Of a stretch of 64,000 nucleotides of DNA, positions 1-64,000 are shown piece by piece. Numbering within the stretch: position 1 is the first letter of the stretch; each line of letters opens with the position of its first letter. The stretch comes from Flavobacteriales bacterium (GTDB lineage: Bacteria > Bacteroidota > Bacteroidia > Flavobacteriales_E > Vicingaceae): positions 1-64,000 of the forward strand of contig PALM01000036.1 of the NCBI GenBank assembly GCA_002706365.1, written 5' to 3'. Both the position numbers and the translations under genes were made by a program. Under the pieces are notes generated by a model that worked only from the letters and a program-made list of their open reading frames with translations, was not told where the DNA came from and did no database searches.

Positions 1-96
1 CCTGCGAAACTTTCGCGATGGCTTTTGTTTTTGACTTTTGGCTTCGGCCATGTACTTCGAAACGCAGTGAAGAAGTATGGACACTGTCACCCATTG

Positions 97-166
97 CCCA
101 CCGTAGCTTTTGCTTCAAAAGCGTAGGAGGGACTCTAGTTTAAAAGCGAAGCAGGGATACGCCCTG
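97..166. repeat. Imperfect palindromes in spacer upstream of GIY-YIG gene
   Basis: Two stem-loop sequences lie in the first 235 bases, which hold no gene. Arms at 97-111 and 117-131 (CCCACCGTAGCTTTT against the complement of AAAAGCGTAGGAGGG) pair imperfectly around a GCTTC loop. A second hairpin has CAGGG at 152-156 and CCCTG at 162-166. The spacer is richer in G+C than the flanking AT-rich DNA and resembles the other palindrome-bearing spacers of this window. No T-tract follows, so a terminator is unlikely. Confidence 0.55.
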
Positions 167-235
167 TTTATTAACGATGTTCATTTAGCTCTTGTCAATT
201 CAATGCATTGTTTTTATCTTAATGAAAAGCAATAA

Positions 236-472
236 ATGCATTTCGTATACTTTTTAAAGTGTTCAAATAATAAGGTCTACACAGGCTGTACAAACAATTT
301 GTACGACAGAATTAGAAGACATAAAGAAGGCAAGATCTTTTATACTTCAAAACATTTACCTGTGGAGTTGATTGGCTTTATGGCAATCCCTGATGAGAAA
401 AAGGCATTCAGACTTGAGAAGTACTTTAAATCAGGCTCTGGTAAAGCATTTGTAAATAAAAGGATACTCTAA
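236..472 (+). CDS. GIY-YIG nuclease family protein (single domain)
   Basis: A 78-residue protein made of little more than one GIY-YIG nuclease domain. The motif is visible as VYFLKC followed by KVYTGCTNNLYDRIRRH (residues about 4-29), with the conserved Arg on the following helix and a Glu in RLEKYFKSGSGKAF near residue 61. This small family (the UPF0213/YhbQ type) is thought to nick or cut DNA, but its cellular role is not settled. The gene stands alone, downstream of palindromic repeat DNA and convergent with a glycosyltransferase gene. The ATG lies in an AT-rich leader with no Shine-Dalgarno sequence. Family assignment is firm; function is inferred only from the fold. Confidence 0.85.
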   Translation: MHFVYFLKCSNNKVYTGCTNNLYDRIRRHKEGKIFYTSKHLPVELIGFMAIPDEKKAFRLEKYFKSGSGKAFVNKRIL

Positions 473-489
473 AGCAGCGCAGTTTTGAT

Positions 490-517
490 TTTCTGATTTC
501 TACTCTCCAGCTTCCAG
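490..517. repeat. Heptamer array, copy 1
   Basis: Four 7-bp units in exact phase: TTTCTGA, TTTCTAC, TCTCCAG, CTTCCAG. Read on the minus strand they are CTGGAAG, CTGGAGA, GTAGAAA, TCAGAAA, matching the NNNGAAN heptamer family found elsewhere in the window. It lies between the convergent ends of the GIY-YIG and glycosyltransferase genes. Confidence 0.5.
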
Positions 518-537
518 CCTCCCTACCGAAGGCAGCC

Positions 538-1542
538 TCACCTAAAAAACCAATAATCCTTCTTCTCCTCCAACCCATTCCCTTCCAAAAAAGCAACAAT
601 CTCCTTCTTAGCCTTTCTTTGAGCTACTGTAATAATGACTTGTGGGTTGTTGAACTCCAATATTTGCTTGAAGGAGCTCATGATCTGTTCATAGATCTCC
701 TGTCCGTGCTTGTTGGGGTTGTTAGATACCCATTCAAAGTCGATACCTTGCTTATTGAGCATGCGGGCCAGGTGCTTGCCTTTTGGACCGGCGCCCCAGA
801 TCACCAATGAACGTTTGGAGTCTCTTTCTAACTTCAAGAAATAGTGCAGCTTTATGGCGAAGAAGGAGTTGGCTTGATAATGTTCGTGATTCCGGCTGCT
901 TCTTTCTGAATGGTCGCGCCAATAATGCAAGACTTCTTTTACTGCTTTTACTTTTAAGCCTTTTTCGTAGAATCTGAAGACCAGATCGTAATCTTCAGGA
1001 TATCTATCTGAATTAAAAGCTCCAGCCTTTTCAAAATCATCTTTATGGATCATCCAGCAAGGAGAGGCAATCACACATTCCTGATAGACTTCATCCCAGT
1101 GATTCTCATTCACGCTCAGCTCATTCAACCATTCTTCATATTTCAAATAGCCATCACTTACTCCACCTTCTGCGAAGTACTGAACCAAGGCTGTAACGAC
1201 CGTCCCTTTTCCGCTTTGCTTCAAAAGATCTAGCAATAACTCCAACTTTGTAGGAGCCATTAGGTCGTCGGCGTCCATTCTGTGGATGTATTGGCCTTTC
1301 GCATGAGAATAAGCTGTTCTCAAAGCCGGAATAATCCCATTTCCAGAATTTTTGAAAGAGTGAATTCTGGTATATTTCTGAGAATATGACTGAAGAATTT
1401 CTAGTGAATTGTCTGAAGAGCCGTCATCAACAGCAATTAGCTCCCAATTGGGGTATGTTTGGGCTAGGATCGACTCGAGGCAGTCTTTTAGATAGAGTCC
1501 GGCATTCTTTACCGGCATTACAATGCTGATCAACTCATTCAT
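538..1542 (-). CDS. Glycosyltransferase family 2 protein
   Basis: A 334-residue GT-A fold glycosyltransferase. The N-terminus ISIVMPVKNAGLYLKDCLES and the nucleotide-binding VDDGSSDNS (about residues 40-48) are typical of GT2, and the metal-binding DxD equivalent is RMDADDL (about 88-94). The remaining third, from about residue 240 (SLVIWGAGPKGKHLARML), looks like a second small Rossmann-type domain, so the protein is longer than a minimal GT2 domain. The donor and acceptor sugars cannot be told from sequence. The gene overlaps the preceding ABM-domain gene by 4 bases (ATGA), indicating translational coupling in a three-gene operon with the SAM hydrolase. Confidence 0.85.
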   Translation of the reverse strand: MNELISIVMPVKNAGLYLKDCLESILAQTYPNWELIAVDDGSSDNSLEILQSYSQKYTRIHSFKNSGNGIIPALRTAYSHAKGQYIHRMDADDLMAPTKLELLLDLLKQSGKGTVVTALVQYFAEGGVSDGYLKYEEWLNELSVNENHWDEVYQECVIASPCWMIHKDDFEKAGAFNSDRYPEDYDLVFRFYEKGLKVKAVKEVLHYWRDHSERSSRNHEHYQANSFFAIKLHYFLKLERDSKRSLVIWGAGPKGKHLARMLNKQGIDFEWVSNNPNKHGQEIYEQIMSSFKQILEFNNPQVIITVAQRKAKKEIVAFLEGNGLEEKKDYWFFR

Positions 1543-1835
1543 TCAGAGCGAAAGAAGGTTTCCGTGCTCCAGGCTTGCGGCTTGTCGGCAAACATCTTCT
1601 TCGTTTTGGTCCAGGTGGTTTCAAAAAGTTCAGAGTTTCTATACTCTTCTAATGCATCTTCATTATCCCAATGTGAATAGGTGAAGAAGATCTGTGGATT
1701 GTTTACGTCCTGCAGACATTCCAAATGGCTGATCCCTTCAAAACCCCTGATCATCATTTTGATCTCCATAAAGAGCTCTTTGAAGTTTTCGATCTCTTCT
1801 TCTCTGAAATGCATCTTTACAATTCTAACGATCAT
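1539..1835 (-). CDS. Antibiotic biosynthesis monooxygenase (ABM) domain protein
   Basis: A 98-residue ferredoxin-like alpha+beta barrel protein of the ABM family, starting MIVRIVKMHFREEEIENFKE. Typical family features are the central GFEGISHLECLQD segment and FFTYSHWDNEDALEEYRNS near the C-terminal half. An upstream in-frame start at 1889 would read deep into the SAM hydrolase gene, so the ATG at 1835 is chosen; this still overlaps that gene by 11 bases. Members include small haem-degrading or quinone-oxidising enzymes and many uncharacterised proteins, so no substrate is claimed. It sits between the SAM hydrolase and glycosyltransferase genes and overlaps the latter by 4 bases. Confidence 0.8.
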   Translation of the reverse strand: MIVRIVKMHFREEEIENFKELFMEIKMMIRGFEGISHLECLQDVNNPQIFFTYSHWDNEDALEEYRNSELFETTWTKTKKMFADKPQAWSTETFFRSE

Positions 1836-2610
1836 GGAATACGATTCTAATGGTGTCCGACTTTCGCAATCCCAGCAGCTGACTAGCATTGCCTTTATTT
1901 ATTGAGATCTCCAATAGTGAAGATGAGCCAAAGATGGCCAGTTTTTCTCCTTCTGGCAAGTCGCTGTACGACTTACTTATATTCTTAATATCGTAATCAC
2001 CACCTCTGAATTCTATGGTAAACTCTCTTCCACTGCCAAATGCTTTAAAAAGGGTCTCCTCAATATTGCTGATGATATTTCCATAGTGATCCACATGGAT
2101 CACTATGCCCTTGATCACATTATCGTGGGTAACTGCCTGAAATGGCATGCGTTTCTTGAATCCATCGATCTGCTTACCGATAAGTGGAGCTGTTCCTCCT
2201 TTAGCGAGATGACAAGCGGCTTTGGTAAAGACATCCTTGGTGGGGAAGGTGAGGTCTTCTTCGGTTGGTGAGATGTTGAGTTCATACACTTCTTCCGGCT
2301 CTTCATCCATGATCAATGAGAATACTCCATTATCGGCCCCAATGAAATATTGACCCTTATACCTTACCAATAAATGATCTGAATTGGCATCGATCTCGGG
2401 ATTCACTCCAATGATGTGAATGCTATTCTCCGGAAATGAAGAATATGCGTTCCGCAAAGTAAAAGCAGCCTCCATTATGTCGTAAGGGGGAATCAGGTGT
2501 GAAATATCTACGATATTCACTTCAGGACATTGACTCAGAATGCTTCCTTTAACCACTCCCACATAATGGTCTTTCAAGCCTAAGTCAGTGGTAAGGGTTA
2601 TTATGGCCAT
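1825..2610 (-). CDS. SAM hydrolase (S-adenosyl-L-methionine hydroxide adenosyltransferase, DUF62)
   Basis: A 261-residue protein of the SAM hydrolase / SAM-dependent halogenase superfamily. The N-terminal ITLTTDLGLKDHYVGVVKG carries the conserved Asp near the active site, NIVDISHLIPPYD is the second family block, and FIGADNGVFS and HVDHYGNIISNI are the later conserved blocks. Characterised relatives split SAM to adenosine and methionine with an activated water. True fluorinases and chlorinases have an extra loop, which is not evident here, so hydrolase is the better call. It is the first gene of a minus-strand operon and is divergent from phoH with a short 69-base spacer. Confidence 0.88.
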   Translation of the reverse strand: MAIITLTTDLGLKDHYVGVVKGSILSQCPEVNIVDISHLIPPYDIMEAAFTLRNAYSSFPENSIHIIGVNPEIDANSDHLLVRYKGQYFIGADNGVFSLIMDEEPEEVYELNISPTEEDLTFPTKDVFTKAACHLAKGGTAPLIGKQIDGFKKRMPFQAVTHDNVIKGIVIHVDHYGNIISNIEETLFKAFGSGREFTIEFRGGDYDIKNISKSYSDLPEGEKLAIFGSSSLLEISINKGNASQLLGLRKSDTIRIVFHDR

Positions 2611-2639
2611 CAGTGGATTTGCGGAATAATGATCAATTG

Positions 2640-2670
2640 TTTGATGTCGTCAAAAATAGTAATAATTTCG
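2640..2670 (+). promoter_or_regulatory. Bacteroidota-type promoter for phoH
   Basis: TTTG at 2640-2643, exactly 19 bases of spacer, then TAATTTCG at 2663-2670. This matches the Bacteroidota primary sigma consensus TTTG-N19-TAnnTTTG with one mismatch. The predicted start of transcription is only a few bases before the ATG at 2680, so the mRNA may be nearly leaderless. Confidence 0.6.
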
Positions 2671-2679
2671 TAGGGCTAA

Positions 2680-3711
2680 ATGGCCGTAAAGCCTAGAAAC
2701 AAAAGGAATTTGTCAGAAAAAACAATCGAGATATCCAAGGTAGATCCGCTGGATCTTTTTGGAGTGAATGATAAAAAGTTGAAATTGATCCGCTCACGTT
2801 TTCCAGAGCTGAAATTGGTAAGCAGAGGAGGGAAGATCAAAGCAATAGGGGAGGCTAAAGACATTGCCCAATTTGAAGTAAAGCTGAATCTACTAATCCA
2901 GCATCTCACCAAATTCAAAGAGCTTTCAGAGAATAATATCGAGCGACTTTTAGAAGCGGATAAGGTCACTGAAGACTTAAAAGTCCAAATGCAAGAGAAA
3001 GATGAGGTGCTTTTCTATGGTAACCACGGTCTCCTAATCAAAGCGCGCACATTCAATCAGCGAAAGCTGGTGAAGAGTGTCGATAAGCACGATATGATCT
3101 TCGCTCTAGGACCAGCAGGTACAGGTAAAACCTATACAGCGGTTGCTTTGGCAGCTCGAGCATTAAAGAACAAAGAAGTTAGAAAGATCATTCTTTGTCG
3201 GCCAGCTGTAGAAGCAGGAGAGAACCTCGGTTTCTTGCCCGGTGATGTAAAAGAAAAACTAGATCCCTATCTACAGCCTCTCTATGATGCCTTGCACGAT
3301 ATGTTTCCCGCAGAGAAACTCAATGAGTATATGGAGAATGGAGTTGTTCAGATTGCACCTCTTGCATATATGAGAGGTAGAACGCTCGATAATGCCTTTG
3401 TAATACTGGATGAAGCGCAGAATGCCTCAAGATCACAGTTCAAGATGTTCCTTACCAGGATGGGGAAGAATGCTAAATTCCTTGTAACGGGTGATGCATC
3501 ACAAGTAGATCTGCCATCAAATCAACCATCGGGATTGCTTCAAGCTATGCAAATCTTGAAGAATACCAAGGGAATCGATTTCATTCATTTTGATGGTAGG
3601 GATGTGATCAGACACGCTTTGGTAAAGAAGATCATTGATGCCTATGATATGATAGAGAAGAACAAAGCAAAATCAAAAGAAGACAAAGAAGATAAAGAAG
3701 AGAAGGAATGA
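2680..3711 (+). CDS. phoH: PhoH family ATPase
   Basis: A 343-residue PhoH protein. The N-terminal 100 residues hold a KH-like region ([24 protein letters not shown]) and the C-terminal part is the P-loop ATPase. The Walker A is [11 protein letters not shown] (about residues 144-154), the Walker B is VILDEAQN and the sensor-like motif is [11 protein letters not shown]. PhoH-like proteins are thought to act on RNA, in Bacillus with ribosome or rRNA quality control. The C-terminus is a charged Lys/Glu tail that ends overlapping purC by 4 bases (ATGA), so the two are probably cotranscribed. Length is normal for the family. Confidence 0.93.
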
Positions 3712-4652
3712 GTATAAGAGCGTTGGAATCAACCGATTTTAATTTCCCCGGACAAATTGATGTATATCACGGAAAGGTTAGGGATGTATATAAGCTGCCG
3801 AATGATAAATTATTGATGGTAGCTACCGATCGGATCTCTGCATTCGATCATGTGTTGCCGAGAGCAATTCCTTACAAAGGACAAGTGCTCAATCAAATTG
3901 CAGCCTTTTTCTTGAATGCAGTTTCAGATATCGTTCCAACTTGGCTAGAAGCCGCTCCAGACCCACATATTGCAATTGGAAAGGCTTGCGAGCCTTATAA
4001 GGTTGAAATGGTAGTAAGAGGCTATTTGAGCGGACATGCATGGCGTGAGTATAGAGATGGTAAGCGCATGATCTGTGGTGTTCCTATGCCAGAGGGAATG
4101 AAAGAGAATGATGCATTTCCACAGCCAATCCTTACTCCAACTACTAAAGCTGCAGAAGGACATGATGAGGATATTTCTCGCGAAGAGATCATTGCTCAAG
4201 GCTTGGTAAGTGAGAAGGAGTATTTACAATTAGAGGATTATAGTCGCAAACTCTTCCAGAGAGGCACAGAGATCGCAGCTGAGAGAGGTCTGATACTAGT
4301 AGATACCAAATACGAATTCGGTAATAGGGCAGGGGAGATCACCCTGATCGACGAGATCCATACGCCCGACTCATCGAGATATTTCTATAAAGACACCTAT
4401 GCAGATCTGCAAGCGAAAGGTGAGAAGCAAAGGCAATTGAGTAAGGAGTTTGTAAGAGAATGGCTAATTGAGAATGGATTTCAAGGACTCGAAGGACAAA
4501 GTATTCCCAATATGCCGGATGCCTTCGTAGAGAAAGTTTCGCAGCGATACATAGAACTATTTGAGAAGATCACTGCTCAAAAATTCCAGAAAAGAGATTA
4601 TGATGGAATTGAATCTCAGATAGAAGAAGCCGTATTAAAGCATTTAGCTTAA
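3708..4652 (+). CDS. purC: Phosphoribosylaminoimidazole-succinocarboxamide synthase (SAICAR synthase)
   Basis: A 314-residue SAICAR synthase, the purine step joining CAIR and aspartate with ATP. Family motifs are [21 protein letters not shown] (ATP-binding N-terminal lobe; residues about 19-39), [18 protein letters not shown], and [23 protein letters not shown] is the C-terminal Asp-containing block. This is the longer (about 300 residue) form common in Bacteroidota and yeast, not the short 240-residue type. It overlaps phoH by 4 bases. No other purine gene is present nearby. Confidence 0.95.
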
Positions 4653-4721
4653 CAGTTTTCCGAACTGATTACTAGCTTCCTTGTTCTATTTCCTGTTATT
4701 TTGCACGCTCAAATTGAATAG

Positions 4722-5762
4722 ATGGCTAAAAGATTCCACCCACTCACAGTTAGTGAACTAATAAAAGAAACCAAAGACACGATCTCAGTAAAATTTTCAA
4801 TTCCAGCTGAATTGAAAGATGAGTATCAATATCTCCCTGGACAATATCTCACGATTCGAACAGATATCAATGGAGAAAGTATAAGAAGATCATATTCAAT
4901 CTCTTCGATACCATCTGAAGGTGAGTTAAAGATCAGTTGCAAACGTGTGAAAGGAGGAAGGATGTCGAACTACTTATACGACAACCTAGCTGTTGGAGAT
5001 AGTATTGAAGTAATGCCGGCTGATGGTTCTTTTACCTTAAAGAATCCAAACAAAGCATTGATCCTCTTTGCTGCAGGAAGCGGAATCACACCAATCATCT
5101 CCATTCTAAAGCAGTATCTTAAAGAAGGAAGCTCAAGAGTGTATTTGTTCTATGGAAATACCACTCAGGAAGATATAATCTTCAAGGATGAGCTTGAAAG
5201 CCTCAGAGCACAGAATGCCGATCGTATGATGGTTCAGCACTATTTAAGTGGTGATGGGGAGAGATTGGATAAAGAACGTGTGAAAAGCCTGGTAGGCAAT
5301 GCACCAAAAGGTGTGGCAGATTACTATGTATGCGGACCGGAAGGTATGATGAATACTGTTCTATCTGCACTGGAAGAAGCTGGAGCTTCTAAAGATGAGG
5401 TTCACACAGAATACTTCAGCAATCCTGAAATTGAAGACACAAAGCAAGAGAAGTCGGCACCTGCAGCTCCAGTAAGTGGTGATGTAAATGATATTGTTGT
5501 CACACTAGACGATCAAGATCACGAGATTAGTCTAGAAGATGGCGAAAGCATATTGGAAGGCGCAGAAAGAATAGGCATAGATCCTCCATTCTCCTGTCAT
5601 TCAGGAGTGTGCACTACATGTAAAGCGAAGCTGATTTCCGGTGGAGTGAATATGGAAAACAACTTTGGTTTAGGGCAGGATGAGATAGATGATGGTTATG
5701 TATTAACCTGCATCGGATATCCTAAAGAGCCGGGGACCAAAATTGATTGGGACCAAGTATAG
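4722..5762 (+). CDS. PaaE-like ferredoxin reductase (FAD/NAD(P)H, C-terminal 2Fe-2S)
   Basis: A 346-residue modular electron-transfer protein. The FAD-binding domain has RRSYSISS (about residues 51-58), the NAD(P)-binding domain has FAAGSGITPIISILK and VYLFYGNTTQEDIIF with CGPEGMM, and the C-terminal plant-type ferredoxin domain has CHSGVCTTCKAKL plus a later CIGYP, the CX4CX2C...C cluster ligands. This order matches PaaE, the reductase of the phenylacetyl-CoA epoxidase, and related ring-hydroxylase reductases. No paaABCD genes are in this window, so the partner oxygenase is unknown and the name is a structural analogy. It has its own spacer after purC. Confidence 0.87.
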   Translation: MAKRFHPLTVSELIKETKDTISVKFSIPAELKDEYQYLPGQYLTIRTDINGESIRRSYSISSIPSEGELKISCKRVKGGRMSNYLYDNLAVGDSIEVMPADGSFTLKNPNKALILFAAGSGITPIISILKQYLKEGSSRVYLFYGNTTQEDIIFKDELESLRAQNADRMMVQHYLSGDGERLDKERVKSLVGNAPKGVADYYVCGPEGMMNTVLSALEEAGASKDEVHTEYFSNPEIEDTKQEKSAPAAPVSGDVNDIVVTLDDQDHEISLEDGESILEGAERIGIDPPFSCHSGVCTTCKAKLISGGVNMENNFGLGQDEIDDGYVLTCIGYPKEPGTKIDWDQV

Positions 5763-5773
5763 CATATAAGAGC

Positions 5774-5813
5774 CTAGAATCTAGATTCTAGAGTCTAGAC
5801 TCTAGGTTCTCAG
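5774..5813. repeat. CTAG heptamer array, copy 2
   Basis: CTAG recurs at 5774, 5781, 5788, 5795 and 5802, exactly 7 bases apart: CTAGAAT, CTAGATT, CTAGAGT, CTAGACT, CTAGGTT, then CTCAG. Sub-blocks are perfect palindromes, for example CTAGAATCTAGATTCTAG. The array fills the whole spacer between the convergent PaaE-like and small basic protein genes. Confidence 0.75.
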
Positions 5814-5818
5814 AAAAA

Positions 5819-6049
5819 CTACTTTTTCGCCTTCTTCTTTTTCTTTGCTTTTTTATCGTCGACGAAGGTATCGTCAACTACTTCACCTAGAACTTTAACT
5901 TCTTTAGTTCTTTCGAAGTTCTTTTTAGCGAGCATCATCTCATCATAAGTATCTCTGCGAATTTTGATGCCGCTTTTAGCTCCTTGGTTTTTAACTTCTA
6001 AATAGAAACCGTCTTTTAATTTCTTCGGTTTTGTCGATGGTCTTCCCAT
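5819..6049 (-). CDS. Small lysine-rich protein of unknown function
   Basis: A 76-residue basic protein starting MGRPSTKPKKLKDGFYLEV, with a predicted beta-rich N-terminal half (DGFYLEVKNQGAKSGIKIRR) and a C-terminal tail of almost pure Lys/Ala (KKAKKKKKAKK). Similar small proteins are seen in Bacteroidota, but no function is known to me. The lysine tail would suit nucleic acid binding, which is inference. It precedes mtaB's stop-side spacer by 20 bases on the same strand downstream of mtaB, so the two could be cotranscribed with mtaB first. Confidence 0.7.
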   Translation of the reverse strand: MGRPSTKPKKLKDGFYLEVKNQGAKSGIKIRRDTYDEMMLAKKNFERTKEVKVLGEVVDDTFVDDKKAKKKKKAKK

Positions 6050-6069
6050 AGTAAATATTTATTCTACTG

Positions 6070-7392
6070 CTAGGCTACAACTAACTCTTCATTGAGTATG
6101 TTCGCCTTCATTTCTCCATCAGATGTAACCGTTAAAGCCTCAACTTGTTTGAGGGTGTTCAGATACTCCGGATGGTAATCGGTTTGGATTTTAATATAAT
6201 TATCGGTGAAACCTCTCATTCCACCTGTTTCATCGCCACTTTCGAAAAGGACGGTGAATTTCTTGCCCACTTGAGTGTGGTAAAAATGTCTTTTCTTCTT
6301 TTCTGAGAGAATTTGCAATTGCTTGCTGCGCTCTCTTCTCACTTCCATAGGAATGTGATCGTCTCTGCGGTAGGCTACCGTGTTTGGTCGCTCAGAGTAA
6401 GTGAATACATGCAGATAGGATACATCCAATTGGTTGAGGTATTCATAAGTCTTTAAGAAACTCGCTTTATCTTCTCCTGGATAACCGCAGATCACATCAA
6501 CGCCAATAGCCGCATCAGGCATTACTTTTCTAATACGCTCAATACGCTCTATGTAAAGGGATGTAAGATATTTCCTACGCATTCCTTTTAAGATCTCATC
6601 GTCGCCAGACTGCAGAGGAATATGGAAATGAGGTACAAAGCGCTCGGATTGTGCCACAAAGTCGATGATCTCATTACTCAAAAGATTAGGCTCAATTGAT
6701 GAGATTCGAAAACGATCAATACCTTCTACTTTGTCGAGCTCTTTGATCAAACCGAGAAAGTCCTCATCGCTATCTCTTCCAAAGTCGCCAATGTTCACTC
6801 CTGTAAGCACTACTTCTTTCACATCGGTAGCTGCTACTTCTCTGGCTTGAGCTACAGTTGCTGCAATTGAATTCGATCTACTGCGTCCTCTTGCCAATGG
6901 AATGGTGCAGAAAGAACAGAAATAATCACAACCGTCCTGAACCTTCAAGAAAGATCTAGTTCTATCGCCTATAGAATAACTAGGGTAGAAGGTCTTAGCG
7001 TCTTTGATGTGTGAAACTTCGATTCTAGGCTCGAATTGCTCTTCTTGCCAGGCTTCTACTTTCTCAAGCAGACTGAACTTCTCAGAAGCACCAAGTACAA
7101 TGTTAACGCCTTTTATGCTCAATATTTCATTGGGCTTCAGTTGCGCATAACAACCAATTACGGCAATAAAAGCGTTCTCATTGAGCCTTCTAGCTTGCTT
7201 TACAATGTTTCTACACTTCTTATCGGCCTGATCCGTAACAGAGCAAGTATTGATCACAACAATATCTGCCCCTTCCTGGAAATCGATACGAGCGTATCCC
7301 TTTTCCTGGAAAAGTTTAGCAATCCCCGAAGTTTCAGAGAAATTTAGCTTGCAACCTAAGGTGTAAAAAGAAATTGTACTGCTGTGGCGCAT
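6070..7392 (-). CDS. mtaB: tRNA (t6A37) methylthiotransferase MtaB
   Basis: A 440-residue radical-SAM methylthiotransferase. The N-terminal domain binds an auxiliary 4Fe-4S cluster through Cys in YTLGCKLN, INTCSVT and VIGCYAQ. The radical SAM motif is CDYFCSFCTIPLARGRSRS (CX3CX2C, about residues 151-158), and a TRAM-like C-terminal domain follows. The GCKLN signature separates MtaB from MiaB and RimO. The enzyme converts t6A to ms2t6A at position 37 of ANN-decoding tRNAs. The start ATG is preceded on the minus strand by TACTTTCG (7402-7409), close to the Bacteroidota -7 consensus. Confidence 0.93.
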   Translation of the reverse strand: MRHSSTISFYTLGCKLNFSETSGIAKLFQEKGYARIDFQEGADIVVINTCSVTDQADKKCRNIVKQARRLNENAFIAVIGCYAQLKPNEILSIKGVNIVLGASEKFSLLEKVEAWQEEQFEPRIEVSHIKDAKTFYPSYSIGDRTRSFLKVQDGCDYFCSFCTIPLARGRSRSNSIAATVAQAREVAATDVKEVVLTGVNIGDFGRDSDEDFLGLIKELDKVEGIDRFRISSIEPNLLSNEIIDFVAQSERFVPHFHIPLQSGDDEILKGMRRKYLTSLYIERIERIRKVMPDAAIGVDVICGYPGEDKASFLKTYEYLNQLDVSYLHVFTYSERPNTVAYRRDDHIPMEVRRERSKQLQILSEKKKRHFYHTQVGKKFTVLFESGDETGGMRGFTDNYIKIQTDYHPEYLNTLKQVEALTVTSDGEMKANILNEELVVA

Positions 7393-7472
7393 ATAAGTTC
7401 GCGAAAGTAAGCATTTTATTGCTAAAAATCAAGGGGTTAGGGCTACTAGCTTAGTTAGAGAAGGTTAGGAAA

Positions 7473-9872
7473 CTAGAAATCATCATCTCCTGTTTCTTGA
7501 CGCATTTTGCCCCTTCTCTTCTTCTCATTAATGCGATATGTGAAGCTGAGTAAAAATTGACGAGCACGCCATTGAAATTCTGATTCTGTATAGACCTCAT
7601 CAGTCTCAACTATGGATCGTCTTTTTCTGGAATTAAGCACATCTTTTACGCTTGCAACCAAGGTTCCTTTTCCCTTCATCACTTCTTTGGATAGAGAAAG
7701 GTCAAAGGTGTATAGTGATTTTCTCCTTCCTTGTGTAGTGCTTTGAGGAGCTTCATAACGCGCATTCAACTGCAGATCTGTCTTTGGCATGATCTCTAGC
7801 ATAGCTACTAAACGAGAATTCATAGTGATCACATCGTTTTCCAAGACTTGATCTTCATAGCTACCTTCTGTGATTGCTCTGAAAACGTTCACAGAGGCAT
7901 TCATATTGAATTTCTTAGTAAAATCGTAGCTCGCATTGAATTCGAAACCAAAATTGTTCTCTGTAGCTAGGTTAACGGGAAATCTTCTTAGGAAACCATC
8001 TTCATCGGCTACTGTGATTCGCTCTATAACTCCAGTTTTATAACGATAATAGATAGAAGAGAAGAGTGATCCTTTATCGAAGTATTTTAAATAGCCCAGT
8101 TCATATGAGTCGGTAAATTCCGGTTGAAGGTTTGGATTTCCTCCCCAGAGGTTTCTGGCATCACTAAAGGTCTGAAATGGCATCAATAAACGATAACGCG
8201 GACGGTTGATTCTTCTACTATAGCTCAACTGAAGATCGTCTTTATTTTTCAACTTATAAGTGAAATGAGCTGAAGGGAAGAGGTTGAAGTATTCCCAAGA
8301 ATTTCCTTCATCAGTCAGTTTTAGCTCGGTGGCGATGTCGGAGTACTCTCCTCTAAGGCCCACTTGATAGGAGAATCTCTTGATCTCATTTCCAAACATT
8401 GCATATGCTGCATAGATGTTTTCAGTATAGAGAAAGTCGTTATTGAAATCTTCGAGTATTTCGAAGGGATCATCCGGAGATGTCCTTTCTTTTACAAAAT
8501 ATTCGTTCTCGATTGTCCTCAATGTTGTTCTAAAACCAGTTTCAAATAAGCCATTCTCTTTAACCGGCTGTACAAAATCTGATTGAATAAGTATGGTTCG
8601 GTTTGCTTCAAGATTACTTGTCTGCTGTTGTAGTACATCGGGACTCAATGAGCTTGTTTCATCAATATCTGATTCTTCTAAATCATCACTCTCACTCCAT
8701 TGAAAATCGAAAGTCAGTTTCTTATCCTCATCGGCATATGTTCGAGTATAATTGAATGATCCTTCGATGTTTTGGCCGGTTTCCTCTTCTTCATCCTCCC
8801 TTTCCACTAAGCGATACAATTCACTGTTTGCGTAGAGGTCTCGATATTCGTAAGTAGATATATTGAGTTCATCTGAATAACGGTATAAGCCAGCCACGGT
8901 AATGGTATTCCTATCGTTGATGAAATAGTCGGCACCTGCTCTAAAATTCTGAGAAAGGCCACCTCTCTCTCTTTCACTAGTACTTTCAAAAAGGTAAGAG
9001 GTATCTGCATTTTGGAATCTTTGAGTACTCTCTCCACCTCCTGGTGAACGACGATAAGCACCGCCATATGAGGTGAAGAAGTTCGTTTTCTTGCTTCTGT
9101 AGTTTAGATTGAATGAAGCTCTGTAATTATCGGGATATCCTGCAACAGCTTCAACCGAACCATTCAAACCTTTCTGTTTCTCTTTTTTTAGAACGATATT
9201 GATAATACCTACCTCACCTTCGGCATCATAGCGTGCTGATGGATTGGTGATCACTTCCACTCTTTCGATCATATTGCCTTGAAACTGTCTCAATACGTCT
9301 GAAGTACTAGTTCCGGTGATGGAAGAAGGCTTACCATCGATCAATACTCTCACATTCTGGCTACCTCTTAGTGAAACATTACCTTCTACATCTACACTAA
9401 CCGATGGTAGGTTGTCGAGAATTTCTGCTGCATTGGCTCCGGCATTGGCCAGGTTCTTCTCTACATTGAACACTCTTTTATCGAGCTTCAACTCCATCTG
9501 ACTGCGCTCTTCGACAATTTCTACTTCATCTAACAGCTTCGTGTTCGGCTGTAATTGAATGCTTTTAAGGCGAAGATCCTTTCCATTGATCTTTATGTTA
9601 TTCCTTTCTTGACTTTGGTAGGAAAGAAAGGTGATCTGAAGATAGTAGGTTCCATTTAATAATTGGAATTTGAAATTACCATCCAGATCAGTAGCTCCTC
9701 CTTTTACCAAACTGCTGTCGCTCTGGTCATAGACCACAACATTGGCAAAGGGAATAGGCAATCCATTCTCATCAATTACTGTTGAGCTTAAAGTATAGTA
9801 ATCAGCAGATTGAGCATAGGTGTTTCCTATGCCAATCAGCAATATCATAAGAAAAAGAGAAAAGTTCTTCAT
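7473..9872 (-). CDS. Outer membrane beta-barrel receptor (OMP_b-brl_3, TonB-receptor-like)
   Basis: A 799-residue outer membrane protein. Start is the ATG giving MKNFSLFLMILLIGIGNTYAQ, a clean signal peptide; an in-frame TTG seven codons earlier is less likely. A carboxypeptidase-regulatory-like domain follows (VIDENGLPIPFANVVVYD, about residues 30-110), then a plug-like region (RVFNVEKNLANAGANAAEIL, LRGSQNVRVLIDGKPSS, RVEVITNPSARYDAEG), then a long barrel rich in alternating aromatic strands. The C-terminus is a Lys/Arg-rich tail with a final acidic run. This subclass of Bacteroidota receptor has no SusD partner here, and its ligand is unknown. Confidence 0.88.
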   Translation of the reverse strand: MKNFSLFLMILLIGIGNTYAQSADYYTLSSTVIDENGLPIPFANVVVYDQSDSSLVKGGATDLDGNFKFQLLNGTYYLQITFLSYQSQERNNIKINGKDLRLKSIQLQPNTKLLDEVEIVEERSQMELKLDKRVFNVEKNLANAGANAAEILDNLPSVSVDVEGNVSLRGSQNVRVLIDGKPSSITGTSTSDVLRQFQGNMIERVEVITNPSARYDAEGEVGIINIVLKKEKQKGLNGSVEAVAGYPDNYRASFNLNYRSKKTNFFTSYGGAYRRSPGGGESTQRFQNADTSYLFESTSERERGGLSQNFRAGADYFINDRNTITVAGLYRYSDELNISTYEYRDLYANSELYRLVEREDEEEETGQNIEGSFNYTRTYADEDKKLTFDFQWSESDDLEESDIDETSSLSPDVLQQQTSNLEANRTILIQSDFVQPVKENGLFETGFRTTLRTIENEYFVKERTSPDDPFEILEDFNNDFLYTENIYAAYAMFGNEIKRFSYQVGLRGEYSDIATELKLTDEGNSWEYFNLFPSAHFTYKLKNKDDLQLSYSRRINRPRYRLLMPFQTFSDARNLWGGNPNLQPEFTDSYELGYLKYFDKGSLFSSIYYRYKTGVIERITVADEDGFLRRFPVNLATENNFGFEFNASYDFTKKFNMNASVNVFRAITEGSYEDQVLENDVITMNSRLVAMLEIMPKTDLQLNARYEAPQSTTQGRRKSLYTFDLSLSKEVMKGKGTLVASVKDVLNSRKRRSIVETDEVYTESEFQWRARQFLLSFTYRINEKKRRGKMRQETGDDDF

Positions 9873-9890
9873 TAGCTTGCCTAGAGTAGA

Positions 9891-9913
9891 CAAGTGTAAA
9901 CCGCAATGGTTTA
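9891..9913 (-). promoter_or_regulatory. Palindrome overlapping a candidate promoter of the receptor gene
   Basis: TAAACC-GCAAT-GGTTTA at 9897-9913 is a perfect 6-bp inverted repeat lying 25 bases upstream of the receptor ATG. On the minus strand it overlaps TACACTTG (9891-9898), one mismatch from the TAnnTTTG box. There is no T-tract, so an operator is as plausible as an RNA hairpin. Confidence 0.3.
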
Positions 9914-9924
9914 AGGCTACCCCC

Positions 9925-10371
9925 TTATTTTTTTTGCAAAGGGACTAAAAATATAGGAATCTGAACGTCTTTAATTAGGTCGTTAGTAATGCTGCCGACA
10001 AATAATTCCTGAAAGAAGCCTTTTTTCTTATTACCAAGTACCAAAAGATCGATATTGAGCTTATTGATCTCTTCAAGGATCATTTCAGCAGTAGGTCCTT
10101 GAATTAATAAGCCATCGCAATCTATACCACTTGCGCTAATCTTTTCGGCATATCGTTGGATCTGACGATGCTCAGTCTTTAGCTCATCTGCAATTTCATC
10201 CCTAATATATTGTGGACCTGTTTTGTAGCTAACGAATTCCGGATCGGGTTCAGCAATGTGAATCAACCAACACTTGGCTGAATAGGCTTTGGCAAGACCT
10301 ATGGATTGCTCTAGCATTTCTTGACAAAGTTCTTGATCTTCGAGGTCTAAAGTGATGAGTAGATTCTTCAT
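9925..10371 (-). CDS. Universal stress protein (UspA) family protein
   Basis: A 148-residue single-domain Usp protein starting MKNLLITLDLEDQELCQEML. The fold is supported by the first beta-strand with its conserved Asp, the middle ADELKTEHRQIQRYAEKI helix, GPTAEMILEEINKLNIDLLVLGNKKKG and the C-terminal GSITNDLIKDVQIPIFLVP. The last block corresponds to the G2xG9xG(S/T) ATP-binding motif, suggesting a nucleotide-binding member. The physiological role is not specific. The stop codon lies 53 bases upstream of the receptor ATG on the same strand. Confidence 0.85.
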   Translation of the reverse strand: MKNLLITLDLEDQELCQEMLEQSIGLAKAYSAKCWLIHIAEPDPEFVSYKTGPQYIRDEIADELKTEHRQIQRYAEKISASGIDCDGLLIQGPTAEMILEEINKLNIDLLVLGNKKKGFFQELFVGSITNDLIKDVQIPIFLVPLQKK

Positions 10372-10735
10372 TATGCTTGACTTATATGCTCAAATATATT
10401 AATAAGTAGTGATTATCCCTCAAACACTCAATATCATCCTGCATATTGGGTTTGGGTGAAATAATTGAACGATTCACTCATGATCTTTCAGTGGAATTGA
10501 AGGATCTTGTTTTCATTTCAAATCACTCTTTTTTTTACAAGGTAAATTATAAGTTGTCAGGCTGCACGTATTTTCAAGACTTTCAGCTCAATCGATCGAA
10601 TTGTGTTAAAAACTCATTAAGGATCCCTAACATTTCATTAACCGATTTTTAAGTATAGCATTAATTGAATGGAACAAAAACTTCAATTTAAGCACCCTAC
10701 TTTGCATCATCTAATTAAATGAAACTTATACACTT
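10372..10735. other. AT-rich intergenic region upstream of PhoX-like gene
   Basis: This 364-base spacer separates the divergent usp and PhoX-like genes. I see no convincing gene in it; one 68-codon frame (10446-10652, TTG start) lacks any recognisable feature. CATTAA occurs twice about 22 bases apart near 10616-10642. Near the gene, TACTTTG (about 10700) is a one-base-short version of the TAnnTTTG promoter box. The spacer probably holds the control region of the downstream operon, but no operator can be defined. Confidence 0.35.
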
Positions 10736-12208
10736 ATGAACAAATTTTTCAAATATACCATGATGGCTGCATTGGCTATCTCGGTAACGGCCTGTCAGGA
10801 TGATGACGATGATGACGACAATGCGAATCAAAATCCTGCTCCTTCAAATCCAGTAAGTTTTCAGTCGCACTCAACTACTGGAAACTACCTAAAATTAGAT
10901 CCGGCATTTTCTTCAGTGAAAATCTATCCAATCCTTTCTTCTGAGGACCAATTGAGCGAGTCTCCAAACTTCGTTTATGGTTCAATGGCTGATGGTGCTG
11001 GCTTGTTGAAGAACAACGACGGAACTTTCACTTTGATCAATAACATTGAAGCTGATTATTCGATTGCTAGAATCACTCTCGACAAAACTTTCAAGCCGGT
11101 TAAAGGAGAGTACATTTTGAATTCTACTGCTTCAGCTTCTACAGCTCAGTGTTCTGGGTCTATGGTTACTCCTGAAGAGCATGGTTTCGGACCACTTTAC
11201 CTTTCTGGTGGAGAATGGGGTGGATCATCTAAAGGAGTATTTAGAACAGATCCTTATATGAATGCTAGTGGAGCTTCTGCTGCATCAATGATTGCAGGAA
11301 TGGGTCAGTGGTCAACTGAAAACGCTGTTGTTATTGGTAAAGATGCTTATGCAAACAAAACGGTTACTTTCATTGGCGATGATCATTCAGACAATAACGA
11401 GCCATCAGGACAGCTTGGAATGTATGTTAGTGATAAAGGTTCTTTCGCAAACGGAAAACTTTATACGCTAAAAGTGACTTCTCCAGGTATCAACTACGAG
11501 GTTGATATGCAAGAAGGAGTTGCTTACGACATGGAATTTGTTGAAATGACAGAAACTGATATTGCACTTCTAGACGCTGAAGCTAAGACTAAAGGCGCAA
11601 TGGGATTCTCTAGATTAGAAGATATCGATTGGAGAAGAGGTTCTGCAGATAATAATAGAGAGATCTACTTTGCAGTGACAGGAAGATCAAAAGCAGGTCT
11701 AGTTGGAAAAGGAACCAAGTTTGGAAGAATCTACAAAGTAGAGCTTAACGATAATGATCCAACTGCAGCCGGAAAGATCACTTGTATCTTGGATGGTGAC
11801 TTGGTTAGCGGAAATGCTGCTGATTTCCATTCTCCTGATAACATCCTTGTAACTGAGAATTATGCATATATCCAAGAAGATCCGAATGGATATGCAAGCG
11901 AGAAAGCTTCTGCTGATCACTTTGCAAGATTGTATCAGTACAATCTTAATACTGGTGTAATGAAAACAGTATTGGAGTGCGATCAAGTAGCTGCTGAAGC
12001 TGCTGGAGTTGGTACTACTTCAAGTACTTGGGAAATCACTGGTATGATCGATATTTCAGATATCGTAGGAATTAATGAAAGTTACATCTTGATTACCCAA
12101 AATCACGGTTGGGAAGATCCAGGGTTTACAGACCCTAATGCAAACCCTGATTTAACTAATCGTACAGAAGGTAGTCAATTATTTGTAGTTCAAGGTCTTG
12201 CAAGATAA
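10736..12208 (+). CDS. PhoX-like (DUF839) phosphatase-family lipoprotein
   Basis: A 490-residue lipoprotein. The signal peptide ends in SVTAC with Cys20 lipidated, directly followed by seven Asp residues, which resembles the acidic Bacteroidota lipoprotein export signal for surface display. The body matches the DUF839/PhoX beta-propeller family: CSGSMVTPEEHG corresponds to the conserved Cys-Gly...Thr-Pro...Glu block, GFSRLEDIDWRRG to the R-x-E-D motif, and DFHSPDNILVTENYAYIQEDPN to the SPDNL...EDP block. PhoX enzymes are Fe/Ca alkaline phosphatases, but some residues differ, so activity is not assured. It is followed after 6 bases by a cytochrome c peroxidase gene. Confidence 0.72.
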   Translation: MNKFFKYTMMAALAISVTACQDDDDDDDNANQNPAPSNPVSFQSHSTTGNYLKLDPAFSSVKIYPILSSEDQLSESPNFVYGSMADGAGLLKNNDGTFTLINNIEADYSIARITLDKTFKPVKGEYILNSTASASTAQCSGSMVTPEEHGFGPLYLSGGEWGGSSKGVFRTDPYMNASGASAASMIAGMGQWSTENAVVIGKDAYANKTVTFIGDDHSDNNEPSGQLGMYVSDKGSFANGKLYTLKVTSPGINYEVDMQEGVAYDMEFVEMTETDIALLDAEAKTKGAMGFSRLEDIDWRRGSADNNREIYFAVTGRSKAGLVGKGTKFGRIYKVELNDNDPTAAGKITCILDGDLVSGNAADFHSPDNILVTENYAYIQEDPNGYASEKASADHFARLYQYNLNTGVMKTVLECDQVAAEAAGVGTTSSTWEITGMIDISDIVGINESYILITQNHGWEDPGFTDPNANPDLTNRTEGSQLFVVQGLAR

Positions 12209-12214
12209 GAGGAG

Positions 12215-14032
12215 ATGAATTACATAGTTAATCTATTCAAAGGGGCGTGCCTATTGGCATGCCTCTTTTCCGTTTTCTATGCCTGCCGCTCATTGGAGGC
12301 AAATGAACTTAGTGAAGAGCTTTCTAATATTGAGACACTTGAAGCTGAGTACCTGAATTCATTGAATGAACTACATGGAGTTCTGATCAAATTGAGAAGA
12401 TCTCATGACAGGGATTCGATCATGCAGCTTTATCGTTCGGCACGTAAAGAGTTTAAATATGTAGAGAGCCTCTTGTCTTTCAATGACAAGAACAACTACC
12501 TTTCACTTAATCAGCCCAATTTCATGAAGGTAGATGAGGATGCTTTTACAGATATTAAAAGAAAGAAGGCATTTGGTTTTCAAACGATAGAAGAGGAAAT
12601 AGTCGATGAAGCTCCATTGGAAGAGATACATCACGAAGCCACATTTGTTCTGAACAGGATCAACTTAATCAAAGAAAATGTGGAACTGAGATACAAGAAT
12701 TATCACATTTTCTGGATCATCAGAGATCAAGTTGTTAGGGTGGCAACGCTTGGACTCAGTGGCTATGATTCTCCATCTGCGAATTCTTTGATTGAGTCGG
12801 CCTATTCATATGATTTCTTATTAAAAATATTAGAGATCTACAAAGATGAGTTCTCAGATAATGCAATCTATACGAATCTTAAAGATGCATTCACAAGCAG
12901 TGCTACATTGCTTAGAGAATCTTATTTTGATTCTTTTGATAGGTACGACTTCATAAAGAAGCATACGCATACTCAATTGGAGTTATTGAAACTGATGAAG
13001 GAAGATTGGAAGCTAGAATTTCCATTTGAATTGGCGATCTATAGTAATGCAACTTCTCTATTTAGCGATACTACATTCAATATGGACCATTTTTCTTCGC
13101 AGAAAGAAATGAGTAGATTCTCGCCTGATAGAGCTGCTTTAGGCAAGCGGTTATTCAATGATCCACAGCTTTCTTTAGATGGACAAATGAGCTGTGCTAC
13201 TTGTCATCAAAAGAACAAGGCCTTTACTGACGGTTTAAGTGTGTTTGAAGGACAAAAAAGGAATACACCCGCATTGGCTTATGCAGGATTTCAAAAAGCC
13301 TTTTTTTATGATAATAGAGCAGGAAGCTTGGAAGGACAGATCGTTGGAGTAGTGGAGAATGAGCATGAATTCCACACAGATCTAGAGGCAATGACCAAAA
13401 AGATCTTGGCCGATAGCGCTTATGCAGATGTATTTGATTCTACTTATGATGGTATCGTAGATGATCATACGATCAGAAATGCTATTGCAACCTATATTCG
13501 AAGCTTGCAGCCTTATGACTCAAAGTTCGATCGCAATATCAATTCACATGAGAATACGCTCACTGCTCAAGAGAAGTTAGGTTTTAATGTGTTTATGGGT
13601 AAGGCTCAATGCGCTACTTGTCATTTCCCACCGAATTTCAATGGTACAATTCCACCTTACTTCACAGATTCTGAGATGGAGTTGATCGGAGTGCCGGAAA
13701 GTGCCGACTCAGATAAGATAGATGATGATCTCGGTAGATATGAAGTCTTTGGAACCGAAGAGCGAAAGTTCTTCTTCAAAACCCCTGGCATTAGAAATAT
13801 TGCTCTCACAGCACCATATATGCATAATGGAATCTACTCCACTTTAGATGAAGTTGTTGAATTCTATAATCACGGAGGAGGAGTAGGCATGGGAATGGAT
13901 TTGCCATTTCAAACGCTACCAACTGACTCACTGCATCTGACTGAGGAGGAACAAGAAGCCATTATTGCTTTTATGAAAACCCTTACTGATAAGGAATTTG
14001 AGAAATTGGAGACTCAAACGGCAATTAAGTAA
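12215..14032 (+). CDS. Di-haem cytochrome c peroxidase lipoprotein with helical N-terminal domain
   Basis: A 605-residue protein with two parts. A signal peptide ending YAC (Cys24) precedes an alpha-helical region of about 270 residues with no haem motif, possibly imelysin-like. The C-terminal half is a MauG/CcpA-type di-haem peroxidase with CATCHQ (Cys327) and CATCHF (Cys466), plus FYDNRAGSLEGQ, KTPGIRNIALTAPYMHNG and LTEEEQEAIIAFMKTL typical of the family. Such enzymes reduce hydrogen peroxide or oxidise protein substrates in the periplasm. It starts 6 bases after the PhoX-like gene, with AAGAGGAG just before the ATG, so both are likely one operon. Confidence 0.85.
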   Translation: MNYIVNLFKGACLLACLFSVFYACRSLEANELSEELSNIETLEAEYLNSLNELHGVLIKLRRSHDRDSIMQLYRSARKEFKYVESLLSFNDKNNYLSLNQPNFMKVDEDAFTDIKRKKAFGFQTIEEEIVDEAPLEEIHHEATFVLNRINLIKENVELRYKNYHIFWIIRDQVVRVATLGLSGYDSPSANSLIESAYSYDFLLKILEIYKDEFSDNAIYTNLKDAFTSSATLLRESYFDSFDRYDFIKKHTHTQLELLKLMKEDWKLEFPFELAIYSNATSLFSDTTFNMDHFSSQKEMSRFSPDRAALGKRLFNDPQLSLDGQMSCATCHQKNKAFTDGLSVFEGQKRNTPALAYAGFQKAFFYDNRAGSLEGQIVGVVENEHEFHTDLEAMTKKILADSAYADVFDSTYDGIVDDHTIRNAIATYIRSLQPYDSKFDRNINSHENTLTAQEKLGFNVFMGKAQCATCHFPPNFNGTIPPYFTDSEMELIGVPESADSDKIDDDLGRYEVFGTEERKFFFKTPGIRNIALTAPYMHNGIYSTLDEVVEFYNHGGGVGMGMDLPFQTLPTDSLHLTEEEQEAIIAFMKTLTDKEFEKLETQTAIK

Positions 14033-14055
14033 TTGATTTTAGATAGTATTCAAAA

Positions 14056-14090
14056 CAAAAAGGCCCTTGAGAATCTCAGGGGCCTTTTTT
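14056..14090. terminator. Bidirectional rho-independent terminator
   Basis: AAAAAGGCCC ... GGGCCTTTTTT with an internal TGAGA/TCTCA pairing forms a strong hairpin with A-tract on the left and T-tract on the right. It lies between the convergent cytochrome c peroxidase gene and the 14108-15616 gene and can serve both. Confidence 0.85.
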
Positions 14091-14107
14091 ATGAGTTGAA
14101 GTTGATC

Positions 14108-15616
14108 TTAATGATTGAACTTGATCTTTGAGAGGAAATACACATTTCGTTTTCCTTCTTCTTTGTTTTTGATCTTCTGCGAACCGTGGGCAATGAAATA
14201 GTCATCATACCAGTGAATTACTCTTGAGAATGCTCTCTTTTCTTTGCTTTTGTCACCTTCTAAAGTCAATTCGATCTCAGAGGATTCAACATCTATGATT
14301 ACTTCGCCATTCTCAAGATCAAATGACTTTATCACGACCTTATTTCTGTTGCCATAAGCCATTTTTAGCGAACCATCATCTGCTTGTGTAAGTGAGATGA
14401 ATCTTTTTCTACTGAAGGGCTTATAGCCTGGATCAAGATCGAATGTATGATCCCAAACAAGATCACCGCTATTTGAGAATTTGGCAATGACTGCATGAGT
14501 ATATTGATATCCATCAAATACATAGGTTGTGGTAGTCTGAGCTTGTCCGTTCACATAGGTTGTAGTAGTAACTGCACGAGTAGTTTCGTAAAATGCCTCC
14601 CCTACAAAGATGTATCCATCATCTGTTTTGATCACATCATGAGAAGCGATCAGATAGCTAATATTGAGTTCTTTTCCCTTTTTACTTTTGCGCTTTTTCT
14701 TCTTTTCAATCTTTTCTTGTCTACGCTCTGGAAGATAGGATAGGAAATTGTCGAGATCAAGGAAGTTGTAGTACTTCAGGAATTCCAGTTTCTGGTCTTT
14801 CATCTTTCCGATGTACAAACCATTAGAACCGGAACTCTTAGGAGTACTATAAGTACCATTGAAAATATATTCTTCATTGTCAATTCTTGAAGCTGAACTG
14901 CTCATCAACTGATGCTCATCATCAGTTTTAACCTCATAGAATTCTTTTTTTCTTCCTTCATCATCGTATTTGATCACAAAGGTGTTGTGAGACCTCTTGC
15001 TTTCTATTGCTTTGATAAAAAGGAAAACTTCTTTTGAAGCTCCTAGTGTTTGCACTTCCATGATCTTAAGATCTTTCAATTTGAAAGCCGGTACAGAAAT
15101 AGGTAAGATCCTCTTGATACCTGTATTCCAATTGATTCTCCATACTACAGGCTCTCTTTTAAGTTTACCCACAGCGAAGATCACATCGTCTAAAAGGTAA
15201 ATGCTCTTAATAACGGTCTTTTTTGGTAGCTCACCTTTAGTTGATATAATTTCTTCAGTTTCTGATAAGTATGTAATGATCTGAAAATCAGATTTTCCCA
15301 CTTCTTGATACATAGAAACCACTTTTTCTTCGGTTTCAATAGTACCTATGAGGGTTAACTTCTTATCAAGTATCACTTTCTCTTGCTTGTCGAGCTCAAG
15401 ACTTGTATTGTAGAAATCGTAGAACCAATCGCGTTCTCCTTTTTTGGTGTCGTCATCCTTCATAAGCAATAGCATTCCGCGATCGCCCATTGGGTTTATT
15501 TCTTTGAGATCCACATCGTCTTTAAGGTCGATCTCGATTCTCTCTAAGTACTCGATCTGTGCATTGATGAATAAGGGGGATAGTAGCAGGCATAAGGCCA
15601 GTAGTCTTGTTTTCAT
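14108..15616 (-). CDS. Exported protein of unknown function
   Basis: A 502-residue protein with a signal peptide (MKTRLLALCLLLSPLFINAQ) and then a beta-strand rich body, probably propeller-like, with repeated segments such as DEEYIFNGTYSTP, DGYIFVGEAFYE and GSLKMAYGNRNKVV. A very basic stretch (KIEKKKKRKSKKGKE) lies near residue 310. TTTTTYVNGQAQTTTTYVFDG is an internal low-complexity tract. I do not recognise a named family. It ends against the bidirectional terminator and has no same-strand neighbour nearby, so it is probably a single-gene unit. Confidence 0.75.
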   Translation of the reverse strand: MKTRLLALCLLLSPLFINAQIEYLERIEIDLKDDVDLKEINPMGDRGMLLLMKDDDTKKGERDWFYDFYNTSLELDKQEKVILDKKLTLIGTIETEEKVVSMYQEVGKSDFQIITYLSETEEIISTKGELPKKTVIKSIYLLDDVIFAVGKLKREPVVWRINWNTGIKRILPISVPAFKLKDLKIMEVQTLGASKEVFLFIKAIESKRSHNTFVIKYDDEGRKKEFYEVKTDDEHQLMSSSASRIDNEEYIFNGTYSTPKSSGSNGLYIGKMKDQKLEFLKYYNFLDLDNFLSYLPERRQEKIEKKKKRKSKKGKELNISYLIASHDVIKTDDGYIFVGEAFYETTRAVTTTTYVNGQAQTTTTYVFDGYQYTHAVIAKFSNSGDLVWDHTFDLDPGYKPFSRKRFISLTQADDGSLKMAYGNRNKVVIKSFDLENGEVIIDVESSEIELTLEGDKSKEKRAFSRVIHWYDDYFIAHGSQKIKNKEEGKRNVYFLSKIKFNH

Positions 15617-15698
15617 GTTTAGTTAGGTAAAAAATAAAGCCTGCAAATACGCCATTTTTTTACTAATCGATAGAGAGAAGAATACGTTACGATCTTAT

Positions 15699-16829
15699 TT
15701 AAATTCTCCTTTCCAACCAACGCGAAAAGATCAGATCATGCACAAAATACTTGCCTTCTTCCCAGGCTAGCATTTCCTTCTCTTCTAGTGATTTGATGGC
15801 TGTACTCACCGAGCTTGCAGCTCCAAGTTCGTGTGATCTTAGAAAGTTTTTTGCCAAGGGATTTTCTACCCTTCGTTCTTTAGCAATTGCCTTCAATACT
15901 TTCCACTGCATTTTGGGCAGTAGATGAAAGTAATTCGAAAATACTGGGCTCTCCTCTTCCAGAATCTCATTGATCAATTCTTCAAGACTTTCCATACTAG
16001 GCTCTCTGCCCAAACCAAATAGTCTATTGCATAATAGCTGTATGGAGTAGGTCTGTCCTTCCGACCAATAATAGACTCTCTTTAAGATGTCATCGCCGAT
16101 CTCTCTTCCATCTTCATTGAAATGACGCTTTATGAATGGAAAGTATGACGTTCTTGGTATGGGACCAAGAGCAAGCATGCTGCAGCTTTTATAGAACGGA
16201 CGATTACTATCTGAAAACATTGCTGTCATTAACTTTCGATGACTTCCGCTAAAGATGAATCGAAGGGTAGGAAATTCCTGCATGAATGAACGAAAAACTG
16301 CCTCGCCATTCTGTTCCGTATAACGACTCACTTGCTGAAATTCATCAATAGCTATCACCACTTGCTTTTTTCGATTACTCAAGAATTCACCTATACTTCT
16401 CAAACTCTGTTCACCACTTTTCTTGCCGCTAAGTCCTAATGTGAAGTTTGGATGACCACTATGCGGATCAAACGAAAGACTTAAGCCTAAGGCTTGCATT
16501 AGACTGCTAAAGGAATCGCTTATGCTCTTTTCTTCACTACGACCAAAGCGTTTGAATACGGCCTCTACGATCAATTCTACCGCCTGATCCATATTTCTGC
16601 TGGCCAAGAGGTCTATATAGATAACTTCAATTTTCGCCGATTTCTCTTTTTCGCTTAAGAAACGCTTGATCAAAGCAGACTTACCCAATCTCCTCCAAGA
16701 GAAAAGAACTACATTCCTCTCATTGTGTAAATGATTGTTCAATGCAGCCAACTTGCTTTCACGATCACAGAAGTAGTCTGCTGAATGATATCCACCTAGA
16801 ATAAATGGGTTTTTAACCTCCTTTTCCAT
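15699..16829 (-). CDS. AAA ATPase, archaeal-type ATP-binding protein
   Basis: A 376-residue STAND/AAA-like ATPase of the archaeal ATPase type. After GYHSADYFCDRESKLAAL comes the Walker A VLFSWRRLGKSALIKRF (about residues 40-56) and a Walker B VVIAIDEFQQV (about 160-170). The C-terminal 90 residues form a winged-helix-like region (LPKMQWKVLKAIAKERRVENPLAKNF, then a helix-turn-helix and KYFVHDLIFSRWL). Such proteins are widespread with unclear function; some relatives accompany mobile elements. The leader (16830-16890) contains several ACGTAA/CGTAAA copies that could be an operator, but this is not shown. Confidence 0.8.
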   Translation of the reverse strand: MEKEVKNPFILGGYHSADYFCDRESKLAALNNHLHNERNVVLFSWRRLGKSALIKRFLSEKEKSAKIEVIYIDLLASRNMDQAVELIVEAVFKRFGRSEEKSISDSFSSLMQALGLSLSFDPHSGHPNFTLGLSGKKSGEQSLRSIGEFLSNRKKQVVIAIDEFQQVSRYTEQNGEAVFRSFMQEFPTLRFIFSGSHRKLMTAMFSDSNRPFYKSCSMLALGPIPRTSYFPFIKRHFNEDGREIGDDILKRVYYWSEGQTYSIQLLCNRLFGLGREPSMESLEELINEILEEESPVFSNYFHLLPKMQWKVLKAIAKERRVENPLAKNFLRSHELGAASSVSTAIKSLEEKEMLAWEEGKYFVHDLIFSRWLERRI

Positions 16830-16896
16830 AGTTTTTATGTATTTCGTAAATAGCGTTACGTAAAAGACGTAATAAAGATACGATAATTTTTTGAAG

Positions 16897-16920
16897 GATC
16901 GAAGACGGAGGTCGAAGACG
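16897..16920. repeat. Left inverted repeat flanking the four-helix-bundle gene
   Basis: GATCGAAGACGGAGGTCGA at 16897-16915 is the exact reverse complement of 17374-17392 on the other side of the four-helix-bundle gene (19 of 19 bases). It is made of a 13-bp unit ATCGAAGACGGAG and continues as AGACG. Confidence 0.75.
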
Positions 16921-16982
16921 CCCTAAGTATTAAACTTTTGATTTGGAAGATAGAATGTTGTACCTTTTATAAAAGCTTTGAT

Positions 16983-17327
16983 ATGTTCGGTTTCCAGTCA
17001 TTAAACGTTTATAAGAAAGCACAGAATTTCAATGTTGAAGTAAGAAAATTCCTGAATAGGAATAATTTTGATTATTCAACAGAAAACCAGCTTAGACGGG
17101 CTGCATTAAGTGTTGTACTTAACATCTCGGAAGGAAATGGACGATTCACAGATAAGGATAGAAGGAGATTTTTTATAATGTCTAGAAGTTCACTTTTTGA
17201 ATGTGTAGGTGTTTTTGATACTCTAATCCTAGAGGAAAGCATGAAAAGAGAGAAGTATAATAGTCTCATGAAGCTCGCAGAAGAGCTTTCCAGGATAATT
17301 TATACCATGATCAAGAACCTATCCTAG
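16983..17327 (+). CDS. Four-helix bundle protein (23S rRNA intervening-sequence / S23 family)
   Basis: A 114-residue protein of the TIGR02436-type family encoded in intervening sequences of 23S rRNA genes in some bacteria and structurally related to the Avd protein of diversity-generating retroelements. Features are the opening FQSLNVYKKAQNFNVEVRKF, the conserved RRAALSVVLNISEGNGR (about residues 40-56), RRFFIMSRSSLFECVGVFDTL and the last helix. An earlier in-frame start exists at 16938, but MFGFQSLNVY fits the family. The gene is not inside an rRNA gene here and is bracketed by perfect 19-bp inverted repeats, so it may be a cassette. Molecular function is unknown. Confidence 0.85.
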   Translation: MFGFQSLNVYKKAQNFNVEVRKFLNRNNFDYSTENQLRRAALSVVLNISEGNGRFTDKDRRRFFIMSRSSLFECVGVFDTLILEESMKREKYNSLMKLAEELSRIIYTMIKNLS

Positions 17328-17341
17328 AACAGTTATCAAAA

Positions 17342-17417
17342 CTCCGTCTTCGATCTTAAGCAATATGCCTTCCTCGACCTCCGTCTTCGATCTCCGCCTT
17401 CGATCTCCGTCTTCGAT
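17342..17417. repeat. Right repeat block: 13-bp tandem units and inverted repeat
   Basis: The 13-bp unit CTCCGTCTTCGAT occurs alone at 17342-17354 and three times in tandem at 17379-17391, 17392-17404 (CTCCGCCTTCGAT) and 17405-17417. The stretch 17374-17392 is the exact reverse complement of 16897-16915. It lies between the four-helix-bundle gene and the convergent symporter gene. Confidence 0.75.
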
Positions 17418-17453
17418 CCTAAACTATTTATTACCTTCTCTAGTTACAGCCTT

Positions 17454-19154
17454 TTATTCTTTAGAGGAAGGTACAAATACCTTCTCAATCGCAATCCCAA
17501 ACACTATCACAAAAGCAGGAGCAATCAAATTGTACCACAAGTATCCGATCTCTATAACTTCCATTCTATTCAAAGTATAGAGTACTATTATGATTGCCTG
17601 TGAGATCAAGGCTGCGATGAATACCGCATTTCCTTTTACCCATTTGATGAAGAAAGCCACTAGGAAAACTCCTAGAATAGTACCGTAGAACAAGCTTCCC
17701 AATATATTAACAGCCTCGATCAAATTGTCGAAGAGCTTAGCCAGAGCTGCAAATCCTATGGCAAACACACCAAAGAGCAAGGTGAATAATTTGGATCTGC
17801 TTAGGTAGTGCTTTTCGGATCCATTTTTCACGATGTTCCTTTTGTAAACGTCAACGGTTGCAGTGGAAGCCAAGGCATTGAGTTCAGCAGAGGTAGACGA
17901 CATGGCAGCAGAGAAGATTACTGCTAAAAGCAGACCTACAATTCCCACGGGAAGGAAGTTGATTACGAAGGTGATGAAGATATAATCATCATCCTGGGTT
18001 TCCGCTGTAGGTTTTGCTTTCTCGATTACTGCTTTTGACTGCTTCATCAAGGCAAACTCTTCTGAACTTACAGCCTTGATCTCTTTTTCTAATTCCTTAT
18101 TGTCCGGACTGGCTTTAAAGTTGTCGAGCAGAATCTGCTTCTTCTCGAACAATTGGTTTTGACTTTCCTCCAGACTGTAATACTCTTCAGCATATTCCGA
18201 ATTCTTTACCAAGTCTACATTGGCTTGGTTGAAGTGGAGGGGAGGCATCACAAACTGATAAAAAAGAAAGACCAAGACTCCCACAAAAAGAATGAAGAAC
18301 TGCATGGGTATCTTAAGTAATGCATTGAACATTAGGCCCAGCCGACTCTCTTTCACTGAGCTGCCGCTCAAATAGCGCTGAACTTGCGATTGATCCGTGC
18401 CAAAATAGGATAGCTGCAAGAAAAGTCCGCCTATGATCCCCGACCAAATATTATATCGGCTAGATGGATTGAACTCCCAATCGATCACTTCCATTTTACC
18501 TAGAACTCCCGCCAATTCAACTCCCCGACTGAAATCCATTCGGTCGGTTAGAAAACTGATCAAAAACCCACAGGCGATAAACATACCCAGGAAGATCACT
18601 GCCATCTGTTGCTTGTGAGTTTGACTCACCGCCTTTGTACCTCCTGACACTGTGTAGATAATCACTAAAACTCCAATGAATAGGATAGTGAAATTCAAAC
18701 TCCAACCAATGATCTGAGAGAGTATGATCGCAGGTGCATAGATGGTGATACCGGCCGCCAATCCTCTTTGCAATAAGAATAGAGAAGCGGTAAGCAGTCT
18801 GGTTTTATTGTCGAAGCGGTTTTCTAGGAATTCATAAGCTGTGTATACCTTCAGCTTGTAATAGAGTGGGATGAATACGGTAGAAATGATCACCATGGCC
18901 AGGGGCAGACCAAAGTAGAATTGCACAAAACCCATCCCTTCCATATAGGCTTGTCCTGGTGTCGACAAGAAAGTAATCGCAGATGCCTGAGTGGCCATTA
19001 CCGACAAACCTATAGTCCACCAATTAGACGATTTATCTCCCAATAAATAACCCTTGATGTTCTTGCTACCTCTACTTTTCCATACGCCAAAAGCGACAAT
19101 GAAAAAGAGGGTGCCCAGAAGCACTGCCCAGTCTATCCAGCCTAAATCAGTCAT
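17454..19154 (-). CDS. Sodium:solute symporter (SSS family)
   Basis: A 566-residue membrane transporter with about 13 predicted hydrophobic segments. SSS features are the N-terminal WAVLLGTLFFIVAFGVWKSR, LGDKSSNWWTIGLSVMATQASAITFLSTPGQAY, YELLENRF-like YEFLENRFDNKTRL and FGTDQSQVQRYLSG. A hydrophilic, coiled-coil-like insert of about 80 residues (roughly 315-395, rich in Glu/Lys) interrupts the membrane part and is unusual in length. The substrate is not evident. Its ATG overlaps the TGA of a 46-residue membrane protein gene (ATGA), and upstream lies a PIG-L deacetylase, suggesting uptake linked to sugar or amide metabolism. Confidence 0.9.
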   Translation of the reverse strand: MTDLGWIDWAVLLGTLFFIVAFGVWKSRGSKNIKGYLLGDKSSNWWTIGLSVMATQASAITFLSTPGQAYMEGMGFVQFYFGLPLAMVIISTVFIPLYYKLKVYTAYEFLENRFDNKTRLLTASLFLLQRGLAAGITIYAPAIILSQIIGWSLNFTILFIGVLVIIYTVSGGTKAVSQTHKQQMAVIFLGMFIACGFLISFLTDRMDFSRGVELAGVLGKMEVIDWEFNPSSRYNIWSGIIGGLFLQLSYFGTDQSQVQRYLSGSSVKESRLGLMFNALLKIPMQFFILFVGVLVFLFYQFVMPPLHFNQANVDLVKNSEYAEEYYSLEESQNQLFEKKQILLDNFKASPDNKELEKEIKAVSSEEFALMKQSKAVIEKAKPTAETQDDDYIFITFVINFLPVGIVGLLLAVIFSAAMSSTSAELNALASTATVDVYKRNIVKNGSEKHYLSRSKLFTLLFGVFAIGFAALAKLFDNLIEAVNILGSLFYGTILGVFLVAFFIKWVKGNAVFIAALISQAIIIVLYTLNRMEVIEIGYLWYNLIAPAFVIVFGIAIEKVFVPSSKE

Positions 19155-19291
19155 ACACTATACTGATTGGTGATCAATAAGAATAGAAGGATCAAAGCTA
19201 CTTCAAAGAGCAAGACAAAGACATAGAGTTTGCTCCAGCTGCTAAAGAAAGGAGGTTTTCCAAATGAGTCTACTTCTTTATTCTTGTCCAT
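19151..19291 (-). CDS. 46-residue single-pass membrane protein, likely symporter partner
   Basis: A small frame translated MDKNKEVDSFGKPPFFSSW..., with one strong hydrophobic helix (LYVFVLLFEVALILLFLLI, about residues 22-40) and a short polar tail ending QYSV. It starts 14 bases inside the end of the PIG-L gene, and its TGA overlaps the symporter ATG as ATGA. This tight nesting, together with the membrane segment, argues for a real gene coupled to the transporter. SSS carriers in other bacteria often have small membrane partners (for example YjcH with ActP). The specific family is not recognised. Confidence 0.75.
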   Translation of the reverse strand: MDKNKEVDSFGKPPFFSSWSKLYVFVLLFEVALILLFLLITNQYSV

Positions 19292-21743
19292 AAGCCAATA
19301 AGTTCGCTAATAGTCTATATGCTCCAGGCACACCGGCTGGCAACTGCCTGAAAAATGAAATCCCTGTATAAATGAAATGACCATCTCCATGATCAGCCAC
19401 TAAAAGACTACCACTCAAGCTTTCTTCATTGGGATCGTTCCAGCTAATGATTGACTGATAAGCCTCATCCCATTCTGAAGCAAAATACAAACCTCTTTCC
19501 TGAACCCAATTTTCGAAATCTTCTGCTGTTAATTTGTTTGGTTGATTCAATACTGCATGATCAGATTTGATAAATATAGGTTCGGCATATTCATCGGTTA
19601 CCCTACCTCTGCCCAACTTAAGAGGGTAGGGGCCAATCTCGTCGCTCTTCAATCCTCTTGAAGTATTGTATTGAACTACTACAGTTCCTCCTTTTGCCGC
19701 AAAGTCGTTGAGCAACTGATTTACAGAGGCGATCTTCTCTTCTGTATTATAGGCTCTAATTCCTACCAATACCGACTGGAAATCACTAAGGTCTGCGGTG
19801 AGGAATTCTTCTGCTGTGAAACGCTTTACCTCGTAACCAATCTGTTCTAGATTCTCATCCACAAGATCTCCGGAACCTTCAATGTAGGCTAACTTTTGCT
19901 TTTTACCGTTCAAATTGAACTTCACTAATTGAATTTCGGTTTCGGGAAACATCACTTGCGGACGAATATGATCATATTCCATTCTCTGAATTGCATAAGC
20001 ACTTTGATCGCCTATATTGAACTTAAGTTTGCCATTAGAGCTCTCTTTAGGCGGTATAACCCTGAAAAGCACATTCTTTTGTTGTCCTTTCTTTTCCAAT
20101 GAGATCTTTTGCATGCTAGGTTCAACCTTCCAACCTTCCGGTATGATAGGCTCAATGCTCACTTCCATGCTGTCTTTATGCGCTTCAGCTATCAGTCTGA
20201 TCTCCTTGCTTTCGTTGGAAACGAAGAGTTGGGATTCTTCTACTGAACTTAAGGTAGCTGAAGGACTCATCACTACATCTCGATGTAGCTCTCCTTTGGC
20301 TCTATCGGTCCATTTGTAATCCAATTCTTCTTCAAATTCGATCGCATAACCGTTAAAGTCTATGGTGTATTCAATACTGCCTCTTGGTTTGTTTTCTGGA
20401 AGACCATAATATTGTAAGGTCTCACTCATCATCATCCATCCAGCAGCATGACTAGAAAGCCAATAAGGATGAGACCTTCCGGTGAAGTATTTTGCGTCAA
20501 AAGTAAAGTTGACACTGTACTCCTTATTCTCGATCAGATTAGAATCTAGGCTTTTCGACTGATCAGCATAACTAATCGATCTTAATGTCGCATCGACCTC
20601 AGATCGTTTAACCAGGATGAAATTACCATTTAGAGCTTCTCTTGAAACCAAATATTCATCGCCCAAAGCTTCAGCATAGATGCCGGAAACAGCAAGGATA
20701 ATGCAGTTCAGGCTTTGGAGCTTTTCATCTTTATAAATACTCTCTTCCAATCCACTAATTAGTTTGTGAAGCTCAAGTAGATCATTCAAAGAGGCCGATG
20801 GATCATTGATGTCATAATCCGCCAAGATGGCTTCGATCTGCTTTTCTACTTTATCACCGTTTTCAATTCGACTCCAACTTAAGTCGATACCTTCAAAAAG
20901 ATCAGATTCTGCTTGATGGCCTGCGGTATGTTTTAAGTATTCGATTTGGCTGCCTCTGCTTCTTGCCGAGCCAAAGCCCTGACTGCGATGTTGAGAGCGT
21001 GCATCAGCCGCTATCTCAGAGTAGGAGAGACCTAAAACAGGATTGTAATCGCCAATATCGATCTTGATATAATCATCTTCTTTAGCTGCTTTTTCAGGTA
21101 ATTGACGATCCCACCATACTGACGTGTTCCAAAGAATTCTCTTGCTTTGCCATACATCTACATACTTCAATTGGTCGGTAAAGGCCTCAGGGTCGGCTGC
21201 TAGTTTGAATGCTTCTTCTGCAACTATGGCAGATGCTGTATGGTGCCCATGACCGCCTCTTCCATCTGGAGGGAAACGGGTCACGATCACATCTGGTTGG
21301 AATTTGCGGATTACCCATACTGCATCCCAAAGAATATCTTGTTTGTTCCACTTCTCAAAAGTCTCATCTGCAGTTTTAGAATATCCGAAGTCTTTTGCTC
21401 TGCTGAAGAATTGCTCTCCACCATCTTCATTCCTTGCTTCGAGTAGCTCTTGAGTTCTCAATACACCTAGGGCATCTCCCTTTTCTGTACCGATGAGATT
21501 TTGTCCGCCATCACCTCTAGTTAGAGACAAATATGCAGTACGAACCTTTTTCTCATTCTCCAGCCAGGCGATCAATCTGGTGTTCTCATCATCAGGGTGA
21601 GCAGCGAAATAAAGCACATTACCAACCACTTTTAGCTTTTGCAGCTCGTGATAGATCTCGGAAGAGCTTTCTACTTTGCGCTGGGCTGATAGGCTTAGAC
21701 TAAATGAAAAGATTAGTAAAAAACTGATACAGATATTCTTCAT
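19278..21743 (-). CDS. PIG-L family deacetylase (large, exported)
   Basis: An 821-residue protein starting MKNICISFLLIFSFSLSLSAQ, a signal peptide; a longer in-frame start 20 codons upstream would spoil it. The LmbE/PIG-L zinc motif is FAAHPDDENTRL (about residues 43-54), with VTRFPPDGRGGHGHHTASA carrying the second set of His ligands. The remainder (from about 270) holds an Ig-like NPCBM/NEW-type segment and a C-terminal domain resembling a glutamine-amidotransferase-like fold (VVQYNTSRGLKSDEIG, FVYTGISFFRQLPAGVPGAYRL-type end). PIG-L enzymes remove N-acetyl groups from sugars. It leads an operon with the small membrane protein and symporter. Confidence 0.87.
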   Translation of the reverse strand: MKNICISFLLIFSFSLSLSAQRKVESSSEIYHELQKLKVVGNVLYFAAHPDDENTRLIAWLENEKKVRTAYLSLTRGDGGQNLIGTEKGDALGVLRTQELLEARNEDGGEQFFSRAKDFGYSKTADETFEKWNKQDILWDAVWVIRKFQPDVIVTRFPPDGRGGHGHHTASAIVAEEAFKLAADPEAFTDQLKYVDVWQSKRILWNTSVWWDRQLPEKAAKEDDYIKIDIGDYNPVLGLSYSEIAADARSQHRSQGFGSARSRGSQIEYLKHTAGHQAESDLFEGIDLSWSRIENGDKVEKQIEAILADYDINDPSASLNDLLELHKLISGLEESIYKDEKLQSLNCIILAVSGIYAEALGDEYLVSREALNGNFILVKRSEVDATLRSISYADQSKSLDSNLIENKEYSVNFTFDAKYFTGRSHPYWLSSHAAGWMMMSETLQYYGLPENKPRGSIEYTIDFNGYAIEFEEELDYKWTDRAKGELHRDVVMSPSATLSSVEESQLFVSNESKEIRLIAEAHKDSMEVSIEPIIPEGWKVEPSMQKISLEKKGQQKNVLFRVIPPKESSNGKLKFNIGDQSAYAIQRMEYDHIRPQVMFPETEIQLVKFNLNGKKQKLAYIEGSGDLVDENLEQIGYEVKRFTAEEFLTADLSDFQSVLVGIRAYNTEEKIASVNQLLNDFAAKGGTVVVQYNTSRGLKSDEIGPYPLKLGRGRVTDEYAEPIFIKSDHAVLNQPNKLTAEDFENWVQERGLYFASEWDEAYQSIISWNDPNEESLSGSLLVADHGDGHFIYTGISFFRQLPAGVPGAYRLLANLLAYGQE

Positions 21744-21762
21744 GATTGGATTTGAATAGAAA

Positions 21763-21797
21763 CAAAAAATAAGGCTCACCAAAGATTGATAAGCCTT
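21763..21797 (-). terminator. Rho-independent terminator of lipoprotein gene
   Basis: On the minus strand AAGGCT-TATC ... GGTG-AGCCTT forms a hairpin of about 10 base pairs (some G-U), followed by ATTTTTTG. It follows the 21822-22307 gene and precedes the PIG-L ATG. Confidence 0.7.
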
Positions 21798-21821
21798 AAA
21801 CAAATTTAGGAGTTTTTGTTT

Positions 21822-22307
21822 CTAATTATAGCTAACTCTTAGACTTCCTCCCGACAATGGAATAGAATCTATAGTAGTGGATAATTGGTATAGAAATCCC
21901 TGAAAGTTAGCTTCCACCACCTTCTCGGCTTTGTCATGCTTTGTAAGTTGAAAGGTTCCTCTACCAAATATATAAGAAGTGCTATCGTTCAATCTATAAG
22001 CAATAGTAGCAAAATCTCCACTTAATGTATCGGATGGATAATTATATGTAATCGGATCTGCATTAGGAGGAATCCCAATCGCTATTTGGGGATAATTGGA
22101 TGATATTCCATCTACTCCGGCTAAAATTATGCTGCTAGAATCTAAGGTTCCAGTCACTAATGCAGGTTCGTATACTTGTCCGTCTATTGTGGCCTTTATA
22201 TAGTTCCCCGTCACCTCCTGAATTAATTCTTCTGCATCATCTTCAGTACAACTGATGATAGAAAAGAATAGCAGACCGATTAGGGCAGTTAGCTTGAAAG
22301 TTTTCAT
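21822..22307 (-). CDS. Lipoprotein of unknown function (DUF6252-like)
   Basis: A 161-residue lipoprotein: signal peptide MKTFKLTALIGLLFFSIISC with the lipobox Cys20 followed by TEDDAEE, an acidic stretch like the surface-export signal of Bacteroidota lipoproteins. The mature part is a beta-sandwich-like domain beginning YIKATIDGQVYEPALVTG, similar in outline to the DUF6252 family that occurs widely in Bacteroidota. No enzymatic motif is present. The gene has its own terminator and is probably monocistronic. Confidence 0.72.
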   Translation of the reverse strand: MKTFKLTALIGLLFFSIISCTEDDAEELIQEVTGNYIKATIDGQVYEPALVTGTLDSSSIILAGVDGISSNYPQIAIGIPPNADPITYNYPSDTLSGDFATIAYRLNDSTSYIFGRGTFQLTKHDKAEKVVEANFQGFLYQLSTTIDSIPLSGGSLRVSYN

Positions 22308-22401
22308 AGAATGAGAAGTTTTAATTGGTTTTTAATTGCTTAAAGATAGTTGCTCTTAATTAAATCATAGAATTCCTTTGAATAGGGTTAGCAGTAATTG
22401 C

Positions 22402-22962
22402 TTAAATATCGCTCTTCAGCAATCCGAAATAAACACTATCTAAAAACTCCCCATTGTAGAAATAATTCTCGCGAAGGTGTCCTTCTTCTCTGAAACCAAC
22501 CTTATTAAGGAGTTTAACAGAAGGTACATTCCTCGGATCCACATCGGCCATCATAGAGTGAAAATTCATGCTTTGAAAGCCGTAATCAATTGCCAGTTCC
22601 AAAGCTTCTAGCATATAACCTCTTCGGCGATAATCTGCATGCAGTCCAAAGCCTAATTCTCCGCGATAATTCTTGAAATCAATTCGCCAAAATCCGATAT
22701 AGCCAATTACTTCATCGCCATCTATCTCACTGATCTTCCAACTAAGACCTTCACCCCTTTTGAAGCTTTCGATCATGGAGGATACCCTATCTCTAGCCTC
22801 AGACTTCTTTTTCATAGGGTCCATTCCCAAATACTTCATGAATTCCACATCTGATCGCATATTGAAGTAACCATCTACATCTTCAGGACCAAAAGAACTG
22901 AGTTGGATCTTTTCTCCTCTTAAGTTTGGAAACTCTTCCGGGAAATTGATCTGCGGCTTCAT
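22402..22962 (-). CDS. GNAT family N-acetyltransferase (RimJ/RimL type)
   Basis: A 186-residue acetyltransferase. The N-terminus LRGEKIQLSSFGPEDVDGYFNMRSD is typical of the RimJ/RimL group, and the acetyl-CoA loop is LGFGLHADYRRRGYMLEALELAIDYGF (about residues 100-127, motif Q/RxxGxG/A). VDPRNVPSVKLLNKVGFREEGHLRENYFYNGEFLDSVYFGLL is the conserved C-terminal block. The substrate could be a protein N-terminus or a small molecule. The ATG immediately follows the stop of the large membrane/TPR gene on the same strand, so the two are cotranscribed. Confidence 0.85.
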   Translation of the reverse strand: MKPQINFPEEFPNLRGEKIQLSSFGPEDVDGYFNMRSDVEFMKYLGMDPMKKKSEARDRVSSMIESFKRGEGLSWKISEIDGDEVIGYIGFWRIDFKNYRGELGFGLHADYRRRGYMLEALELAIDYGFQSMNFHSMMADVDPRNVPSVKLLNKVGFREEGHLRENYFYNGEFLDSVYFGLLKSDI

Positions 22963-24951
22963 TTAGATTGGGAATTGGTTTCTATCGATAGATGGATCCA
23001 GCTCTTTGGCTTTATCAAAACTGGCTTTAGCTTTTTCCATTTCTCCGCTAAAGTAATAACTGAGTCCTAAATCCGTATGGATCTTGGCCACATTTGGCTG
23101 AATACTTCTGGCTTTTTCCAGCACTTCAATTGCTTTATGGTAGTTTTTCTGAATGCCATAGGCCGTGCCTAGATTACTCAATAGTTGAAAATGCTGAGGA
23201 GAGAATTCAAGTCCTTTTTCCATAAGTTGGATGGAAGTTTGTAATTGTCCTTTCTCCCTGCCGTAGGCTCTTCCAAGATACAGGTAGATGTCGGCCTGTC
23301 TGTGATTATAGGAAAGGAGTTTCTGATATGCAGCAATACGCTGATCCACATCTTTATCTGATTCTAAGACAATGAAGATGTTTTCCCATGTTTGCTGATG
23401 CTGGTTGTTGATATTGAGGATCCTGATATAGTATTGGAGGGCTGCATCCAGATCTTTCTTTAATTCCCATTGCAAATTGCCCATTAGGATAAGCGCATCT
23501 ATGTATTCAGGATATACATTCAATGCTCTTTGAAGATATTTCTCAGACTCCAATAGCAGTTGTTGTCGCTTTTGCGGATTGTTCTCCGCGACAGCCTCCT
23601 CACTGAGGAGTCCGCCAGCCATCACATTGCTCTTTGCGCCATTCACGGATATGTTAGCATCATTGACAGAAAGGGTCAGGTTGTTCTTCCAAACCATATT
23701 TCTATCAATGGTCTTTACAGTGTAGAGAAGAAAGATCATAGCTAAAATTGCATTGATCCATTTTTGATTCTTATACCAACCACCTGCAAAGTCGGGCAAA
23801 GCGAATAAGAAGAAGTGTGCAGCCATCAGGCTAAAGCCCAAAGAAGAGACATATACAAAGCGCTCATTCATGAATGCGCCAATTGGAAATAGCAAGTTGG
23901 ATGCAATGCTCAATGGAATGAAGAAGACCAAGATTGCAAATCCATAAAGTTTACGCTTTATTAGACCTTGAATAGAGAAGAAGATCAAGAATAGATAGAG
24001 CACAAGACTCAATAACACCATTGGATCCTGCCAGCTTAAAATTGGAATGTGCTTAGGGTAGTAATCGTAGGTTAATGGATGGGGGAAGAACAGCAGCTGA
24101 ACATACTTTCCCAAGGTGTACATGATAGTAGCGTACTTATCAGAGGTAGTGGCAAAAAGGAAAGGATCGTTCATGAGGTTATCCGCAACATTCTCTAAGC
24201 CTCCACCTACTACTTTATATCGAATAAAGAGCCAAACAAGAGCTACTCCCAGAAAGAGGGCAGAAGGCATAATAGCAGACCTTAGCTGTTCTTTTCTAAA
24301 GAAATAAATAGCAAGCGGGAAGATTCCCAACCAAGTGATTGCACTTTCTTTGGCAAGGAGGGCCAGAAAGTAGCTGACAGACATATAAAGAAGCCATTTA
24401 TTCTCTTTCTCATCAATGAACTTTAACAAGGCAAATAAGCTAATCAGTTCAAGGAGGAAAGCAATGATCTCATCTCTACCCTTGATATTGGCTACAACTT
24501 CTGTGTGAATAGGATGAAAGAACCAGATCAAGCTCGCTAAAAGCGCTAATGACATCCAGGGATGAGCCTTGTCAGTAGACAAAAGCTTTTTGAGTACAAT
24601 AAAAAGCAGGAAGCCACTAAGAATATAATAGAGCACATTGAATAGATGGTAGAGCCATGGACTGTCGCCCACAAAAGCATACTCTATATTGAACATCACC
24701 ATAGATAGCGGTCGATACCTTCCACCAGATACAAGTTCTTTCTTGCTACCGTAAAAACCGACAAACTGGTCATTTGAAAGTTGATCCCAAATACCATTAA
24801 AACCCTTTTTGGTGAACTGATTGTCATGGATCACAATGGCATCATCAAGGGCAAAATCATGACCTAATGTATTTCCATAAAGCAAGAAACCGCAAATTGC
24901 AAAGAGCAACAACACTTGCTTATGACTGATATTTGTGAGACTGAATTTCAA
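22963..24951 (-). CDS. Multi-pass membrane protein with C-terminal TPR domain (TMTC-like)
   Basis: A 662-residue protein. About 10-11 hydrophobic helices (residues 10-440) follow an opening like that of C-mannosyl/O-mannosyl transferase relatives: GNTLGHDFALDDAIVI, GRYRPLSMVMFNIEYAFVG and FHPIHTEVVANIKGRDEI. The C-terminus has about five TPRs (such as YIDALILMGNLQWELKKDLDAALQYYIRIL and AKIHTDLGLSYYFSGEMEKAKASF). The start is TTG, one base after the stop of the upstream gene (TAGcTTG), as no ATG exists before residue 80. Residues 444-455 (GLLSEEAVAENN) are encoded by a palindromic repeat. Confidence 0.82.
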   Translation of the reverse strand: MKFSLTNISHKQVLLLFAICGFLLYGNTLGHDFALDDAIVIHDNQFTKKGFNGIWDQLSNDQFVGFYGSKKELVSGGRYRPLSMVMFNIEYAFVGDSPWLYHLFNVLYYILSGFLLFIVLKKLLSTDKAHPWMSLALLASLIWFFHPIHTEVVANIKGRDEIIAFLLELISLFALLKFIDEKENKWLLYMSVSYFLALLAKESAITWLGIFPLAIYFFRKEQLRSAIMPSALFLGVALVWLFIRYKVVGGGLENVADNLMNDPFLFATTSDKYATIMYTLGKYVQLLFFPHPLTYDYYPKHIPILSWQDPMVLLSLVLYLFLIFFSIQGLIKRKLYGFAILVFFIPLSIASNLLFPIGAFMNERFVYVSSLGFSLMAAHFFLFALPDFAGGWYKNQKWINAILAMIFLLYTVKTIDRNMVWKNNLTLSVNDANISVNGAKSNVMAGGLLSEEAVAENNPQKRQQLLLESEKYLQRALNVYPEYIDALILMGNLQWELKKDLDAALQYYIRILNINNQHQQTWENIFIVLESDKDVDQRIAAYQKLLSYNHRQADIYLYLGRAYGREKGQLQTSIQLMEKGLEFSPQHFQLLSNLGTAYGIQKNYHKAIEVLEKARSIQPNVAKIHTDLGLSYYFSGEMEKAKASFDKAKELDPSIDRNQFPI
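23596..23610. repeat. Palindrome inside the TPR protein gene
   Basis: CTCCTCA-C-TGAGGAG is a perfect 7-bp inverted repeat, flanked by TCCGCCAG-like sequence (23611 onward) that resembles half of the intergenic palindrome at 42327-42344. It encodes part of the linker between the membrane region and the TPR domain. Confidence 0.5.
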
Positions 24952-24952
24952 G

Positions 24953-25300
24953 CTAATGCTTTTCTATAGTAATACCGAAGATGGTAAAAGTTCCTTTAGC
25001 GGCTTTCTTTTTGGCTTTTTGCTCTTCTACTTCGTCCTTTTCATCTGTGAGATGAAGTCTCTTCTTAAGTTGAAAGAACATACGGTCGCTCAAATAATTG
25101 ATCGTTTCTCCGGTGTCGTAAGTAACTTCTGAATCCTCTGCTTCGTCTTTTACAAGAGATTGCTTCACTTCTGCATCCACCTTCTCGGCTTTCTTACTCA
25201 CATTAGTCGATTGTGCATTTGCACTTTCACTAAAAGCAAAAGCGAAAAGCAGAAGAAGCAGACTAATGATATATTTGATACGAATATGAGGGGCTATCAC
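24953..25300 (-). CDS. Exported small charged protein of unknown function
   Basis: A 115-residue protein with a signal peptide (MIAPHIRIKYIISLLLLLFAFAFSESANAQ). The mature part is highly charged (KKAEKVDAEVKQSLVKDEAEDSEV, later DEKDEVEEQKAKKKAAK) and ends in FTIFGITIEKH. I do not recognise a family. It precedes the large membrane/TPR gene with a one-base gap, so it is likely its operon partner. A Lys/Glu-rich sequence between two short hydrophobic ends suggests an envelope adaptor, but that is only a guess. Confidence 0.6.
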   Translation of the reverse strand: MIAPHIRIKYIISLLLLLFAFAFSESANAQSTNVSKKAEKVDAEVKQSLVKDEAEDSEVTYDTGETINYLSDRMFFQLKKRLHLTDEKDEVEEQKAKKKAAKGTFTIFGITIEKH

Positions 25301-25341
25301 GGTAACAAATTAAAAGAATTGCAATTTAAGGATTAGAGAGA

Positions 25342-26067
25342 TTGGGAAAAAAATGCCGCAATTGTGAAACTAGCTTGGAAGCCAATGCTAAATATTGTTG
25401 GGCGTGCGGACAAGCCACTTATGGAGAGGAGGATATACTTTCTTTCTTCAAGCATTTTTTGAATGATTACTTCACCTTTGACTCCAAGATCTTCAGGAGT
25501 GTAGGGCCTTTGTTCTCAAAACCCGGTTTTCTCACTTTGGAGTATCTCAAAGGGAAAAGGGTTAGTTATATTCCACCACTAAGACTATTCATTTTCTCAT
25601 CCATCATTTTCTTTCTACTCTTGAGTGTGCTAGATCAAAGTAGCACTGAAGCGGTGAATAGCAGTGATGAAGCATATTGGGATAGTTTCTTCGAGTCCTG
25701 GCTGCCTAAGCTCTTTTTTATCCTATCACCACTCTTTGCCTTGCTTTTAGCCATATTCTTTAAAAAGCGTAAAGGGTCTATGTTGGTGCACTTTCTCTTT
25801 TCTCTTCATTTTCACTCCACTTTATTTAGCTCAGGACTGCTATATCTCATCATTTCCTGGACATTCGCTCAGTTTGAATTGCTAGTATTGAACCAAGTAC
25901 TGATAGCTGTATTTAGCTTGTTCATCCTATTCTATTTATTCAAAGCCTTACTCAATGTTTATAATGAAAGTATTTTTGGAACTATCTGGAGATTTGTCCT
26001 GTTGAGCATCATGTATTTGTTTTTAATGAGTGGTTCAATGCTTCTGTTAGCACTTCTAAGCAGTTAA
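25342..26067 (+). CDS. DUF3667 membrane protein (zinc-ribbon N-terminus)
   Basis: A 241-residue protein with a zinc-ribbon-like start (MGKKCRNCETSLEANAKYCWACGQ, Cys pairs spaced CX2C...CX2C), then the DUF3667 signature FFKHFLNDYFTFDSKIFRSVGPLFSKPGFLTLEYLKGKRVSYIPPLRLF, and about five transmembrane helices. The family is common in Bacteroidota, function unknown. The start is TTG at 25342; no ATG is available before the zinc ribbon. It is followed 10 bases later by the DUF2797 gene. Confidence 0.85.
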   Translation: MGKKCRNCETSLEANAKYCWACGQATYGEEDILSFFKHFLNDYFTFDSKIFRSVGPLFSKPGFLTLEYLKGKRVSYIPPLRLFIFSSIIFFLLLSVLDQSSTEAVNSSDEAYWDSFFESWLPKLFFILSPLFALLLAIFFKKRKGSMLVHFLFSLHFHSTLFSSGLLYLIISWTFAQFELLVLNQVLIAVFSLFILFYLFKALLNVYNESIFGTIWRFVLLSIMYLFLMSGSMLLLALLSS

Positions 26068-26077
26068 CTTTGTATAA

Positions 26078-26872
26078 ATGAAAGGTACCCTATCAAAAAT
26101 GCCGGTGAAATATGCTGATCCGGTCCAATATTTCTTAAAGCTTGAAGAAGAGCCGGTGCTGGTGAACGACTGGATTGGAAAGACAGTCAAGCTCAGCTAT
26201 ACCGGTAATATCTATTGTATCAATTGCGGTAGAAAGACTTCCAAATCCTTCAATCAAGGTTTCTGTTTTCCCTGTTTTCGCGATGCTCCCCAAAATGCCG
26301 AATGTATCATTCGTCCGGAACTTTGTCGCGCCCACTTGGGTGAAGGTAGAGATCCGGAATGGGAAGAGAAGCATCACAACCAACCGCATGTGGTTTATCT
26401 AGCCATCTCCTCCGTTCCAAAAGTCGGGGTGACCAGAGCCACCAATGTACCCAGTCGATGGATCGATCAAGGAGCTTGGAAGGCTGTAAAACTGGCTGAA
26501 ACACCAAATCGCTATCAAGCTGGAATGATAGAGACAGATCTAAAGCAGTATTTCTCAGATAAGACGCCTTGGCAGCGAATGCTAAAGAATGAACTGGCAG
26601 ATGAAGTTGAAGTCTTGGAGACCAAGAATAAAATGCAAGAACTCATGGAAGATAAGTACAATGAGTTCGACAGCTCAGATGATGAGATCTATGAGATGAA
26701 GTATCCTGTTATTGAGTTCCCGACAAAAGTAAAGAGCCACAATCTCGATAAAGAACCTACCCTTGAAGGCAAATTAATGGGAATCAAAGGTCAATACTGG
26801 ATCTTCGAAGGCGGTATAGTGATCAATATCCGGAAGTATGGGGGGTATGAGGTGGAACTTTTAGTGCACTGA
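26078..26872 (+). CDS. DUF2797 protein
   Basis: A 264-residue protein of the DUF2797 family. It has a zinc-ribbon-like IYCINCGRKTSKSFNQGFCFPCF segment (about residues 47-70), followed by HVVYLAISSVPKVGVTRATNVPSRWIDQGAWKAVKLAETPNRYQAGMIE, which resembles the GIY-YIG-like core seen in this family. The C-terminal part (LEGKLMGIKGQYWIFEGGIVINIRK) is also conserved. Function is unknown. It follows the DUF3667 gene by 10 bases and the spacer after it is filled with repeats. Confidence 0.83.
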   Translation: MKGTLSKMPVKYADPVQYFLKLEEEPVLVNDWIGKTVKLSYTGNIYCINCGRKTSKSFNQGFCFPCFRDAPQNAECIIRPELCRAHLGEGRDPEWEEKHHNQPHVVYLAISSVPKVGVTRATNVPSRWIDQGAWKAVKLAETPNRYQAGMIETDLKQYFSDKTPWQRMLKNELADEVEVLETKNKMQELMEDKYNEFDSSDDEIYEMKYPVIEFPTKVKSHNLDKEPTLEGKLMGIKGQYWIFEGGIVINIRKYGGYEVELLVH

Positions 26873-26922
26873 AGTACTACTTAGTTCAATAAGTAAATTG
26901 ATCGAATGAAGTGAAAATTGTT

Positions 26923-26970
26923 AGGCCGAGGTCGAACCTGCCTGCCTGCAGGCAGGGATCGAGGCCGACA
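26923..26970. repeat. Palindrome D embedded in a GATCGAGG-type repeat
   Basis: CCTGCCTGCAGGCAGG at 26941-26956 is a perfect 16-bp palindrome (an extra CTG precedes it). Its flanks GGCCGAGGTCGAA and GATCGAGGCCGAC look like two 13-base halves of a longer repeat, related to the 13-bp units next to the four-helix-bundle gene. It lies between the convergent DUF2797 and threonine aldolase genes. Confidence 0.65.
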
Positions 26971-26999
26971 TTCGAATGTGCAACACCTTTGCGACCTCT

Positions 27000-27080
27000 G
27001 TGCAAAGCGAAGCGCCTTAGCGAAGCCCCGTCCCTCGATACAATTCCGCGAAGCGGAATCACTCGGGAGCCATCGGGGCT
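27000..27080. repeat. Nested palindromic element B, copy 1
   Basis: AGCCCCG at 27024-27030 pairs with CGGGGCT at 27074-27080. Inside are TCCCTCG at 27031-27037 against CTCGGGA, and innermost ATTCCGC-GAA-GCGGAAT at 27043-27059. A related element is at 30558-30618. The 17-mer GTGCAAAGCGAAGCGCC at 27000-27016 just upstream recurs at 33708-33724. Confidence 0.75.
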
Positions 27081-27121
27081 TTTGTGGTTAAAGCAGATGT
27101 ATTTTATTAACGAAATCCAAT

Positions 27122-28138
27122 TTACTGAGAGGCCAATACACTCAATAGTTCCTCCATCTCCTCATCTCCAATCCCCAGATGAGTCACAAAGCGAATCTTT
27201 TGATGTCCCATGCCCACAGCTAGAATATCTTTATCTGCCAGCGACTTGATAAAGTCATCTGCCTTCACATCATCATTCAATTCGAAGATCAGGATATTGG
27301 TTTCTACGGGAGAAATGGACTTCACAAATGATTTGTCTTTTAGAACATCTGCGATCTTAGCAGCATTCTCATGATCATCGCTCAAGCGATCGATATTATG
27401 TTCGAGTGCATAGATTCCTGCTGCTGCTAGCAATCCCACTTGTCGCATACCTCCGCCCATCACTTTTCGAACTCTCCTCGCTTTGTAGATGAACTCATTA
27501 GAGCCGATCAGCAATGATCCCACCGGACAACCCAATCCTTTTGAAAGACATAGGGAAATGCTGTCGTAAGGAGCGGCAAATTCTTTTTCATCGATTCCCT
27601 TTGCGACAATCGCATTGTACATTCTTGCTCCATCTAAATGCAAGGGAATGCCTTCTGCCTTGCAGAGCTTGGAGATTCGATTCACTTCATTCTGATCCCA
27701 ACAGCATCCACCTCCTTTATTGCAAGTGTTCTCTAGAGAAACCAATTGGGTCTTCGGAAAATGTACATCATCTGCATTGATATTCTTCTTGACATCCTCT
27801 GCTGTAAACCTTCCGCGATCACCGGCTATTAATCGAACTGATAGACCTGAGTTGAAGGCAATTCCACCTCCTTCATACCAATAGATATGTGAAAGATCAC
27901 TGCATATTACTTCTCCCGGTGCATTGGTGTGGACTTTTATAGCGATTTGGTTTGTCATGGTACCCGATGGACAAAAAAGAGCGGCTTCTTTGCCAAATCT
28001 TTCTGCTGCCTTTTTCTCTAATTCAATTACTGTAGGATCATCACCTAACACATCATCACCAAGCACAGCCTCCATCATATAGGATTTCATTTCTTCTGTC
28101 GGCTGGGTTACTGTATCACTCCTAAGGTCGATTATCAT
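27122..28138 (-). CDS. ltaE: Low-specificity L-threonine aldolase (PLP-dependent, LtaE/GntG type)
   Basis: A 338-residue fold-type I PLP enzyme: MIIDLRSDTVTQPTEEMKSYM at the N-terminus, DDVLGDDPTVIELEKKAAERFGKEAALFCPSGTMTNQIA, HLDGARMYNA (Asp-Arg contact with PLP and substrate) and LSKGLGCPVGSLLIG with the Schiff-base Lys (about residue 197). VGRHQK-type end VGMGHQKIRFVTHLGI is also present. The enzyme splits L-threonine or L-allo-threonine to glycine and acetaldehyde. The start ATG lies close to a divergent outer membrane gene promoter, and the gene probably stands alone. Confidence 0.9.
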   Translation of the reverse strand: MIIDLRSDTVTQPTEEMKSYMMEAVLGDDVLGDDPTVIELEKKAAERFGKEAALFCPSGTMTNQIAIKVHTNAPGEVICSDLSHIYWYEGGGIAFNSGLSVRLIAGDRGRFTAEDVKKNINADDVHFPKTQLVSLENTCNKGGGCCWDQNEVNRISKLCKAEGIPLHLDGARMYNAIVAKGIDEKEFAAPYDSISLCLSKGLGCPVGSLLIGSNEFIYKARRVRKVMGGGMRQVGLLAAAGIYALEHNIDRLSDDHENAAKIADVLKDKSFVKSISPVETNILIFELNDDVKADDFIKSLADKDILAVGMGHQKIRFVTHLGIGDEEMEELLSVLASQ

Positions 28139-28143
28139 AGATT

Positions 28144-28151
28144 TAGTTTTG
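28144..28151 (+). promoter_or_regulatory. Bacteroidota-type -7 box for the outer membrane protein gene
   Basis: TAGTTTTG matches TAnnTTTG exactly, 13 bases before the ATG at 28165. No clear TTTG is 19 bases upstream, but the region lies in the very short divergent spacer with the threonine aldolase gene. Confidence 0.45.
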
Positions 28152-28164
28152 TATTTTCGTCGCT

Positions 28165-28920
28165 ATGTCTACTGCCCATAAAAATAAGTCAATTCAAAAG
28201 ATTGCCTGTCTTTTTCTTCTGCTTGTTTTGGCATCCTTCCAACTAAGGTCTCAAGAGACAGAAGGTGAGGAATCTACTGATAAGTATGGCAGAGATTTGG
28301 ATGAACTCACTTTAAAGAAGAGAGGTCCGAACCTAGACCGCTACGGACATCTATTCATAGGATATGGTTTTATTGTTGGTCCATCTGAGAACGACAGCGC
28401 ACAAACAATCCCGGTGAACTCATCTACATTCACCTTAGGTTGGTTATCAAAGTGGCGGATCAACCGTTGGTATGAATTGGGATTTGATGTCGACTATCAA
28501 TACAGCTCGTACAAGATAGAACAAGATTCCTTCAAGCTAGTGCCAAACAACACCTTACACAAGAAAGAGAAGCTGGTGTTTAACCGTATTGAAGTAGCTC
28601 CATTTCAACGATTCAAATTCAGGAATCGATATCACTCTACTGGAACCTTTTTAGATATGGGAGTCTTCTTTGGCTACAATTATCGAATCAAGCATCAAAC
28701 GGTAGAAAAGGATCGAGTTCCGGGTGCCGATAGAACGCGTACGGTGAACCTTGGTTTGAATTACACTCAAGATTTCAATTACGGTTTAATGGCCAGAATA
28801 GGCTTTAATCGCTTTATCTTCTTTGCCCGCTATCGCTTCTCTGATCTATTTACTGAAGAAAGCGAGCTCCCAGAACTACCGAGGTATAGTGTAGGATTGA
28901 AGATTGGGATACATCAGTAG
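28165..28920 (+). CDS. Outer membrane beta-barrel protein of unknown function
   Basis: A 251-residue protein with a signal sequence (basic MSTAHKNKSIQK, then a hydrophobic stretch ending at LRSQ), then an acidic linker and about eight amphipathic beta-strands rich in aromatic residues, such as YGHLFIGYGFIVGPSE, WYELGFDVDYQYSSYKI and GLMARIGFNRFIFFARYRF. The last strand is YSVGLKIGIHQ. It is probably a small outer membrane barrel. No ligand or enzyme motif was recognised. It ends just before a CTAG heptamer array that separates it from ybaB. Confidence 0.65.
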   Translation: MSTAHKNKSIQKIACLFLLLVLASFQLRSQETEGEESTDKYGRDLDELTLKKRGPNLDRYGHLFIGYGFIVGPSENDSAQTIPVNSSTFTLGWLSKWRINRWYELGFDVDYQYSSYKIEQDSFKLVPNNTLHKKEKLVFNRIEVAPFQRFKFRNRYHSTGTFLDMGVFFGYNYRIKHQTVEKDRVPGADRTRTVNLGLNYTQDFNYGLMARIGFNRFIFFARYRFSDLFTEESELPELPRYSVGLKIGIHQ

Positions 28921-28938
28921 TTTTTGAGACAGAAGAGT

Positions 28939-28970
28939 CTAGAATCTAGACTCTAGACTCTAGGTTCTCA
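28939..28970. repeat. CTAG heptamer array, copy 3
   Basis: CTAG at 28939, 28946, 28953 and 28960, spaced exactly 7 bases: CTAGAAT, CTAGACT, CTAGACT, CTAGGTT, then CTCA. The terminal GGTTCTCA is shared with the copies at 5774 and 44042. It occupies the spacer between two convergent genes. Confidence 0.75.
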
Positions 28971-28973
28971 ATA

Positions 28974-29273
28974 TTACATCCCCGGCAACATCCCTTTTGC
29001 CACATCCTTCATCTCGGTCTCATAAACCTTTTCAGCTTGTTCCAAAGCGCGATTTACAGCGAGAATACACAGATCTTCAATCTGCTCTTTATCGTTCTCT
29101 TTCATAAGCTCATCGCTAATTTGAATGGCAGTGATCTTTCGATTTCCCGTTGAGGTTACGGTCACTAATCCATTCTCCGCATCTCCTTTCACGCTGATCG
29201 TATCTAAACGCTTCTTGATCTCTTCTGTCTTTTGCTGCATCTCTTGCAGCTTTCCCATCATATTTCCGAACAT
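28974..29273 (-). CDS. YbaB/EbfC family nucleoid-associated protein
   Basis: A 99-residue member of the YbaB/EbfC family: MFGNMMGKLQEMQQKTEEIKKRL (coiled-coil helix), AENGLVTVTSTGNRKITAIQI (beta-hairpin) and DLCILAVNRALEQAEKVYETEMKDVAKGMLPGM (C-terminal helix ending in the typical Met-Leu-Pro-Gly-Met). The family forms tweezer-like dimers that bind DNA and is often next to dnaX/recR, which is not the case here. The gene stands alone. Length and motifs are standard. Confidence 0.9.
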   Translation of the reverse strand: MFGNMMGKLQEMQQKTEEIKKRLDTISVKGDAENGLVTVTSTGNRKITAIQISDELMKENDKEQIEDLCILAVNRALEQAEKVYETEMKDVAKGMLPGM

Positions 29274-29313
29274 AGCTTTTGAATTTGTGCAAAGATAGAA
29301 TTGGTTTGAGATA

Positions 29314-29341
29314 TTAGAGCTTAGATTTTAGAGTTTAGACA
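29314..29341. repeat. TTAG heptamer array, diverged copy
   Basis: TTAG at 29314, 29321, 29328 and 29335, exactly 7 bases apart: TTAGAGC, TTAGATT, TTAGAGT, TTAGACA. It keeps the heptamer phase of the CTAG arrays with the first base changed to T, in the spacer between divergent ybaB and the rhodanese gene. Confidence 0.55.
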
Positions 29342-29387
29342 AGGGTTTTATCTCAGAATTAAATTAATAGCTTTCAAGAACTTACAA

Positions 29388-29460
29388 CTTTAGGCACTTC
29401 AAGTACTTTAGTGCACTTTAGGCACTTCTTCCTTTCAGCTTGCTGAAAGGAAGGTAACCT
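29388..29460. repeat. CTTTAGG/CACTTC repeat interrupted by a 10-bp-stem hairpin
   Basis: CTTTAGGCACTTC occurs at 29388 and again at 29416, exactly 28 bases apart, with CTTTAGTGC between at 29406. TTCCTTTCAG-CTTG-CTGAAAGGAA at 29429-29452 is a perfect hairpin placed inside this repeat. It has no T-tract on either strand, so it is not a terminator. A related GTGCACTAAAGTG lies near 43982. Confidence 0.6.
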
Positions 29461-29489
29461 AAGTCACTTTCCAAGCGAAAACTACCCCA

Positions 29490-29497
29490 TACATTTG
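29490..29497 (+). promoter_or_regulatory. Bacteroidota-type -7 box for the rhodanese gene
   Basis: TACATTTG is an exact match to TAnnTTTG, 18 bases upstream of the ATG at 29516. A weak TTTC element lies about 19-20 bases further upstream. Confidence 0.55.
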
Positions 29498-29515
29498 CAT
29501 AAAAAATTGAAGATT

Positions 29516-29836
29516 ATGTTAGATATGATAAAGAATGCTATGGGTCTTGGATCCACAGTAGATTATACAGAAATGAAGAAAAGAAATGCCTTGATCTTGG
29601 ATGTACGCAGCAGAGCTGAGTTTCAATCAGGACATTTTAAGGATGCTAAGAACATTCCTCTTGATGAGTTGAGTAATCATATTGCTTCATTGAAGAAAGA
29701 GGAGCGTCCGATCATTACTTGTTGTATGTCGGGAGCTAGAAGCGGAGCCGCTGCACGTCAGTTAGAAGCTGAGGGTATTGAAGCCCACAATGGTGGAAAC
29801 TGGTCTCAGTTAGGCAACGCCTATCATCAGGCTTAA
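29516..29836 (+). CDS. Rhodanese-like domain protein
   Basis: A 106-residue single rhodanese domain beginning MLDMIKNAMGLGS. A longer reading from a TTG at 29495 would start inside the promoter, so the ATG at 29516 is preferred. The domain has ALILDVRSRAEFQSGHFKDAKNIPLDEL and the active-site loop ITCCMSGARSGAAARQLEAEG (CxxGxRS, Cys about residue 72), then HNGGNWSQL. These single-domain proteins transfer sulfur or act as sulfane carriers. It has its own promoter and terminator, so it is probably transcribed alone. Confidence 0.87.
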   Translation: MLDMIKNAMGLGSTVDYTEMKKRNALILDVRSRAEFQSGHFKDAKNIPLDELSNHIASLKKEERPIITCCMSGARSGAAARQLEAEGIEAHNGGNWSQLGNAYHQA

Positions 29837-29856
29837 GTAAAAATCTTGTTCATTTT

Positions 29857-29893
29857 GATCGATCTGTCTTCGGGCGGATCGATCTTTTTTTTC
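29857..29893 (+). terminator. Rho-independent terminator of rhodanese gene
   Basis: GATCGATCTGTC-TTCG-GGCGGATCGATC then TTTTTTTTC: a stem of about 11 bp with a UUCG tetraloop followed by a T-run, 20 bases after the rhodanese stop codon. Confidence 0.85.
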
Positions 29894-29899
29894 TTTTCT

Positions 29900-30433
29900 A
29901 TGCAAAAGCAATTCGTGCTTTTCATTTCAATTTTGATGATTCCTTTTGCTTTAGATGCTCAATCAGAATTATCGCACACAGATACAGATTCATCAGAAGT
30001 AAGATTCAGGATTGCCTTGGCAAGCCTAAATTCCTATGTCCCAACTGTTCAAGAAAGTGAACGCATGCTAATTCCTGCTTGGGGCTTAGAGTTTGAGTAT
30101 TTTATAGACCATCAATGGGCTATTGCGGGAAATTTTGAATTGGAACTATTGAACTATATAGTTGAAACAGGCGAAGAAGAAGCAATTAGTAGGGATTATC
30201 CATTCATTGCATCCTTACTCCTGATTCATGAGTTTAATAATAGACTTGTACTAAGTGCTGGATATGGCAAGGAGTTCGAACCTAGGAAGAATTTTGATCT
30301 CCTCACTTTTACTGCATCCTATAAAGTGCCTCTTTCTCAAAACTGGGATCTCAGTCCGGGAATTACTTATAACAGTAGATTCAATGCCTACGATAGTTGG
30401 AGCTTAGGATTGGCAATTGGAAAGAGCTTTTAA
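29900..30433 (+). CDS. Outer membrane beta-barrel-like protein, unknown function
   Basis: A 177-residue protein with a signal peptide MQKQFVLFISILMIPFALDAQ. The ATG at 29900 is used because an earlier in-frame start would run through the terminator hairpin. The mature part has repeated amphipathic strands ending in GLAIGKSF, the usual C-terminal aromatic of outer membrane barrels; segments include WGLEFEYFIDHQWAIAGNFELEL and RLVLSAGYGKEFEPRKNF. No specific family was recognised. A heptamer array begins 8 bases after its stop codon. Confidence 0.65.
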   Translation: MQKQFVLFISILMIPFALDAQSELSHTDTDSSEVRFRIALASLNSYVPTVQESERMLIPAWGLEFEYFIDHQWAIAGNFELELLNYIVETGEEEAISRDYPFIASLLLIHEFNNRLVLSAGYGKEFEPRKNFDLLTFTASYKVPLSQNWDLSPGITYNSRFNAYDSWSLGLAIGKSF

Positions 30434-30440
30434 AAAAACC

Positions 30441-30499
30441 GGAAATCGGAAATCGGAAATCGGAAATCGGAAAAGACTCTAGAACCTAGAGTCTAGACT
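30441..30499. repeat. Heptamer array, copy 5: GGAAATC and CTAG units in one phase
   Basis: Eight heptamers run without a break in phase: GGAAATC at 30441, 30448, 30455 and 30462, GGAAAAG at 30469, then ACTCTAG, AACCTAG and AGTCTAG (30476-30496). CTAG falls at 30479, 30486 and 30493. The change from one unit type to another without loss of phase is striking. The last part is inverted relative to the copies at 5774 and 28939. Confidence 0.75.
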
Positions 30500-30534
30500 A
30501 ATTTGAGATGAATTTTGAGTAGAAATCTCTCAGA

Positions 30535-30628
30535 GTTCTCTGTGCCTTCTCAGTGTAGGCCCCGACTATCCCTCGATACAATTCCGCGCAGCGGAATCAC
30601 TCGGGAGCCGTCGGGGGTCTCCGTGTCC
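30535..30628. repeat. Host repeat interrupted by nested palindrome B, copy 2
   Basis: Bases 30535-30557 are identical to 42304-42326 (23 bases, ending GCCTTCTCAGTGTA). Then comes a nested palindrome 30558-30618 (GGCCCCGA...TCGGGGGTC with inner ATTCCGC-GCA-GCGGAAT), very similar to 27024-27080. After it, CTCCGTGTCC corresponds to CTCTGTGTCC after the other copy's different palindrome. Confidence 0.8.
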
Positions 30629-30658
30629 AGAATAATTGTTCTTAAAGACCAATCTCAA

Positions 30659-30693
30659 ATTCAACATTCATAATTCACAATTCATAATTCATT
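30659..30693. repeat. ATTCANN heptamer array upstream of fabG
   Basis: Five heptamers in exact phase: ATTCAAC, ATTCATA, ATTCACA, ATTCATA, ATTCATT. On the other strand they read NNTGAAT/NNYGAAT, the same GAA-every-7 pattern as the other arrays. The array ends 5 bases before the fabG promoter box. Confidence 0.6.
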
Positions 30694-30698
30694 CCTGC

Positions 30699-30706
30699 TA
30701 TCTTTG
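30699..30706 (+). promoter_or_regulatory. Bacteroidota-type -7 box for fabG
   Basis: TATCTTTG is an exact TAnnTTTG match, 32 bases before the fabG ATG at 30739. The -33 position is occupied by the ATTCANN heptamer array. Confidence 0.55.
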
Positions 30707-30738
30707 AGCAATCGCAAATTGCAATCATAATCAATAGC

Positions 30739-31485
30739 ATGAAATTACTAGAAGGAAAAGTAGCCCTGGTAACCGGTGGTAGCAGGGGAATTGGAAAAGG
30801 AGTAGCCTTAAAACTAGCGGAAGCAGGAGCTAAGGTAGTATTTACCTATATGTCATCAGCAGAGAAGGCTAAAGTTGTAGAAGATGAGTTGAAGGCTCTC
30901 GGACAAGAAGCTAAAGGCTATCAGTCGGATGCGGCGGATTATGCTGCTTCAGAAAAATTGATCGCCGATATTTTGAATGACTTTGGTCAGATCGATGTAG
31001 TGGTTAACAATGCCGGCATCACCAGAGATAATCTCCTCATGCGCATGAGTGAAGAGCAGTGGGATGAGATCATGCAAACTAATCTTAAGTCGGTCTTCAA
31101 TATCACCAAACATGTGCAAAGAACCATGCTTAAACAGCGCTCCGGTTCAATTATCAATATGAGCTCGATTGTTGGTGTTAAAGGAAATGCCGGACAGTCG
31201 AACTATGCAGCTTCTAAAGCAGGGATCATTGGCTTTACCAAGTCAATTGCCCAGGAATTGGGAAGTAGGAATATTCGTTGCAATGCGATTGCACCTGGTT
31301 TTATTGCTACTGAAATGACAGGCGAACTTGGTGAGGATGTGATGAATGAATGGCTGAAGACAGTTCCATTGAACAGACCTGGAACTACTGAAGACGTAGC
31401 GAATGCAGTACTTTTTTTAGCTTCTGATATGTCGGCCTATGTGAGCGGACAAACACTCAGCGTTTGCGGTGGAATGCTTACTTAA
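30739..31485 (+). CDS. fabG: 3-oxoacyl-[acyl-carrier-protein] reductase
   Basis: A 248-residue short-chain dehydrogenase/reductase. The cofactor motif is VTGGSRGIGKGVAL (TGxxxGIG, about residues 11-21), NNAGITRDNLLMRM contains the NAG block plus the FabG-typical ITRDNLLMRM, catalytic Ser is in NMSSIVG, and YAASKAG holds the catalytic Tyr and Lys. The last third (APGFIATEMT, VNRPG-type VPLNRPGT and YVSGQTLSVCGGM) fits FabG. It reduces 3-oxoacyl-ACP in fatty acid elongation. It is followed 21 bases later by the VWA membrane protein gene. Confidence 0.93.
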   Translation: MKLLEGKVALVTGGSRGIGKGVALKLAEAGAKVVFTYMSSAEKAKVVEDELKALGQEAKGYQSDAADYAASEKLIADILNDFGQIDVVVNNAGITRDNLLMRMSEEQWDEIMQTNLKSVFNITKHVQRTMLKQRSGSIINMSSIVGVKGNAGQSNYAASKAGIIGFTKSIAQELGSRNIRCNAIAPGFIATEMTGELGEDVMNEWLKTVPLNRPGTTEDVANAVLFLASDMSAYVSGQTLSVCGGMLT

Positions 31486-31506
31486 TTTAAAGCCATAGCC
31501 GCCTAA

Positions 31507-33591
31507 GTGGATATCATATTTCAATACTCCCCCTGGTTTATCTTGCTTTGTCTAGCGCTGGGGGGATTGTATGCTTTTGTGCTTTATAGAAAGGATAGTC
31601 GCCTATCTGAGTTCTCTAAAACGACGATCATTTTTCTGGCAAGCCTGAGGTTCATAGCCTCTAGCTTATTGGCTATCTTACTGCTGTCTCCGCTTGTGAA
31701 ATACCTGAGTAGAGATGTGGAAGAACCAATTTTTATCGTCGCTTTTGATCAATCCGCATCCATGGTGCAGACTAAAGATTCTGCGTCCATTAAGAATGAA
31801 CTTCCTGCACAATTGACCGACTTGAAGGAACGCCTGAGTGGTGATTTTCAAATTGAAGAATACTATTTTGGTGAGAGCCTAAGAAAAGCAGAAGGTGCTC
31901 CTGCTTTTGATGATCGATATAGCAATTTTGAACAGCTTTTTGAAGAGATCAACATCCGCTTTGAGAACAGGAATGTAGGGGCTTTGCTCTTGTTGAGCGA
32001 TGGGATCTACAATCGTGGTTTAAATCCACTGTACACTCAAGATGATGCTAATTATCCGATCTATTCCTTGGCTGTGGGAGATACCACACAAAGAAAGGAT
32101 CTTAGAATTACGCAGACACTGAGCAATAAGATTGCCTTTTTGGGTAATCAATTCCCAATCAGGGTGGAGTATCAAGCTGATATGGCTAAAGGCCAGAGTA
32201 GTGAACTCAGATTGTATCATAAAGGAAAGCTAGTCGACTCAAAGAAGATCAATTTCGATTCCGATCTTCAGAATGGGAGTCATGAGTTTCTAGTGGAAGC
32301 CAAAACTAGCGGACTTCAAACCTATCAAATAGAGATCAGAAGCATCGAGGATGAGATAAGCGAAGAGAATAATTTGAGGAATGTTTATATCGATGTGCTT
32401 GATGGTCGTCAGAATATCTTATTGTTATACAGTTCACCCCATCCTGATATAGCAGCTATTCAAGCTAGCATAAGCAGCTCAGAGAACTACGAACTAAAGA
32501 GCATGAAGTGGGAGGGAAGTGCAGAGTTGGAGAAGTATGATCTTATCATTCTTCACGATCTGATCAAAGCAAATACCGATATCTCCAACTTACTTGCGCA
32601 AGCGAAGGCAAAGAAGAAGCCGCTTTGGCATTTTATAAGCTCAAAAACTGCCTGGAACAAGCTGAATTCATATGAACTTCCAATTCAAGCTACTAAGCCA
32701 CTTGCAGGAATGAATGAGGTGTTTCCTCTATATGAAGAAGCCTTTCCTCTTTTCCAACTTGATGAAGTACAGCAAAAAGCCATTTCTACTTATCCACCTT
32801 TAAAAGTACCTCAGGTGGATCTTCAAACGAAAGGACAGAATTATAACCTCTTACTTCAACAGATTGGCAGTGTACCTACTCAACTGCCACTTTTGCTTTT
32901 TTCTGCAGATCAGGAGAATAAGTCAGCTGTAATGCTCGGCGAGGGTATTTGGAAATGGAGGATCGATAATTATGCACGTTTTGGAGATCATCAGAACTTC
33001 GACCGATTGATCACTAAAGCTGTGCAGTACCTTTCTGTGAAGTCGGACAAAAGCTACTTTAGAATAAGCCATGAAAAAGAAGCTTTTGAGAATGAGAAAT
33101 TGCGCTTTGATCTGCAATTATTCAATAAGTCGTATGACCCAATCAATGAGCCTGAAGCCTATCTGGATATAATTAATGAGGAAGAAAACACTTATAAGTA
33201 CCAGTTCAATCGCGGTAGTTCAGCCTATTTCCTAGAATTGGAAGGTTTATCGGCTGGAAACTATAGCTACAAAGCTTACACAAGATTGGGCGAGCAAAGA
33301 TTAGAAGAGGTGGGGCGATTCAGCATCAAGGAGATCAAGATCGAAGGCTCTCGCCTACGCGCCGATCACAATCTGCTTTATCAATTGTCTGAAAAAAGCG
33401 GTGGAGAACTACTCTATACTTTAGATCCTGAAAACTTCGCTCAAAAGCTAAATCAAAGAGATGATGTAGCTTCAATTAGCTACACTACTGAAGAAGTGGA
33501 AGACCTTATTAATTTAAAATGGATTTTCTTTGTACTGTTGGCACTTATTGGCCTTGAGTGGTTTATAAGGAAGTATCAAGGAGCCTATTAG
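31507..33591 (+). CDS. VWA-type membrane protein (large, BatA-like Bacteroidota family)
   Basis: A 694-residue protein. Two N-terminal hydrophobic helices (PWFILLCLALGGLYAFVLY; TIIFLASLRFIASSLLAILLLSPL) precede a VWA-like domain with EPIFIVAFDQSASMVQTKD (DxSxS equivalent, about residue 77) and GALLLLSDGIYNRG. An Ig-like region follows, then a domain ending in a C-terminal membrane helix (LKWIFFVLLALIGLEWFIRKYQGAY). The start codon is GTG at 31507; an ATG is not found before the first helix. Function is unknown. It lies just downstream of fabG and may be cotranscribed. Confidence 0.75.
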   Translation: MDIIFQYSPWFILLCLALGGLYAFVLYRKDSRLSEFSKTTIIFLASLRFIASSLLAILLLSPLVKYLSRDVEEPIFIVAFDQSASMVQTKDSASIKNELPAQLTDLKERLSGDFQIEEYYFGESLRKAEGAPAFDDRYSNFEQLFEEINIRFENRNVGALLLLSDGIYNRGLNPLYTQDDANYPIYSLAVGDTTQRKDLRITQTLSNKIAFLGNQFPIRVEYQADMAKGQSSELRLYHKGKLVDSKKINFDSDLQNGSHEFLVEAKTSGLQTYQIEIRSIEDEISEENNLRNVYIDVLDGRQNILLLYSSPHPDIAAIQASISSSENYELKSMKWEGSAELEKYDLIILHDLIKANTDISNLLAQAKAKKKPLWHFISSKTAWNKLNSYELPIQATKPLAGMNEVFPLYEEAFPLFQLDEVQQKAISTYPPLKVPQVDLQTKGQNYNLLLQQIGSVPTQLPLLLFSADQENKSAVMLGEGIWKWRIDNYARFGDHQNFDRLITKAVQYLSVKSDKSYFRISHEKEAFENEKLRFDLQLFNKSYDPINEPEAYLDIINEEENTYKYQFNRGSSAYFLELEGLSAGNYSYKAYTRLGEQRLEEVGRFSIKEIKIEGSRLRADHNLLYQLSEKSGGELLYTLDPENFAQKLNQRDDVASISYTTEEVEDLINLKWIFFVLLALIGLEWFIRKYQGAY

Positions 33592-33724
33592 GAAATCGGA
33601 AATCAGTCCCTCGGCAAGCTCGGGAACCAAAATCGGAAATCAGAAATGTGAACATGTATCAATGTGAAGATGTAACAATGTGAAAATAGAATTTCGCCGT
33701 GCCCGCCGTGCAAAGCGAAGCGCC
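33591..33724. repeat. Mosaic repeat spacer: heptamers, palindrome, 16-bp tandem
   Basis: TCGGAAA units at 33596 and 33633 and TCAGAAA at 33640 follow the heptamer pattern; between them sits TCCCTCGG-CAAG-CTCGGGAA (33607-33626), a short form of palindrome B. Then TGTGAANATGTAWCAA repeats with a 16-bp period at 33647, 33663 and partly 33679. The 17-mer GTGCAAAGCGAAGCGCC at 33708-33724 is identical to 27000-27016. No gene is in the 185-base spacer. Confidence 0.65.
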
Positions 33725-33776
33725 GCTGTGGTAAAAAACCCATACTCCAAACTTCAATCTCTAAACACCAATTATT

Positions 33777-35300
33777 ATGAAAAAACTAAAATTCAATTTT
33801 TTAAGTCTGATCCTGGTTGGATTCGTGAGCTTGAATCCATTATACTCCCAAATCACCGAAGGGCATGAGGACTTTGATAAAATGATCGCCACCTCAATTG
33901 ATAGTTTCGAGATTCCGGGACTAACCATCGCCTTGATCAAGGATGGTGATGTAGTTTTTGAGAATGCATACGGATTGGCAAATGAAGAGAAGGGAAGCAA
34001 AGTGGACCTTGAGTCGAATTTTGCCATTGCTTCACTGAGTAAAGCTTTTACTGCGGCAGCTATTGGAATGCTTGTAGATGATGGTAAACTCAATTGGAAT
34101 GATAGAGTTCAAAAGCATATGCCGGGCTTCACCCTAAGTGATGAGTATGTGGCTAGTCAGATGACCGTGGAAGACCTACTTTGTCACCGCTCTGGCTTCA
34201 ACACCTTCGATGGCGACTTACTTTGGTATAGCACCAATTACGACCGTAGGGAAATCATTGAGCGTTTTCAGGAATATCCAATGAGCTATGATTTTAGAAC
34301 CCAATATGGCTATCAGAATATCATGTTCATCATCGCCGGCGAGATCGTGGAAGAGGTTAGCGGAATGAGCTGGGAAGACTTTATTGAGAAACGATTCTTC
34401 GAGCCTTTGGAAATGACGCATTCAAATGCCACTTTCGAGGGCTTTAAAGTTGAAGATAATATTGCGCTCCCTCATGTAAAGGGCATAATGGAAGACATCC
34501 GAAACTACGATAATTCAGGTGGTGCAGCGGCAATCAGCTCGAATGTGAAGGACCTGACTCATTGGATTCAGATGTGGTTGAATGATGGAATTTACGGAGA
34601 TGATACATTACTCCAGGCTGCAACTTGCAGAAAATTAATGGAAATGCATACGCCTATGCCTACTTCTTCATTTGATCGTTCACATGATATTAATTTTAAG
34701 GGCTATGGTCTTGGTTGGTTCTTGATGGCCTATGGAGAACACAAAGTCGCCCATCACGGCGGCGGTCTTCCCGGGTACATCTCCAAGATCTTCATCCTTC
34801 CAAATGAAAAAATGGGTGGAATCATCCTCACCAATGGAGAGTCTTCTATGCCTTCTGCGATGATGTATGCCAGCATCGATGAGTTCATCAATACCGATTC
34901 AGAAACTGAATGGATTCCAACCTATATCTACTTTAAGAAGAGATATGAAGAGTATTTGGCGAATAGGGAGAAAGGAAGAGTTGAAAAGAGAGGGAAAGCC
35001 AAAGCCAATATAGCTGTAGAAAAGATGCTAGGTGAATATGAAGATAAATTCTACGGAAAAGCGAAAATCTCTCAAGTGAAAGGCAAGTTGCAAATCAGTT
35101 TATTGCCAGCTGCTGATAGATTCACCTCTGAAATGACCCACTGGCAGCAGAATTCATATCAGATAAGGTTCAAAGATCAATTCTTACCTGCCGGCTATGT
35201 GACCTTTGAAAGTAATGCTGATGGGGAAGTGATAGGTTTCAAGATCGATCTTCCAAATCCCGACTTCCATTTCCACAATTTGGATTTCAAGAAGCTATAA
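33777..35300 (+). CDS. Serine hydrolase, class C beta-lactamase family
   Basis: A 507-residue exported hydrolase with a signal peptide MKKLKFNFLSLILVGFVSLNPLYSQ. The catalytic SxxK is SLSKAFTAAAIGM (about residues 87-90), the YxN equivalent is YGYQN and the third motif is HHGGGLPGY, replacing KTG as in many esterase-type members. A C-terminal accessory domain (YEDKFYGKAKISQVKGKLQISLLP) resembles the DUF3471 lipocalin-like module common with these enzymes. The substrate, peptide or ester, cannot be told. Its final codons overlap the convergent radical SAM gene by six bases. Confidence 0.87.
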   Translation: MKKLKFNFLSLILVGFVSLNPLYSQITEGHEDFDKMIATSIDSFEIPGLTIALIKDGDVVFENAYGLANEEKGSKVDLESNFAIASLSKAFTAAAIGMLVDDGKLNWNDRVQKHMPGFTLSDEYVASQMTVEDLLCHRSGFNTFDGDLLWYSTNYDRREIIERFQEYPMSYDFRTQYGYQNIMFIIAGEIVEEVSGMSWEDFIEKRFFEPLEMTHSNATFEGFKVEDNIALPHVKGIMEDIRNYDNSGGAAAISSNVKDLTHWIQMWLNDGIYGDDTLLQAATCRKLMEMHTPMPTSSFDRSHDINFKGYGLGWFLMAYGEHKVAHHGGGLPGYISKIFILPNEKMGGIILTNGESSMPSAMMYASIDEFINTDSETEWIPTYIYFKKRYEEYLANREKGRVEKRGKAKANIAVEKMLGEYEDKFYGKAKISQVKGKLQISLLPAADRFTSEMTHWQQNSYQIRFKDQFLPAGYVTFESNADGEVIGFKIDLPNPDFHFHNLDFKKL

Positions 35301-36362
35301 TCCGGGTATTCTCAAACTCTCACCAGGCCTTCTAAATGCATCGAGATTGTAGTTTGGAAGGCCTGCTTTTTTGATGTGCTTAGCTTCTCCTAGCTTCACC
35401 ATATTGGAGATCATCTTGGCAATTTCACCGCTACCTTTCATTCGCCGACCATAATTGGAGTCGTTGAGCTTCCCTCCATGCATCTCCTGGATCTGATGAA
35501 TTACCTTATGGTAACGATCCGGAAATTGCTTTTCCAACCAATTGCTGAAGATCTCAGCGATCTTTCCATTTAATCTTACTGTGGTATGTCGGATTGCTTT
35601 TGCACCTGCCTCTGCTGCTGCTTTGGCAAGTGCTGGTATTTCATGACTGTTCAAGCCGGGAATGATCGGAGCTAGCATTACACCAACAGGTATTCCTGCT
35701 TTTGATAGCTCTTCTATTGCCTTCAATCTGTTTTTCGAGGATGAGGTTCGCGGTTCCATTTTGCTTCTCAACTTATCATCCAGACTTGTTAGACTGATAT
35801 ATACATGCAAAAGCTTTTCTTCTGCCATCGGCCGAAGCAGATCAATATCTCTGCAGATCAAATGGTTCTTGGTGATGATTCCCAGTGGATTTTGGAACTC
35901 CTTGAATATTTCGATCAGAGAGCGTGTGATCTTTAGCTTCCTTTCAATGGGTTGATAGCAGTCGGTATTGCCGGAAAGCATGATCGGACTAGCCTTCCAG
36001 CTTTTCTTCATAAAGAAGGTTCTCAAGAGTTCAGCGGCATTGGCTTTATAGAGAATCTTGCTTTCAAAGTCCATTCCGGCTTCATAGCCCCAATACTGAT
36101 GCGAGTTCCTCGCATAGCAATAGATGCATCCATGCTCGCATCCTTGATAGGGATTAATGCTGTAATCCAATCTTAGATCTGGACTATCAACCTTATTGAC
36201 GATGCTTTTGGGAAAGACTTCCAGATACTGAGTCTTGCCTTCGATCTCTGGCTCTAGGTCTAGTCCTTCAATTTCATCTCTGCAATAGGTGGCTTCATTG
36301 AAGCGATTGTCGGTTATGTGTTGGGCTCCTCTTCCCCTGATGATTTTATCGTCATTGATCAT
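35295..36362 (-). CDS. PA0069-family radical SAM protein (SplB-like)
   Basis: A 355-residue radical SAM enzyme. The cluster motif is YQGCEHGCIYCYARNSHQYW (CX3CX2C), followed by DFESKILYKANAAELLR and SGNTDCYQPIERKLKITRS, as in the PA0069 family related to spore photoproduct lyase. LEVFPKSIVNKVDSPDLRLDYSINPY is a typical family lead-in. The substrate is not known; DNA repair is suggested only from distant similarity. It overlaps the serine hydrolase gene end-to-end (convergent) and lies 41 bases downstream of the lycopene cyclase gene's stop side. Confidence 0.87.
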   Translation of the reverse strand: MINDDKIIRGRGAQHITDNRFNEATYCRDEIEGLDLEPEIEGKTQYLEVFPKSIVNKVDSPDLRLDYSINPYQGCEHGCIYCYARNSHQYWGYEAGMDFESKILYKANAAELLRTFFMKKSWKASPIMLSGNTDCYQPIERKLKITRSLIEIFKEFQNPLGIITKNHLICRDIDLLRPMAEEKLLHVYISLTSLDDKLRSKMEPRTSSSKNRLKAIEELSKAGIPVGVMLAPIIPGLNSHEIPALAKAAAEAGAKAIRHTTVRLNGKIAEIFSNWLEKQFPDRYHKVIHQIQEMHGGKLNDSNYGRRMKGSGEIAKMISNMVKLGEAKHIKKAGLPNYNLDAFRRPGESLRIPGL

Positions 36363-36403
36363 GCTTATAAGCTAAGCATAATAAGGGATAGAAGAAAGTG
36401 TGC

Positions 36404-37549
36404 TTAAAGAATTCCTCTTCCCACTGCGCGTAAAAATGGAGCGTATTTGAAACGATTGATCAAGCTGAGTTCTTCAAATAAACTGCTCTCTTCATCCAGG
36501 AATCTAAAGATGGCATGTGGACAGTTCTTCCTGTACATTTGAATGAATATATCATTTCCCAAATGATTCTCATTCTGTAGTAAGTTCAGAAAAATGCGAT
36601 CGTAAAAACGGGATCGCATATTGAAAATGTCTTTATCAGGTCTAAGGCCTTTGGAAACATTCTCAGCAATTTTTGCACTCTTCTTCTCAGCATGTTTGAA
36701 TGAATAACCTGAAGAGGCCTTCACCCAACCACCTGCTGTTCCAATTCTAGTGTAATTGGCCGTATTATATTGATGGAATGCATGATTGCTCATGGGAATT
36801 ACTCCAAATTCTGTCTCTGTGATCCTATAGGCATCAGTCTTGATGTATTTCTCAATGTATTCTTTGATGAGCTTATCATATACCTCTTCTTCAAGTACTT
36901 CCGGACTAAAAAAGGTGTATTCGATCAGGGCAGATGTTTTGCTAATTGGCAGGATGTAAGTGAATGAGCATAGATCTTTAAAAGGCAGCCTGAAGTCCAT
37001 CATTGTAAAGCTTTCCGAATCAAATAGCTCTTCTTCAGTTTCTATGAACCATCCCTTAAAGTGCTGCAAGACCATAGGGGACTTGCTTTTCTTAAGCTCT
37101 TTAGTATCGAATCGACTGTCGAAGATCAGATCAGCAGTGTAAGACTGATCTTTTGAGCTTGCAACACAAGCTTTGATGTCGATATCTATAATCTCATCCT
37201 CTATCCAGCTAATATTCGGTAAGGATTCAATTTTCTGCTTGAAATGAAGATGGAAGTCGGCCGAGCGGATCATCTTATAACGATAGGGTTGAATGTCTAA
37301 TTTCAATTCTCCCTTATCGTCTATAAAATTCCCTTTTCCCCACTGATGATGAAGCAATGAATCCCATTGTCCTTCTCCAGGCTCCCAAAAGCACCAAGTT
37401 TTTTCCTGTCTGTCTTTGTTAGCCTCAATTACAGCAATGCGCTTTTCGCTAAGCTCAGCCTTATTTAGAAATGCATGAAGCAGTTGGAGTCCGGCTAAAC
37501 CGCCTCCTACAATGATGATGTCGTAATCTTTTTTTGATTCTGCTTTCAG
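36404..37549 (-). CDS. crtY: Lycopene cyclase (CrtY), probable CTG start
   Basis: Converts lycopene to beta-carotene. The standard-start reading frame gives only 317 residues from a TTG at 37357 and lacks the FAD fold. In the same frame upstream, the sequence continues through DYDIIIVGGGLAGLQLLHAF (Rossmann GxGxxG) and ENTWCFWEP-like EKTWCFWEPGEGQWD, both typical of CrtY. No ATG, GTG or TTG lies between this motif and the upstream stop; CTG at 37547-37549 overlaps the preceding gene's stop (CTGA) and gives a normal start, MKAESKKDYDIIIVGGG, for 381 residues. A sequencing error is an alternative. Other carotenoid genes are not here. Confidence 0.85.
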   Translation of the reverse strand: MKAESKKDYDIIIVGGGLAGLQLLHAFLNKAELSEKRIAVIEANKDRQEKTWCFWEPGEGQWDSLLHHQWGKGNFIDDKGELKLDIQPYRYKMIRSADFHLHFKQKIESLPNISWIEDEIIDIDIKACVASSKDQSYTADLIFDSRFDTKELKKSKSPMVLQHFKGWFIETEEELFDSESFTMMDFRLPFKDLCSFTYILPISKTSALIEYTFFSPEVLEEEVYDKLIKEYIEKYIKTDAYRITETEFGVIPMSNHAFHQYNTANYTRIGTAGGWVKASSGYSFKHAEKKSAKIAENVSKGLRPDKDIFNMRSRFYDRIFLNLLQNENHLGNDIFIQMYRKNCPHAIFRFLDEESSLFEELSLINRFKYAPFLRAVGRGIL

Positions 37550-37731
37550 TGCTGCGGGCGATTTCTGTAATAATTGATATAAAAGATGATCATCAAGATC
37601 AATCCTCCTGCAATTGCTATGTATTCTTTTTGATTGTACTTGAAGTCGGCATTTTCAAAGTCGAAAAGTGATATGCCAAAGGCCAATAGCATGGCTGCAA
37701 TAAAGGCAGTAGTGCGTTCTCTTTGCTTCAT
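37546..37731 (-). CDS. Small two-helix membrane protein
   Basis: A 61-residue protein with two hydrophobic helices (TAFIAAMLLAFGISLFDF and EYIAIAGGLILMIIFYINYY). No family was recognised. Its TGA overlaps the proposed CTG start of crtY (CTGA), suggesting translational coupling with lycopene cyclase. It follows the lipoprotein msrB by 18 bases on the same strand, so msrB, this gene and crtY could be one transcript. A role in carotenoid placement in the membrane is possible but unproven. Confidence 0.65.
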   Translation of the reverse strand: MKQRERTTAFIAAMLLAFGISLFDFENADFKYNQKEYIAIAGGLILMIIFYINYYRNRPQH

Positions 37732-37749
37732 GCCATCAAAAATAGGGGA

Positions 37750-38232
37750 TTATTTTTCCTGAAATTCCAGTGAAACAGAATTAATGCAATATCTCAATCC
37801 AGTTGGATCTGGACCATCTTCAAAAACATGACCTAGATGCGATCCGCATCTCCAGCATTCCACTTCTGTTCTGTTCCAGCCGTAGCTGTTGTCTGCCACT
37901 TCTGCTACACTACTATCACCTAAATGGTCGAAGAAGCTCGGCCAACCTGTTCCCGATTTGAATTTGGTATCTGAAGAGAAGAGTGGATTGCCGCATGCCT
38001 TACAGACAAAAACACCTTCCTTTTTCCAGTCGACATACTCTCCGGTGAATGGCTTCTCAGTCCCTTCTTCCCTTAGGACTTCGTATTCCAGCTCTGTCAA
38101 TTGAGCTTTCCATTCGGCTTCGGTTTTTTCTATATTGGGTTTTCTGCTGGTTTCTGTGTTTGGCTTTTCTTCTTGAGCGCAGGCAGTAAGTACAAAGAAG
38201 CTCATTAAGCAGATGCTTATTATTTTATTCAT
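37750..38232 (-). CDS. msrB: Peptide-methionine (R)-S-oxide reductase, exported lipoprotein
   Basis: A 160-residue MsrB with a lipoprotein signal ([18 protein letters not shown], Cys18), which the ATG at 38232 provides; an earlier in-frame start would extend before the signal peptide. The domain has zinc-binding [10 protein letters not shown] and [15 protein letters not shown] pairs and the catalytic-site block [13 protein letters not shown]. It repairs methionine-R-sulfoxide in envelope proteins. Another MsrB without a signal is at 44071-44451, so two compartments are covered. It may be cotranscribed with the two-helix protein and crtY. Confidence 0.9.
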
Positions 38233-38341
38233 CTTAATCTGTTTAGGCTTTAAATTAGCAAAATTCATTCCGTATATATGTGAATTGATTACTTTGGTTT
38301 GACTCTTGATAGTTCAAGATGAAAGTATTTCTTTGGATTAA

Positions 38342-38962
38342 ATGACATTATCACGACAATTAACCATCTATATTCTATTTCTTGGAACTCTTTTCACAGG
38401 CAAAAGTTTACAGGCGCAGGATTATTTTGAGCTGAATAGAGAGTATTATCCAGGATTTCCCTTTGAAAGCGGAGTTTATTTAAGTCTGGAAGAATTCAAG
38501 AATAATTCTCCTTCTTACAAACAATCAGTTAGAAAGAGTGGAATCGATCTAATGATCGAAAGCGATACTTCAGACGAATTGATAGCTGTGGATCCAGCTA
38601 AAATATGGGGTTATTCACAAGGAGGAAATGTCTATGTGTCATTTGAAGGTGGATTTTGGAGACTGATCAACATTGGAACACTTTGTCATTTCACAGCAGT
38701 AGTGGTTACTGAATTGCAAACAATTGATTCATTTGGTTTTCCTACTACCGTCTATACGAAAAGCATGCAGCATCTATTTCTGGATGTAGAGACGGGAAAT
38801 ATCTACGGATTGAATGAGAAAAAACTAAAGCCATTTCTGGAAGAAGAACCTATCTTGTACAAGAAGTTCCAAGACAAGAAAAGAAAGAAGACAGTTGATT
38901 TTATAAAGGCCTTGAAAGCTTACAATGAATTACATCCACTAAGATTCCCAATAAATGAATAA
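38342..38962 (+). CDS. Exported protein of unknown function
   Basis: A 206-residue protein with a signal peptide (MTLSRQLTIYILFLGTLFTGKSLQAQ) and a compact beta-rich body: FPFESGVYLSLEEFKNNSPSYK, AVDPAKIWGYSQGGNVYVSFEGGFWRL and FLDVETGNIYGLNEKKLKPFLE. The C-terminus is basic (KKFQDKKRKKTVDFIKALKAYNE). Similar proteins occur in Bacteroidota but the family name is not certain. It overlaps the following DUF4440-type gene by 8 bases, showing cotranscription. Confidence 0.7.
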   Translation: MTLSRQLTIYILFLGTLFTGKSLQAQDYFELNREYYPGFPFESGVYLSLEEFKNNSPSYKQSVRKSGIDLMIESDTSDELIAVDPAKIWGYSQGGNVYVSFEGGFWRLINIGTLCHFTAVVVTELQTIDSFGFPTTVYTKSMQHLFLDVETGNIYGLNEKKLKPFLEEEPILYKKFQDKKRKKTVDFIKALKAYNELHPLRFPINE

Positions 38963-39401
38963 GCTATCAACTCTCATTTCAGCATTGATTTTTGTATGCA
39001 TCCTCACTGTATCCTGTGAAGCCCCTCAGAAGGATTTAAAACAGCATTTGTCGGACTTGATGAATGCACAATCAGATTATTGGAATGATGGAAATATCGA
39101 AGGTTTCATGGAGTATTATTGGAAATCCGATTCACTGCTATTTATCGGTGGTAGCGGTCCTCAATACGGTTGGCAAAACACCTTGGATAGATATAAATCG
39201 GCCTATCCAAATAGAGAAATAATGGGCCAATTGCATTTTGAGATGCTCACATTTAAAGAGCTGTCTAATGATGCCGCTTTGATCAGCGGTAAATGGCATT
39301 TAGACAGAGTGAAGGGCGATGCCGGAGGATATTACAGTCTACTGTGGAAGAGGATAGATGGAAATTGGAAGATCGTTTATGATCATACTTCAATCAAATA
39401 A
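38955..39401 (+). CDS. SnoaL/DUF4440-like lipoprotein
   Basis: A 148-residue protein with a lipoprotein signal ending in TVSC (Cys21) and an NTF2-like fold (DUF4440/SnoaL group): LKQHLSDLMNAQSDYWNDGNIEGFMEYYWKSDSLLFIGG, SAYPNREIMGQLHFEMLTFKELSNDAALISGKWHLDR and YYSLLWKRIDGNWKIVYDHTS. Such small domains bind ligands or lack enzymatic activity. It overlaps the preceding exported protein gene by 8 bases and is followed by the pyrR promoter. Confidence 0.82.
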   Translation: MNKLSTLISALIFVCILTVSCEAPQKDLKQHLSDLMNAQSDYWNDGNIEGFMEYYWKSDSLLFIGGSGPQYGWQNTLDRYKSAYPNREIMGQLHFEMLTFKELSNDAALISGKWHLDRVKGDAGGYYSLLWKRIDGNWKIVYDHTSIK

Positions 39402-39425
39402 GGATCAAATTCAAAGGGAATCCAC

Positions 39426-39433
39426 TATATTTG
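39426..39433 (+). promoter_or_regulatory. Bacteroidota-type -7 box for pyrR-pyrB
   Basis: TATATTTG matches TAnnTTTG exactly, 11 bases upstream of the pyrR ATG at 39444. No clear -33 TTTG is seen. Confidence 0.5.
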
Positions 39434-39443
39434 TAGCATCCAA

Positions 39444-39989
39444 ATGAAGAGCAAACGCCTGATTCTCGACAGCACCCAATTGGACCTCAGTATAAAAAGG
39501 CTGTGCTTTCAACTTATTGAAAATCACGACGACTTCTCGAATTCAGCTTTAATAGGCCTACAGCCTAGAGGAGTTTATCTTGCCAAAAGAATACATCAGA
39601 ACTTGATCGACATACTTGGCAAAAAGGAAATTTTGCTTGGAAGTTTAGATACTACCTTCTTCAGAGACGACTTTAGAAGAAGGGAGAACCCATTGATTCC
39701 CAATAAAACCAACATAGATTTCATCATTGAAGGCAAGAAAGTTGTCTTGATCGATGATGTGCTCTTTACCGGCAGAACCATACGCTCAGGATTGGATGCT
39801 ATGATGGCCTACGGAAGGCCTGATCTTGTAGAGCTACTGGTGCTAGTAGATCGCAGATACAGCAGACATTTGCCAATTGAGCCGAACTATGTGGGTACTG
39901 AGGTAGATTCACTGCAAAGTGAGAGAGTAGAGGCTAAATGGGAAGAAACTGAAGGAAAGAACGAAGTAATACTTGTAGACGGAAAATAA
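39444..39989 (+). CDS. pyrR: Bifunctional pyr operon regulator / uracil phosphoribosyltransferase
   Basis: A 181-residue PRTase-fold protein. The PRPP-binding motif is VVLIDDVLFTGRTIRSGLDAM (about residues 95-115), NALIGLQPRGVYLAKRI is the N-terminal hood, and FRDDFRRR is the PyrR-specific block. It shares its fold with Bacillus PyrR, which binds pyr mRNA and has weak uracil PRTase activity. It lies 1-4 bases upstream of pyrB, the classic linkage. No attenuator hairpin was identified in the leader. Confidence 0.9.
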   Translation: MKSKRLILDSTQLDLSIKRLCFQLIENHDDFSNSALIGLQPRGVYLAKRIHQNLIDILGKKEILLGSLDTTFFRDDFRRRENPLIPNKTNIDFIIEGKKVVLIDDVLFTGRTIRSGLDAMMAYGRPDLVELLVLVDRRYSRHLPIEPNYVGTEVDSLQSERVEAKWEETEGKNEVILVDGK

Positions 39990-39993
39990 ATTG

Positions 39994-40917
39994 ATGGAAG
40001 AATTATCGAGCAAACATCTTCTGGGAATAAAGGACCTAAATCCTGCCGATCTGGAATTGATCTTTTCCACAGCTGATAATTTTAAAGAGGTCATCAATAG
40101 ACCGATCAAGAAAGTCCCTTCGCTAAGAGATATAACTATCGCCAACCTCTTCTTCGAGAATTCAACAAGAACTAAGCTCTCCTTTGAACTAGCTGAAAAG
40201 CGCCTTTCGGCGGATGTGATCAACTTTTCCGCAGCGGCTTCATCGGTTTCCAAAGGAGAAACACTGATCGATACGGTCAATAACATCCTAGCCATGAAAG
40301 TGGATATGGTGGTGATGCGTCACCCTCATCCGGGAGCACACATCTTCTTGTCTAAGCATATAGATGCCAAGATTGTGAATGCCGGAGATGGCGCTCATGA
40401 ACATCCAACGCAGGCTTTATTGGATGCATATAGTATCCGCGAAAAGCTAGGAGATGTAAAAGGGAAAAGGGTAGCCATAGTGGGAGATATCCTTCACTCT
40501 AGAGTGGCCCTTTCAAACATTTTCTGCCTGCAAAAACTAGGCGCAGAGGTGATGGTTTGCGGACCGCCCACCCTAATGCCAAAATATATTGAAAGCCTAG
40601 GCGTTAAATTAAGTTATAAACTTGACGAAGCGCTAGAATGGTGCGATATTGCAATGATGTTGAGGATACAGTTAGAGCGACAAGGACAGCCGCTTTTCCC
40701 ATCATTGAGGGAGTATCACAACTTATACGGACTAAAGCAAGAAAACCTAGACCGATTGAAAAAGGTTCCGGTGATCATGCACCCTGGTCCGATCAACAGA
40801 GGAGTAGAGATCTCTTCTGAGATTGCCGACTCGGAATATTCCATCATTTTAAATCAGGTGGAAAACGGCGTAGCAATCAGAATGGCAGTACTTTATCTGC
40901 TCGCCTCGGCTGCATAG
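39994..40917 (+). CDS. pyrB: Aspartate carbamoyltransferase catalytic subunit
   Basis: A 307-residue PyrB. The carbamoyl-phosphate motif is FFENSTRTKLSFELA (STRT; about residues 50-64), HPHPGAH and DGAHEHPTQALLDAYSI are the substrate blocks, and MLRIQLERQG and HPGPINRG complete the family pattern. The enzyme commits carbamoyl phosphate and aspartate to pyrimidines. The ATG at 39994 is used; a TTG three bases upstream is also possible. It directly follows pyrR and the two form an operon; no pyrI regulatory subunit is seen. Confidence 0.95.
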   Translation: MEELSSKHLLGIKDLNPADLELIFSTADNFKEVINRPIKKVPSLRDITIANLFFENSTRTKLSFELAEKRLSADVINFSAAASSVSKGETLIDTVNNILAMKVDMVVMRHPHPGAHIFLSKHIDAKIVNAGDGAHEHPTQALLDAYSIREKLGDVKGKRVAIVGDILHSRVALSNIFCLQKLGAEVMVCGPPTLMPKYIESLGVKLSYKLDEALEWCDIAMMLRIQLERQGQPLFPSLREYHNLYGLKQENLDRLKKVPVIMHPGPINRGVEISSEIADSEYSIILNQVENGVAIRMAVLYLLASAA

Positions 40918-40933
40918 TTGAGGAATTAATTTT

Positions 40934-40941
40934 TATATTTG
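40934..40941 (+). promoter_or_regulatory. Bacteroidota-type -7 box for the STAS-rnz operon
   Basis: TATATTTG matches TAnnTTTG exactly and lies 17 bases before the ATG at 40958. No TTTG at the -33 spacing was seen. Confidence 0.5.
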
Positions 40942-40957
40942 GAACAACCTTGAATGC

Positions 40958-41353
40958 ATGAGCAATCCAGCTTACGAAATAGAGAAGAAAGACAAGTATA
41001 CTTTAGTTAGACTCTTGGAAGAGAAGTTTACAGCCCGCATTGCGCCTGACTTAAAGACGGAATTGGTGCTGATGAACAGCCAGGGAATCAAGAATATCAT
41101 CATTGATCTTGAAAAGTCTTCTTATTGCGATTCTTCAGGCCTTAGCGTGATATTAGTCGCAAATAGGATCTGTAAAGAGAATGATGGCTGTCTTGTAATT
41201 TGCAATTTGCAAACTGCTGTAAGCAAACTAATTGAGATTTCTCAACTCTCGAATGTGCTCAATATTACTCCAACCTATGAAGAAGCGGTTGACTTCCTCT
41301 TTATGGATGAATTGGAGAAAGGTCTTGGCGACATCGATGAGAATTTGAACTAA
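40958..41353 (+). CDS. STAS domain protein (anti-sigma factor antagonist type)
   Basis: A 131-residue protein with a single STAS domain. The phosphorylatable Ser block is LEKSSYCDSSGLSVILVANRICKE (DSSGL, about residue 60), typical of SpoIIAA/RsbV anti-sigma antagonists; YTLVRLLEEKFTARIAP is the first strand-helix. In partner-switching systems such proteins are phosphorylated by an anti-sigma kinase and dephosphorylated by a SpoIIE phosphatase, and one such phosphatase lies at 55054-56925. Its ATG-side gene rnz overlaps it at TAATG, so STAS and rnz form an operon. Confidence 0.85.
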   Translation: MSNPAYEIEKKDKYTLVRLLEEKFTARIAPDLKTELVLMNSQGIKNIIIDLEKSSYCDSSGLSVILVANRICKENDGCLVICNLQTAVSKLIEISQLSNVLNITPTYEEAVDFLFMDELEKGLGDIDENLN

Positions 41354-42261
41354 TGTCGCTCAATCTCCTGATCCTCGGTTCCGGATCTGCTTTACCTACC
41401 TTGAATAGCAATCAAACTGCTCAAGTATTAGAGACTGAAAGTGAGGTTTATCTGATAGATTGTGGAGAGGCTACCCAAATTGAACTCAGACGACATAAAG
41501 TAAGGGTTCAGCGCCTCAATCATATCTTCATTTCCCATCTGCACGGCGATCATTTCTTTGGCCTGGTGGGTTTGCTGTCGACTATGCATTTGTTGGGAAG
41601 GCAAAAAACCGTGCACATTCACGGACCCCAAGGATTGGAAGAGATCGTACGCATTCAATTCAGAAATGCCGGAAGTCATCTTTCCTATGAAATGAAGTTT
41701 CATACAATCACCAAAGGAGATGAGCTTATTCATGAAGATAAGTATGTAAAAGTGACCTCTTTGGAATTGAATCATCGGATACAAACTTTTGGATTTCTTT
41801 TCGAAGAGCAACCAAAGCCAAGAAAGCTCATTCCCGAAGCATTGGCAAAATATAAGATTCCCAATTACGCTAGAAAAAGCATTACTCAAGGAGAAGATTA
41901 TGTAGATCCAGATGGTAAAACAGTCAAGAATGCACTTCTGAGCACTGATCCAGAGCCTTCAAGACGCTATGCTTACTGCTCAGATACTGCTTTTTATGAA
42001 CCTCTGATCCAAAGAATTGAGAATGTGGATCTGCTCTACCATGAGTCTACCTTTTTAGATGCAGATATAGAAAGAGCCAAAGCTACCTATCACTCCACAG
42101 CCAAAGATGCCGCAAGAGTGGCGAATCTAGCTGGTGTAGGCAAGCTATTACTCGGTCATTTTTCCAATCGCTATAAGAATAGAGAAGGCTTTCTTCAAGA
42201 AGCTAGGCCAATTTTTCTGGAGAGTCATATTGCGGAGGAAGGGGAGAGGTACTCTTTTTGA
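41353..42261 (+). CDS. rnz: Ribonuclease Z
   Basis: A 302-residue metallo-beta-lactamase-fold enzyme. The HxHxDH motif is ISHLHGDHFFGLVGL (about residues 63-77), with LLYHESTFLD and TAKDAARVANLAG plus LLGHFSNRYK as the later metal-binding blocks. RNase Z trims tRNA precursors at the 3-prime end. The ATG overlaps the stop of the STAS gene (TAATG). The stop codon lies inside the first unit of a heptamer repeat array (TTTGAAG, 42257-42263), so the array begins at the very end of the gene. Confidence 0.92.
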   Translation: MSLNLLILGSGSALPTLNSNQTAQVLETESEVYLIDCGEATQIELRRHKVRVQRLNHIFISHLHGDHFFGLVGLLSTMHLLGRQKTVHIHGPQGLEEIVRIQFRNAGSHLSYEMKFHTITKGDELIHEDKYVKVTSLELNHRIQTFGFLFEEQPKPRKLIPEALAKYKIPNYARKSITQGEDYVDPDGKTVKNALLSTDPEPSRRYAYCSDTAFYEPLIQRIENVDLLYHESTFLDADIERAKATYHSTAKDAARVANLAGVGKLLLGHFSNRYKNREGFLQEARPIFLESHIAEEGERYSF

Positions 42262-42298
42262 AGCTTGAAGCCAGAAGCTTGAAGCTAGACTTTGAAAC
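42257..42298. repeat. AAGCTTG-type heptamer array
   Basis: Six heptamers in phase: TTTGAAG, CTTGAAG, CCAGAAG, CTTGAAG, CTAGACT, TTGAAAC, from 42257 to 42298. The first unit contains the rnz stop codon. It belongs to the NNNGAAN family and runs directly into the host repeat at 42304. Confidence 0.7.
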
Positions 42299-42303
42299 TC
42301 TGT

Positions 42304-42356
42304 GTTCTCTGTGCCTTCTCAGTGTAATCCGCCAGCTGGCGGATCTCTGTGTCCCA
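42304..42356. repeat. Host repeat interrupted by an 18-bp palindrome
   Basis: Bases 42304-42326 equal 30535-30557 (23 of 23). At the same junction ATCCGCCAGCTGGCGGAT (42327-42344, perfect palindrome) is inserted instead of the large element B. CTCTGTGTCCCAG follows and matches CTCCGTGTCCAG after the other copy. Confidence 0.8.
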
Positions 42357-42448
42357 GCAGAGGATGTTAGTTCTTGTCCTAAGAACCTTCCATGTCGAAT
42401 TCCAAGCTTGCACACGATTACCCCAAACTTTATTACCTTGTAGATGTC

Positions 42449-43954
42449 ATGTCAACAGCATTTCTAAATAAGAAGGCTCTATTATTTGGTCTACTAGTGC
42501 TTTTAGGATTTTATTCAAAAAGCTTAAAAGCGCAGGTATTCAATTTAGAGTTTATAAATCCTGCTAAGCTTTTTGCGAGCTTAAGTATTGAGAGAATTAA
42601 TGGAGATACAATAATGATTCTCCCATTAACTAGAAATGTTCAATATAATCGAATTGGATACAGCCCTACAATTATAGGATCAAATGGCAATATGTACTCA
42701 AGCAAAGAAATTGTTGATAGTACTGCAGCAAGTTATACTGGTTGGGCTAATTCTCTTAATCCAATTGGACAGGGAAACTTTGTCTTTGCAGGAAATATTT
42801 ATAGGGATACTTCCCTAATTGGAACTATTACAACCATAGATAGAAAAGGAGATACAATATGGTCTCGATATTATGGAGCACCTTCCATTAGCTTTAATGT
42901 GTTTCATCAAGCAAGGGAGACAAGAAATGGAGATATCATTGCGGTTGGAGCTCATGCTTTTAGAGGTCAGCGAAATGATGGTTGGCTAGTTAGAACTGAT
43001 TCTTCAGGGAATGTTTTATGGGACAGAAAATATAGCACATCTATTGGAACTCAAGAGTTTTTGTATTCAGTGCAAGAAACTTATGACGGAGGCTTTATTT
43101 TAGGGGGGCAAGAACAAGAATTTCCCAATAATCAAAATACCCGCAATTATGATCCTATTCTAATAAAAGTAGATTCAGCTGGCAATCAGATCTGGCGCTA
43201 TCGATATAACACACCTTATGATGATCCCACCAATTATTGTATACAAACTTTTGATAGCAATTATGTATGTGCGGGAAGTTATAGCTATAAGATTAATGGA
43301 TTACCTAGAAGTAGAGCAATGCTTTTGAAAATAAGCAGAGATGGCCAATTCATGTGGAAAAAGGAATACGGCCCACTTAAGAACTTCCATTCATTATATA
43401 TCGTTAAGCAACTTCCTGATAGTAGCTTGATTGCAGTTGGAAAGAGATTGGAGACTCAAGATTTGGTGGTAGGCGTAATGCTTAGAACAAAAGCGAATGG
43501 AGATAGTATTTTTGTAAGAAATTATCAATATGATAGCAGTCAAGCATTAAATGATAATCTTTTGCATGATGTGATTCAAATGAGTGATGGAGGATTTATG
43601 GCTTGTGGAGAAGTAATCCATGATCAAACATTTACTGATCGGCAAAACCCATGGCTTATCCGCACAGATTCCAACGGCTGTATGCTGAGCAGTTGTTTGG
43701 TTGGTATGGATGAGTTCCCTTTTGGTGAGGATGAGTTGCTTATTTACCCAAATCCTTCAAATGGACAATTTCAACTGTCAGGTCTTCAATACAAGCCCTT
43801 ACAAATGTTACTCTATGATCTGCAAGGCAGAGAATTGAGGAATTACAATCCTCAAGAAACTATTTGGCAATTACCAGAGGAGAAGGGAATGTATTTGTTA
43901 AGAATACAGACAAAAGAAGGTGAATGGGTGAATAGAAAGGTTTTGAGGGAGTGA
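42449..43954 (+). CDS. Type IX secreted protein with C-terminal sorting domain
   Basis: A 501-residue protein with a signal peptide (MSTAFLNKKALLFGLLVLLGFYSKSLKAQ) from the ATG at 42449. The body has repeated beta-propeller-like units (GDIIAVGAHAFRGQ, GGFILGGQEQEF, NYVCAGSYSYK, SSLIAVGKRLE, GGFMACGEVIH), probably a seven-bladed fold. The C-terminus ENELLIYPNPSNGQFQLSG-type DELLIYPNPSNG and KVLRE is a type A T9SS sorting domain, so it is exported by the type IX system. Ligand or substrate is unknown. It is preceded by the palindrome-bearing repeat spacer. Confidence 0.83.
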   Translation: MSTAFLNKKALLFGLLVLLGFYSKSLKAQVFNLEFINPAKLFASLSIERINGDTIMILPLTRNVQYNRIGYSPTIIGSNGNMYSSKEIVDSTAASYTGWANSLNPIGQGNFVFAGNIYRDTSLIGTITTIDRKGDTIWSRYYGAPSISFNVFHQARETRNGDIIAVGAHAFRGQRNDGWLVRTDSSGNVLWDRKYSTSIGTQEFLYSVQETYDGGFILGGQEQEFPNNQNTRNYDPILIKVDSAGNQIWRYRYNTPYDDPTNYCIQTFDSNYVCAGSYSYKINGLPRSRAMLLKISRDGQFMWKKEYGPLKNFHSLYIVKQLPDSSLIAVGKRLETQDLVVGVMLRTKANGDSIFVRNYQYDSSQALNDNLLHDVIQMSDGGFMACGEVIHDQTFTDRQNPWLIRTDSNGCMLSSCLVGMDEFPFGEDELLIYPNPSNGQFQLSGLQYKPLQMLLYDLQGRELRNYNPQETIWQLPEEKGMYLLRIQTKEGEWVNRKVLRE

Positions 43955-43969
43955 TGGAAGAAGTGGGGA

Positions 43970-44070
43970 AGTGCAACTAGAGTGCACTAAAGTGGGGCCA
44001 AATCAGAGATCAGAAATCTGAAATCAGAAAGCTAAAACTGTCTAGATTCTAGGCTCTAGGCTCCAGGTTC
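43970..44070. repeat. GTGCACTAAAGTG repeat followed by TCAGAAA and CTAG heptamer arrays
   Basis: AGTGCAACTAGAGTGCACTAAAGTG (43970-43994) is related to the repeat at 29388. TCAGAGA, TCAGAAA, TCTGAAA, TCAGAAA, GCTAAAA follow at 44003-44037 in 7-bp phase. Then CTAG at 44042, 44049 and 44056 and CCAG at 44063, ending GGTTCTCA. All lie between the convergent T9SS protein and msrB genes. Confidence 0.7.
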
Positions 44071-44451
44071 TCATACTTCCTTATCAAAATCCAAACTCGC
44101 AGAATTAATACAATACCTCATTCCGGTGGTATCTCCCGGTCCGTCTTCGAAGACATGTCCAAGATGCCCTCCGCAGTTGCCGCAAACCACTTCCACTCGG
44201 ATCATTCCAAGAGAAGTATCGCGGATTAACTCCACATTTCCCTTATCAATTACATCGTAAAAGCTGGGCCAGCCGGAACCGGAATCGTATTTGGTATCTG
44301 AGCTGAAGAGGGGAGTGCCACAAGCAGCACAATTGTATTTGCCTTTCTCTTTATTGTCGAGATATTCTCCAGTAAACGGACGTTCAGTTCCCTTTTCTAC
44401 AAGGATTCTGTATTGCTCCGGACTTAATTTCTGCTTGTGTTCTTCTTTCAC
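44071..44451 (-). CDS. msrB: Peptide-methionine (R)-S-oxide reductase, cytoplasmic
   Basis: A 126-residue MsrB without a signal peptide: CAACGTPLF and [14 protein letters not shown] zinc-ligand pairs, [17 protein letters not shown] and the catalytic [12 protein letters not shown]. It is the soluble counterpart of the exported lipoprotein at 37750-38232. Its start overlaps the end of the DEAD-box helicase gene by 4 bases, so they are cotranscribed on the minus strand. The C-terminus is just before a CTAG heptamer array. Confidence 0.9.
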
Positions 44452-45668
44452 TTTTTGCGCGGTTTTGGTCTTCCTTTGAATTGCTTTTTTCTTCTATTTC
44501 CACCTGAATGTCGGTCGTGAACCTTGTATTCCGGTCCATCGCCAATCTCAGGTGGATTGGGCACTTTGGGAACGCTCTTACCGATTAATTGTTCAATTTT
44601 ATTGAAGTCCCGAATACCATCCTGATTTATGAAAGTTAGGGCTACACCTGTAGATTTAGCCCTGGCAGTTCTACCCACTCTATGCACATAATCTTCTGGG
44701 TCCCCCGGTACATCGTAATTAAGTACCAAATCGATCGAATCAATATCAATTCCCCTTGAAATGATGTCGGTAGCAACTAGAATTCTAAGGCGCTTATTCC
44801 TGAACTGTCGCAATACCTCCTCACGTCCATCTTGGTCAAGGTCTGAAGAGATTCCGGCTGCATCCATTCCCATCTTCTTGAGATCTCGCACGATATCTTT
44901 TACTGTAGTCTTCCTGGAAGTGAAGATGATAATGCTGTTCAATTCCTCTTTATCCTTCAATAGGAATTTGAGCAGGTCGTTTTTTTGTCCGTCGTGAGCC
45001 ATATGAGCAGCCTGAAGTATACCCTCAGCAGTTTGAGAGATGGCAATACTCACTTCCACAGGATCGTGCATGACTTCCTTAGCCAGTTTTCTGATCTTAG
45101 GCGGCATAGTAGCCGAGAACATGATATTTTGTCGCTTTTTTGGAAGGAATTCGGCTATGCGCTTGATATCATCGGCAAAACCCATATCCAACATACGGTC
45201 TGCTTCATCCAAGATCAAATGCTCCAATTGGGAGATCTGCACATACTTCAGATTCAGATGTGAGAGCAAACGGCCTGGCGTTGCTACAATAATATCGGCA
45301 CCTTCTTTAAGAGCCGTTTTCTCGGCTTCAAAAGATGAACCACTACCACCGCCGTAAATAGCAATAGAAGAAGTTCCGGTGAAGTAAGAGAAGCCTTCAA
45401 TTTGCTGGTCGATCTGCATGGCCAGCTCACGAGTTGGCGCAATAATGAGGCAAGAAAGCTTGTTTCCTTGGCCTTTTACTATTCTATCTAAGACGGGCAG
45501 AAGGTAAGCAGCTGTTTTCCCCGTACCGGTTTGTGCTACGGCAATAATGTCTTTGCCTTCTAGAATATGAGGGATAGATTCTTCTTGGACAGGAGTTGCC
45601 TCTTCAAAGCGCATGGCTTCCAATCCTTGATTGATCTCTTCCGAAAAGTTAAATTCTGTGAATTTCAT
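44448..45668 (-). CDS. DEAD-box RNA helicase (RhlE-like)
   Basis: A 406-residue helicase with all core motifs: Q motif [22 protein letters not shown], Walker [34 protein letters not shown], and [11 protein letters not shown]. The C-terminal 50 residues are basic ([21 protein letters not shown]-like), consistent with an RNA-binding tail. RhlE/CsdA-type helicases remodel structured RNA, often in ribosome assembly or cold adaptation. The gene overlaps msrB by 4 bases downstream. An upstream terminator separates it from the DUF2911 gene. Confidence 0.92.
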
Positions 45669-45685
45669 TGTGTGATAAAAAGAAA

Positions 45686-45715
45686 TAAAAAACCCCGATT
45701 AGATCGGGGTCATTT
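45686..45715 (-). terminator. Rho-independent terminator of DUF2911 gene
   Basis: ACCCCGAT-TAG-ATCGGGGT at 45692-45710 is flanked by A7 on the left and CATTTTTG on the right. On the minus strand the hairpin is followed by TTTTTTATTT, giving a strong terminator after the DUF2911 gene. Confidence 0.8.
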
Positions 45716-45729
45716 TTGTTTGGTCTTGA

Positions 45730-46236
45730 CTATTCGACCGTAAATGCCGCTCTAGTGGTGGCCCAATCCAAAGCAATGGTACCATCTTCACTAATGCTGT
45801 AAGTAAGACTTTCTGTATGATCGATCTCTTCTCCTTCAACAGTGATTCTTAGGGCATCTTTAGACTCATCATACTTATAAGCTCCCCATTGTTTAGCTTC
45901 AGAGTTGAAGATCAAAATGAACTCACCATTTTCCATAGGGATTACAAAGAAGGCATAAGTTCCTGCTGCTAGGGTCTCACCATTGATCTCTACATCTCTG
46001 CTGAACTCAATAGTAGTAGCTTCATTTGCACCAGCTCTCCAAACCTCTTTCCATGGAACTAGACCTCCATAAATATCTCTTTCTTTTACGAACGGACTGC
46101 TATACTTAATAGTGACATCCAGATCTCCGATAGATTGTTCAGTTGTTTTGGCAGGACTAGCTTGTTTTTTTTCTTGAGCGTATCCTGGAGCGATCATTAA
46201 GATTGAGCAAATAAGGGCAAATGCAAATGATTTCAT
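45730..46236 (-). CDS. DUF2911 protein (exported)
   Basis: A 168-residue DUF2911 protein with a signal peptide (MKSFAFALICSILMIAPGYAQ). The family signature is visible: VTIKYSSPFVKERDIYGGLVPWKEVWRAGANEATTIEFSRDVEINGETLAAGTYAFFVIP and NSEAKQWGAYKYDESKDALRI. An earlier in-frame start at 46317 would lie inside the aminotransferase gene, so the ATG at 46236 is used. Function unknown. A terminator follows it; the aminotransferase gene lies just upstream on the same strand. Confidence 0.87.
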   Translation of the reverse strand: MKSFAFALICSILMIAPGYAQEKKQASPAKTTEQSIGDLDVTIKYSSPFVKERDIYGGLVPWKEVWRAGANEATTIEFSRDVEINGETLAAGTYAFFVIPMENGEFILIFNSEAKQWGAYKYDESKDALRITVEGEEIDHTESLTYSISEDGTIALDWATTRAAFTVE

Positions 46237-46303
46237 TTTCTTGTTTTTAGGTTTGAGAAACGAATTTAGCTGTTTTATCTGAACAATTGATAACCACTGA
46301 AGA

Positions 46304-47491
46304 TTAAGAGAGTTCATCTAGCAGTTCTAGGATTGTTGAACATGCTAATTCGATGTCTTCATTACTGATGTTTAGTGGAGGCGCTAATCTAAATGCATAG
46401 GGAGTAGAAAGGAACCAGAAAAGAAGAAGTCCCTTATTTAATCCACCTAGTACAACTTCCTGAACTTGCTCTTTATTTTCTAATTCAATGGCGAACATCA
46501 ATCCACGATTGCGAACTTCCTTGATCTTTTGGTGCTTTAGAAGCTTCTTGAAACGATCAGCTTTAGCATCAACTTCATCCAATAGCTTTTCTTCCCTGAT
46601 CACCTTTAAACCTTCGGCAGCTGCTGCACATACCAATGGATGTCCGCCAAAAGTGGTAATATGACCTAAGCTAGGGGAATGGCTAAAAAGACTCATAAGC
46701 TCCTTTGAACTAGCAAAGGCTCCAATTGGCATTCCCGCACCAAGCGCCTTTCCCATGGTGAGTATGTCGGGTGCGATTCCGGAGTATTCGAAGGCCCACA
46801 TTTTCCCGCTTCTGCCCATGCCGCATTGGATCTCATCCAATATCAAGAGAGCGCCTACATCTGTGCATATTTTTCTTAGAGCCTTTAGATAACTATCTTC
46901 AGCTATTCGCACTCCTGCATCACCCTGAATAGTTTCAAGGATTACAGCTGCAGTATGTTCGTCAATTTGATCCAGTTGATCATGCTTATTCAAGTCGATG
47001 AATTCTACTCCTGGAAGTAGCGGACGAAAGGCTCGCTTCCGCTCATCTCCATAGCTCACACTTAGCGAACCATGAGTACTTCCATGATAACTCCCCTTAA
47101 AACTGATGATCTTCGTTCTTCCTGTCGCTCTTTTAGCCAGCTTTAATGCAGCCTCATTAGCTTCAGTGCCCGAGTTTACGAAGTAGTATGAGTTCAACGA
47201 CTTTGGCAGGCATTTGAGAAGTTCAGATGCCAGATCTTCTTGAGCATCCTGAATCATTTCTCCGTAGACCATTACATGCAAATGCTTATCGATCTGCTTC
47301 TTCAGTCTTTCTTTTATTCGAGGATGGGAGTGTCCCAATGCACTAACTCCAATACCAGATATAAGATCTAGGTATTTGTCGCCATTTACACCATAGATGT
47401 AAGAACCCTCGGCATGACTAACTTTTATACCAAAGCTCTCCTGCGTGGTTTGGGCTAAATGTTCTTTGAAAAAATCCTCTGCTTTACTCAC
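46304..47491 (-). CDS. Class III aminotransferase (acetylornithine/ornithine type)
   Basis: A 395-residue PLP enzyme of the class III aminotransferases. Features are YLDLISGIGVSALGHSHP, FVNSGTEANEAALKLAKRATGR, KGSYHGSTHGSLSVSYG, ILDEIQCGMGRSGK and TMGKALGAGMPIGAF with the Schiff-base Lys. TTFGGHPLVCAAAAEG and VRNRGLMFAIEL follow. It probably transaminates ornithine, acetylornithine or a similar amine; the exact substrate is not clear. No other arginine genes are near. It has a terminator just upstream (47515-47540) and DUF2911 downstream on the same strand. Confidence 0.85.
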   Translation of the reverse strand: MSKAEDFFKEHLAQTTQESFGIKVSHAEGSYIYGVNGDKYLDLISGIGVSALGHSHPRIKERLKKQIDKHLHVMVYGEMIQDAQEDLASELLKCLPKSLNSYYFVNSGTEANEAALKLAKRATGRTKIISFKGSYHGSTHGSLSVSYGDERKRAFRPLLPGVEFIDLNKHDQLDQIDEHTAAVILETIQGDAGVRIAEDSYLKALRKICTDVGALLILDEIQCGMGRSGKMWAFEYSGIAPDILTMGKALGAGMPIGAFASSKELMSLFSHSPSLGHITTFGGHPLVCAAAAEGLKVIREEKLLDEVDAKADRFKKLLKHQKIKEVRNRGLMFAIELENKEQVQEVVLGGLNKGLLLFWFLSTPYAFRLAPPLNISNEDIELACSTILELLDELS

Positions 47492-47514
47492 CTTGCAAAG
47501 GTAGTGAGGGGGAA

Positions 47515-47540
47515 ATAAAAAACCCCGATTGAATCGGGGC
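47515..47540 (-). terminator. Rho-independent terminator downstream of the ECF module
   Basis: CCCCGATT-G-AATCGGGG at 47523-47539 with A8 on the left; on the minus strand it ends in TTTTTTATTT. It follows the coiled-coil protein gene of the sigma-factor cluster. Confidence 0.8.
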
Positions 47541-47551
47541 CTTTAATTATA

Positions 47552-48109
47552 TTAATCTTCAATGGGCATGGGTTTGGCTTCACCTTCGCTTTCCTCCATT
47601 TTTCTTCTTCTCAGTTCTTCTCTCATTCTATGTCGTTCTTTATCATCTCTGAGCATTTGAAGAAGTTCTCTTTTGAATTCTCTTTCCAAGCGCTTATAAT
47701 CAACTGTCTTCTTTGCAGAAATCGCTTTGATCATCGCTTCTGTATATTCCTTCTCCATCTTGATCTTGCTTTCCTCTCTTTCCAGACGATTCATAAGCAT
47801 CTCTCTAGCTTCCTCTTCTGTAAATTCTTTCTCCTCTTTCCTGCGCTCTTGCATCTCAGCCTTCATTTCTCTTGAAACTTGCTCGTGTTCCTGGCGCATC
47901 GCTTTCATCTTTGCTTGATACTCCTCCTGGATTTTTTTCATCTCAGCTTCTTGCTCCTCGCTGAGTTCTAATCTTTCATTGATATATTCATGACGTAGGG
48001 CTTCTATCTTCGCTCTTTTATCTTCTGATTGCTCTTGGGCATTCAATTGAAAAGTGATCATGATTAGCCCAACTATCGCTAGACTCCCAATTAGATTCTT
48101 GATATTCAT
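47552..48109 (-). CDS. Exported coiled-coil protein, Spy/CpxP-like
   Basis: A 185-residue protein with a signal peptide (MNIKNLIGSLAIVGLIMITFQLNAQ). The mature part is almost entirely charged helix (LSEEQEAEMKKIQEEYQAKMKAMRQEHEQVSREMK, REMLMNRLEREESKIKMEKEYTEA), a layout like Spy/CpxP-type periplasmic chaperones or metal sensors, but the LTxxQ motif is not clearly present. It is the third gene of a minus-strand cluster with an ECF sigma factor and its membrane anti-sigma protein, and could sense envelope stress for that module. Confidence 0.72.
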   Translation of the reverse strand: MNIKNLIGSLAIVGLIMITFQLNAQEQSEDKRAKIEALRHEYINERLELSEEQEAEMKKIQEEYQAKMKAMRQEHEQVSREMKAEMQERRKEEKEFTEEEAREMLMNRLEREESKIKMEKEYTEAMIKAISAKKTVDYKRLEREFKRELLQMLRDDKERHRMREELRRRKMEESEGEAKPMPIED

Positions 48110-48143
48110 AATTTTAGATTTATTGATTTTTGTTTGATTCTTT

Positions 48144-48578
48144 TTAAGGTAGATATTCCATTAACTCTTCTTCGCTAGCTTCTTCTGATAAATAGGTGAT
48201 GATATCTTCATCGCTCAACACAAGGTCGTTTTCAGTATTAAGATCAGCGAATCCTATCTCATAGAGATCCAACTCCAGATCATCATCATATTCTTCTAGT
48301 AAATAGTCTGTGATCTCATTATCATTTAGCACCAAAGGAGCTCTTGGATCCAATTCAATACTTATGTACAATACAGCTGCTACAAGAGAGAGCACTGAAA
48401 TTGCCGGAATACTAAAGCGCAAATGCAATTGATATACCAGACGATCGATCCAATTTTCAGTGGTTTCAACTTCTACTGATGAAATGTTCTCTTTAAGTCT
48501 ATTCTCAAGACTTTCAAAGTAGCCATCCGGCACTTTAAAAGCATTTTGTTCTAAGATATTTTTGAGTTTATCGTCCAT
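48144..48578 (-). CDS. Putative anti-sigma factor, single-pass membrane protein
   Basis: A 144-residue protein: cytoplasmic N-terminus MDDKLKNILEQNAFKVPDGYFESLENRLKENI, one membrane helix (FSIPAISVLSLVAAVLYISI), and a strongly acidic C-terminus. The C-terminal part repeats a motif: LNDNEITDYLLEEYDDD and LSDEDIITYLSEEASEEE. It lacks the zinc anti-sigma signature. Its position right after the ECF sigma gene and before the coiled-coil protein gene supports an anti-sigma role. Function is inferred from context. Confidence 0.72.
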   Translation of the reverse strand: MDDKLKNILEQNAFKVPDGYFESLENRLKENISSVEVETTENWIDRLVYQLHLRFSIPAISVLSLVAAVLYISIELDPRAPLVLNDNEITDYLLEEYDDDLELDLYEIGFADLNTENDLVLSDEDIITYLSEEASEEELMEYLP

Positions 48579-48613
48579 CGTACATCATTTAGATGATCTT
48601 CAGTCACAAAGGT

Positions 48614-49141
48614 TTAATCACCTTTTATAGATAATTCGATTTTCTTAACCGCATGATGGTATGATGCCTTTAAGGAACCTACTGTACCGCCTAGCATTTC
48701 GGCGATTTCATCATATTTGAGTTTCTCGAAATATTTGAGTTGGAAAACGAGTTTTTGTTTCTCAGGAAGGTCTTTCACTACCGATAAAAAGTGCAAATAC
48801 TCTTCATCACCATTGAAATAGGGATCGGATCTAAGCGATTCAATTAGCTCATCCTTGCCATCTATGCTTTCCGTTTTCTTCTTTTTGAGATGGTTCAAAG
48901 CTTCATTGGTGGCAATACGATGCATCCAAGAGTATAAAGATGATCTACCTTCGAAATTCTGTAGATTTTGATAGACCTTTAGAAAGGTTTCTTGAAGGAT
49001 ATCATCAGTATCATGGTGGTCGTAAACCAAGCGGCGGATATGCCAATACAGTCTTCTGGAATGTTCTTTTACGATAAGTTGGAAGGCGTAATTTTCTTTA
49101 CCTTCTACAAAAAACAATCGAATCAGCTCCCGGTCTTTCAC
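48614..49141 (-). CDS. ECF-family RNA polymerase sigma factor
   Basis: A 175-residue ECF sigma factor. Region 2 is YDHHDTDDILQETFLKVYQNLQNFEGRSSLYSWMHRIATNEALNHLKKKK, with DDILQETF the -10 recognition/core-binding helix. Region 4 is LPEKQKLVFQLKYFEKLKYDEIAEMLGGTVGSLKASYHHAVKKIEL. It is followed by the membrane anti-sigma protein and a periplasmic coiled-coil protein, a common Bacteroidota envelope-stress arrangement. Target promoters are not known. The start ATG lies 34 bases after the transketolase gene's stop side. Confidence 0.92.
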   Translation of the reverse strand: MKDRELIRLFFVEGKENYAFQLIVKEHSRRLYWHIRRLVYDHHDTDDILQETFLKVYQNLQNFEGRSSLYSWMHRIATNEALNHLKKKKTESIDGKDELIESLRSDPYFNGDEEYLHFLSVVKDLPEKQKLVFQLKYFEKLKYDEIAEMLGGTVGSLKASYHHAVKKIELSIKGD

Positions 49142-49175
49142 ATCTTAAAATAGGAAGCTGAATACATGAAAACCT

Positions 49176-50126
49176 CTAGCGCTTTAGGACTCTTCTCACT
49201 GCTTCTGCAATTGAGCCAGAACCTAAGCCATATTTTTCAAGTAGTTCAGCCGGTTTACCACTTTCGCCAAATTTGTCGTTAACTCCTACGATCTCCATAT
49301 GAGCGGGAAGTTCACGACTTAAGAGTGATGCTATACTTTCTCCCAAACCTCCATTGATCTGGTGTTCTTCAGCACTTACTACTCTTTTAGTCTTGGCTAC
49401 TGATTCTAAGATGGCTTTCTCGTCCAAAGGTTTAATGGTGTGAATATTAATTACCTCCACACTTACTCCTTCTTTTTCTAATTCTTCGGCAGCTTTAAGG
49501 CTTTCCCAAAGACAATGTCCTGTTGCGAATAAACTCACATCAGAACCATCTTGGAATTTAACTGCTTTACCTATCTCGAACTTTTGATTAGGATCTGTAA
49601 ACACAGGCCATTTTGGTCGGCCAAATCTCAAGTAAACTGGACCATCATGTTCTGCAATTGCCAAGGTAGCTGCTTTAGTTTGATGATAGTCGGCCGGATT
49701 GATCACGGTCATTCCCGGCAACATCTTCATCATACCAATATCTTCTAGGATCTGGTGAGTGGCGCCATCTTCACCCAAAGTAAGTCCGGCATGAGATGCA
49801 CAGATCTTTACATTCTTGCCACTATAGGCGATCGATTGTCTGATCTGATCGTAAACCCTTCCGGTAGAGAAGTTGGCAAAAGTTCCGGTAAATGGAATTT
49901 TACCACCAATAGCTAAACCTGCTGCTACACCCATCATATTCGCTTCGGCAATTCCAGCTTGAATAAAACGATCTGGAAATTCATCTTGAAAGGCATTCAT
50001 CTTCAAAGAGCCAGTGAGGTCGGCACAGAGTGCTACAATATTTGGATTCTTTTTTCCAAGTTCTAGAAGTCCGTCTCCAAAACCCGAACGGGTGTCTTTC
50101 ATTTCAGTGTAGCTGTATTTGGGCAT
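49176..50126 (-). CDS. Transketolase C-terminal subunit
   Basis: A 316-residue protein with the pyrimidine-binding and C-terminal domains of transketolase: RSGFGDGLLELGKKNPNIVALCADLTGSLKM, FIQAGIAEANMMGVAAGLAIGGKIPFTGTFANF (Glu of the TPP activation), SHAGLTLGEDGATHQILEDIGMM and TIKPLDEKAI. With the N-terminal half at 51566-52408 it would form one enzyme of the pentose phosphate pathway. The two halves are separated by a VWA-protein gene, which is unusual. The 6 bases between this gene and the VWA gene suggest one transcript. Confidence 0.9.
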   Translation of the reverse strand: MPKYSYTEMKDTRSGFGDGLLELGKKNPNIVALCADLTGSLKMNAFQDEFPDRFIQAGIAEANMMGVAAGLAIGGKIPFTGTFANFSTGRVYDQIRQSIAYSGKNVKICASHAGLTLGEDGATHQILEDIGMMKMLPGMTVINPADYHQTKAATLAIAEHDGPVYLRFGRPKWPVFTDPNQKFEIGKAVKFQDGSDVSLFATGHCLWESLKAAEELEKEGVSVEVINIHTIKPLDEKAILESVAKTKRVVSAEEHQINGGLGESIASLLSRELPAHMEIVGVNDKFGESGKPAELLEKYGLGSGSIAEAVRRVLKR

Positions 50127-50132
50127 GGTGTG

Positions 50133-51515
50133 TTATAGTTTTACCTGGGTGTTTTGTCCGGAGGTTATCTTAAATGATTGTTCTTTGGTATATATACTTT
50201 GCTTGGCGTTTAGCGGTCTGAATACCACTCTGTAATATCCTGGCTGTAGCACAACTGTTTCTCTTGTATTGAGATTATTCAAATTACAAACCCAAACCAG
50301 TTTATCTCCATCCTCTAAGAAGATACTACCTATTCCTTTGGTTGGGGTGCTTACCGTTACTAATCCTGCTTGTGGAATCTCAACATTCGTAGTTCGGCTT
50401 TGGGCGATGTTCACTCCCTTTACATATGTTCTTGGAAGGGTAAGGATCTCAAGATCATAGCTACCTGTGAGATATCTTTGGGTTTCATCGAAGTTCTGAA
50501 CTACCAAGAGTTGATTACTTCCGGCTTTCCTTACCAATGCTTTTAGGTCCTTATATTCATTGTAGCCACTCATTTTAAGCTCAAGATCCCCTTGTGGTGC
50601 ATCTACAGCTATTACATTGTGTTTTCCTGGAATGATCTCAATATCGCTTTTACTTACCGATGGAATAGTATGAACAACTAGATCATAGGTGCCAAGTGGG
50701 TCAATTGGAATTGTATCTGGATTTCCTCGACTATTAATGGTATGCACGAAATTGTAACGGACCTGCTTGCTGAAATGATCGTAGAATGTCATAGGGACAT
50801 TCGACTCTGTCGGACGATTCATTTCATCAAGAAGGTTCACCTGAACAGAGGTGTTGTTCAATGCTTGAGAGATCACTACGCCCATTACCTGCTTGAATGT
50901 CTTTTCGTCTTTAGCATCGTAGAAGGTTCCCACACATTTGAAAGCATCCATCACAGAAGGATCGAGTCCAAGTCCAATTACGAAAGGCTTAAGAATCACT
51001 CCTCTCTTCTGCAAGGCAAGTGAAACTGCACAAGGGTCTCCATCGCACTCTTCAATACCATCAGTGATCAAAATGATCACATTCCTACAATTATCACAAG
51101 CGGGGAAATCGTTAGCTGCTTGTTCTAAGGAATATGCGATCAAGGTGGTTCCTTTCGGACGGATAGTTTGAAGTCTTTCCTTGATCTTTTCGTGATTGGT
51201 AGGACCAAAAGGAACTTCCAACTTAGTGTCTTTACAGTTTCTGCCTGTTGATGTGACATTGTACTGGTGACCGTATGCACGAAGTGCAACTTCCACATTC
51301 TTTGCACTCTTTAAACTATCGACCAGATTTCTCAGAAGCCTGGTAGCTACCTGCATCTTTTGTCCGTTCTCCCAGCGAGCATACATACTCTGAGAGCCAT
51401 CCAATACAAAAAGAATGCGTGTTTTTTGTGGAGCAGATTGTGATTTAGCCTGATGGGTAGATAGGGTAAAAACCGCCAGCAGACTAAGTATAATAAGATA
51501 TCTAATTGCTTTCAT
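50133..51515 (-). CDS. VWA domain protein with carboxypeptidase-regulatory-like C-terminus
   Basis: A 460-residue exported protein starting MKAIRYLIILSLLAVFTLSTHQAKSQ, a signal peptide; the ATG at 51515 is chosen over an in-frame start at 51560. The VWA domain has an intact MIDAS: ILFVLDGSQSMYARW (DxSxS), RPKGTTLIAYSL (Thr) and IILITDGIEECDGDPC (Asp). The C-terminal 250 residues are beta-sandwich-like repeats (LGTYDLVVHTIPSVSKSDIEIIPGKHNVI, GSYDLEILTLPRTYVKGVNI). It is inserted between the genes of the two transketolase halves. Ligand unknown. Confidence 0.85.
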   Translation of the reverse strand: MKAIRYLIILSLLAVFTLSTHQAKSQSAPQKTRILFVLDGSQSMYARWENGQKMQVATRLLRNLVDSLKSAKNVEVALRAYGHQYNVTSTGRNCKDTKLEVPFGPTNHEKIKERLQTIRPKGTTLIAYSLEQAANDFPACDNCRNVIILITDGIEECDGDPCAVSLALQKRGVILKPFVIGLGLDPSVMDAFKCVGTFYDAKDEKTFKQVMGVVISQALNNTSVQVNLLDEMNRPTESNVPMTFYDHFSKQVRYNFVHTINSRGNPDTIPIDPLGTYDLVVHTIPSVSKSDIEIIPGKHNVIAVDAPQGDLELKMSGYNEYKDLKALVRKAGSNQLLVVQNFDETQRYLTGSYDLEILTLPRTYVKGVNIAQSRTTNVEIPQAGLVTVSTPTKGIGSIFLEDGDKLVWVCNLNNLNTRETVVLQPGYYRVVFRPLNAKQSIYTKEQSFKITSGQNTQVKL

Positions 51516-51565
51516 GAAAATGGAAATTAGGGAAATATTCACTTTCTGACCAATAACCATTCCAC

Positions 51566-52408
51566 TTAGTAGTCGCCCAGTGTTTCTTCAAGTTGTGAAA
51601 GCGCAGTTTCTGTTTGCTCATCATTTGGCGCTACGCCATGCCATTTATGAGATCCCATCATGAAATCTACTCCTTGGCCCATCTCGGTTTTCATGAGAAT
51701 AACTACTGGCTTTCCTTTACCGCTTGCCTCTTTCGCAGCATTCAATTGCTTTACTACATCTTCCATTTGATTGCCTTGCATATGCAAAACTTTCCAGCCG
51801 AATGCAGTGAATTTGGCATCTAGATCTCCAAGATCCATGATGTCTTCCACATCACCGTCGATTTGCCTGTTGTTCCAGTCGACTGTTGCAATTAGGTTGT
51901 CTATCTTATTGTGAGCTGCAAACATTACAGCTTCCCAGATCTGTCCTTCCTGAAGTTCTCCATCACCATGAAGACAGAATACTAGATGATCATCACCATC
52001 CTGCTTTTTAGCCAAGGCAGCTCCAGCTGCAACAGATAATCCTTGTCCGAGTGAACCACTGGCCACTCTAACACCCGGAAGACCTTCGTGAGTGGTTGGG
52101 TGACCTTGCAAACGACTGTCGATCATTCTAAAGGTCTTCAGTTCATCGATAGGGAAGTAACCACTTCTTGCTAATACACTATACCAAACCGGAGAAATAT
52201 GTCCGTTCGAGAGGAAGAAAAGATCTTCATCTTTTCCTTGCATATTGAATGCAACTTTATGATCGAGGATTTCAAAATAAAGAGCTGTAAAGAAATCGGC
52301 ACAGCCTAATGATCCTCCAGGGTGACCTGATGAGGCGGCGTGAACCATTCTTACTATATCTCTTCTTACTTGGGATGCAATTTCTTGGAGTTCGGTGATA
52401 TTGGGCAT
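51566..52408 (-). CDS. Transketolase N-terminal subunit
   Basis: A 280-residue protein covering the TPP pyrophosphate-binding domain: RDIVRMVHAASSGHPGGSLGCADFFTALYFEIL, HEGLPGVRVASGSLGQGLSVAAGAALAKKQ, and LHGDGELQEGQIWEAVMFAAHNKIDNLIATVDWNN (GDG...NN metal/TPP motif). KMEMGQGVDFMMGSHKWHG is the end. The ATG at 52408 is chosen because the in-frame TTG at 52432 sits inside the promoter box TACTTTTG. With the C-terminal subunit at 49176-50126 it completes a split transketolase. Confidence 0.92.
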   Translation of the reverse strand: MPNITELQEIASQVRRDIVRMVHAASSGHPGGSLGCADFFTALYFEILDHKVAFNMQGKDEDLFFLSNGHISPVWYSVLARSGYFPIDELKTFRMIDSRLQGHPTTHEGLPGVRVASGSLGQGLSVAAGAALAKKQDGDDHLVFCLHGDGELQEGQIWEAVMFAAHNKIDNLIATVDWNNRQIDGDVEDIMDLGDLDAKFTAFGWKVLHMQGNQMEDVVKQLNAAKEASGKGKPVVILMKTEMGQGVDFMMGSHKWHGVAPNDEQTETALSQLEETLGDY

Positions 52409-52429
52409 AAGTCTAGACTGATCTAGGGC

Positions 52430-52437
52430 CAAAAGTA
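52430..52437 (-). promoter_or_regulatory. Bacteroidota-type -7 box for the transketolase N-terminal gene
   Basis: On the minus strand TACTTTTG matches TAnnTTTG exactly, about 22 bases upstream of the ATG at 52408. It overlaps the alternative TTG start, which argues against that start. Confidence 0.5.
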
Positions 52438-52516
52438 ACTCAATTCAAAGGAAAGGCCATTGCATGTTGATAAAATTTAATAAGAGTTTGAAGCGCATAA
52501 TGGTCTAGAGATTCAA

Positions 52517-52524
52517 TAACTTTG
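52517..52524 (+). promoter_or_regulatory. Bacteroidota-type -7 box for ychF
   Basis: TAACTTTG is an exact TAnnTTTG match, 18 bases before the ychF ATG at 52542. No -33 TTTG at the expected spacing. Confidence 0.55.
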
Positions 52525-52541
52525 CCGGCCAAATAATAGCT

Positions 52542-53639
52542 ATGGGATTAAAGTGTGGAATCGTAGGTTTACCAAATGTGGGTAAGTCGACCTTATTCAA
52601 TTGTCTGTCGAATGCAAAAGCTCAATCGGCAAACTTTCCTTTCTGTACAATTGAGCCTAATGTAGGTGTGATCACAGTTCCCGACGAGCGATTGAATGCA
52701 CTGGCCAATCTCATCGATCCTGAGAATGTGCAGCCAACAACCATTGATATTGTAGACATTGCAGGCTTAGTTAAAGGAGCAAGCAAAGGTGAAGGCTTGG
52801 GAAATAAATTCTTGGGTAACATTAGAGAAACCGATGCCATTATTCATGTATTGAGATGTTTTGATGATGGAAATGTGGTGCATGTAGATGGCTCTGTGAA
52901 TCCTGTGAGGGATAAGGAAACCATAGACTATGAATTGATCCTAAAAGATCTTGAGGCGATTGAGAAGAAACTTGAGAAAGTTGGAAGAGCAGCTAGAACC
53001 GGAGATAAGGAAGCACAGAAATCAAAAGACATACTAGACAAATACAAAGCTCATTTTGAAGATGGTAAGTCGGCCAGATCAATAGAGCTTTCTGATGATG
53101 AGAAGGAAGAAGTTGCCGACCTTTTCCTGCTAACAGATAAACCTGTATTGTATCTCTGTAATGTGGATGAGTCTGGTTTGGCTGAAGACAATGAGCATGT
53201 GAAAGCCGTAAAAGAGGCGGTAAAAGATGAAGGTGCTGAAGTACTTAAAGTAGCTGCTGGCTTGGAAGCTGATATTGCAGAGCTTGAAGATCCGGAAGAG
53301 CGTCAGATGTTCCTAGAAGATGCTGGTTTGAAAGAGCCTGGAGTGAATAAATTGATCAAGGCTGCATACAAACTATTGGATTTGCAAACCTATTTCACTG
53401 CAGGAAAGAAAGAGGTGAGAGCATGGACCATCACCAGAGGAATGAAAGCTCCACAGGCAGCAGGTGTAATTCACACAGATTTCGAAAAGGGATTTATCAA
53501 GGCAGAGGTTATCAAATTCGATAATTGGATCGAATATGGCTCAGAGCAAGCTGCGAAAGAAGCAGGGAAAATGAGCATGGAAGGAAAGGAATATGTGGTG
53601 CAAGACGGTGATGTAATGCACTTCAAATTCAATGTATAA
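52542..53639 (+). CDS. ychF: Redox-regulated ATPase YchF
   Basis: A 365-residue Obg-like P-loop protein. G1 is GLPNVGKSTLFNCLSNA, G2/G3 are in FPFCTIEPNVGV and DIAGLVKGASKGEGLGNKFL, and the G4 is changed to NVDE, as in the ATP-preferring YchF/OLA1 group. The TGS domain is at the C-terminus (FTAGKKEVRAWTITRGMKAPQAAGVIHTDFEKGFIKAEVI). It hydrolyses ATP and is linked to translation and oxidative stress. Its end abuts a convergent glycosyltransferase gene with no spacer. Confidence 0.95.
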   Translation: MGLKCGIVGLPNVGKSTLFNCLSNAKAQSANFPFCTIEPNVGVITVPDERLNALANLIDPENVQPTTIDIVDIAGLVKGASKGEGLGNKFLGNIRETDAIIHVLRCFDDGNVVHVDGSVNPVRDKETIDYELILKDLEAIEKKLEKVGRAARTGDKEAQKSKDILDKYKAHFEDGKSARSIELSDDEKEEVADLFLLTDKPVLYLCNVDESGLAEDNEHVKAVKEAVKDEGAEVLKVAAGLEADIAELEDPEERQMFLEDAGLKEPGVNKLIKAAYKLLDLQTYFTAGKKEVRAWTITRGMKAPQAAGVIHTDFEKGFIKAEVIKFDNWIEYGSEQAAKEAGKMSMEGKEYVVQDGDVMHFKFNV

Positions 53640-55070
53640 TCACTTCTTCCTCTTGTAGATCACGAACTGCACCTTTTTTCCTCTACTTTCTATTTCGAAA
53701 TCCTTTAGGGCTTCTAATTGAGGATTGTTATCTAGCATTTCCCTTCTTATTCCAAAATCGGTAGTTGCATGCCAGTTGTCCCAGATCAGCAGATCATCTT
53801 TGCGGATCTTTGAGAGGATCTCTCGCTCAAGAGGCCAGTACTCGCGATAATCATATGGGTCGTTTTGCAAGCTATGTTGCAAGAACCTGTCGGCATAGAT
53901 TAGTCGGCGATATTCAATTCCTTCTTCTTTAATATAGGTACCCACTTCATCGGCGAGCTTTTGAGAAGGTGTTAAGTTCATCTCATGACTCCAATTCACA
54001 GCTGCTGGTCCGCCGCTAAATAAAAAGACCGCGGCAATAAGCGGATATATCCAGCTAAACCATCTTTTCAGCTTCTCATTTTTGAATAAAGCAGTTATGC
54101 TGTTCAATCCATAAAGCATGATAATACCCATTAATGGGGTGATTGCACCGAATACTCTTTTCAGACCCATTGAACTGAACCAACCAAAATACCAGGCTAG
54201 ACTGTGAAAAATGAAGAAAGCGAAGAATGAACCGATAATCAGCACATTCCATTCATTTCTCTGATTTCTATATTTGAATAAGCTCCACAACAATCCACAT
54301 AGAAAGAGAAGGAGCAGAGGAAAGCCGCAGATGTAAATTAGTTTTTCAGCAAAATGGAATAGACCACCACTTCCATAGGGACTATCCATATTTGCATAGG
54401 GTATTTCGCTGAATGTCCATAAAGGCGACTTCCCAAAAAAGATCCAAGCCATAAGTCCGTATGCTACTTGTCCGACTGCCAGAAGCGGTATTCTTTTAAA
54501 ATCTTTTCTGATCAGCAGCCACAAGCCAAACACTCCAATAATTAGGAGTCCTTCAGATCTGATCAAAGGCATGAATGAGACAATGATCATAGCTAGATTC
54601 AACTTATTCTTCAGGCTTAACCAGATCACGCCCATTAGAGCTAGAGCAAAAAGCGGCTCAGTAAAAGCTGAAAAATTCACTTGAAAGTTCAGCGGGATCA
54701 AAAAGATCAAAAGGATCACTAATGCAGGCTGCTTGAGCTTGAGTTCTTTTGAAATCAAATAGGCAATAAAAGCGGATGTAAGACTGCAAATTAAGTTGAA
54801 GATCTTGCTTCCTATCAATCCAAATTGGGCAAAAGGAGAACTCAGTAGGGTATAGATCGGTTTTCCCCAATGATCGAAATATAATTTTGGATGCCCAGGT
54901 GCGTAGCGAGCAATTAGGTAGTGATGAAAGCTATCTGCTTCTTCTCCAATTCCATTGAAAAGCAAGAGTATCAGTATGGAGCATAGTGAGACTAAAGCCA
55001 AACTAATTAGGGCAGTGCTGTGATTCTGAAAAAGGGTTTTCAATGGAATTCTATTAGACTCTAAAGCCAA
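53640..55070 (-). CDS. Membrane glycosyltransferase-like protein (GT39/ArnT-like)
   Basis: A 476-residue protein with about 11 predicted membrane helices. A first loop with GEEADSFHHYLIARYAPGHPKLYFDHWGKPIYTLLSSPF resembles the acidic catalytic loop of GT39/GT-C enzymes, but the motif is not fully conserved. A C-terminal soluble tail with RLIYADRFLQHSLQNDPYDYREYWPLE follows. Start choice is uncertain: both candidates are TTG, at 55070 (overlapping the SpoIIE gene by 17 bases) or 55043 (MKTLFQNHSTALISL). The substrate is unknown. It is downstream of the YfiR-SpoIIE gene on the same strand. Confidence 0.7.
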   Translation of the reverse strand: MALESNRIPLKTLFQNHSTALISLALVSLCSILILLLFNGIGEEADSFHHYLIARYAPGHPKLYFDHWGKPIYTLLSSPFAQFGLIGSKIFNLICSLTSAFIAYLISKELKLKQPALVILLIFLIPLNFQVNFSAFTEPLFALALMGVIWLSLKNKLNLAMIIVSFMPLIRSEGLLIIGVFGLWLLIRKDFKRIPLLAVGQVAYGLMAWIFFGKSPLWTFSEIPYANMDSPYGSGGLFHFAEKLIYICGFPLLLLFLCGLLWSLFKYRNQRNEWNVLIIGSFFAFFIFHSLAWYFGWFSSMGLKRVFGAITPLMGIIMLYGLNSITALFKNEKLKRWFSWIYPLIAAVFLFSGGPAAVNWSHEMNLTPSQKLADEVGTYIKEEGIEYRRLIYADRFLQHSLQNDPYDYREYWPLEREILSKIRKDDLLIWDNWHATTDFGIRREMLDNNPQLEALKDFEIESRGKKVQFVIYKRKK

Positions 55071-56925
55071 TTACACAGATGTCGTCAAGCTGATCAAGTT
55101 TGCCTTTCCAGCCGAAGAAAGCTTTTTCAATTGCTCTTTTCTGTGCATTCATATCCTTATCCTGAATCGAGAGAAGCAATTCCTTGAAGTGAAGAGATCG
55201 AAACTTTTTACCCATCTCGCCACCAAACTGATCGGCAAATCCATCACTGAATACATAGATTGTATCTCCTTCTTTAAGCTTGACTTTATGGTTCACAAAA
55301 GGAACATGTTTTAAATACTTACCAATAGGCTGTTTAGTGGCTTTGTAATCTTCAATTTCATCAGAACCTTTTCGAATGATCCACAATGGATTATTTGCTC
55401 CTGCATATTCCAATTCGAATGTTATTGGATCAAAAGCACAAAGTGCTATATCCATTCCATCCTTTACTTCTTCATCTGAATGGGATGAATTGAATTTTTC
55501 GAGTACGATCTCAAGTGTTTTGTTCAGGATTTCGGAAGGCTTCTCTAATTTGAACTCACGAACAGAGCGATTCAATGCATTGCTACAGATCACACTGACG
55601 ATTGCTCCAGGAACACCATGACCTGTACAATCAGCAGCAGCGAAGATGATCTTGCCATTCGACTTCTCCATCCAATAGAAATCACCCGCTACAATATCTT
55701 TTGGAAGATAGAAAACGAAACTTTTAGGAAGCAGTTGATGGAAAGTATCCAAGGGAGGAAGCATTGCATCCTGGATTCGCTTGGCGTAGGTAATAGAGTC
55801 TGTGATCTCCTTATTCTTATCTGCAAGCTGAATATGCTGAGTTTGGATCTCATCCCTTTGGATCTCGGCTTCTTCCTTCTGTCTGTTGATGATTGCCGCC
55901 TGCTTTCTCTGTTTCACAAATGATCGATAAGCTACGATTAGAAGCACGGCAATCAAAAGGGTTACAAATACAGAGATCATCAAAAAGAACTTCTGATTCT
56001 CGAGAGCTTTCATGGTTCTACTCATGTCTTTCTCGATCTCCTTAAAGTTCTTTCTAGCCTTTTCCAACTCGACCATTTGCTGGGTGAGTTTTAGGTCGTT
56101 CTCTTCAAGGTCTCTTTCTTTTTTGAGGATTTCAGCCGCATTTGAATCTACAGTAGCCTTTAATTCGTCTGCCAATTTCTGCTGTCTTGCAACATCTGCC
56201 CTAATGCTATCTAGATAGGCCTCTTTCTGAGCTATGGTATCCTCTTTCAGAGCCATGATCTTGTTCAGCTTCTGTATCCTTCTGCTCTGTTCCTGGTTCT
56301 TATCTTCAGTAAGGTTGAGCTTTTTTCTAAGCTCTCTCAATGTCCGCTGGAACTCTTCCTCATCTTCTGAGTCCACTGCACGATCCAGTATGGCATTGTT
56401 GAGCACAAGATTGTTCGACTCAATTTGAAGCACATTGGTGGCCTCATACTGCAGCTTGTTGTTATTGAATATGAAGTTGATCATGGTAGAGCCAAACTCA
56501 TAGTTCTCAGTGACAAGAAGTATAGGTTTGCGGCCTACTGCATTGAGAAGGTCTTGGGCAGAATAACCAGACTTCGCATCTGCATAGATCATCTGGTATT
56601 TAGAGACATTGTCCAGTTCATCTAATGAGATCACTTTTCTCGGAATCATTTTTCCATGATGATTCTTAGGGTCTATAATATTGCTGAATTCTTCAACTAA
56701 GGCCTTGTCTTGTAGGATTGCAATCCTAAATGTGTCGCTAACAGCATTAACCGGCCATTCTACATTCTTGACAAAGTTGTTGAGGTAAGCCGATTTGATT
56801 CGAAATTCAATGAGACTCGTTTGGGCAAATAAGTTATTTGCTGCCGTTAATAGAAATAGAACAAGGCAGGAGTAAAGAAAGCGGCGAATGCCTGAGTATG
56901 GTGTATGAGATGCTCTGGCAACCAT
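55054..56925 (-). CDS. YfiR-SpoIIE fusion: membrane PP2C-type serine phosphatase
   Basis: A 623-residue multidomain protein. After a signal-like N-terminus, residues about 40-175 match DUF4154/YfiR (FRIKSAYLNNFVKNVEWP, FRIAILQDKALVEEF, KPILLVTENYEFGSTMINFIF). Coiled coil about 185-300, a membrane helix (FFLMISVFVTLLIAVLLIVAY, about 306-327), another coiled coil, then a SpoIIE/PP2C domain with IVAGDFYWMEK, AADCTGHGVPGA and YVFSDGFADQFGG metal-binding Asp residues. YfiR senses envelope state in YfiBNR; SpoIIE phosphatases dephosphorylate STAS proteins. A periplasmic sensor feeding partner switching is inferred. Confidence 0.87.
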   Translation of the reverse strand: MVARASHTPYSGIRRFLYSCLVLFLLTAANNLFAQTSLIEFRIKSAYLNNFVKNVEWPVNAVSDTFRIAILQDKALVEEFSNIIDPKNHHGKMIPRKVISLDELDNVSKYQMIYADAKSGYSAQDLLNAVGRKPILLVTENYEFGSTMINFIFNNNKLQYEATNVLQIESNNLVLNNAILDRAVDSEDEEEFQRTLRELRKKLNLTEDKNQEQSRRIQKLNKIMALKEDTIAQKEAYLDSIRADVARQQKLADELKATVDSNAAEILKKERDLEENDLKLTQQMVELEKARKNFKEIEKDMSRTMKALENQKFFLMISVFVTLLIAVLLIVAYRSFVKQRKQAAIINRQKEEAEIQRDEIQTQHIQLADKNKEITDSITYAKRIQDAMLPPLDTFHQLLPKSFVFYLPKDIVAGDFYWMEKSNGKIIFAAADCTGHGVPGAIVSVICSNALNRSVREFKLEKPSEILNKTLEIVLEKFNSSHSDEEVKDGMDIALCAFDPITFELEYAGANNPLWIIRKGSDEIEDYKATKQPIGKYLKHVPFVNHKVKLKEGDTIYVFSDGFADQFGGEMGKKFRSLHFKELLLSIQDKDMNAQKRAIEKAFFGWKGKLDQLDDICVIGFRV

Positions 56926-57218
56926 TAATAAATAAATACTTGAGACCTAAATTTATACACTGTTAGTATTTACTATCCAAGGCTTCAAAAATCGCCATAA
57001 ATAAGTGATAAACTGAGCCTAATATACGACTGTATTAATAAAACGCTGTTGAATTCTTCAATAAGCTCAATTATTTGGCTAAAAATCAGTTTATCTGATA
57101 GATTAATTCAGACTTATGAAGATGAGTTTAACTGTTAAAACCTCTGTTGATAAATCTGAATGGACTGCGGTATGGCAGCCTACTTCTTTAATTACTTTAG
57201 ATGTTCCAATAGTTGATT
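56926..57218. other. Divergent promoter region between YfiR-SpoIIE and parE genes
   Basis: A 293-base AT-rich spacer with no gene seen. It holds one inverted repeat: GATAAACTGA at 57007-57016 and its exact reverse complement TCAGTTTATC at 57086-57095, 69 bases apart. The distance suits a looping site or two operator halves, but no regulator is known. On the minus strand TAAATTTA near 56955 is one mismatch from the -7 box for the phosphatase gene; no convincing box for parE was found. Confidence 0.35.
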
Positions 57219-59069
57219 ATGGCTGAAGAAGTTCAATATACGGAAGAGAATATCCGCTCCCTTGATTGGAAGGAACACATTCGGATGCGTCCCGGTATGT
57301 ATATCGGAAAGCTGGGCGATGGCTCCGCTTATGACGATGGCATCTACGTTTTGCTTAAAGAGGTTCTAGATAACTCCATTGATGAATTCGTAATGGGGAA
57401 TGGTAGGACTATTGAAGTAACCATTAAGGATCGCACTGTAAAGGTTCGTGATTATGGTCGTGGTGTTCCATTAGGTAAGGTTGTGGATGTGGTTTCCAAA
57501 ATCAACACTGGTGGTAAATACGATTCAAAAGCATTTAAGAAGTCGGTTGGACTGAACGGAGTTGGTACCAAAGCAGTAAATGCTCTATCCACTGAATTCA
57601 AGATCGAATCTTTTAGAGATGATAAGGTGAAGGTTGCCACTTTTAGCAGAGGCGAGCTTTTGAAAGAGAATGATATAGAAGAGAGCAGTAAGCGAAAAGG
57701 TACTCTGGTAGAATTCGTTCCGGATGAGGAGATCTTCCACAACTATCAGTATCGCAGTCAGCATGTAGAACGCATGCTTTGGAATTATGTCTATTTGAAT
57801 CGCGGTCTAACGATCTATTTCAATGGAGAGAAGTATCACTCTGAAAGAGGATTGTACGACTTACTTGAAAAGAACATGTCTGATAAACCTCTTTATCCGA
57901 TCATTCATCTAGAAGGTGAGGATATTGAAGTGGCTATTACTCATACCAATTCATATGGAGAAGAGTATTATTCTTTTGTGAATGGTCAGCATACTACTCA
58001 GGGAGGAACGCATCAGGGGGCATTTAGAGAAGCATATGTAAAGACAGTGCGCGATTTCTTTCAAAAGGATTATGATGCGGTGGATATTAGATCTTCTATT
58101 GTTGCAGCAGTGGCTGTGAAAGTGATGGAGCCTGTTTTTGAATCGCAAACCAAAACAAAACTAGGGTCTACCGATGTAGGTCCGGATGGTCCTTCAATGA
58201 GGGCTTTCATGATGGATTTTCTCAAAAAGCACCTAGATAACTTCTTGCATAAGAATCAGGAGGTAGCTGAGGCATTGCAAAAGAAGATCCTCCAATCTGA
58301 AAGAGAGCGAAAGGATTTAGCCGGTATCAAGAAGCTTGCTCGTAAGCGTGCCAAAGAGGTTAGTCTGCACAATAAGAAGCTACGCGACTGTCGAGTGCAT
58401 TACAATGAGAAAAAAGACAATAACAAGGAATCCACACTCTTCATTACAGAGGGTGATTCGGCTTCTGGATCGATCACCAAAGTGAGAGATGTGAATTATC
58501 AAGCTGTATTTAGCTTGAAGGGAAAACCGCTTAACTCTTATGGTCTGACAAAGAAGATCGTTTATGAGAATGAGGAATTCAACTTACTTCAAGCGGCATT
58601 GAATATTGAAGATGGTCTGGATGATTTGCGTTATAATAAAGTGGTACTTGCAACAGATGCCGATGTGGATGGAATGCACATTAGATTGCTGTTGATCACT
58701 TTCTTCTTGCAATTCTTCCCAGATCTAGTGAAGAACGGACACCTTTACATACTTTCAACTCCGCTCTTTAGAGTTAGAGATAAGAAACAGACTTTTTACT
58801 GCTACAGCGAGCAGGAGAGAAGAGAGGCTTTACAGAAACTGAAAGGGAAGCCAGAAATAACCCGATTTAAGGGACTTGGTGAGATATCTCCAGATGAATT
58901 CAAGCATTTCATAGGTGAAGATATGCGCTTAGAGCCTGTGGTTATAGGAAAGGAATCAGTGAACGACCTATTGAAGTTCTATATGGGTAAGAATACACCT
59001 GACCGACAAGAATTCATTATTGAAAATCTTAAAATCGAACAAGATATCGTAGATGAGGCAGCTGCCTGA
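57219..59069 (+). CDS. parE: DNA topoisomerase IV subunit B (ParE)
   Basis: A 616-residue type IIA topoisomerase B subunit. The GHKL ATPase has VLDNSIDEF (Asn-metal), [11 protein letters not shown], and [14 protein letters not shown]; the TOPRIM domain has [12 protein letters not shown] and [11 protein letters not shown], and the tail [24 protein letters not shown] is typical. The ATG at 57219 is preferred over an in-frame TTG at 57213. With ParC it decatenates sister chromosomes. The next gene, parC, starts 11 bases downstream. Confidence 0.94.
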
Positions 59070-59080
59070 TCATTGGAACT

Positions 59081-61927
59081 ATGGCGAAGGATAAAGACAA
59101 AGACGAAGAGAAAGATGATCTGTCGGCAGAGAATCCATCGAATGATGAGTTGAACGACAGTCAGGAAGAAGGGCAGCAAGAAGAAGCCTCCCAAGATGGA
59201 GAGAGTGGTCTGGAGAATGTCATTCAGGTATCTGGGATGTACAATGAGTGGTTCCTGGATTATGCCTCCTATGTAATTCTAGAAAGAGCTGTACCTCACG
59301 TAAAGGATGGCTTAAAGCCCGTACAGAGAAGAATTCTTCACTCGCTCAAGGAGATGGATGATGGTCGCTATCACAAGGTGGCCAATGTGATTGGTAATAC
59401 CATGAAGTATCACCCTCATGGGGATGCATCTATTGGTGATGCCATGGTGCAGATCGGACAAAAAGAGCTTTTGCTCGACACCCAAGGTAACTGGGGAAAT
59501 ATTCTCACTGGTGATAGAGCAGCAGCTCCAAGATATATTGAAGTAAGACTTTCCAAGTTTGCGCTGGATGTGGCTTTCAACAGCAAAACCACGAATTGGG
59601 CATCATCATATGATGGAAGAGGTAAAGAGCCGGTAACCCTGCCAATGAAGTTTCCATTGCTCCTTGCTCAAGGAGTAGAAGGTATTGCAGTTGGTCTGGC
59701 ATGTAAGATCTTGCCTCATAACTTCAATGAGCTGATCGATGCCTCCATTAAGATCCTCAAAGGAAAGAGTGTGAATATATTTCCCGACTTCCTAACTGGT
59801 GGAACAGCCGACTTCAGCAACTACAATGAAGGAATAAGAGGAGGAAGGATCAGAGTGAGAGCTAGGATTGCTCAGCTCGATAAGAAGACGCTTGTGATCA
59901 ACGAGATCCCTTATGGAACTACCACTTCAAATCTTATTGATTCCATTCTCAAGGCCAATGACAAGGGTAAGATCAAGATCAAGAAGATCGAAGATAATAC
60001 TGCAGAAAATGTAGAGATCCTTGTTCATCTTCCGGGAAATGTTTCTCCCGATAAGACTATAGATGCACTATTTGCATTTACAGATTGTGAAGTGTCCATT
60101 TCTCCCAACTCTTGTGTGATCGAAGATGAGAAGCCGAAGTTCCTTAGCGTAAATGAGATTCTTCGACTTTGTACAGAGCACACCAAGGAGTTGCTTAAGA
60201 TGGAGCTCGAGATTCGCAAAGGAGAACTCGAAGAACAATGGCATTTTGCTTCTTTGGAGAAGATCTTTATCGAGAATCGAATCTATCGAGACATAGAAGA
60301 ATGCGAAACTTGGGAAGATATTATCGCCACCATTCACAAAGGTTTAAAACCTCATGTGAAGCATCTTCTTAGAGAAGTTACTGATGATGATGTAGCTAGA
60401 CTAACGGAGATCAAGATCAAGAGGATCTCGAAGTTCGATAGCTTTAAAGCGGATGAGGTGATCAAACGCATTGAAGAAGAATTGGAACAGATCAAGCATG
60501 ATCTAGCACATCTGACCGACTTTGCCATTGCTTATTTCAAGAATATAAAGGATAAGCACGGAAAAGGTAGAGAGCGAAAAACAGAGATCAAGTCCTTCGA
60601 GAATATCGATGCAACAAAAGTAGCTGTGGCCAATACCAAGCTTTATGTGAATAGAGCTGAAGGATTTATTGGGCATGCATTGAAAAAGACCGAGTCGGAG
60701 TTTGTAGCAGACTGCTCGGATATAGATGATATCATTGTCTTTAGAGAAGATGGTATCATGCAGGTACAGAAGATTCAACCAAAATCTTTTGTGGGTAAGA
60801 ATATTATCCACGTAGGTGTTTGGAAGAAGGGCGATAAGCGCACCATCTACAATATGATATATAGAGATGGTAGTACTGGAAATAGCTTGATGAAGCGTTT
60901 TGCAGTGACTTCGATTACCAGAGATAAGGAGTACGACCTAACGGCCGGTAACAAAGGCTCAAAAGTGCTCTACTTCTCGGCCAATCCAAATGGTGAAGCT
61001 GAGGTAGTGAGTGTATTACTTAGAGCAAAAGCCAAGTTGAAGAAGCTCAAGTTCGATCAAGACTTTGCTGATCTAGCCATTAAAGGTAGAGCTGCTAAAG
61101 GAAATATCCTCACTAAACATATGGTGAGCAAGATCAAACTGAAAGAAGAAGGTTCCTCAACCTTATCTGCTAGAAAAGTCTGGTTTGATGATACTGTACA
61201 GCGTCTCAACTATGAAGATAGAGGTGAACTCCTAGGTTCATTCAAGTCTGATGAAAAGATCCTGACCATCACACAATCTGGCCACTATAGATTGACGGGT
61301 ATTGCTGTAACCACACATTTCGATGAAGACCTGATCAGTATTGAAAAGTGGGATCCGGATAAACCAATAACCGCAATCTATTTTGATGGAGAAAAGCAAG
61401 ACTTCTATGTGAAGCGTTTTCTTGTGGAGGACACGGATAAGAAGACGCTATTCATTACCGATCATGAGGATAGTTATTTAGAATTGGCCTCAACCGATTT
61501 AATGACTGTTATTGAATTGGCCTTTGTGAAACCGAGAGGGAAAGAGGCTAAACCTAATGAGATCTTGAATCTGAAGGACTTTATCACTGTGAAAGGACTC
61601 AAAGCTCTTGGAAATAAGCTCAGTTATAATAAAGTGAAATCAGTTGATCGATTGAGTGAAGAAGCTGCAGCTGAGTTCTTGCAAATGGACATTGAGGATT
61701 TCCGCAAGGCGAATTTGCCAGAGCCAAAATTGAGTGAGGATAAGCTGAGTGAATCTGGTGACGCTGACGAGGACTCATCCTACGCCAAGGCTACGGATGA
61801 CAAGGAAGAGGACGAAGACGGAGTTGAGAATGAAGAGAAAGAAGGGTCTACCAAGGAGGGTAATGATGGAAAAAAGCTTCAAGACCATAGCGAAGCTGAT
61901 GAGGAATCGCAAATGGAACTCTTCTAG
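59081..61927 (+). CDS. parC: DNA topoisomerase IV subunit A (ParC), with repeat in tail
   Basis: A 948-residue A subunit. After an acidic leader, the breakage-reunion domain has YASYVILERAVPHVKDGLKPVQRRIL, YHPHGDASIGDAMV and the catalytic Tyr in AAPRYIEVRLSKF; the C-terminal beta-pinwheel follows to about residue 870. The tail from about residue 880 is very acidic. Residues 899-908 (SYAKATDDKE block) are encoded by a palindromic repeat (61775-61800) not expected in the family. Operon with parE, 11 bases apart. Confidence 0.93.
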   Translation: MAKDKDKDEEKDDLSAENPSNDELNDSQEEGQQEEASQDGESGLENVIQVSGMYNEWFLDYASYVILERAVPHVKDGLKPVQRRILHSLKEMDDGRYHKVANVIGNTMKYHPHGDASIGDAMVQIGQKELLLDTQGNWGNILTGDRAAAPRYIEVRLSKFALDVAFNSKTTNWASSYDGRGKEPVTLPMKFPLLLAQGVEGIAVGLACKILPHNFNELIDASIKILKGKSVNIFPDFLTGGTADFSNYNEGIRGGRIRVRARIAQLDKKTLVINEIPYGTTTSNLIDSILKANDKGKIKIKKIEDNTAENVEILVHLPGNVSPDKTIDALFAFTDCEVSISPNSCVIEDEKPKFLSVNEILRLCTEHTKELLKMELEIRKGELEEQWHFASLEKIFIENRIYRDIEECETWEDIIATIHKGLKPHVKHLLREVTDDDVARLTEIKIKRISKFDSFKADEVIKRIEEELEQIKHDLAHLTDFAIAYFKNIKDKHGKGRERKTEIKSFENIDATKVAVANTKLYVNRAEGFIGHALKKTESEFVADCSDIDDIIVFREDGIMQVQKIQPKSFVGKNIIHVGVWKKGDKRTIYNMIYRDGSTGNSLMKRFAVTSITRDKEYDLTAGNKGSKVLYFSANPNGEAEVVSVLLRAKAKLKKLKFDQDFADLAIKGRAAKGNILTKHMVSKIKLKEEGSSTLSARKVWFDDTVQRLNYEDRGELLGSFKSDEKILTITQSGHYRLTGIAVTTHFDEDLISIEKWDPDKPITAIYFDGEKQDFYVKRFLVEDTDKKTLFITDHEDSYLELASTDLMTVIELAFVKPRGKEAKPNEILNLKDFITVKGLKALGNKLSYNKVKSVDRLSEEAAAEFLQMDIEDFRKANLPEPKLSEDKLSESGDADEDSSYAKATDDKEEDEDGVENEEKEGSTKEGNDGKKLQDHSEADEESQMELF
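61775..61800. repeat. Palindromic repeat inserted in frame in parC
   Basis: TCATCC-TACGCC-AA-GGCTA-CGGATGA, 26 bases, an imperfect palindrome with TCATCC/GGATGA outer arms and CGCC/GGC inner arms. It encodes SYAKATDDKE in the low-complexity acidic tail. It resembles the GTAGC/GCTAC-containing palindrome at 97-131. Confidence 0.6.
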
Positions 61928-61930
61928 TTT

Positions 61931-62554
61931 ATGTCTATAACCCTCATCATAATTGTTATTACAGTAGCAGTCTCCCTATGGGCTTTTCAGCGCAAGGATG
62001 TCTTCTACCGTATGGATTTCTCCCCCTATGCTGTTGAGCAGAATAAGGAATGGTATCGTTTCATATCGCATTCATTACTTCATGCAGATTGGGTTCATCT
62101 CTTGGTCAATATGTTCGTGCTATTCATATTTGGCGATGTAACCCAGGCCTACTTTGAAGCTTATGCAGGATCAAAAGGGCTTTTTTACTTTATTCTACTC
62201 TATGTTGGGGGTGTGGGCTTCGCAGTATTGCCCACTTACAGGAAACACAAAAACAATCCCAATTATCACTCTGTAGGGGCTTCGGGTGCTGTTTCTTCAG
62301 TACTATTCTCTTCAGTGATCTTTCAACCGGGTACAGAACTATGCCTCTACGGATTGCCCTTTCTATGTTTTCCGGGAATAATCTGGGCAATTGCTTATTT
62401 AGGCTATTCATACTACAAAGGCAAGCAGGGAGGAGACTATGTCAATCATGATGCGCATTTCTGGGGAGCCATCTATGGAGTAGTCTTTACGATTATCACA
62501 GTTCCTCGTTCTATCTTGGCATTTATCGATCAGATTTTGGCACTTTTGCCTTAA
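61931..62554 (+). CDS. Rhomboid family intramembrane serine protease
   Basis: A 207-residue rhomboid with about six membrane helices. The active site Ser is in VGASGAVSSVLFSSV (GxSG, about residue 118) and the His in NHDAHFWGAIYGVVF (about 177), with YRFISHSLLHADWVHLLVNMFVLFIFG, the HxxxHxxxNM block, preceding. Rhomboids cleave membrane-spanning substrates. The ATG lies 3 bases after the parC stop, so it is probably in the same transcript. The hexahelical form and length are normal. Confidence 0.92.
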   Translation: MSITLIIIVITVAVSLWAFQRKDVFYRMDFSPYAVEQNKEWYRFISHSLLHADWVHLLVNMFVLFIFGDVTQAYFEAYAGSKGLFYFILLYVGGVGFAVLPTYRKHKNNPNYHSVGASGAVSSVLFSSVIFQPGTELCLYGLPFLCFPGIIWAIAYLGYSYYKGKQGGDYVNHDAHFWGAIYGVVFTIITVPRSILAFIDQILALLP

Positions 62555-62568
62555 TAAAGCAATAGCAA

Positions 62569-63402
62569 ATGTCAGAGGAATATCTATGCTTTCAGGGTGA
62601 GTTTTATCATAAGGATCAAAGTCCACTGCTTTTGAATAGGGCTTTTCTATATGGTGATGGTGTGTTTGAATCCATGCGCTCAAAGGGAGATAAGATCCAT
62701 CTCTTTGCTTTGCATATAGAGCGATTGAAAAAGAGCTTGGAAGTCCTGCAGATCGAATATTCCACAGATCTGTTCAAAGAGATAGAGATTGCTGCCAAAG
62801 ACCTTATTCGAAAGAACAAGCTCAATAAAGGAGGAAGACTGAGACTTACAGTATTCAGATCAGGTGGAGGAAAGTTCAAGCCCGAGACGAATCGTCCATC
62901 CTATTTGATCCAAGCTGAAGCTTGTAGTTCTGACTTTGAATTGAATACTAAGGGTTTGAGTTTGGAACTCGCCGACACTATTCGCCTGTATCCTTCTCCC
63001 TTTTCAGCAATAAAGACCATAGGCTCTCAAAGCTACATAACTGCATCTATAGAATGTGAGAAGCGAGGCTTCGATGACCTTATACTCTTGAATCAAAAAG
63101 GTGAAGTAGTGGAAGGTTGTAGCTCGAACATCTTTATGAGAATTGGCAAGGATGTAATCACTCCTCATCTTGCATCAGGTTGTTTGGCCGGTGTGATGAG
63201 GGCGCATGTGATCCAATTATTGCAAGGGTCAAATCACAACATTGTACAAAGAGAAGTTGGTACCGAAGAATTGATGTCGGCCGATGAGATCTTCATGTCC
63301 AATTCCATTTCTGGAATCAGATGGGTAGGGTCTTACCGACAAAAGCGGTATTTCAGTGATCTAAGTAAAAAGCTGATCGAATTGCTCAATCAAGAGCTTT
63401 AG
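62569..63402 (+). CDS. Class IV aminotransferase (PabC/BCAT/D-amino acid type)
   Basis: A 277-residue fold-type IV PLP enzyme. FLYGDGVFESMRSKGDKIHLFALHIERLKKSLEVL is the N-terminal family block, SAIKTIGSQSYITASIECEKRGFDDLILLN contains the PLP Lys, VVEGCSSNIFMRI the cofactor-binding Glu loop, and PHLASGCLAGVMRAHVIQL the next conserved block. It could be 4-amino-4-deoxychorismate lyase, branched-chain or D-alanine aminotransferase; the sequence alone does not separate these. It follows the rhomboid gene by 14 bases and overlaps the convergent yqgE gene by 4 bases. Confidence 0.88.
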   Translation: MSEEYLCFQGEFYHKDQSPLLLNRAFLYGDGVFESMRSKGDKIHLFALHIERLKKSLEVLQIEYSTDLFKEIEIAAKDLIRKNKLNKGGRLRLTVFRSGGGKFKPETNRPSYLIQAEACSSDFELNTKGLSLELADTIRLYPSPFSAIKTIGSQSYITASIECEKRGFDDLILLNQKGEVVEGCSSNIFMRIGKDVITPHLASGCLAGVMRAHVIQLLQGSNHNIVQREVGTEELMSADEIFMSNSISGIRWVGSYRQKRYFSDLSKKLIELLNQEL

Positions 63403-63989
63403 TTCAATTGAGGATCTTCGGGGAAGTCGGCCATTGGTGAAATCCTAGAGCCAGAATCCTTCAAGATCAATTTCCAAAGATCTTCGGGTTTTGAGAATAA
63501 CCTCTTATGAGGCACACTTCTCACGAACCAGGAATTCTCTCTTAACTCATCTTTCAATTGCTCAGCATCCCAGCCGGAGTACCCTAAAAAGAATCTTATA
63601 TCCTTTTTAGTGATGAGCTTTTGTTTGATGGCCTCTTTCAATTGCTCAAAATTGCCATTCCAATAAACTCCTTCCTCAACTTTGATCGAGTCTGTGAGTA
63701 AATTCCCTTTGGTATGCAGATAGAAGAGATTCTGAGGCTGTACAGGACCGCCTAGATAAACGGGAGCATCGATCTTAGGAAAGTCTACCAATACCTCATT
63801 GATCTGCACATCAAGGCTCTTGTTCATCATAAAGCCTACAGTACCTTCTTCATTGTGCTCAGTTAAGTAAACCACCGAGCGTTTGAAATACTGATCTACC
63901 ATAAAAGGCTCAGAGACCAACACTTTGCCTTTTTCTGGCTCAATTCGATTCAGTTTATTGATCGGATATTTAAAAGGGTCGAAATCCAT
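63399..63989 (-). CDS. yqgE: YqgE/AlgH family protein
   Basis: A 196-residue YqgE protein: KGKVLVSEPFMVDQYFKRSVVYLTEHNEEGTVGFMMNKSLD (the conserved N-terminal domain, residues about 18-58), VYLGGPVQPQNLFYLHT and RFFLGYSGWDAEQLKDELRENSWFV. YqgE proteins are widespread with an unclear role, possibly transcriptional regulation in AlgH. The ATG at 63989 is used; 63998 gives three extra residues via a TTG. The end overlaps the aminotransferase gene by 4 bases. Confidence 0.88.
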   Translation of the reverse strand: MDFDPFKYPINKLNRIEPEKGKVLVSEPFMVDQYFKRSVVYLTEHNEEGTVGFMMNKSLDVQINEVLVDFPKIDAPVYLGGPVQPQNLFYLHTKGNLLTDSIKVEEGVYWNGNFEQLKEAIKQKLITKKDIRFFLGYSGWDAEQLKDELRENSWFVRSVPHKRLFSKPEDLWKLILKDSGSRISPMADFPEDPQLN

Positions 63990-64000
63990 ACAAAGCAAAG

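Follow-up and report, generated by a model that had tools for sequence, protein, structure and literature searches.

Our analysis indicates that the feature at 16895-17420 of the window (the whole stretch of 64,000 nucleotides that was analysed) is, fairly probably, one copy of a family of mobile cassettes that resemble the intervening sequences (IVS) of rRNA and lie outside rRNA, with ends defined by inverted arms and a protein that recognises the heptad words of these arms. The layout of the cassette is a 5' arm of imperfect, C-poor words of about 7 nt, followed by an ORF of the IVP/S23 family and then by an inverted arm. This is the anatomy of an rRNA intervening sequence, and for this reason the cassette is read here as its non-rRNA form. 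Sequence comparisons show that the arms match within a copy and are private to it, that they change together at a given site over long times and, in recent copies, accompany the gene; that gene-less arrays share the words of the genome's cassettes; that sites in near relatives can be empty, gene-less or occupied by different cassettes; and that the ORF is under purifying selection. We infer that the cassette moves as a unit and that its ends are set by the arms. The elements of the window copy are the following:

16895-16925, + strand: 5' arm with the heptad-like words GGATCGA AGACGGA GGTCGA AGACGCC (arm search, shuffles, RNA fold)
16926-16982, + strand: leader from the 5' arm to the start codon (sequence)
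16983-17327, + strand: IVP/S23-family four-helix-bundle gene, 114 aa (HMM, AlphaFold2, Foldseek)
17342-17355, - strand: extra single word unit on the 3' side, 14 nt, 100% complementary to the 5' arm
17374-17420, - strand: 3' arm of tandem 13-bp (6+7) words, inverted with respect to the 5' arm (arm and tandem-repeat search)

The sequence-only reading had placed the gene within perfect 19-bp inverted repeats. Both copies were found, GATCGAAGACGGAGGTCGA at 16897-16915 (+) and its exact reverse complement at 17374-17392, and no comparable 19-bp inverted repeat arose in 100 dinucleotide-shuffled versions of the window, even at 3 mismatches. Terminal inverted repeats are present at the window cassette, and the best arm pair extends beyond the 19 bp described earlier: it joins 16895-16920 with 17395-17420, giving an inverted-arm span of 16895-17420, and has a score of 21, compared with a maximum of 14 among 1,678 other placements of the same geometry in the window. 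The minimum-energy RNA fold pairs 16895-16917 with 17398-17420 and forms a stem around the ORF. The tandem 13-bp units to the right of the gene, also described before, occur in 3.5 copies at 17374-17418, with the further unit at 17342-17355. The ORF, from 16983 (ATG) to 17327, is the sole ORF between the arms, and no transposase was found inside the cassette. The location of the gene outside rRNA was borne out, as no Rfam family, rRNA included, reached the threshold in the window; the same holds for the earlier statement that no reverse transcriptase is present, with 0 RVT_1 matches in the host genome (95.7% complete). The cassette is flanked by genes for an ATPase and a sodium:solute symporter; both lie on the opposite strand, and the window copy is antisense to them, unlike most copies. 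The word TCGAAGACGG was considered as special by enrichment and rejected: it has 10 genome occurrences, as many as its reversed control, and therefore the word itself is not special.

The protein was recognised from the letters alone as a four-helix bundle akin to the 23S rRNA IVS protein and, by fold, to Avd, and this assignment agrees with the profile and structure searches. The window protein matches PF05635 with 78.7 bits (cut-off 33.8) and TIGR02436 with 75.5 bits (cut-off 24), and its AlphaFold2 model has four long helices (mean pLDDT 97.2). The top Foldseek matches are the S23-family structures 2rld and 2gsc (TM 0.81-0.93), each with five chains per entry; the source organism of 2gsc is X. 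campestris, and the solved structure of the Xanthomonas relative is described as a homopentameric ring. The next fold matches are 4dwl (Avd) and 8ub7 (a ribonucleoprotein of a diversity-generating retroelement, DGR), with TM of about 0.79; the identity of the window protein to Avd is 9-11%. The window protein had no match in a phage search, and the first scan of a genome collection with this protein as the query returned no relative. The ORF is under purifying selection, with dN/dS of at most 0.35 in 14/14 same-site pairs (dS 0.1-0.75) and of at most 0.2 in 13 of them.

Members of PF05635 are numerous in this group of bacteria. The host genome has 12 matches and the sister G001, the other genome of the genus compared, has 9; the domain was found in 46/46 genomes of the host's family and in 45/61 sampled Bacteroidota, compared with 0/14 control genomes, and its paralogues reach 16 per genome among the sampled Bacteroidota. 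The flanks of these genes were compared with a cross-locus null, in which the left flank of one locus is set against the right flank of another (8,578 pairs). Inverted arms exceeded the 95% null in 20/21 genus loci. The family set comprised at least 152 unique genes, 144 of which had at least 200 bp on both sides; among the matches listed, the arms of 95/144 loci were above the 95% null and those of 65/144 above the 99% null, and the median arm score was 14.5, versus 9.0 for the null. The direct-orientation control was above the 95% null in only 17% of family loci, and when one locus per site was kept, 50/74 family loci remained above it. The genus and family analyses measure the flanks from the domain edge and the ORF edge, respectively, and a few loci (L018, L032) are above the null in one analysis only. 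A pan-bacterial set was drawn from a profile scan of named genomes; it comprises the 80 best among 583 confirmed relatives and is skewed towards proteins of Bacteroidota type. By record titles, these 80 include Bacteroidota, Planctomycetes, Verrucomicrobiota, Terriglobia, Desulfosarcina, Geobacter, Omnitrophica, Acetothermia and others. After the removal of two duplicates of family loci, 77 loci with usable flanks were left, and 53/77 were above the 95% null. About a third of the loci in the family and pan-bacterial sets are without significant arms.

The expectation that other copies of the gene would have the same ends did not hold. In the genus, the arm sequences differ by copy or by small copy group (GAGGACGAGGACGAAGA, GAGTCCGAGGAACGAGTCCG, AGAATCTAGAACCTAGAGTCTAGA, AAATCAGAAATCAGAGATCTG, CAAGAAACAAGAGATAAGA and others). 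Each lineage of copies has ends of its own, and the common part is the architecture: inverted orientation, words of about 7 nt and a C-poor 5' arm. From arm to arm the cassettes have a median length of 478 bp, and the kind ranges over about 0.45-0.55 kb. Similar cassettes were observed on plasmids, mostly cyanobacterial (16 of 26 plasmid records and one further record), where 10/17 IVP genes had arms above a null that is itself inflated by shared GGGA words. The cassette of the Nostoc edaphicum plasmid has GGGAGTA arms and lies between two ribonucleotide reductase genes, and that of the Pseudanabaena plasmid has AGCTAAA arms and lies between cas6 and cas4; other arm words are GGGAACA in Nostoc C052, GGGTGTA in Calothrix and GGTGACA in Anabaena 90. 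A cassette of Picosynechococcus is located between cmr2 and cmr3, and its arm score of 14.5 is just under the plasmid null. Three cyanobacterial plasmid cassettes (L224, L310, L316) lie within CRISPR operons, once between cmr2 and cmr3 and twice between cas6 and cas4.

The arms are imperfect tandem arrays of words of about 7 nt, complementary within a copy and different between copies, with a median length of 27 bp, or about four words. In 85 family loci, the identity at lag 7 was 0.524 in the left and 0.535 in the right arm, compared with 0.342 expected, and about 0.48 at lag 14; the best lag was 7 in 63 of these loci and 8 in 16, with a small rise at lag 8. The pan-bacterial set (45 loci) gave a lag-7 identity of 0.541 versus 0.313, also with a lag-14 peak. 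G exceeded C on the 5' arm in 54/70 family loci and in 42/43 pan-bacterial loci.

The relation between the two arms over time was assessed at shared sites. For same-site loci with 50-70% protein identity (97 pairs), the arm match was 15.7 within a locus and 10.8 between loci; this gap narrows at higher protein identity, to 17.2 versus 15.0 (31 pairs) and 15.6 versus 16.1 (23 pairs). The comparison rests on the cross-side control, as same-side scores contain conserved upstream coding sequence. According to this trend, the arms either diverge slowly and co-change over longer times, or get renewed by replacement. Among copies of the same genome, arm similarity increases with protein similarity (Spearman 0.24, p 0.003), and both same-genome pairs with a protein similarity above 0.7 have common words. 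When the 7-mers were permuted and the arms realigned, the arm match fell only from 20.9 to 18.3 (76/97 loci), and therefore much of the match is due to the common word and not to exact copying; the idea of exact unit-by-unit copying of the arms was only partly supported by this comparison. The arm mismatches had no excess of G-U wobble (81 wobble-compatible versus 66 not, p 0.25) and so give no sign of selection for pairing at the RNA level.

Cassettes usually lie in gaps inside operons. Among the matches listed, the upstream neighbour is co-directional in 138/144 family loci and both neighbours in 121/144; the corresponding values in the pan-bacterial set are 70/76 and 68/75. The same-strand background is 116/147 outside the slot in pan-bacterial loci and 35/49 in the window, and the difference between 138/144 and 116/147 is significant (p = 1.5e-8); a background of 449/524 contained the cassette loci themselves, and 116/147 was used in its place. 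The IVP start follows the upstream stop at a median distance of 58-59 bp in the family and pan-bacterial sets, which means that the 5' arm abuts the stop codon.

Two junctions of core genes illustrate the occupancy of such gaps. Among the best 30 of 43 sdhB matches, the sdhA-sdhB gap was empty (5-30 bp) in 17, held an IVP cassette in 8 and a gene-less insert of 54-73 bp of word-like sequence in 3; the remaining two were an unclassified 55-bp gap and a gap cut by a contig end. All of these cassettes (8/8) are oriented along the operon; seven were measured at 426-492 bp, and in G017 the IVP ORF is directly 5' of sdhB. Among the best 30 of 42 sufE matches, the sufS-sufE distance was -4 to +2 nt in 22 and 10 nt in one; two of the others had a cassette, three a gene-less insert of 56-69 bp and two another gene together with an insert of 43-44 bp. 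No target-site duplication was seen by eye at the sdhA-sdhB and sufS-sufE junctions, where the arms and gaps are short and diverged enough to conceal one. Many cassette sites are old and vertically kept. In two loci (L066, L075), the right arm of the cassette gives sufS its ATG and first codons (MNFINS...), and apparently gives sufE its start as well; arms can thus turn into coding sequence. In addition, other small non-IVP ORFs with word-like sequence were observed where sister species hold an IVP cassette (L080:5500-6160, L071:5557-6204); judged by these two, cassette gaps may accept other cargo.

Several comparisons between close genomes bear on movement. G010 and G009 have sdhA-sdhB flanks that are about 93-96% identical and cassettes that are unrelated, and G014, with an SdhB that is 98% identical, has a gene-less insert at this junction. 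The cassettes at the sufD-sufS junction (sufD named by eye) of G010 and G012 (L066_3 and L075_0) are 97.8% identical in the 5' arm and leader, 98.8% in the ORF and 100% on the 3' side; their flanks are 86.6 and 85.9% identical, and the similarity changes at the arms. One gene further in G010, at sufS-sufE, there is an 84%-identical relative of this cassette, and the alignment stops at its arms. On sequence grounds, we read these cases as the probable result of a recent spread in which the arms went along with the rest of the cassette; for the pair L066_3/L075_0, gene conversion at the common site is a possible alternative. G010 and G014 share a further cassette (L068 and L072) with an ORF identical over 348 bp and flanks that are 93.2 and 96.7% identical, which is a second, weaker candidate for recent exchange.

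At the site of the window cassette, the order of symporter and ATPase gene is kept in sister G001, and the stretch leading up to the ATPase start, TTTTTACGTAACGC..., can still be recognised as common to both genomes. The cassette is absent there, with neither the IVP gene nor the heptamer array; in this comparison with a sister site, which had been suggested, the gap holds a different small gene, perhaps DUF1648-like, and is not a clean empty site. The earlier proposal of a self-contained cassette that moves has thereby gained comparative signs, namely a cassette-less sister site, swapped occupants and a near-identical cassette in diverged flanks, but an insertion at single-event resolution was caught at none of the compared loci.

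Heptad words also occur in arrays without an IVP gene. The window contains six strict period-7 arrays; the other periods from 4 to 12 gave one array in all, and the shuffles none. Six of the 12 tandem-repeat arrays of the window match a cassette arm of their own genome at a score of at least 15, and the same 12 arrays gave 0-2 matches in each of 14 other genomes, for which fewer cassettes were available (5-9 versus 12). The gene-less arrays, all without assigned strand, are:

5769-5810: palindromic array CTAGAAT, a word of cassettes L017/L019 of the same genome (DNA fold z -2.24)
28934-28963: palindromic array AGACTCT, word family of L019
29305-29339: array TTTTAGA, a word of cassette L022
30436-30473: array AAATCGG x5.4, near the word of L035/L036
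44000-44030: array AAATCAG, a word of cassettes L035/L036
44048-44071: array TCTAGGC, word family of L017/L019

Frequent repeats without such a gene had been named beforehand as an argument against the cassette. Gene-less arrays are indeed common, but they carry the words of the genome's own cassettes, and therefore look like related elements and not like a refutation. The folding of gene-less inserts was weak, with 2/7 sequences below z = -2, and the candidate description of them as stable hairpins was rejected.

On this basis, we propose the following scheme. A cassette would insert in the space that separates two genes of an operon, along the direction of transcription. Like that of the rRNA IVS, its transcript would close into a stem, of about 25 bp, that leaves the ORF in the loop, and with this closure an insertion in a multigene mRNA could be tolerated and processing by RNase III would be possible. 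The IVP protein would bind the ends of the cassette or its transcript by recognising the heptad arms, in which case words and protein would drift together. This protein of a pentamer family probably acts on its heptad ends; pairing of the cassette ends as RNA in the cell and binding of the protein to them are presumed. Strand transfer may be performed by host enzymes or by an unrecognised partner, which are proposed because the cassette has neither a recombinase nor a reverse transcriptase. Arms of about four words and a ring of five subunits lead us to guess at one word per ring subunit. Strong purifying selection and old, vertically kept sites are unusual for a purely selfish element and count against the mobile-cassette reading.

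The closest known system is the IVS of 23S rRNA with an S23p ORF (Coxiella, Leptospira and others). The accessible part of a study of Coxiella describes an IVS of 444/428 nt with a 28-bp terminal stem and excision by RNase III, two or three tandem heptamers just 5' of the S23p ORF, decay of this ORF and a sporadic distribution (PMC4990558). As far as these descriptions extend, the protein family, the similar length, the complementary ends, the heptamers by the ORF and the sporadic occurrence are shared with our cassettes. Unlike the 23S rRNA IVS, the cassettes described here lie between protein genes, occur many times per genome and have private words; their arms themselves are heptad arrays, and their ORFs are under purifying selection.

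Dispersed heptamer repeats offer a further comparison. Excerpts of the published accounts report arrays in Xanthomonas (GGGAATC) and Nostoc (GGGGA(C/T)T), with 70 convergent inverted pairs in X. campestris (PMC4692102), and TAACTGA heptamers in Beggiatoaceae (PMC4679880). As presented in these excerpts, such repeats resemble the arrays found here in their period of 7, their intergenic position and their frequent location between same-strand genes; the excerpted descriptions name no associated protein (PMC4692102, PMC4679880), whereas the cassettes carry an IVP gene. The link between IVP and heptamers is new, as far as the open-access literature that was searched shows.

Other explanations of these data have to be weighed. 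One of them, which we regard as unlikely, is that IVP serves the host as a post-transcriptional regulator by binding to heptad arrays of mRNAs, with gene-less arrays as its targets and its own arms serving autoregulation; the cassettes would not move by themselves, and copies would arise by duplication or recombination. The position of arrays right after stop and right before start codons within operons would suit such a regulator, as would the words that gene-less arrays share with cassettes of the same genome and the strong purifying selection on the ORF; MacGregor, in the available part of the paper, proposed a post-transcriptional binder for TAACTGA heptamers near start codons (PMC4679880). 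However, up to 16 paralogues per genome with mutually different words are unusual for a host regulon, as are the fast turnover of occupants at core-gene junctions and the near-identical cassettes in diverged flanks, and direct binding would need no inverted second arm. Gene-less period-7 arrays that stand alone are also consistent with passive mutation, in which heptamers grow by slippage, template switching inverts copies and IVP is an ordinary small gene among them. An excerpted account ties heptamer abundance to polymerase slippage (PMC4692102), and in near-identical orthologues, changes in one drifting arm are not mirrored in the other. Against this, the same gene family is bracketed by arms in many phyla, these arms keep one orientation (5' arm with G>C in 54/70 and 42/43 loci), the words track the protein and near-identical copies include their arms; we consider passive mutation quite improbable.

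Two further explanations assign the movement to enzymes acting in trans, and both appear to us very improbable. The similarity to Avd, a four-helix bundle (TM about 0.79) with a five-chain assembly (4dwl, chains A-E), could indicate a relic in which IVP is an Avd-like accessory of a diversity-generating retroelement or of another reverse-transcriptase system; Avd and the DGR ribonucleoprotein (4dwl, 8ub7) are the top fold matches after the S23 family. Unlike such a retroelement, the host genome, 95.7% complete and with 12 copies, has no RVT_1 match, and the identity to Avd is 9-11%. The other explanation resembles REP/RAYT systems: a Y1 (HUH) transposase encoded elsewhere would move hairpin-ended cassettes and gene-less arrays in trans. 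In REP/RAYT systems and MITEs, a single form with the gene is accompanied by many without it, alike in sequence within a genome, and the cassettes likewise have gene-bearing and gene-less forms with common sequence. The host genome has three Y1_Tnp matches, and the word-sharing gene-less arrays resemble REP sequences. However, 17/46 family genomes have no Y1_Tnp match, including sister G001 with its 9 cassettes as well as G035 and G031 with 5 and 3 PF05635 matches, respectively, and the cassette itself encodes no Y1 protein. It differs from REP/RAYT and MITEs in having neither Y1 nor another transposase, in words that vary by copy and in the lack of a visible target duplication.

Returning to the mobile cassette with arm-defined ends, we put forward a broader hypothesis, which is possible and still rather doubtful as a whole. 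IVP proteins may be the missing partner of the heptamer repeats of bacteria, including GGGAATC of Xanthomonas, the cyanobacterial short repeats of heptameric type known as STRR, TAACTGA of Beggiatoaceae and the word arrays of Bacteroidota. In a pentameric ring, each subunit would read one 7-nt word, and the ring about five in tandem, on that strand of each arm which is poor in C; word and protein would co-evolve into many orthogonal pairs per genome. Guided by the ring, the cassette would enter gaps of transcribed operons and rRNA helices, as would its derivatives that lack the gene, and together they would form one pan-bacterial class of mobile elements without a recombinase or polymerase of its own. 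The role of the S23/IVP protein and the nature of dispersed heptamer repeats, two old puzzles, become one testable question in this way. Since the cassettes are located in core operons (sdhAB, suf, CRISPR cmr and cas, nrd) and their occupancy changes among closely related species, they may influence how important genes are expressed. Should the protein prove to be the mobility factor, the cassettes would represent a type of element without a recognisable recombination enzyme and with many natural protein-word pairs.

Some minor observations may be added. Two units of the word of the window cassette are located inside a 403-aa ORF (L007:1380-1640; G000:C7, about 35225-35485), in a stretch that resembles a disordered linker and also holds KSEIGNQKSEIG and AAATCAG-like words of the same genome; heptamer arrays can therefore occur in coding sequence. 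Segments of 169 bp (L067:2472-2640 versus L082) and 197 bp (L152:554-750 versus L155), both at a distance from the IVP gene, are present in one and absent from the other of two closely related species. Arrays with units of 9-10 nt at 43969-43994 and 29387-29427 (AAGTGCACTAGAGTGC-like and ACTTTAGGC) bear a faint likeness to the L034 arm, with scores of 11.5 and 11.0, and possibly represent a non-heptad class.

Follow-up and report, generated by a model that had tools for sequence, protein, structure and literature searches.

Swapped and nested hairpins in a Flavobacteriales genome suggest tiny palindromic elements that land in hairpins and repeat arrays

A dispersed repeat in the genome of a Flavobacteriales bacterium carries different palindromes at one junction, has the same junction empty in other copies, and shares its palindromes with different hosts. 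One host hairpin likewise occurs with and without a longer palindrome, P1, which sits in either orientation and takes part in deeper nests. This swapping and nesting of hairpins suggests that tiny palindromic elements land in hairpins and repeat arrays, and we consider it probable that the spacers of dispersed heptamer arrays, together with hairpin loops, are preferred landing or exchange sites for small palindromic units.

The analysis began from a 64,000-nucleotide stretch of this genome (the window; coordinates are on its + strand), in which an earlier note had reported that bases 30535-30557 and 42304-42326 are identical and that the match resumes after an insert. Re-reading the sequence confirmed both points: 23 of 23 bases are the same (GTTCTCTGTGCCTTCTCAGTGTA), with 93% identity when the comparison is extended to 29 bases, and the right flanks are CTCCGTGTCC and CTCTGTGTCC. 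The host, which we term type 1, is a degenerate heptamer array, CTCTGTG-tt-CTCTGTG-cctt-CTCWGTG-ta-[insert]-CTCWGTG-WCC, with spacers otherwise nn. Its left part reads CTCAGAG-tt-CTCTGTG-cctt-CTCAGTG-ta at 30529-30557 and CTCTGTG-tt-CTCTGTG-cctt-CTCAGTG-ta at 42298-42326; the last heptamer and tail, at the right end of the repeat, occupy 30619-30628 in the first array and 42345-42354 in the second. At the junction lie a 61-nt nested insert (30558-30618) and an 18-nt perfect palindrome, ATCCGCCAGCTGGCGGAT (42327-42344), respectively. A 17-base core of the host repeat has two matches in the window at up to three mismatches, where 0.24 are expected, and an Rfam scan of the window returned no family match. 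The window holds other repeats as well: a short tandem repeat of AAATCGG lies immediately upstream of the first array (30443-30470), and TCTAGA-type units (AGAATCTAGATTCTAGAGTCTAGACTCTAGGTTCTCA), a dispersed intergenic repeat class, occur at 5776-5812, 28934-28970, 29316-29341, 30474-30499 and 44037-44073, with one such repeat elsewhere (L212) downstream of a rimM-like gene.

Searching the genome for the host, as the earlier note had proposed, brought up many other copies, with different inserts and with empty sites. The sequence examined comprised 843 kb of the 3.02-Mb draft genome, in blocks, plus targeted loci, so that genome counts given here are lower bounds. A host 22-mer gave 15 matches at up to three mismatches, and a gapped pattern (host, 8-38 nt, CTCHGTG) gave 11, against none for either control, which was the reversed sequence for the 22-mer. 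Among the 22-mer matches, the palindrome at the one shared junction differs in nearly every copy. In the sequence examined, 18 type-1 copies were scored as filled, under a 75-nt limit on insert length, with inserts of about 17-61 nt; a nineteenth (L155) lies beyond that limit, its nested insert of about 100 nt forming a three-level nest at the junction. About eight copies are empty, with a spacer of 2 nt, a count that takes the eight listed, drops the window match at 30526 as spurious and frame-shifted, and adds L078. The comparison of filled with empty sites is one between copies within a single genome, not between alleles of different strains.

Among type-1 copies, mean identity is 0.87 in the flanks and 0.50 in the inserts, compared with 0.41 for shuffled inserts. 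Hairpin folding exceeded that of shuffles (p <= 0.05) in 14 of the 18 inserts, the exceptions being L008, L010+, L014 and L020; the combined p is about 1e-15, calculated with mononucleotide shuffles and with the copies taken as independent. By eye, GTAG precedes 13 of the 18 inserts, where the GTA may be array sequence, and type-2 inserts (below) are without GTAG. Chance as the source of the pattern is ruled out by the reversed-pattern controls and the shuffles.

A natural experiment comes from a tandem duplication (C20:186369 and C20:187131), in which the paralogs are 74% identical over the matched stretch and their array copies show near-identity across about 180 nt. One nevertheless holds GTCCGACGATAGGAGGTGC where the other holds CACCCCGAGCGGAGTCGAGGGG; homology picks up again at CTCTGTGTC and stops just past the last heptamer. 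Wholly different palindromes within a flank so well preserved argue against the idea of a conserved RNA or DNA structure at the repeat end, such as a terminator or mRNA stabiliser, formed by the hairpin, whose pairing is selected while its sequence drifts by compensatory change. Strong hairpins in most inserts, the likeness of several palindromes to intrinsic terminators of this genome and the presence of two P1 copies in terminator-like stems are what such a structure would lead one to expect, but inserts vary in length between about 17 and about 100 nt, different hosts carry identical palindromes and some copies are empty, and we regard this explanation as distinctly unlikely.

The same paralogs lend support to a second alternative, in which scattered arrays undergo homologous recombination or gene conversion with one another, which would swap the segment between common flanks with no transposition at all. 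Near-identity of the flanks spans 20-30 nt in general and the longer stretch in the tandem pair, where the intergenic flank is more similar than the 74% found for the whole paralogous stretch. Recombination, however, reshuffles palindromes and cannot create their diversity, and P1 occurs in hosts with no common flank, namely terminator-like stems and other arrays. As a full account it therefore seems rather unlikely, although some palindromes could have been spread by recombination between repeat copies.

A second host family shows that the behaviour is not peculiar to one array. Type-2 arrays, with the tail GTTAAAGCGGATG, also carry palindromes at a single junction, and a strict filter retained 14 filled copies with eight different left arms, further ones being recognized by eye. 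The 16-nt core of the 18-nt palindrome occurs six times without mismatch in the genome, and its contexts include type-1 arrays, type-2 arrays and others; type-2 arrays and other places share TCCGCCAGCTGGCGGA with the window (position 42328), and CCTCGACnnnGTCGAGG occurs in both type-1 and type-2 arrays. This recurrence in more than one host repeat means that the palindromes behave as units in their own right, distinct from the host.

The two window inserts have the lengths and positions that the earlier note gave them, and the structure of the longer one can be refined. The 61-mer is a 7-bp hairpin, with arms CCCCGAC (30560-30566) and GTCGGGG (30610-30616), that holds in its loop a 38-nt palindrome, P1 (TCCCTCGATACAATTCCGC-gca-GCGGAATCACTCGGGA, 30569-30606). 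Folded as single-stranded DNA, the 61-mer has z = -2.8, and as a BLAST query it returned 51 matching pieces. The P1 core pattern (TCCCTCGATACAATTCCGC-nnn-GCGGAATCACTCGGGA) has 25 matches in the genome, and as a short multi-copy intergenic palindrome P1 is in this respect like a REP of the GTAG superfamily. A further window copy (27031-27068) sits in an outer stem of AAGCCCCG (27023-27030) and CGGGGCTT (27074-27081), the whole spanning 27023-27081, and is carried by a different heptamer array that begins CTTTGCG-ac-CTCTGTG (26987-27002). In 20 of 25 sampled copies P1 is enclosed by an outer palindrome measuring 5 bp or more; the figure falls to 31% with flanks swapped between copies and to 2.9% with shuffled flanks, the swapped-flank control being the stricter because outer stems recur among P1 copies. 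These stems include CCCCGAC, GCCTCGAC, GCCCGCC, TTCACGAC and AAGCCCCG, and in L153 and L159 P1 lies within 14-bp terminator-like stems.

Three outer hairpins are also found in a P1-free version in the same host context: GCCTCGAC-nnn-GTCGAGGC (with P1, L152), CCCCGAC-TCT-GTCGGGG (L129; with P1, L146) and GCCCGCCAGCTGGCGGGC (L182; with P1, L143, where it is inverted), so that P1 is found in either orientation. Nesting continues inwards. Several copies carry an inverted relative, P2, in P1's own loop, P2 stands alone at L207, and a third palindrome breaks the right arm of P1 in L157, L158 and L170. One might ask whether such structures were made on the spot, palindromes being rebuilt and enlarged locally when replication switches template at quasi-palindromes and hairpin loops are cleaved, for instance by SbcCD. 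A constant stem with a variable loop is what this would produce, and the eight copies of GCCTCGAC-nnn-GTCGAGGC show four types of loop when orientation is ignored (ATG/CAT, TCT/AGA, ACT/AGT and TTG/CAA). P1, however, has the same sequence in many places and so was copied from elsewhere rather than made in place, and we judge local rebuilding to be very unlikely as the source of the pattern.

The earlier note had viewed the palindromes as inserted at, or swapped within, a fixed site of a dispersed repeat. Insertion or swapping is supported by the different inserts, the empty copies and the recurrence in other hosts, whereas the site proves to be not one but several, namely heptamer-array spacers and, in the case of P1, the loops of hairpins. 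Small palindromic units would land in, or be exchanged at, the array spacer; their loops would receive the larger P1, and the loop of P1 could in turn hold an inverted P2. With array spacers and unit loops as the targets, the 61-mer is read as a two-level nest in an array and the 18-mer as a one-level insert.

The note had also pointed to a REP-associated tyrosine transposase (RAYT), and such genes are indeed present. Three Y1 transposase loci (L027, L028 and L029) were found, one of them with a stop codon; two (L028 and L029) are intact RAYTs by NCBIfam (NF047646, 97.4 and 113.2 bits, cut-off 80), with HUH and Y motifs NHIH..YIHQNP and NHLH..YIHMNP that resemble subclass 2.6 of PMC6006769. 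No link between them and P1 or the array palindromes emerged. Each locus has its own set of nearby palindromes (CGCGCGACTGCGTCGCG, GCAGGATTTGCAATCCTGC and GCGCGGACATGTTGTCCGCGC among the three), unlike those of the arrays; P1 was absent within 1.5 kb of the three loci, and the loci and the palindrome arms had no 10-mer in common, the single shared 10-mer being an A/T-rich loop. A RAYT-palindrome link was likewise sought without success in this genome and four others, and neither P1 nor the array palindromes were found flanking a cognate RAYT in the manner of REPs. P1 lacks the unpaired 5' GTAG foot (GT[AG]G). Measured against the CGTC superfamily (a CGTC or TGTC tag, an 8-9 bp stem starting with AT pairs, a CCA tail), some P1 copies (L147-L150 and L153) read CGTC..CCA, most lack the AT start of the stem, and in other genomes the relatives have TGAC at their end.

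Given the Y1 and RAYT findings, we propose that the likeliest route is one in which an HUH-type enzyme inserts single-strand hairpins. The units would move as single-stranded DNA hairpins; the simplest mover would be a putative HUH (Y1) nuclease that is supplied in trans and works on displaced or lagging-strand DNA. Host hairpins would expose their loops as targets. Recombination between repeats may be a helper of this route or its rival, and the choice among insertion, exchange and conversion is one that we infer. More tentatively, and with the odds somewhat against it, the palindromes could form a gene-less hierarchy of parasites in which each level lands in the loop of another hairpin, with arrays as the ground-level target and a putative single-strand nuclease provided in trans.

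Within the sequence itself, a Bacteroidota origin rests on a Por_Secre_tail domain and on one protein whose only relative found lies on a Chitinophagaceae contig. Among 60 relatives, the filled type-1 pattern occurs only in this genome, two matches in G044 being plain arrays, and across 395 genomes of the class other matches also look like plain arrays. Heptamer arrays are themselves patchy (6 of 60 genomes). The P1 core was found in 10 of 390 Bacteroidia genomes, with none for the reversed control, and was absent from plasmids and, as an exact pattern, from IMG/VR. A congener, G001, has one array (L070) with GCCCCGACTTTGTCGTGGGC at the junction, and the orthologous genes in our genome have no array beside them. 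The array is not common to both congeners at this one tested locus and so is not simply ancient sequence; the note's alternative of ancient shared sequence fails on this ground and because the inserts differ. G001 is a 93% complete draft in which the orthologous positions of both window sites fall at contig breaks; a Y1 search of this draft gave no match, though it has a filled array. In G043, a repeated element of about 150 bp (L073, L080, L083, L086, L088 and others) is bounded by terminal inverted repeats of GTTACTATTCACCCC and contains a heptamer array opposite an inverted one; in L083 an additional palindromic insert separates the two arrays. Separately, plain heptamer arrays with other spacings occur in several Bacteroidia families (L139, L140, L141, L071 and L072), and a 100-170-nt repeat is common to this genome (L213-L216) and the congener (L070, 1519-1690), with a contig end in three of the four cases in our genome.

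What governs the choice of sites by REP-like palindromes, and the differences among their stems, is an old question. Here a single genome presents one host site in filled, empty and multiply filled form, which opens target choice by hairpin loops to direct testing. The work also gives structure to the intergenic heptamer arrays of Bacteroidia, a widespread class that is undescribed as far as our literature searches went; searches of open-licence papers with the array sequence strings returned no relevant paper.

REPs inside palindromes, palindromes within palindromes and insertion sequences in REPs are already known. REPs of Thermomicrobium roseum (GTAG-23), Anabaena variabilis (GTAG-15) and Halothiobacillus neapolitanus (CGTC-1) are inserted within other palindromes, and in T. 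roseum empty target palindromes are abundant (PMC3733652). The placing of REP-type palindromes inside palindromes is common to those systems and ours; their target, however, is one palindrome consensus per species, whereas P1 occupies many outer stems, the outer hairpins vary at one array junction and the P1 loop carries a further palindrome. Nesting is similar in the organelle DNA of Volvox carteri, where short palindromes considered selfish are inserted into one another and reach 633 nt in mitochondrial DNA (PMC2670323), but those are algal organelle palindromes of other sequence with no heptamer-array host. With REP, BIME and REPIN systems and their RAYTs, as described in PMC6006769 (see also PMC3116915), our palindromes share the character of short multi-copy intergenic palindromes in a genome that has RAYT genes, and differ in that no cognate RAYT and no consistent GTAG foot on P1 were found. 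Insertion sequences such as ISPpu9, ISPpu10, ISPsy8 and others target REPs (PMC1525189); palindromes are preferred targets there as well, while the inserted units here are gene-less 38-nt palindromes. New, to our knowledge, are the variable hairpins at one heptamer-array junction and the multi-level nest that occurs both empty and filled within one genome.
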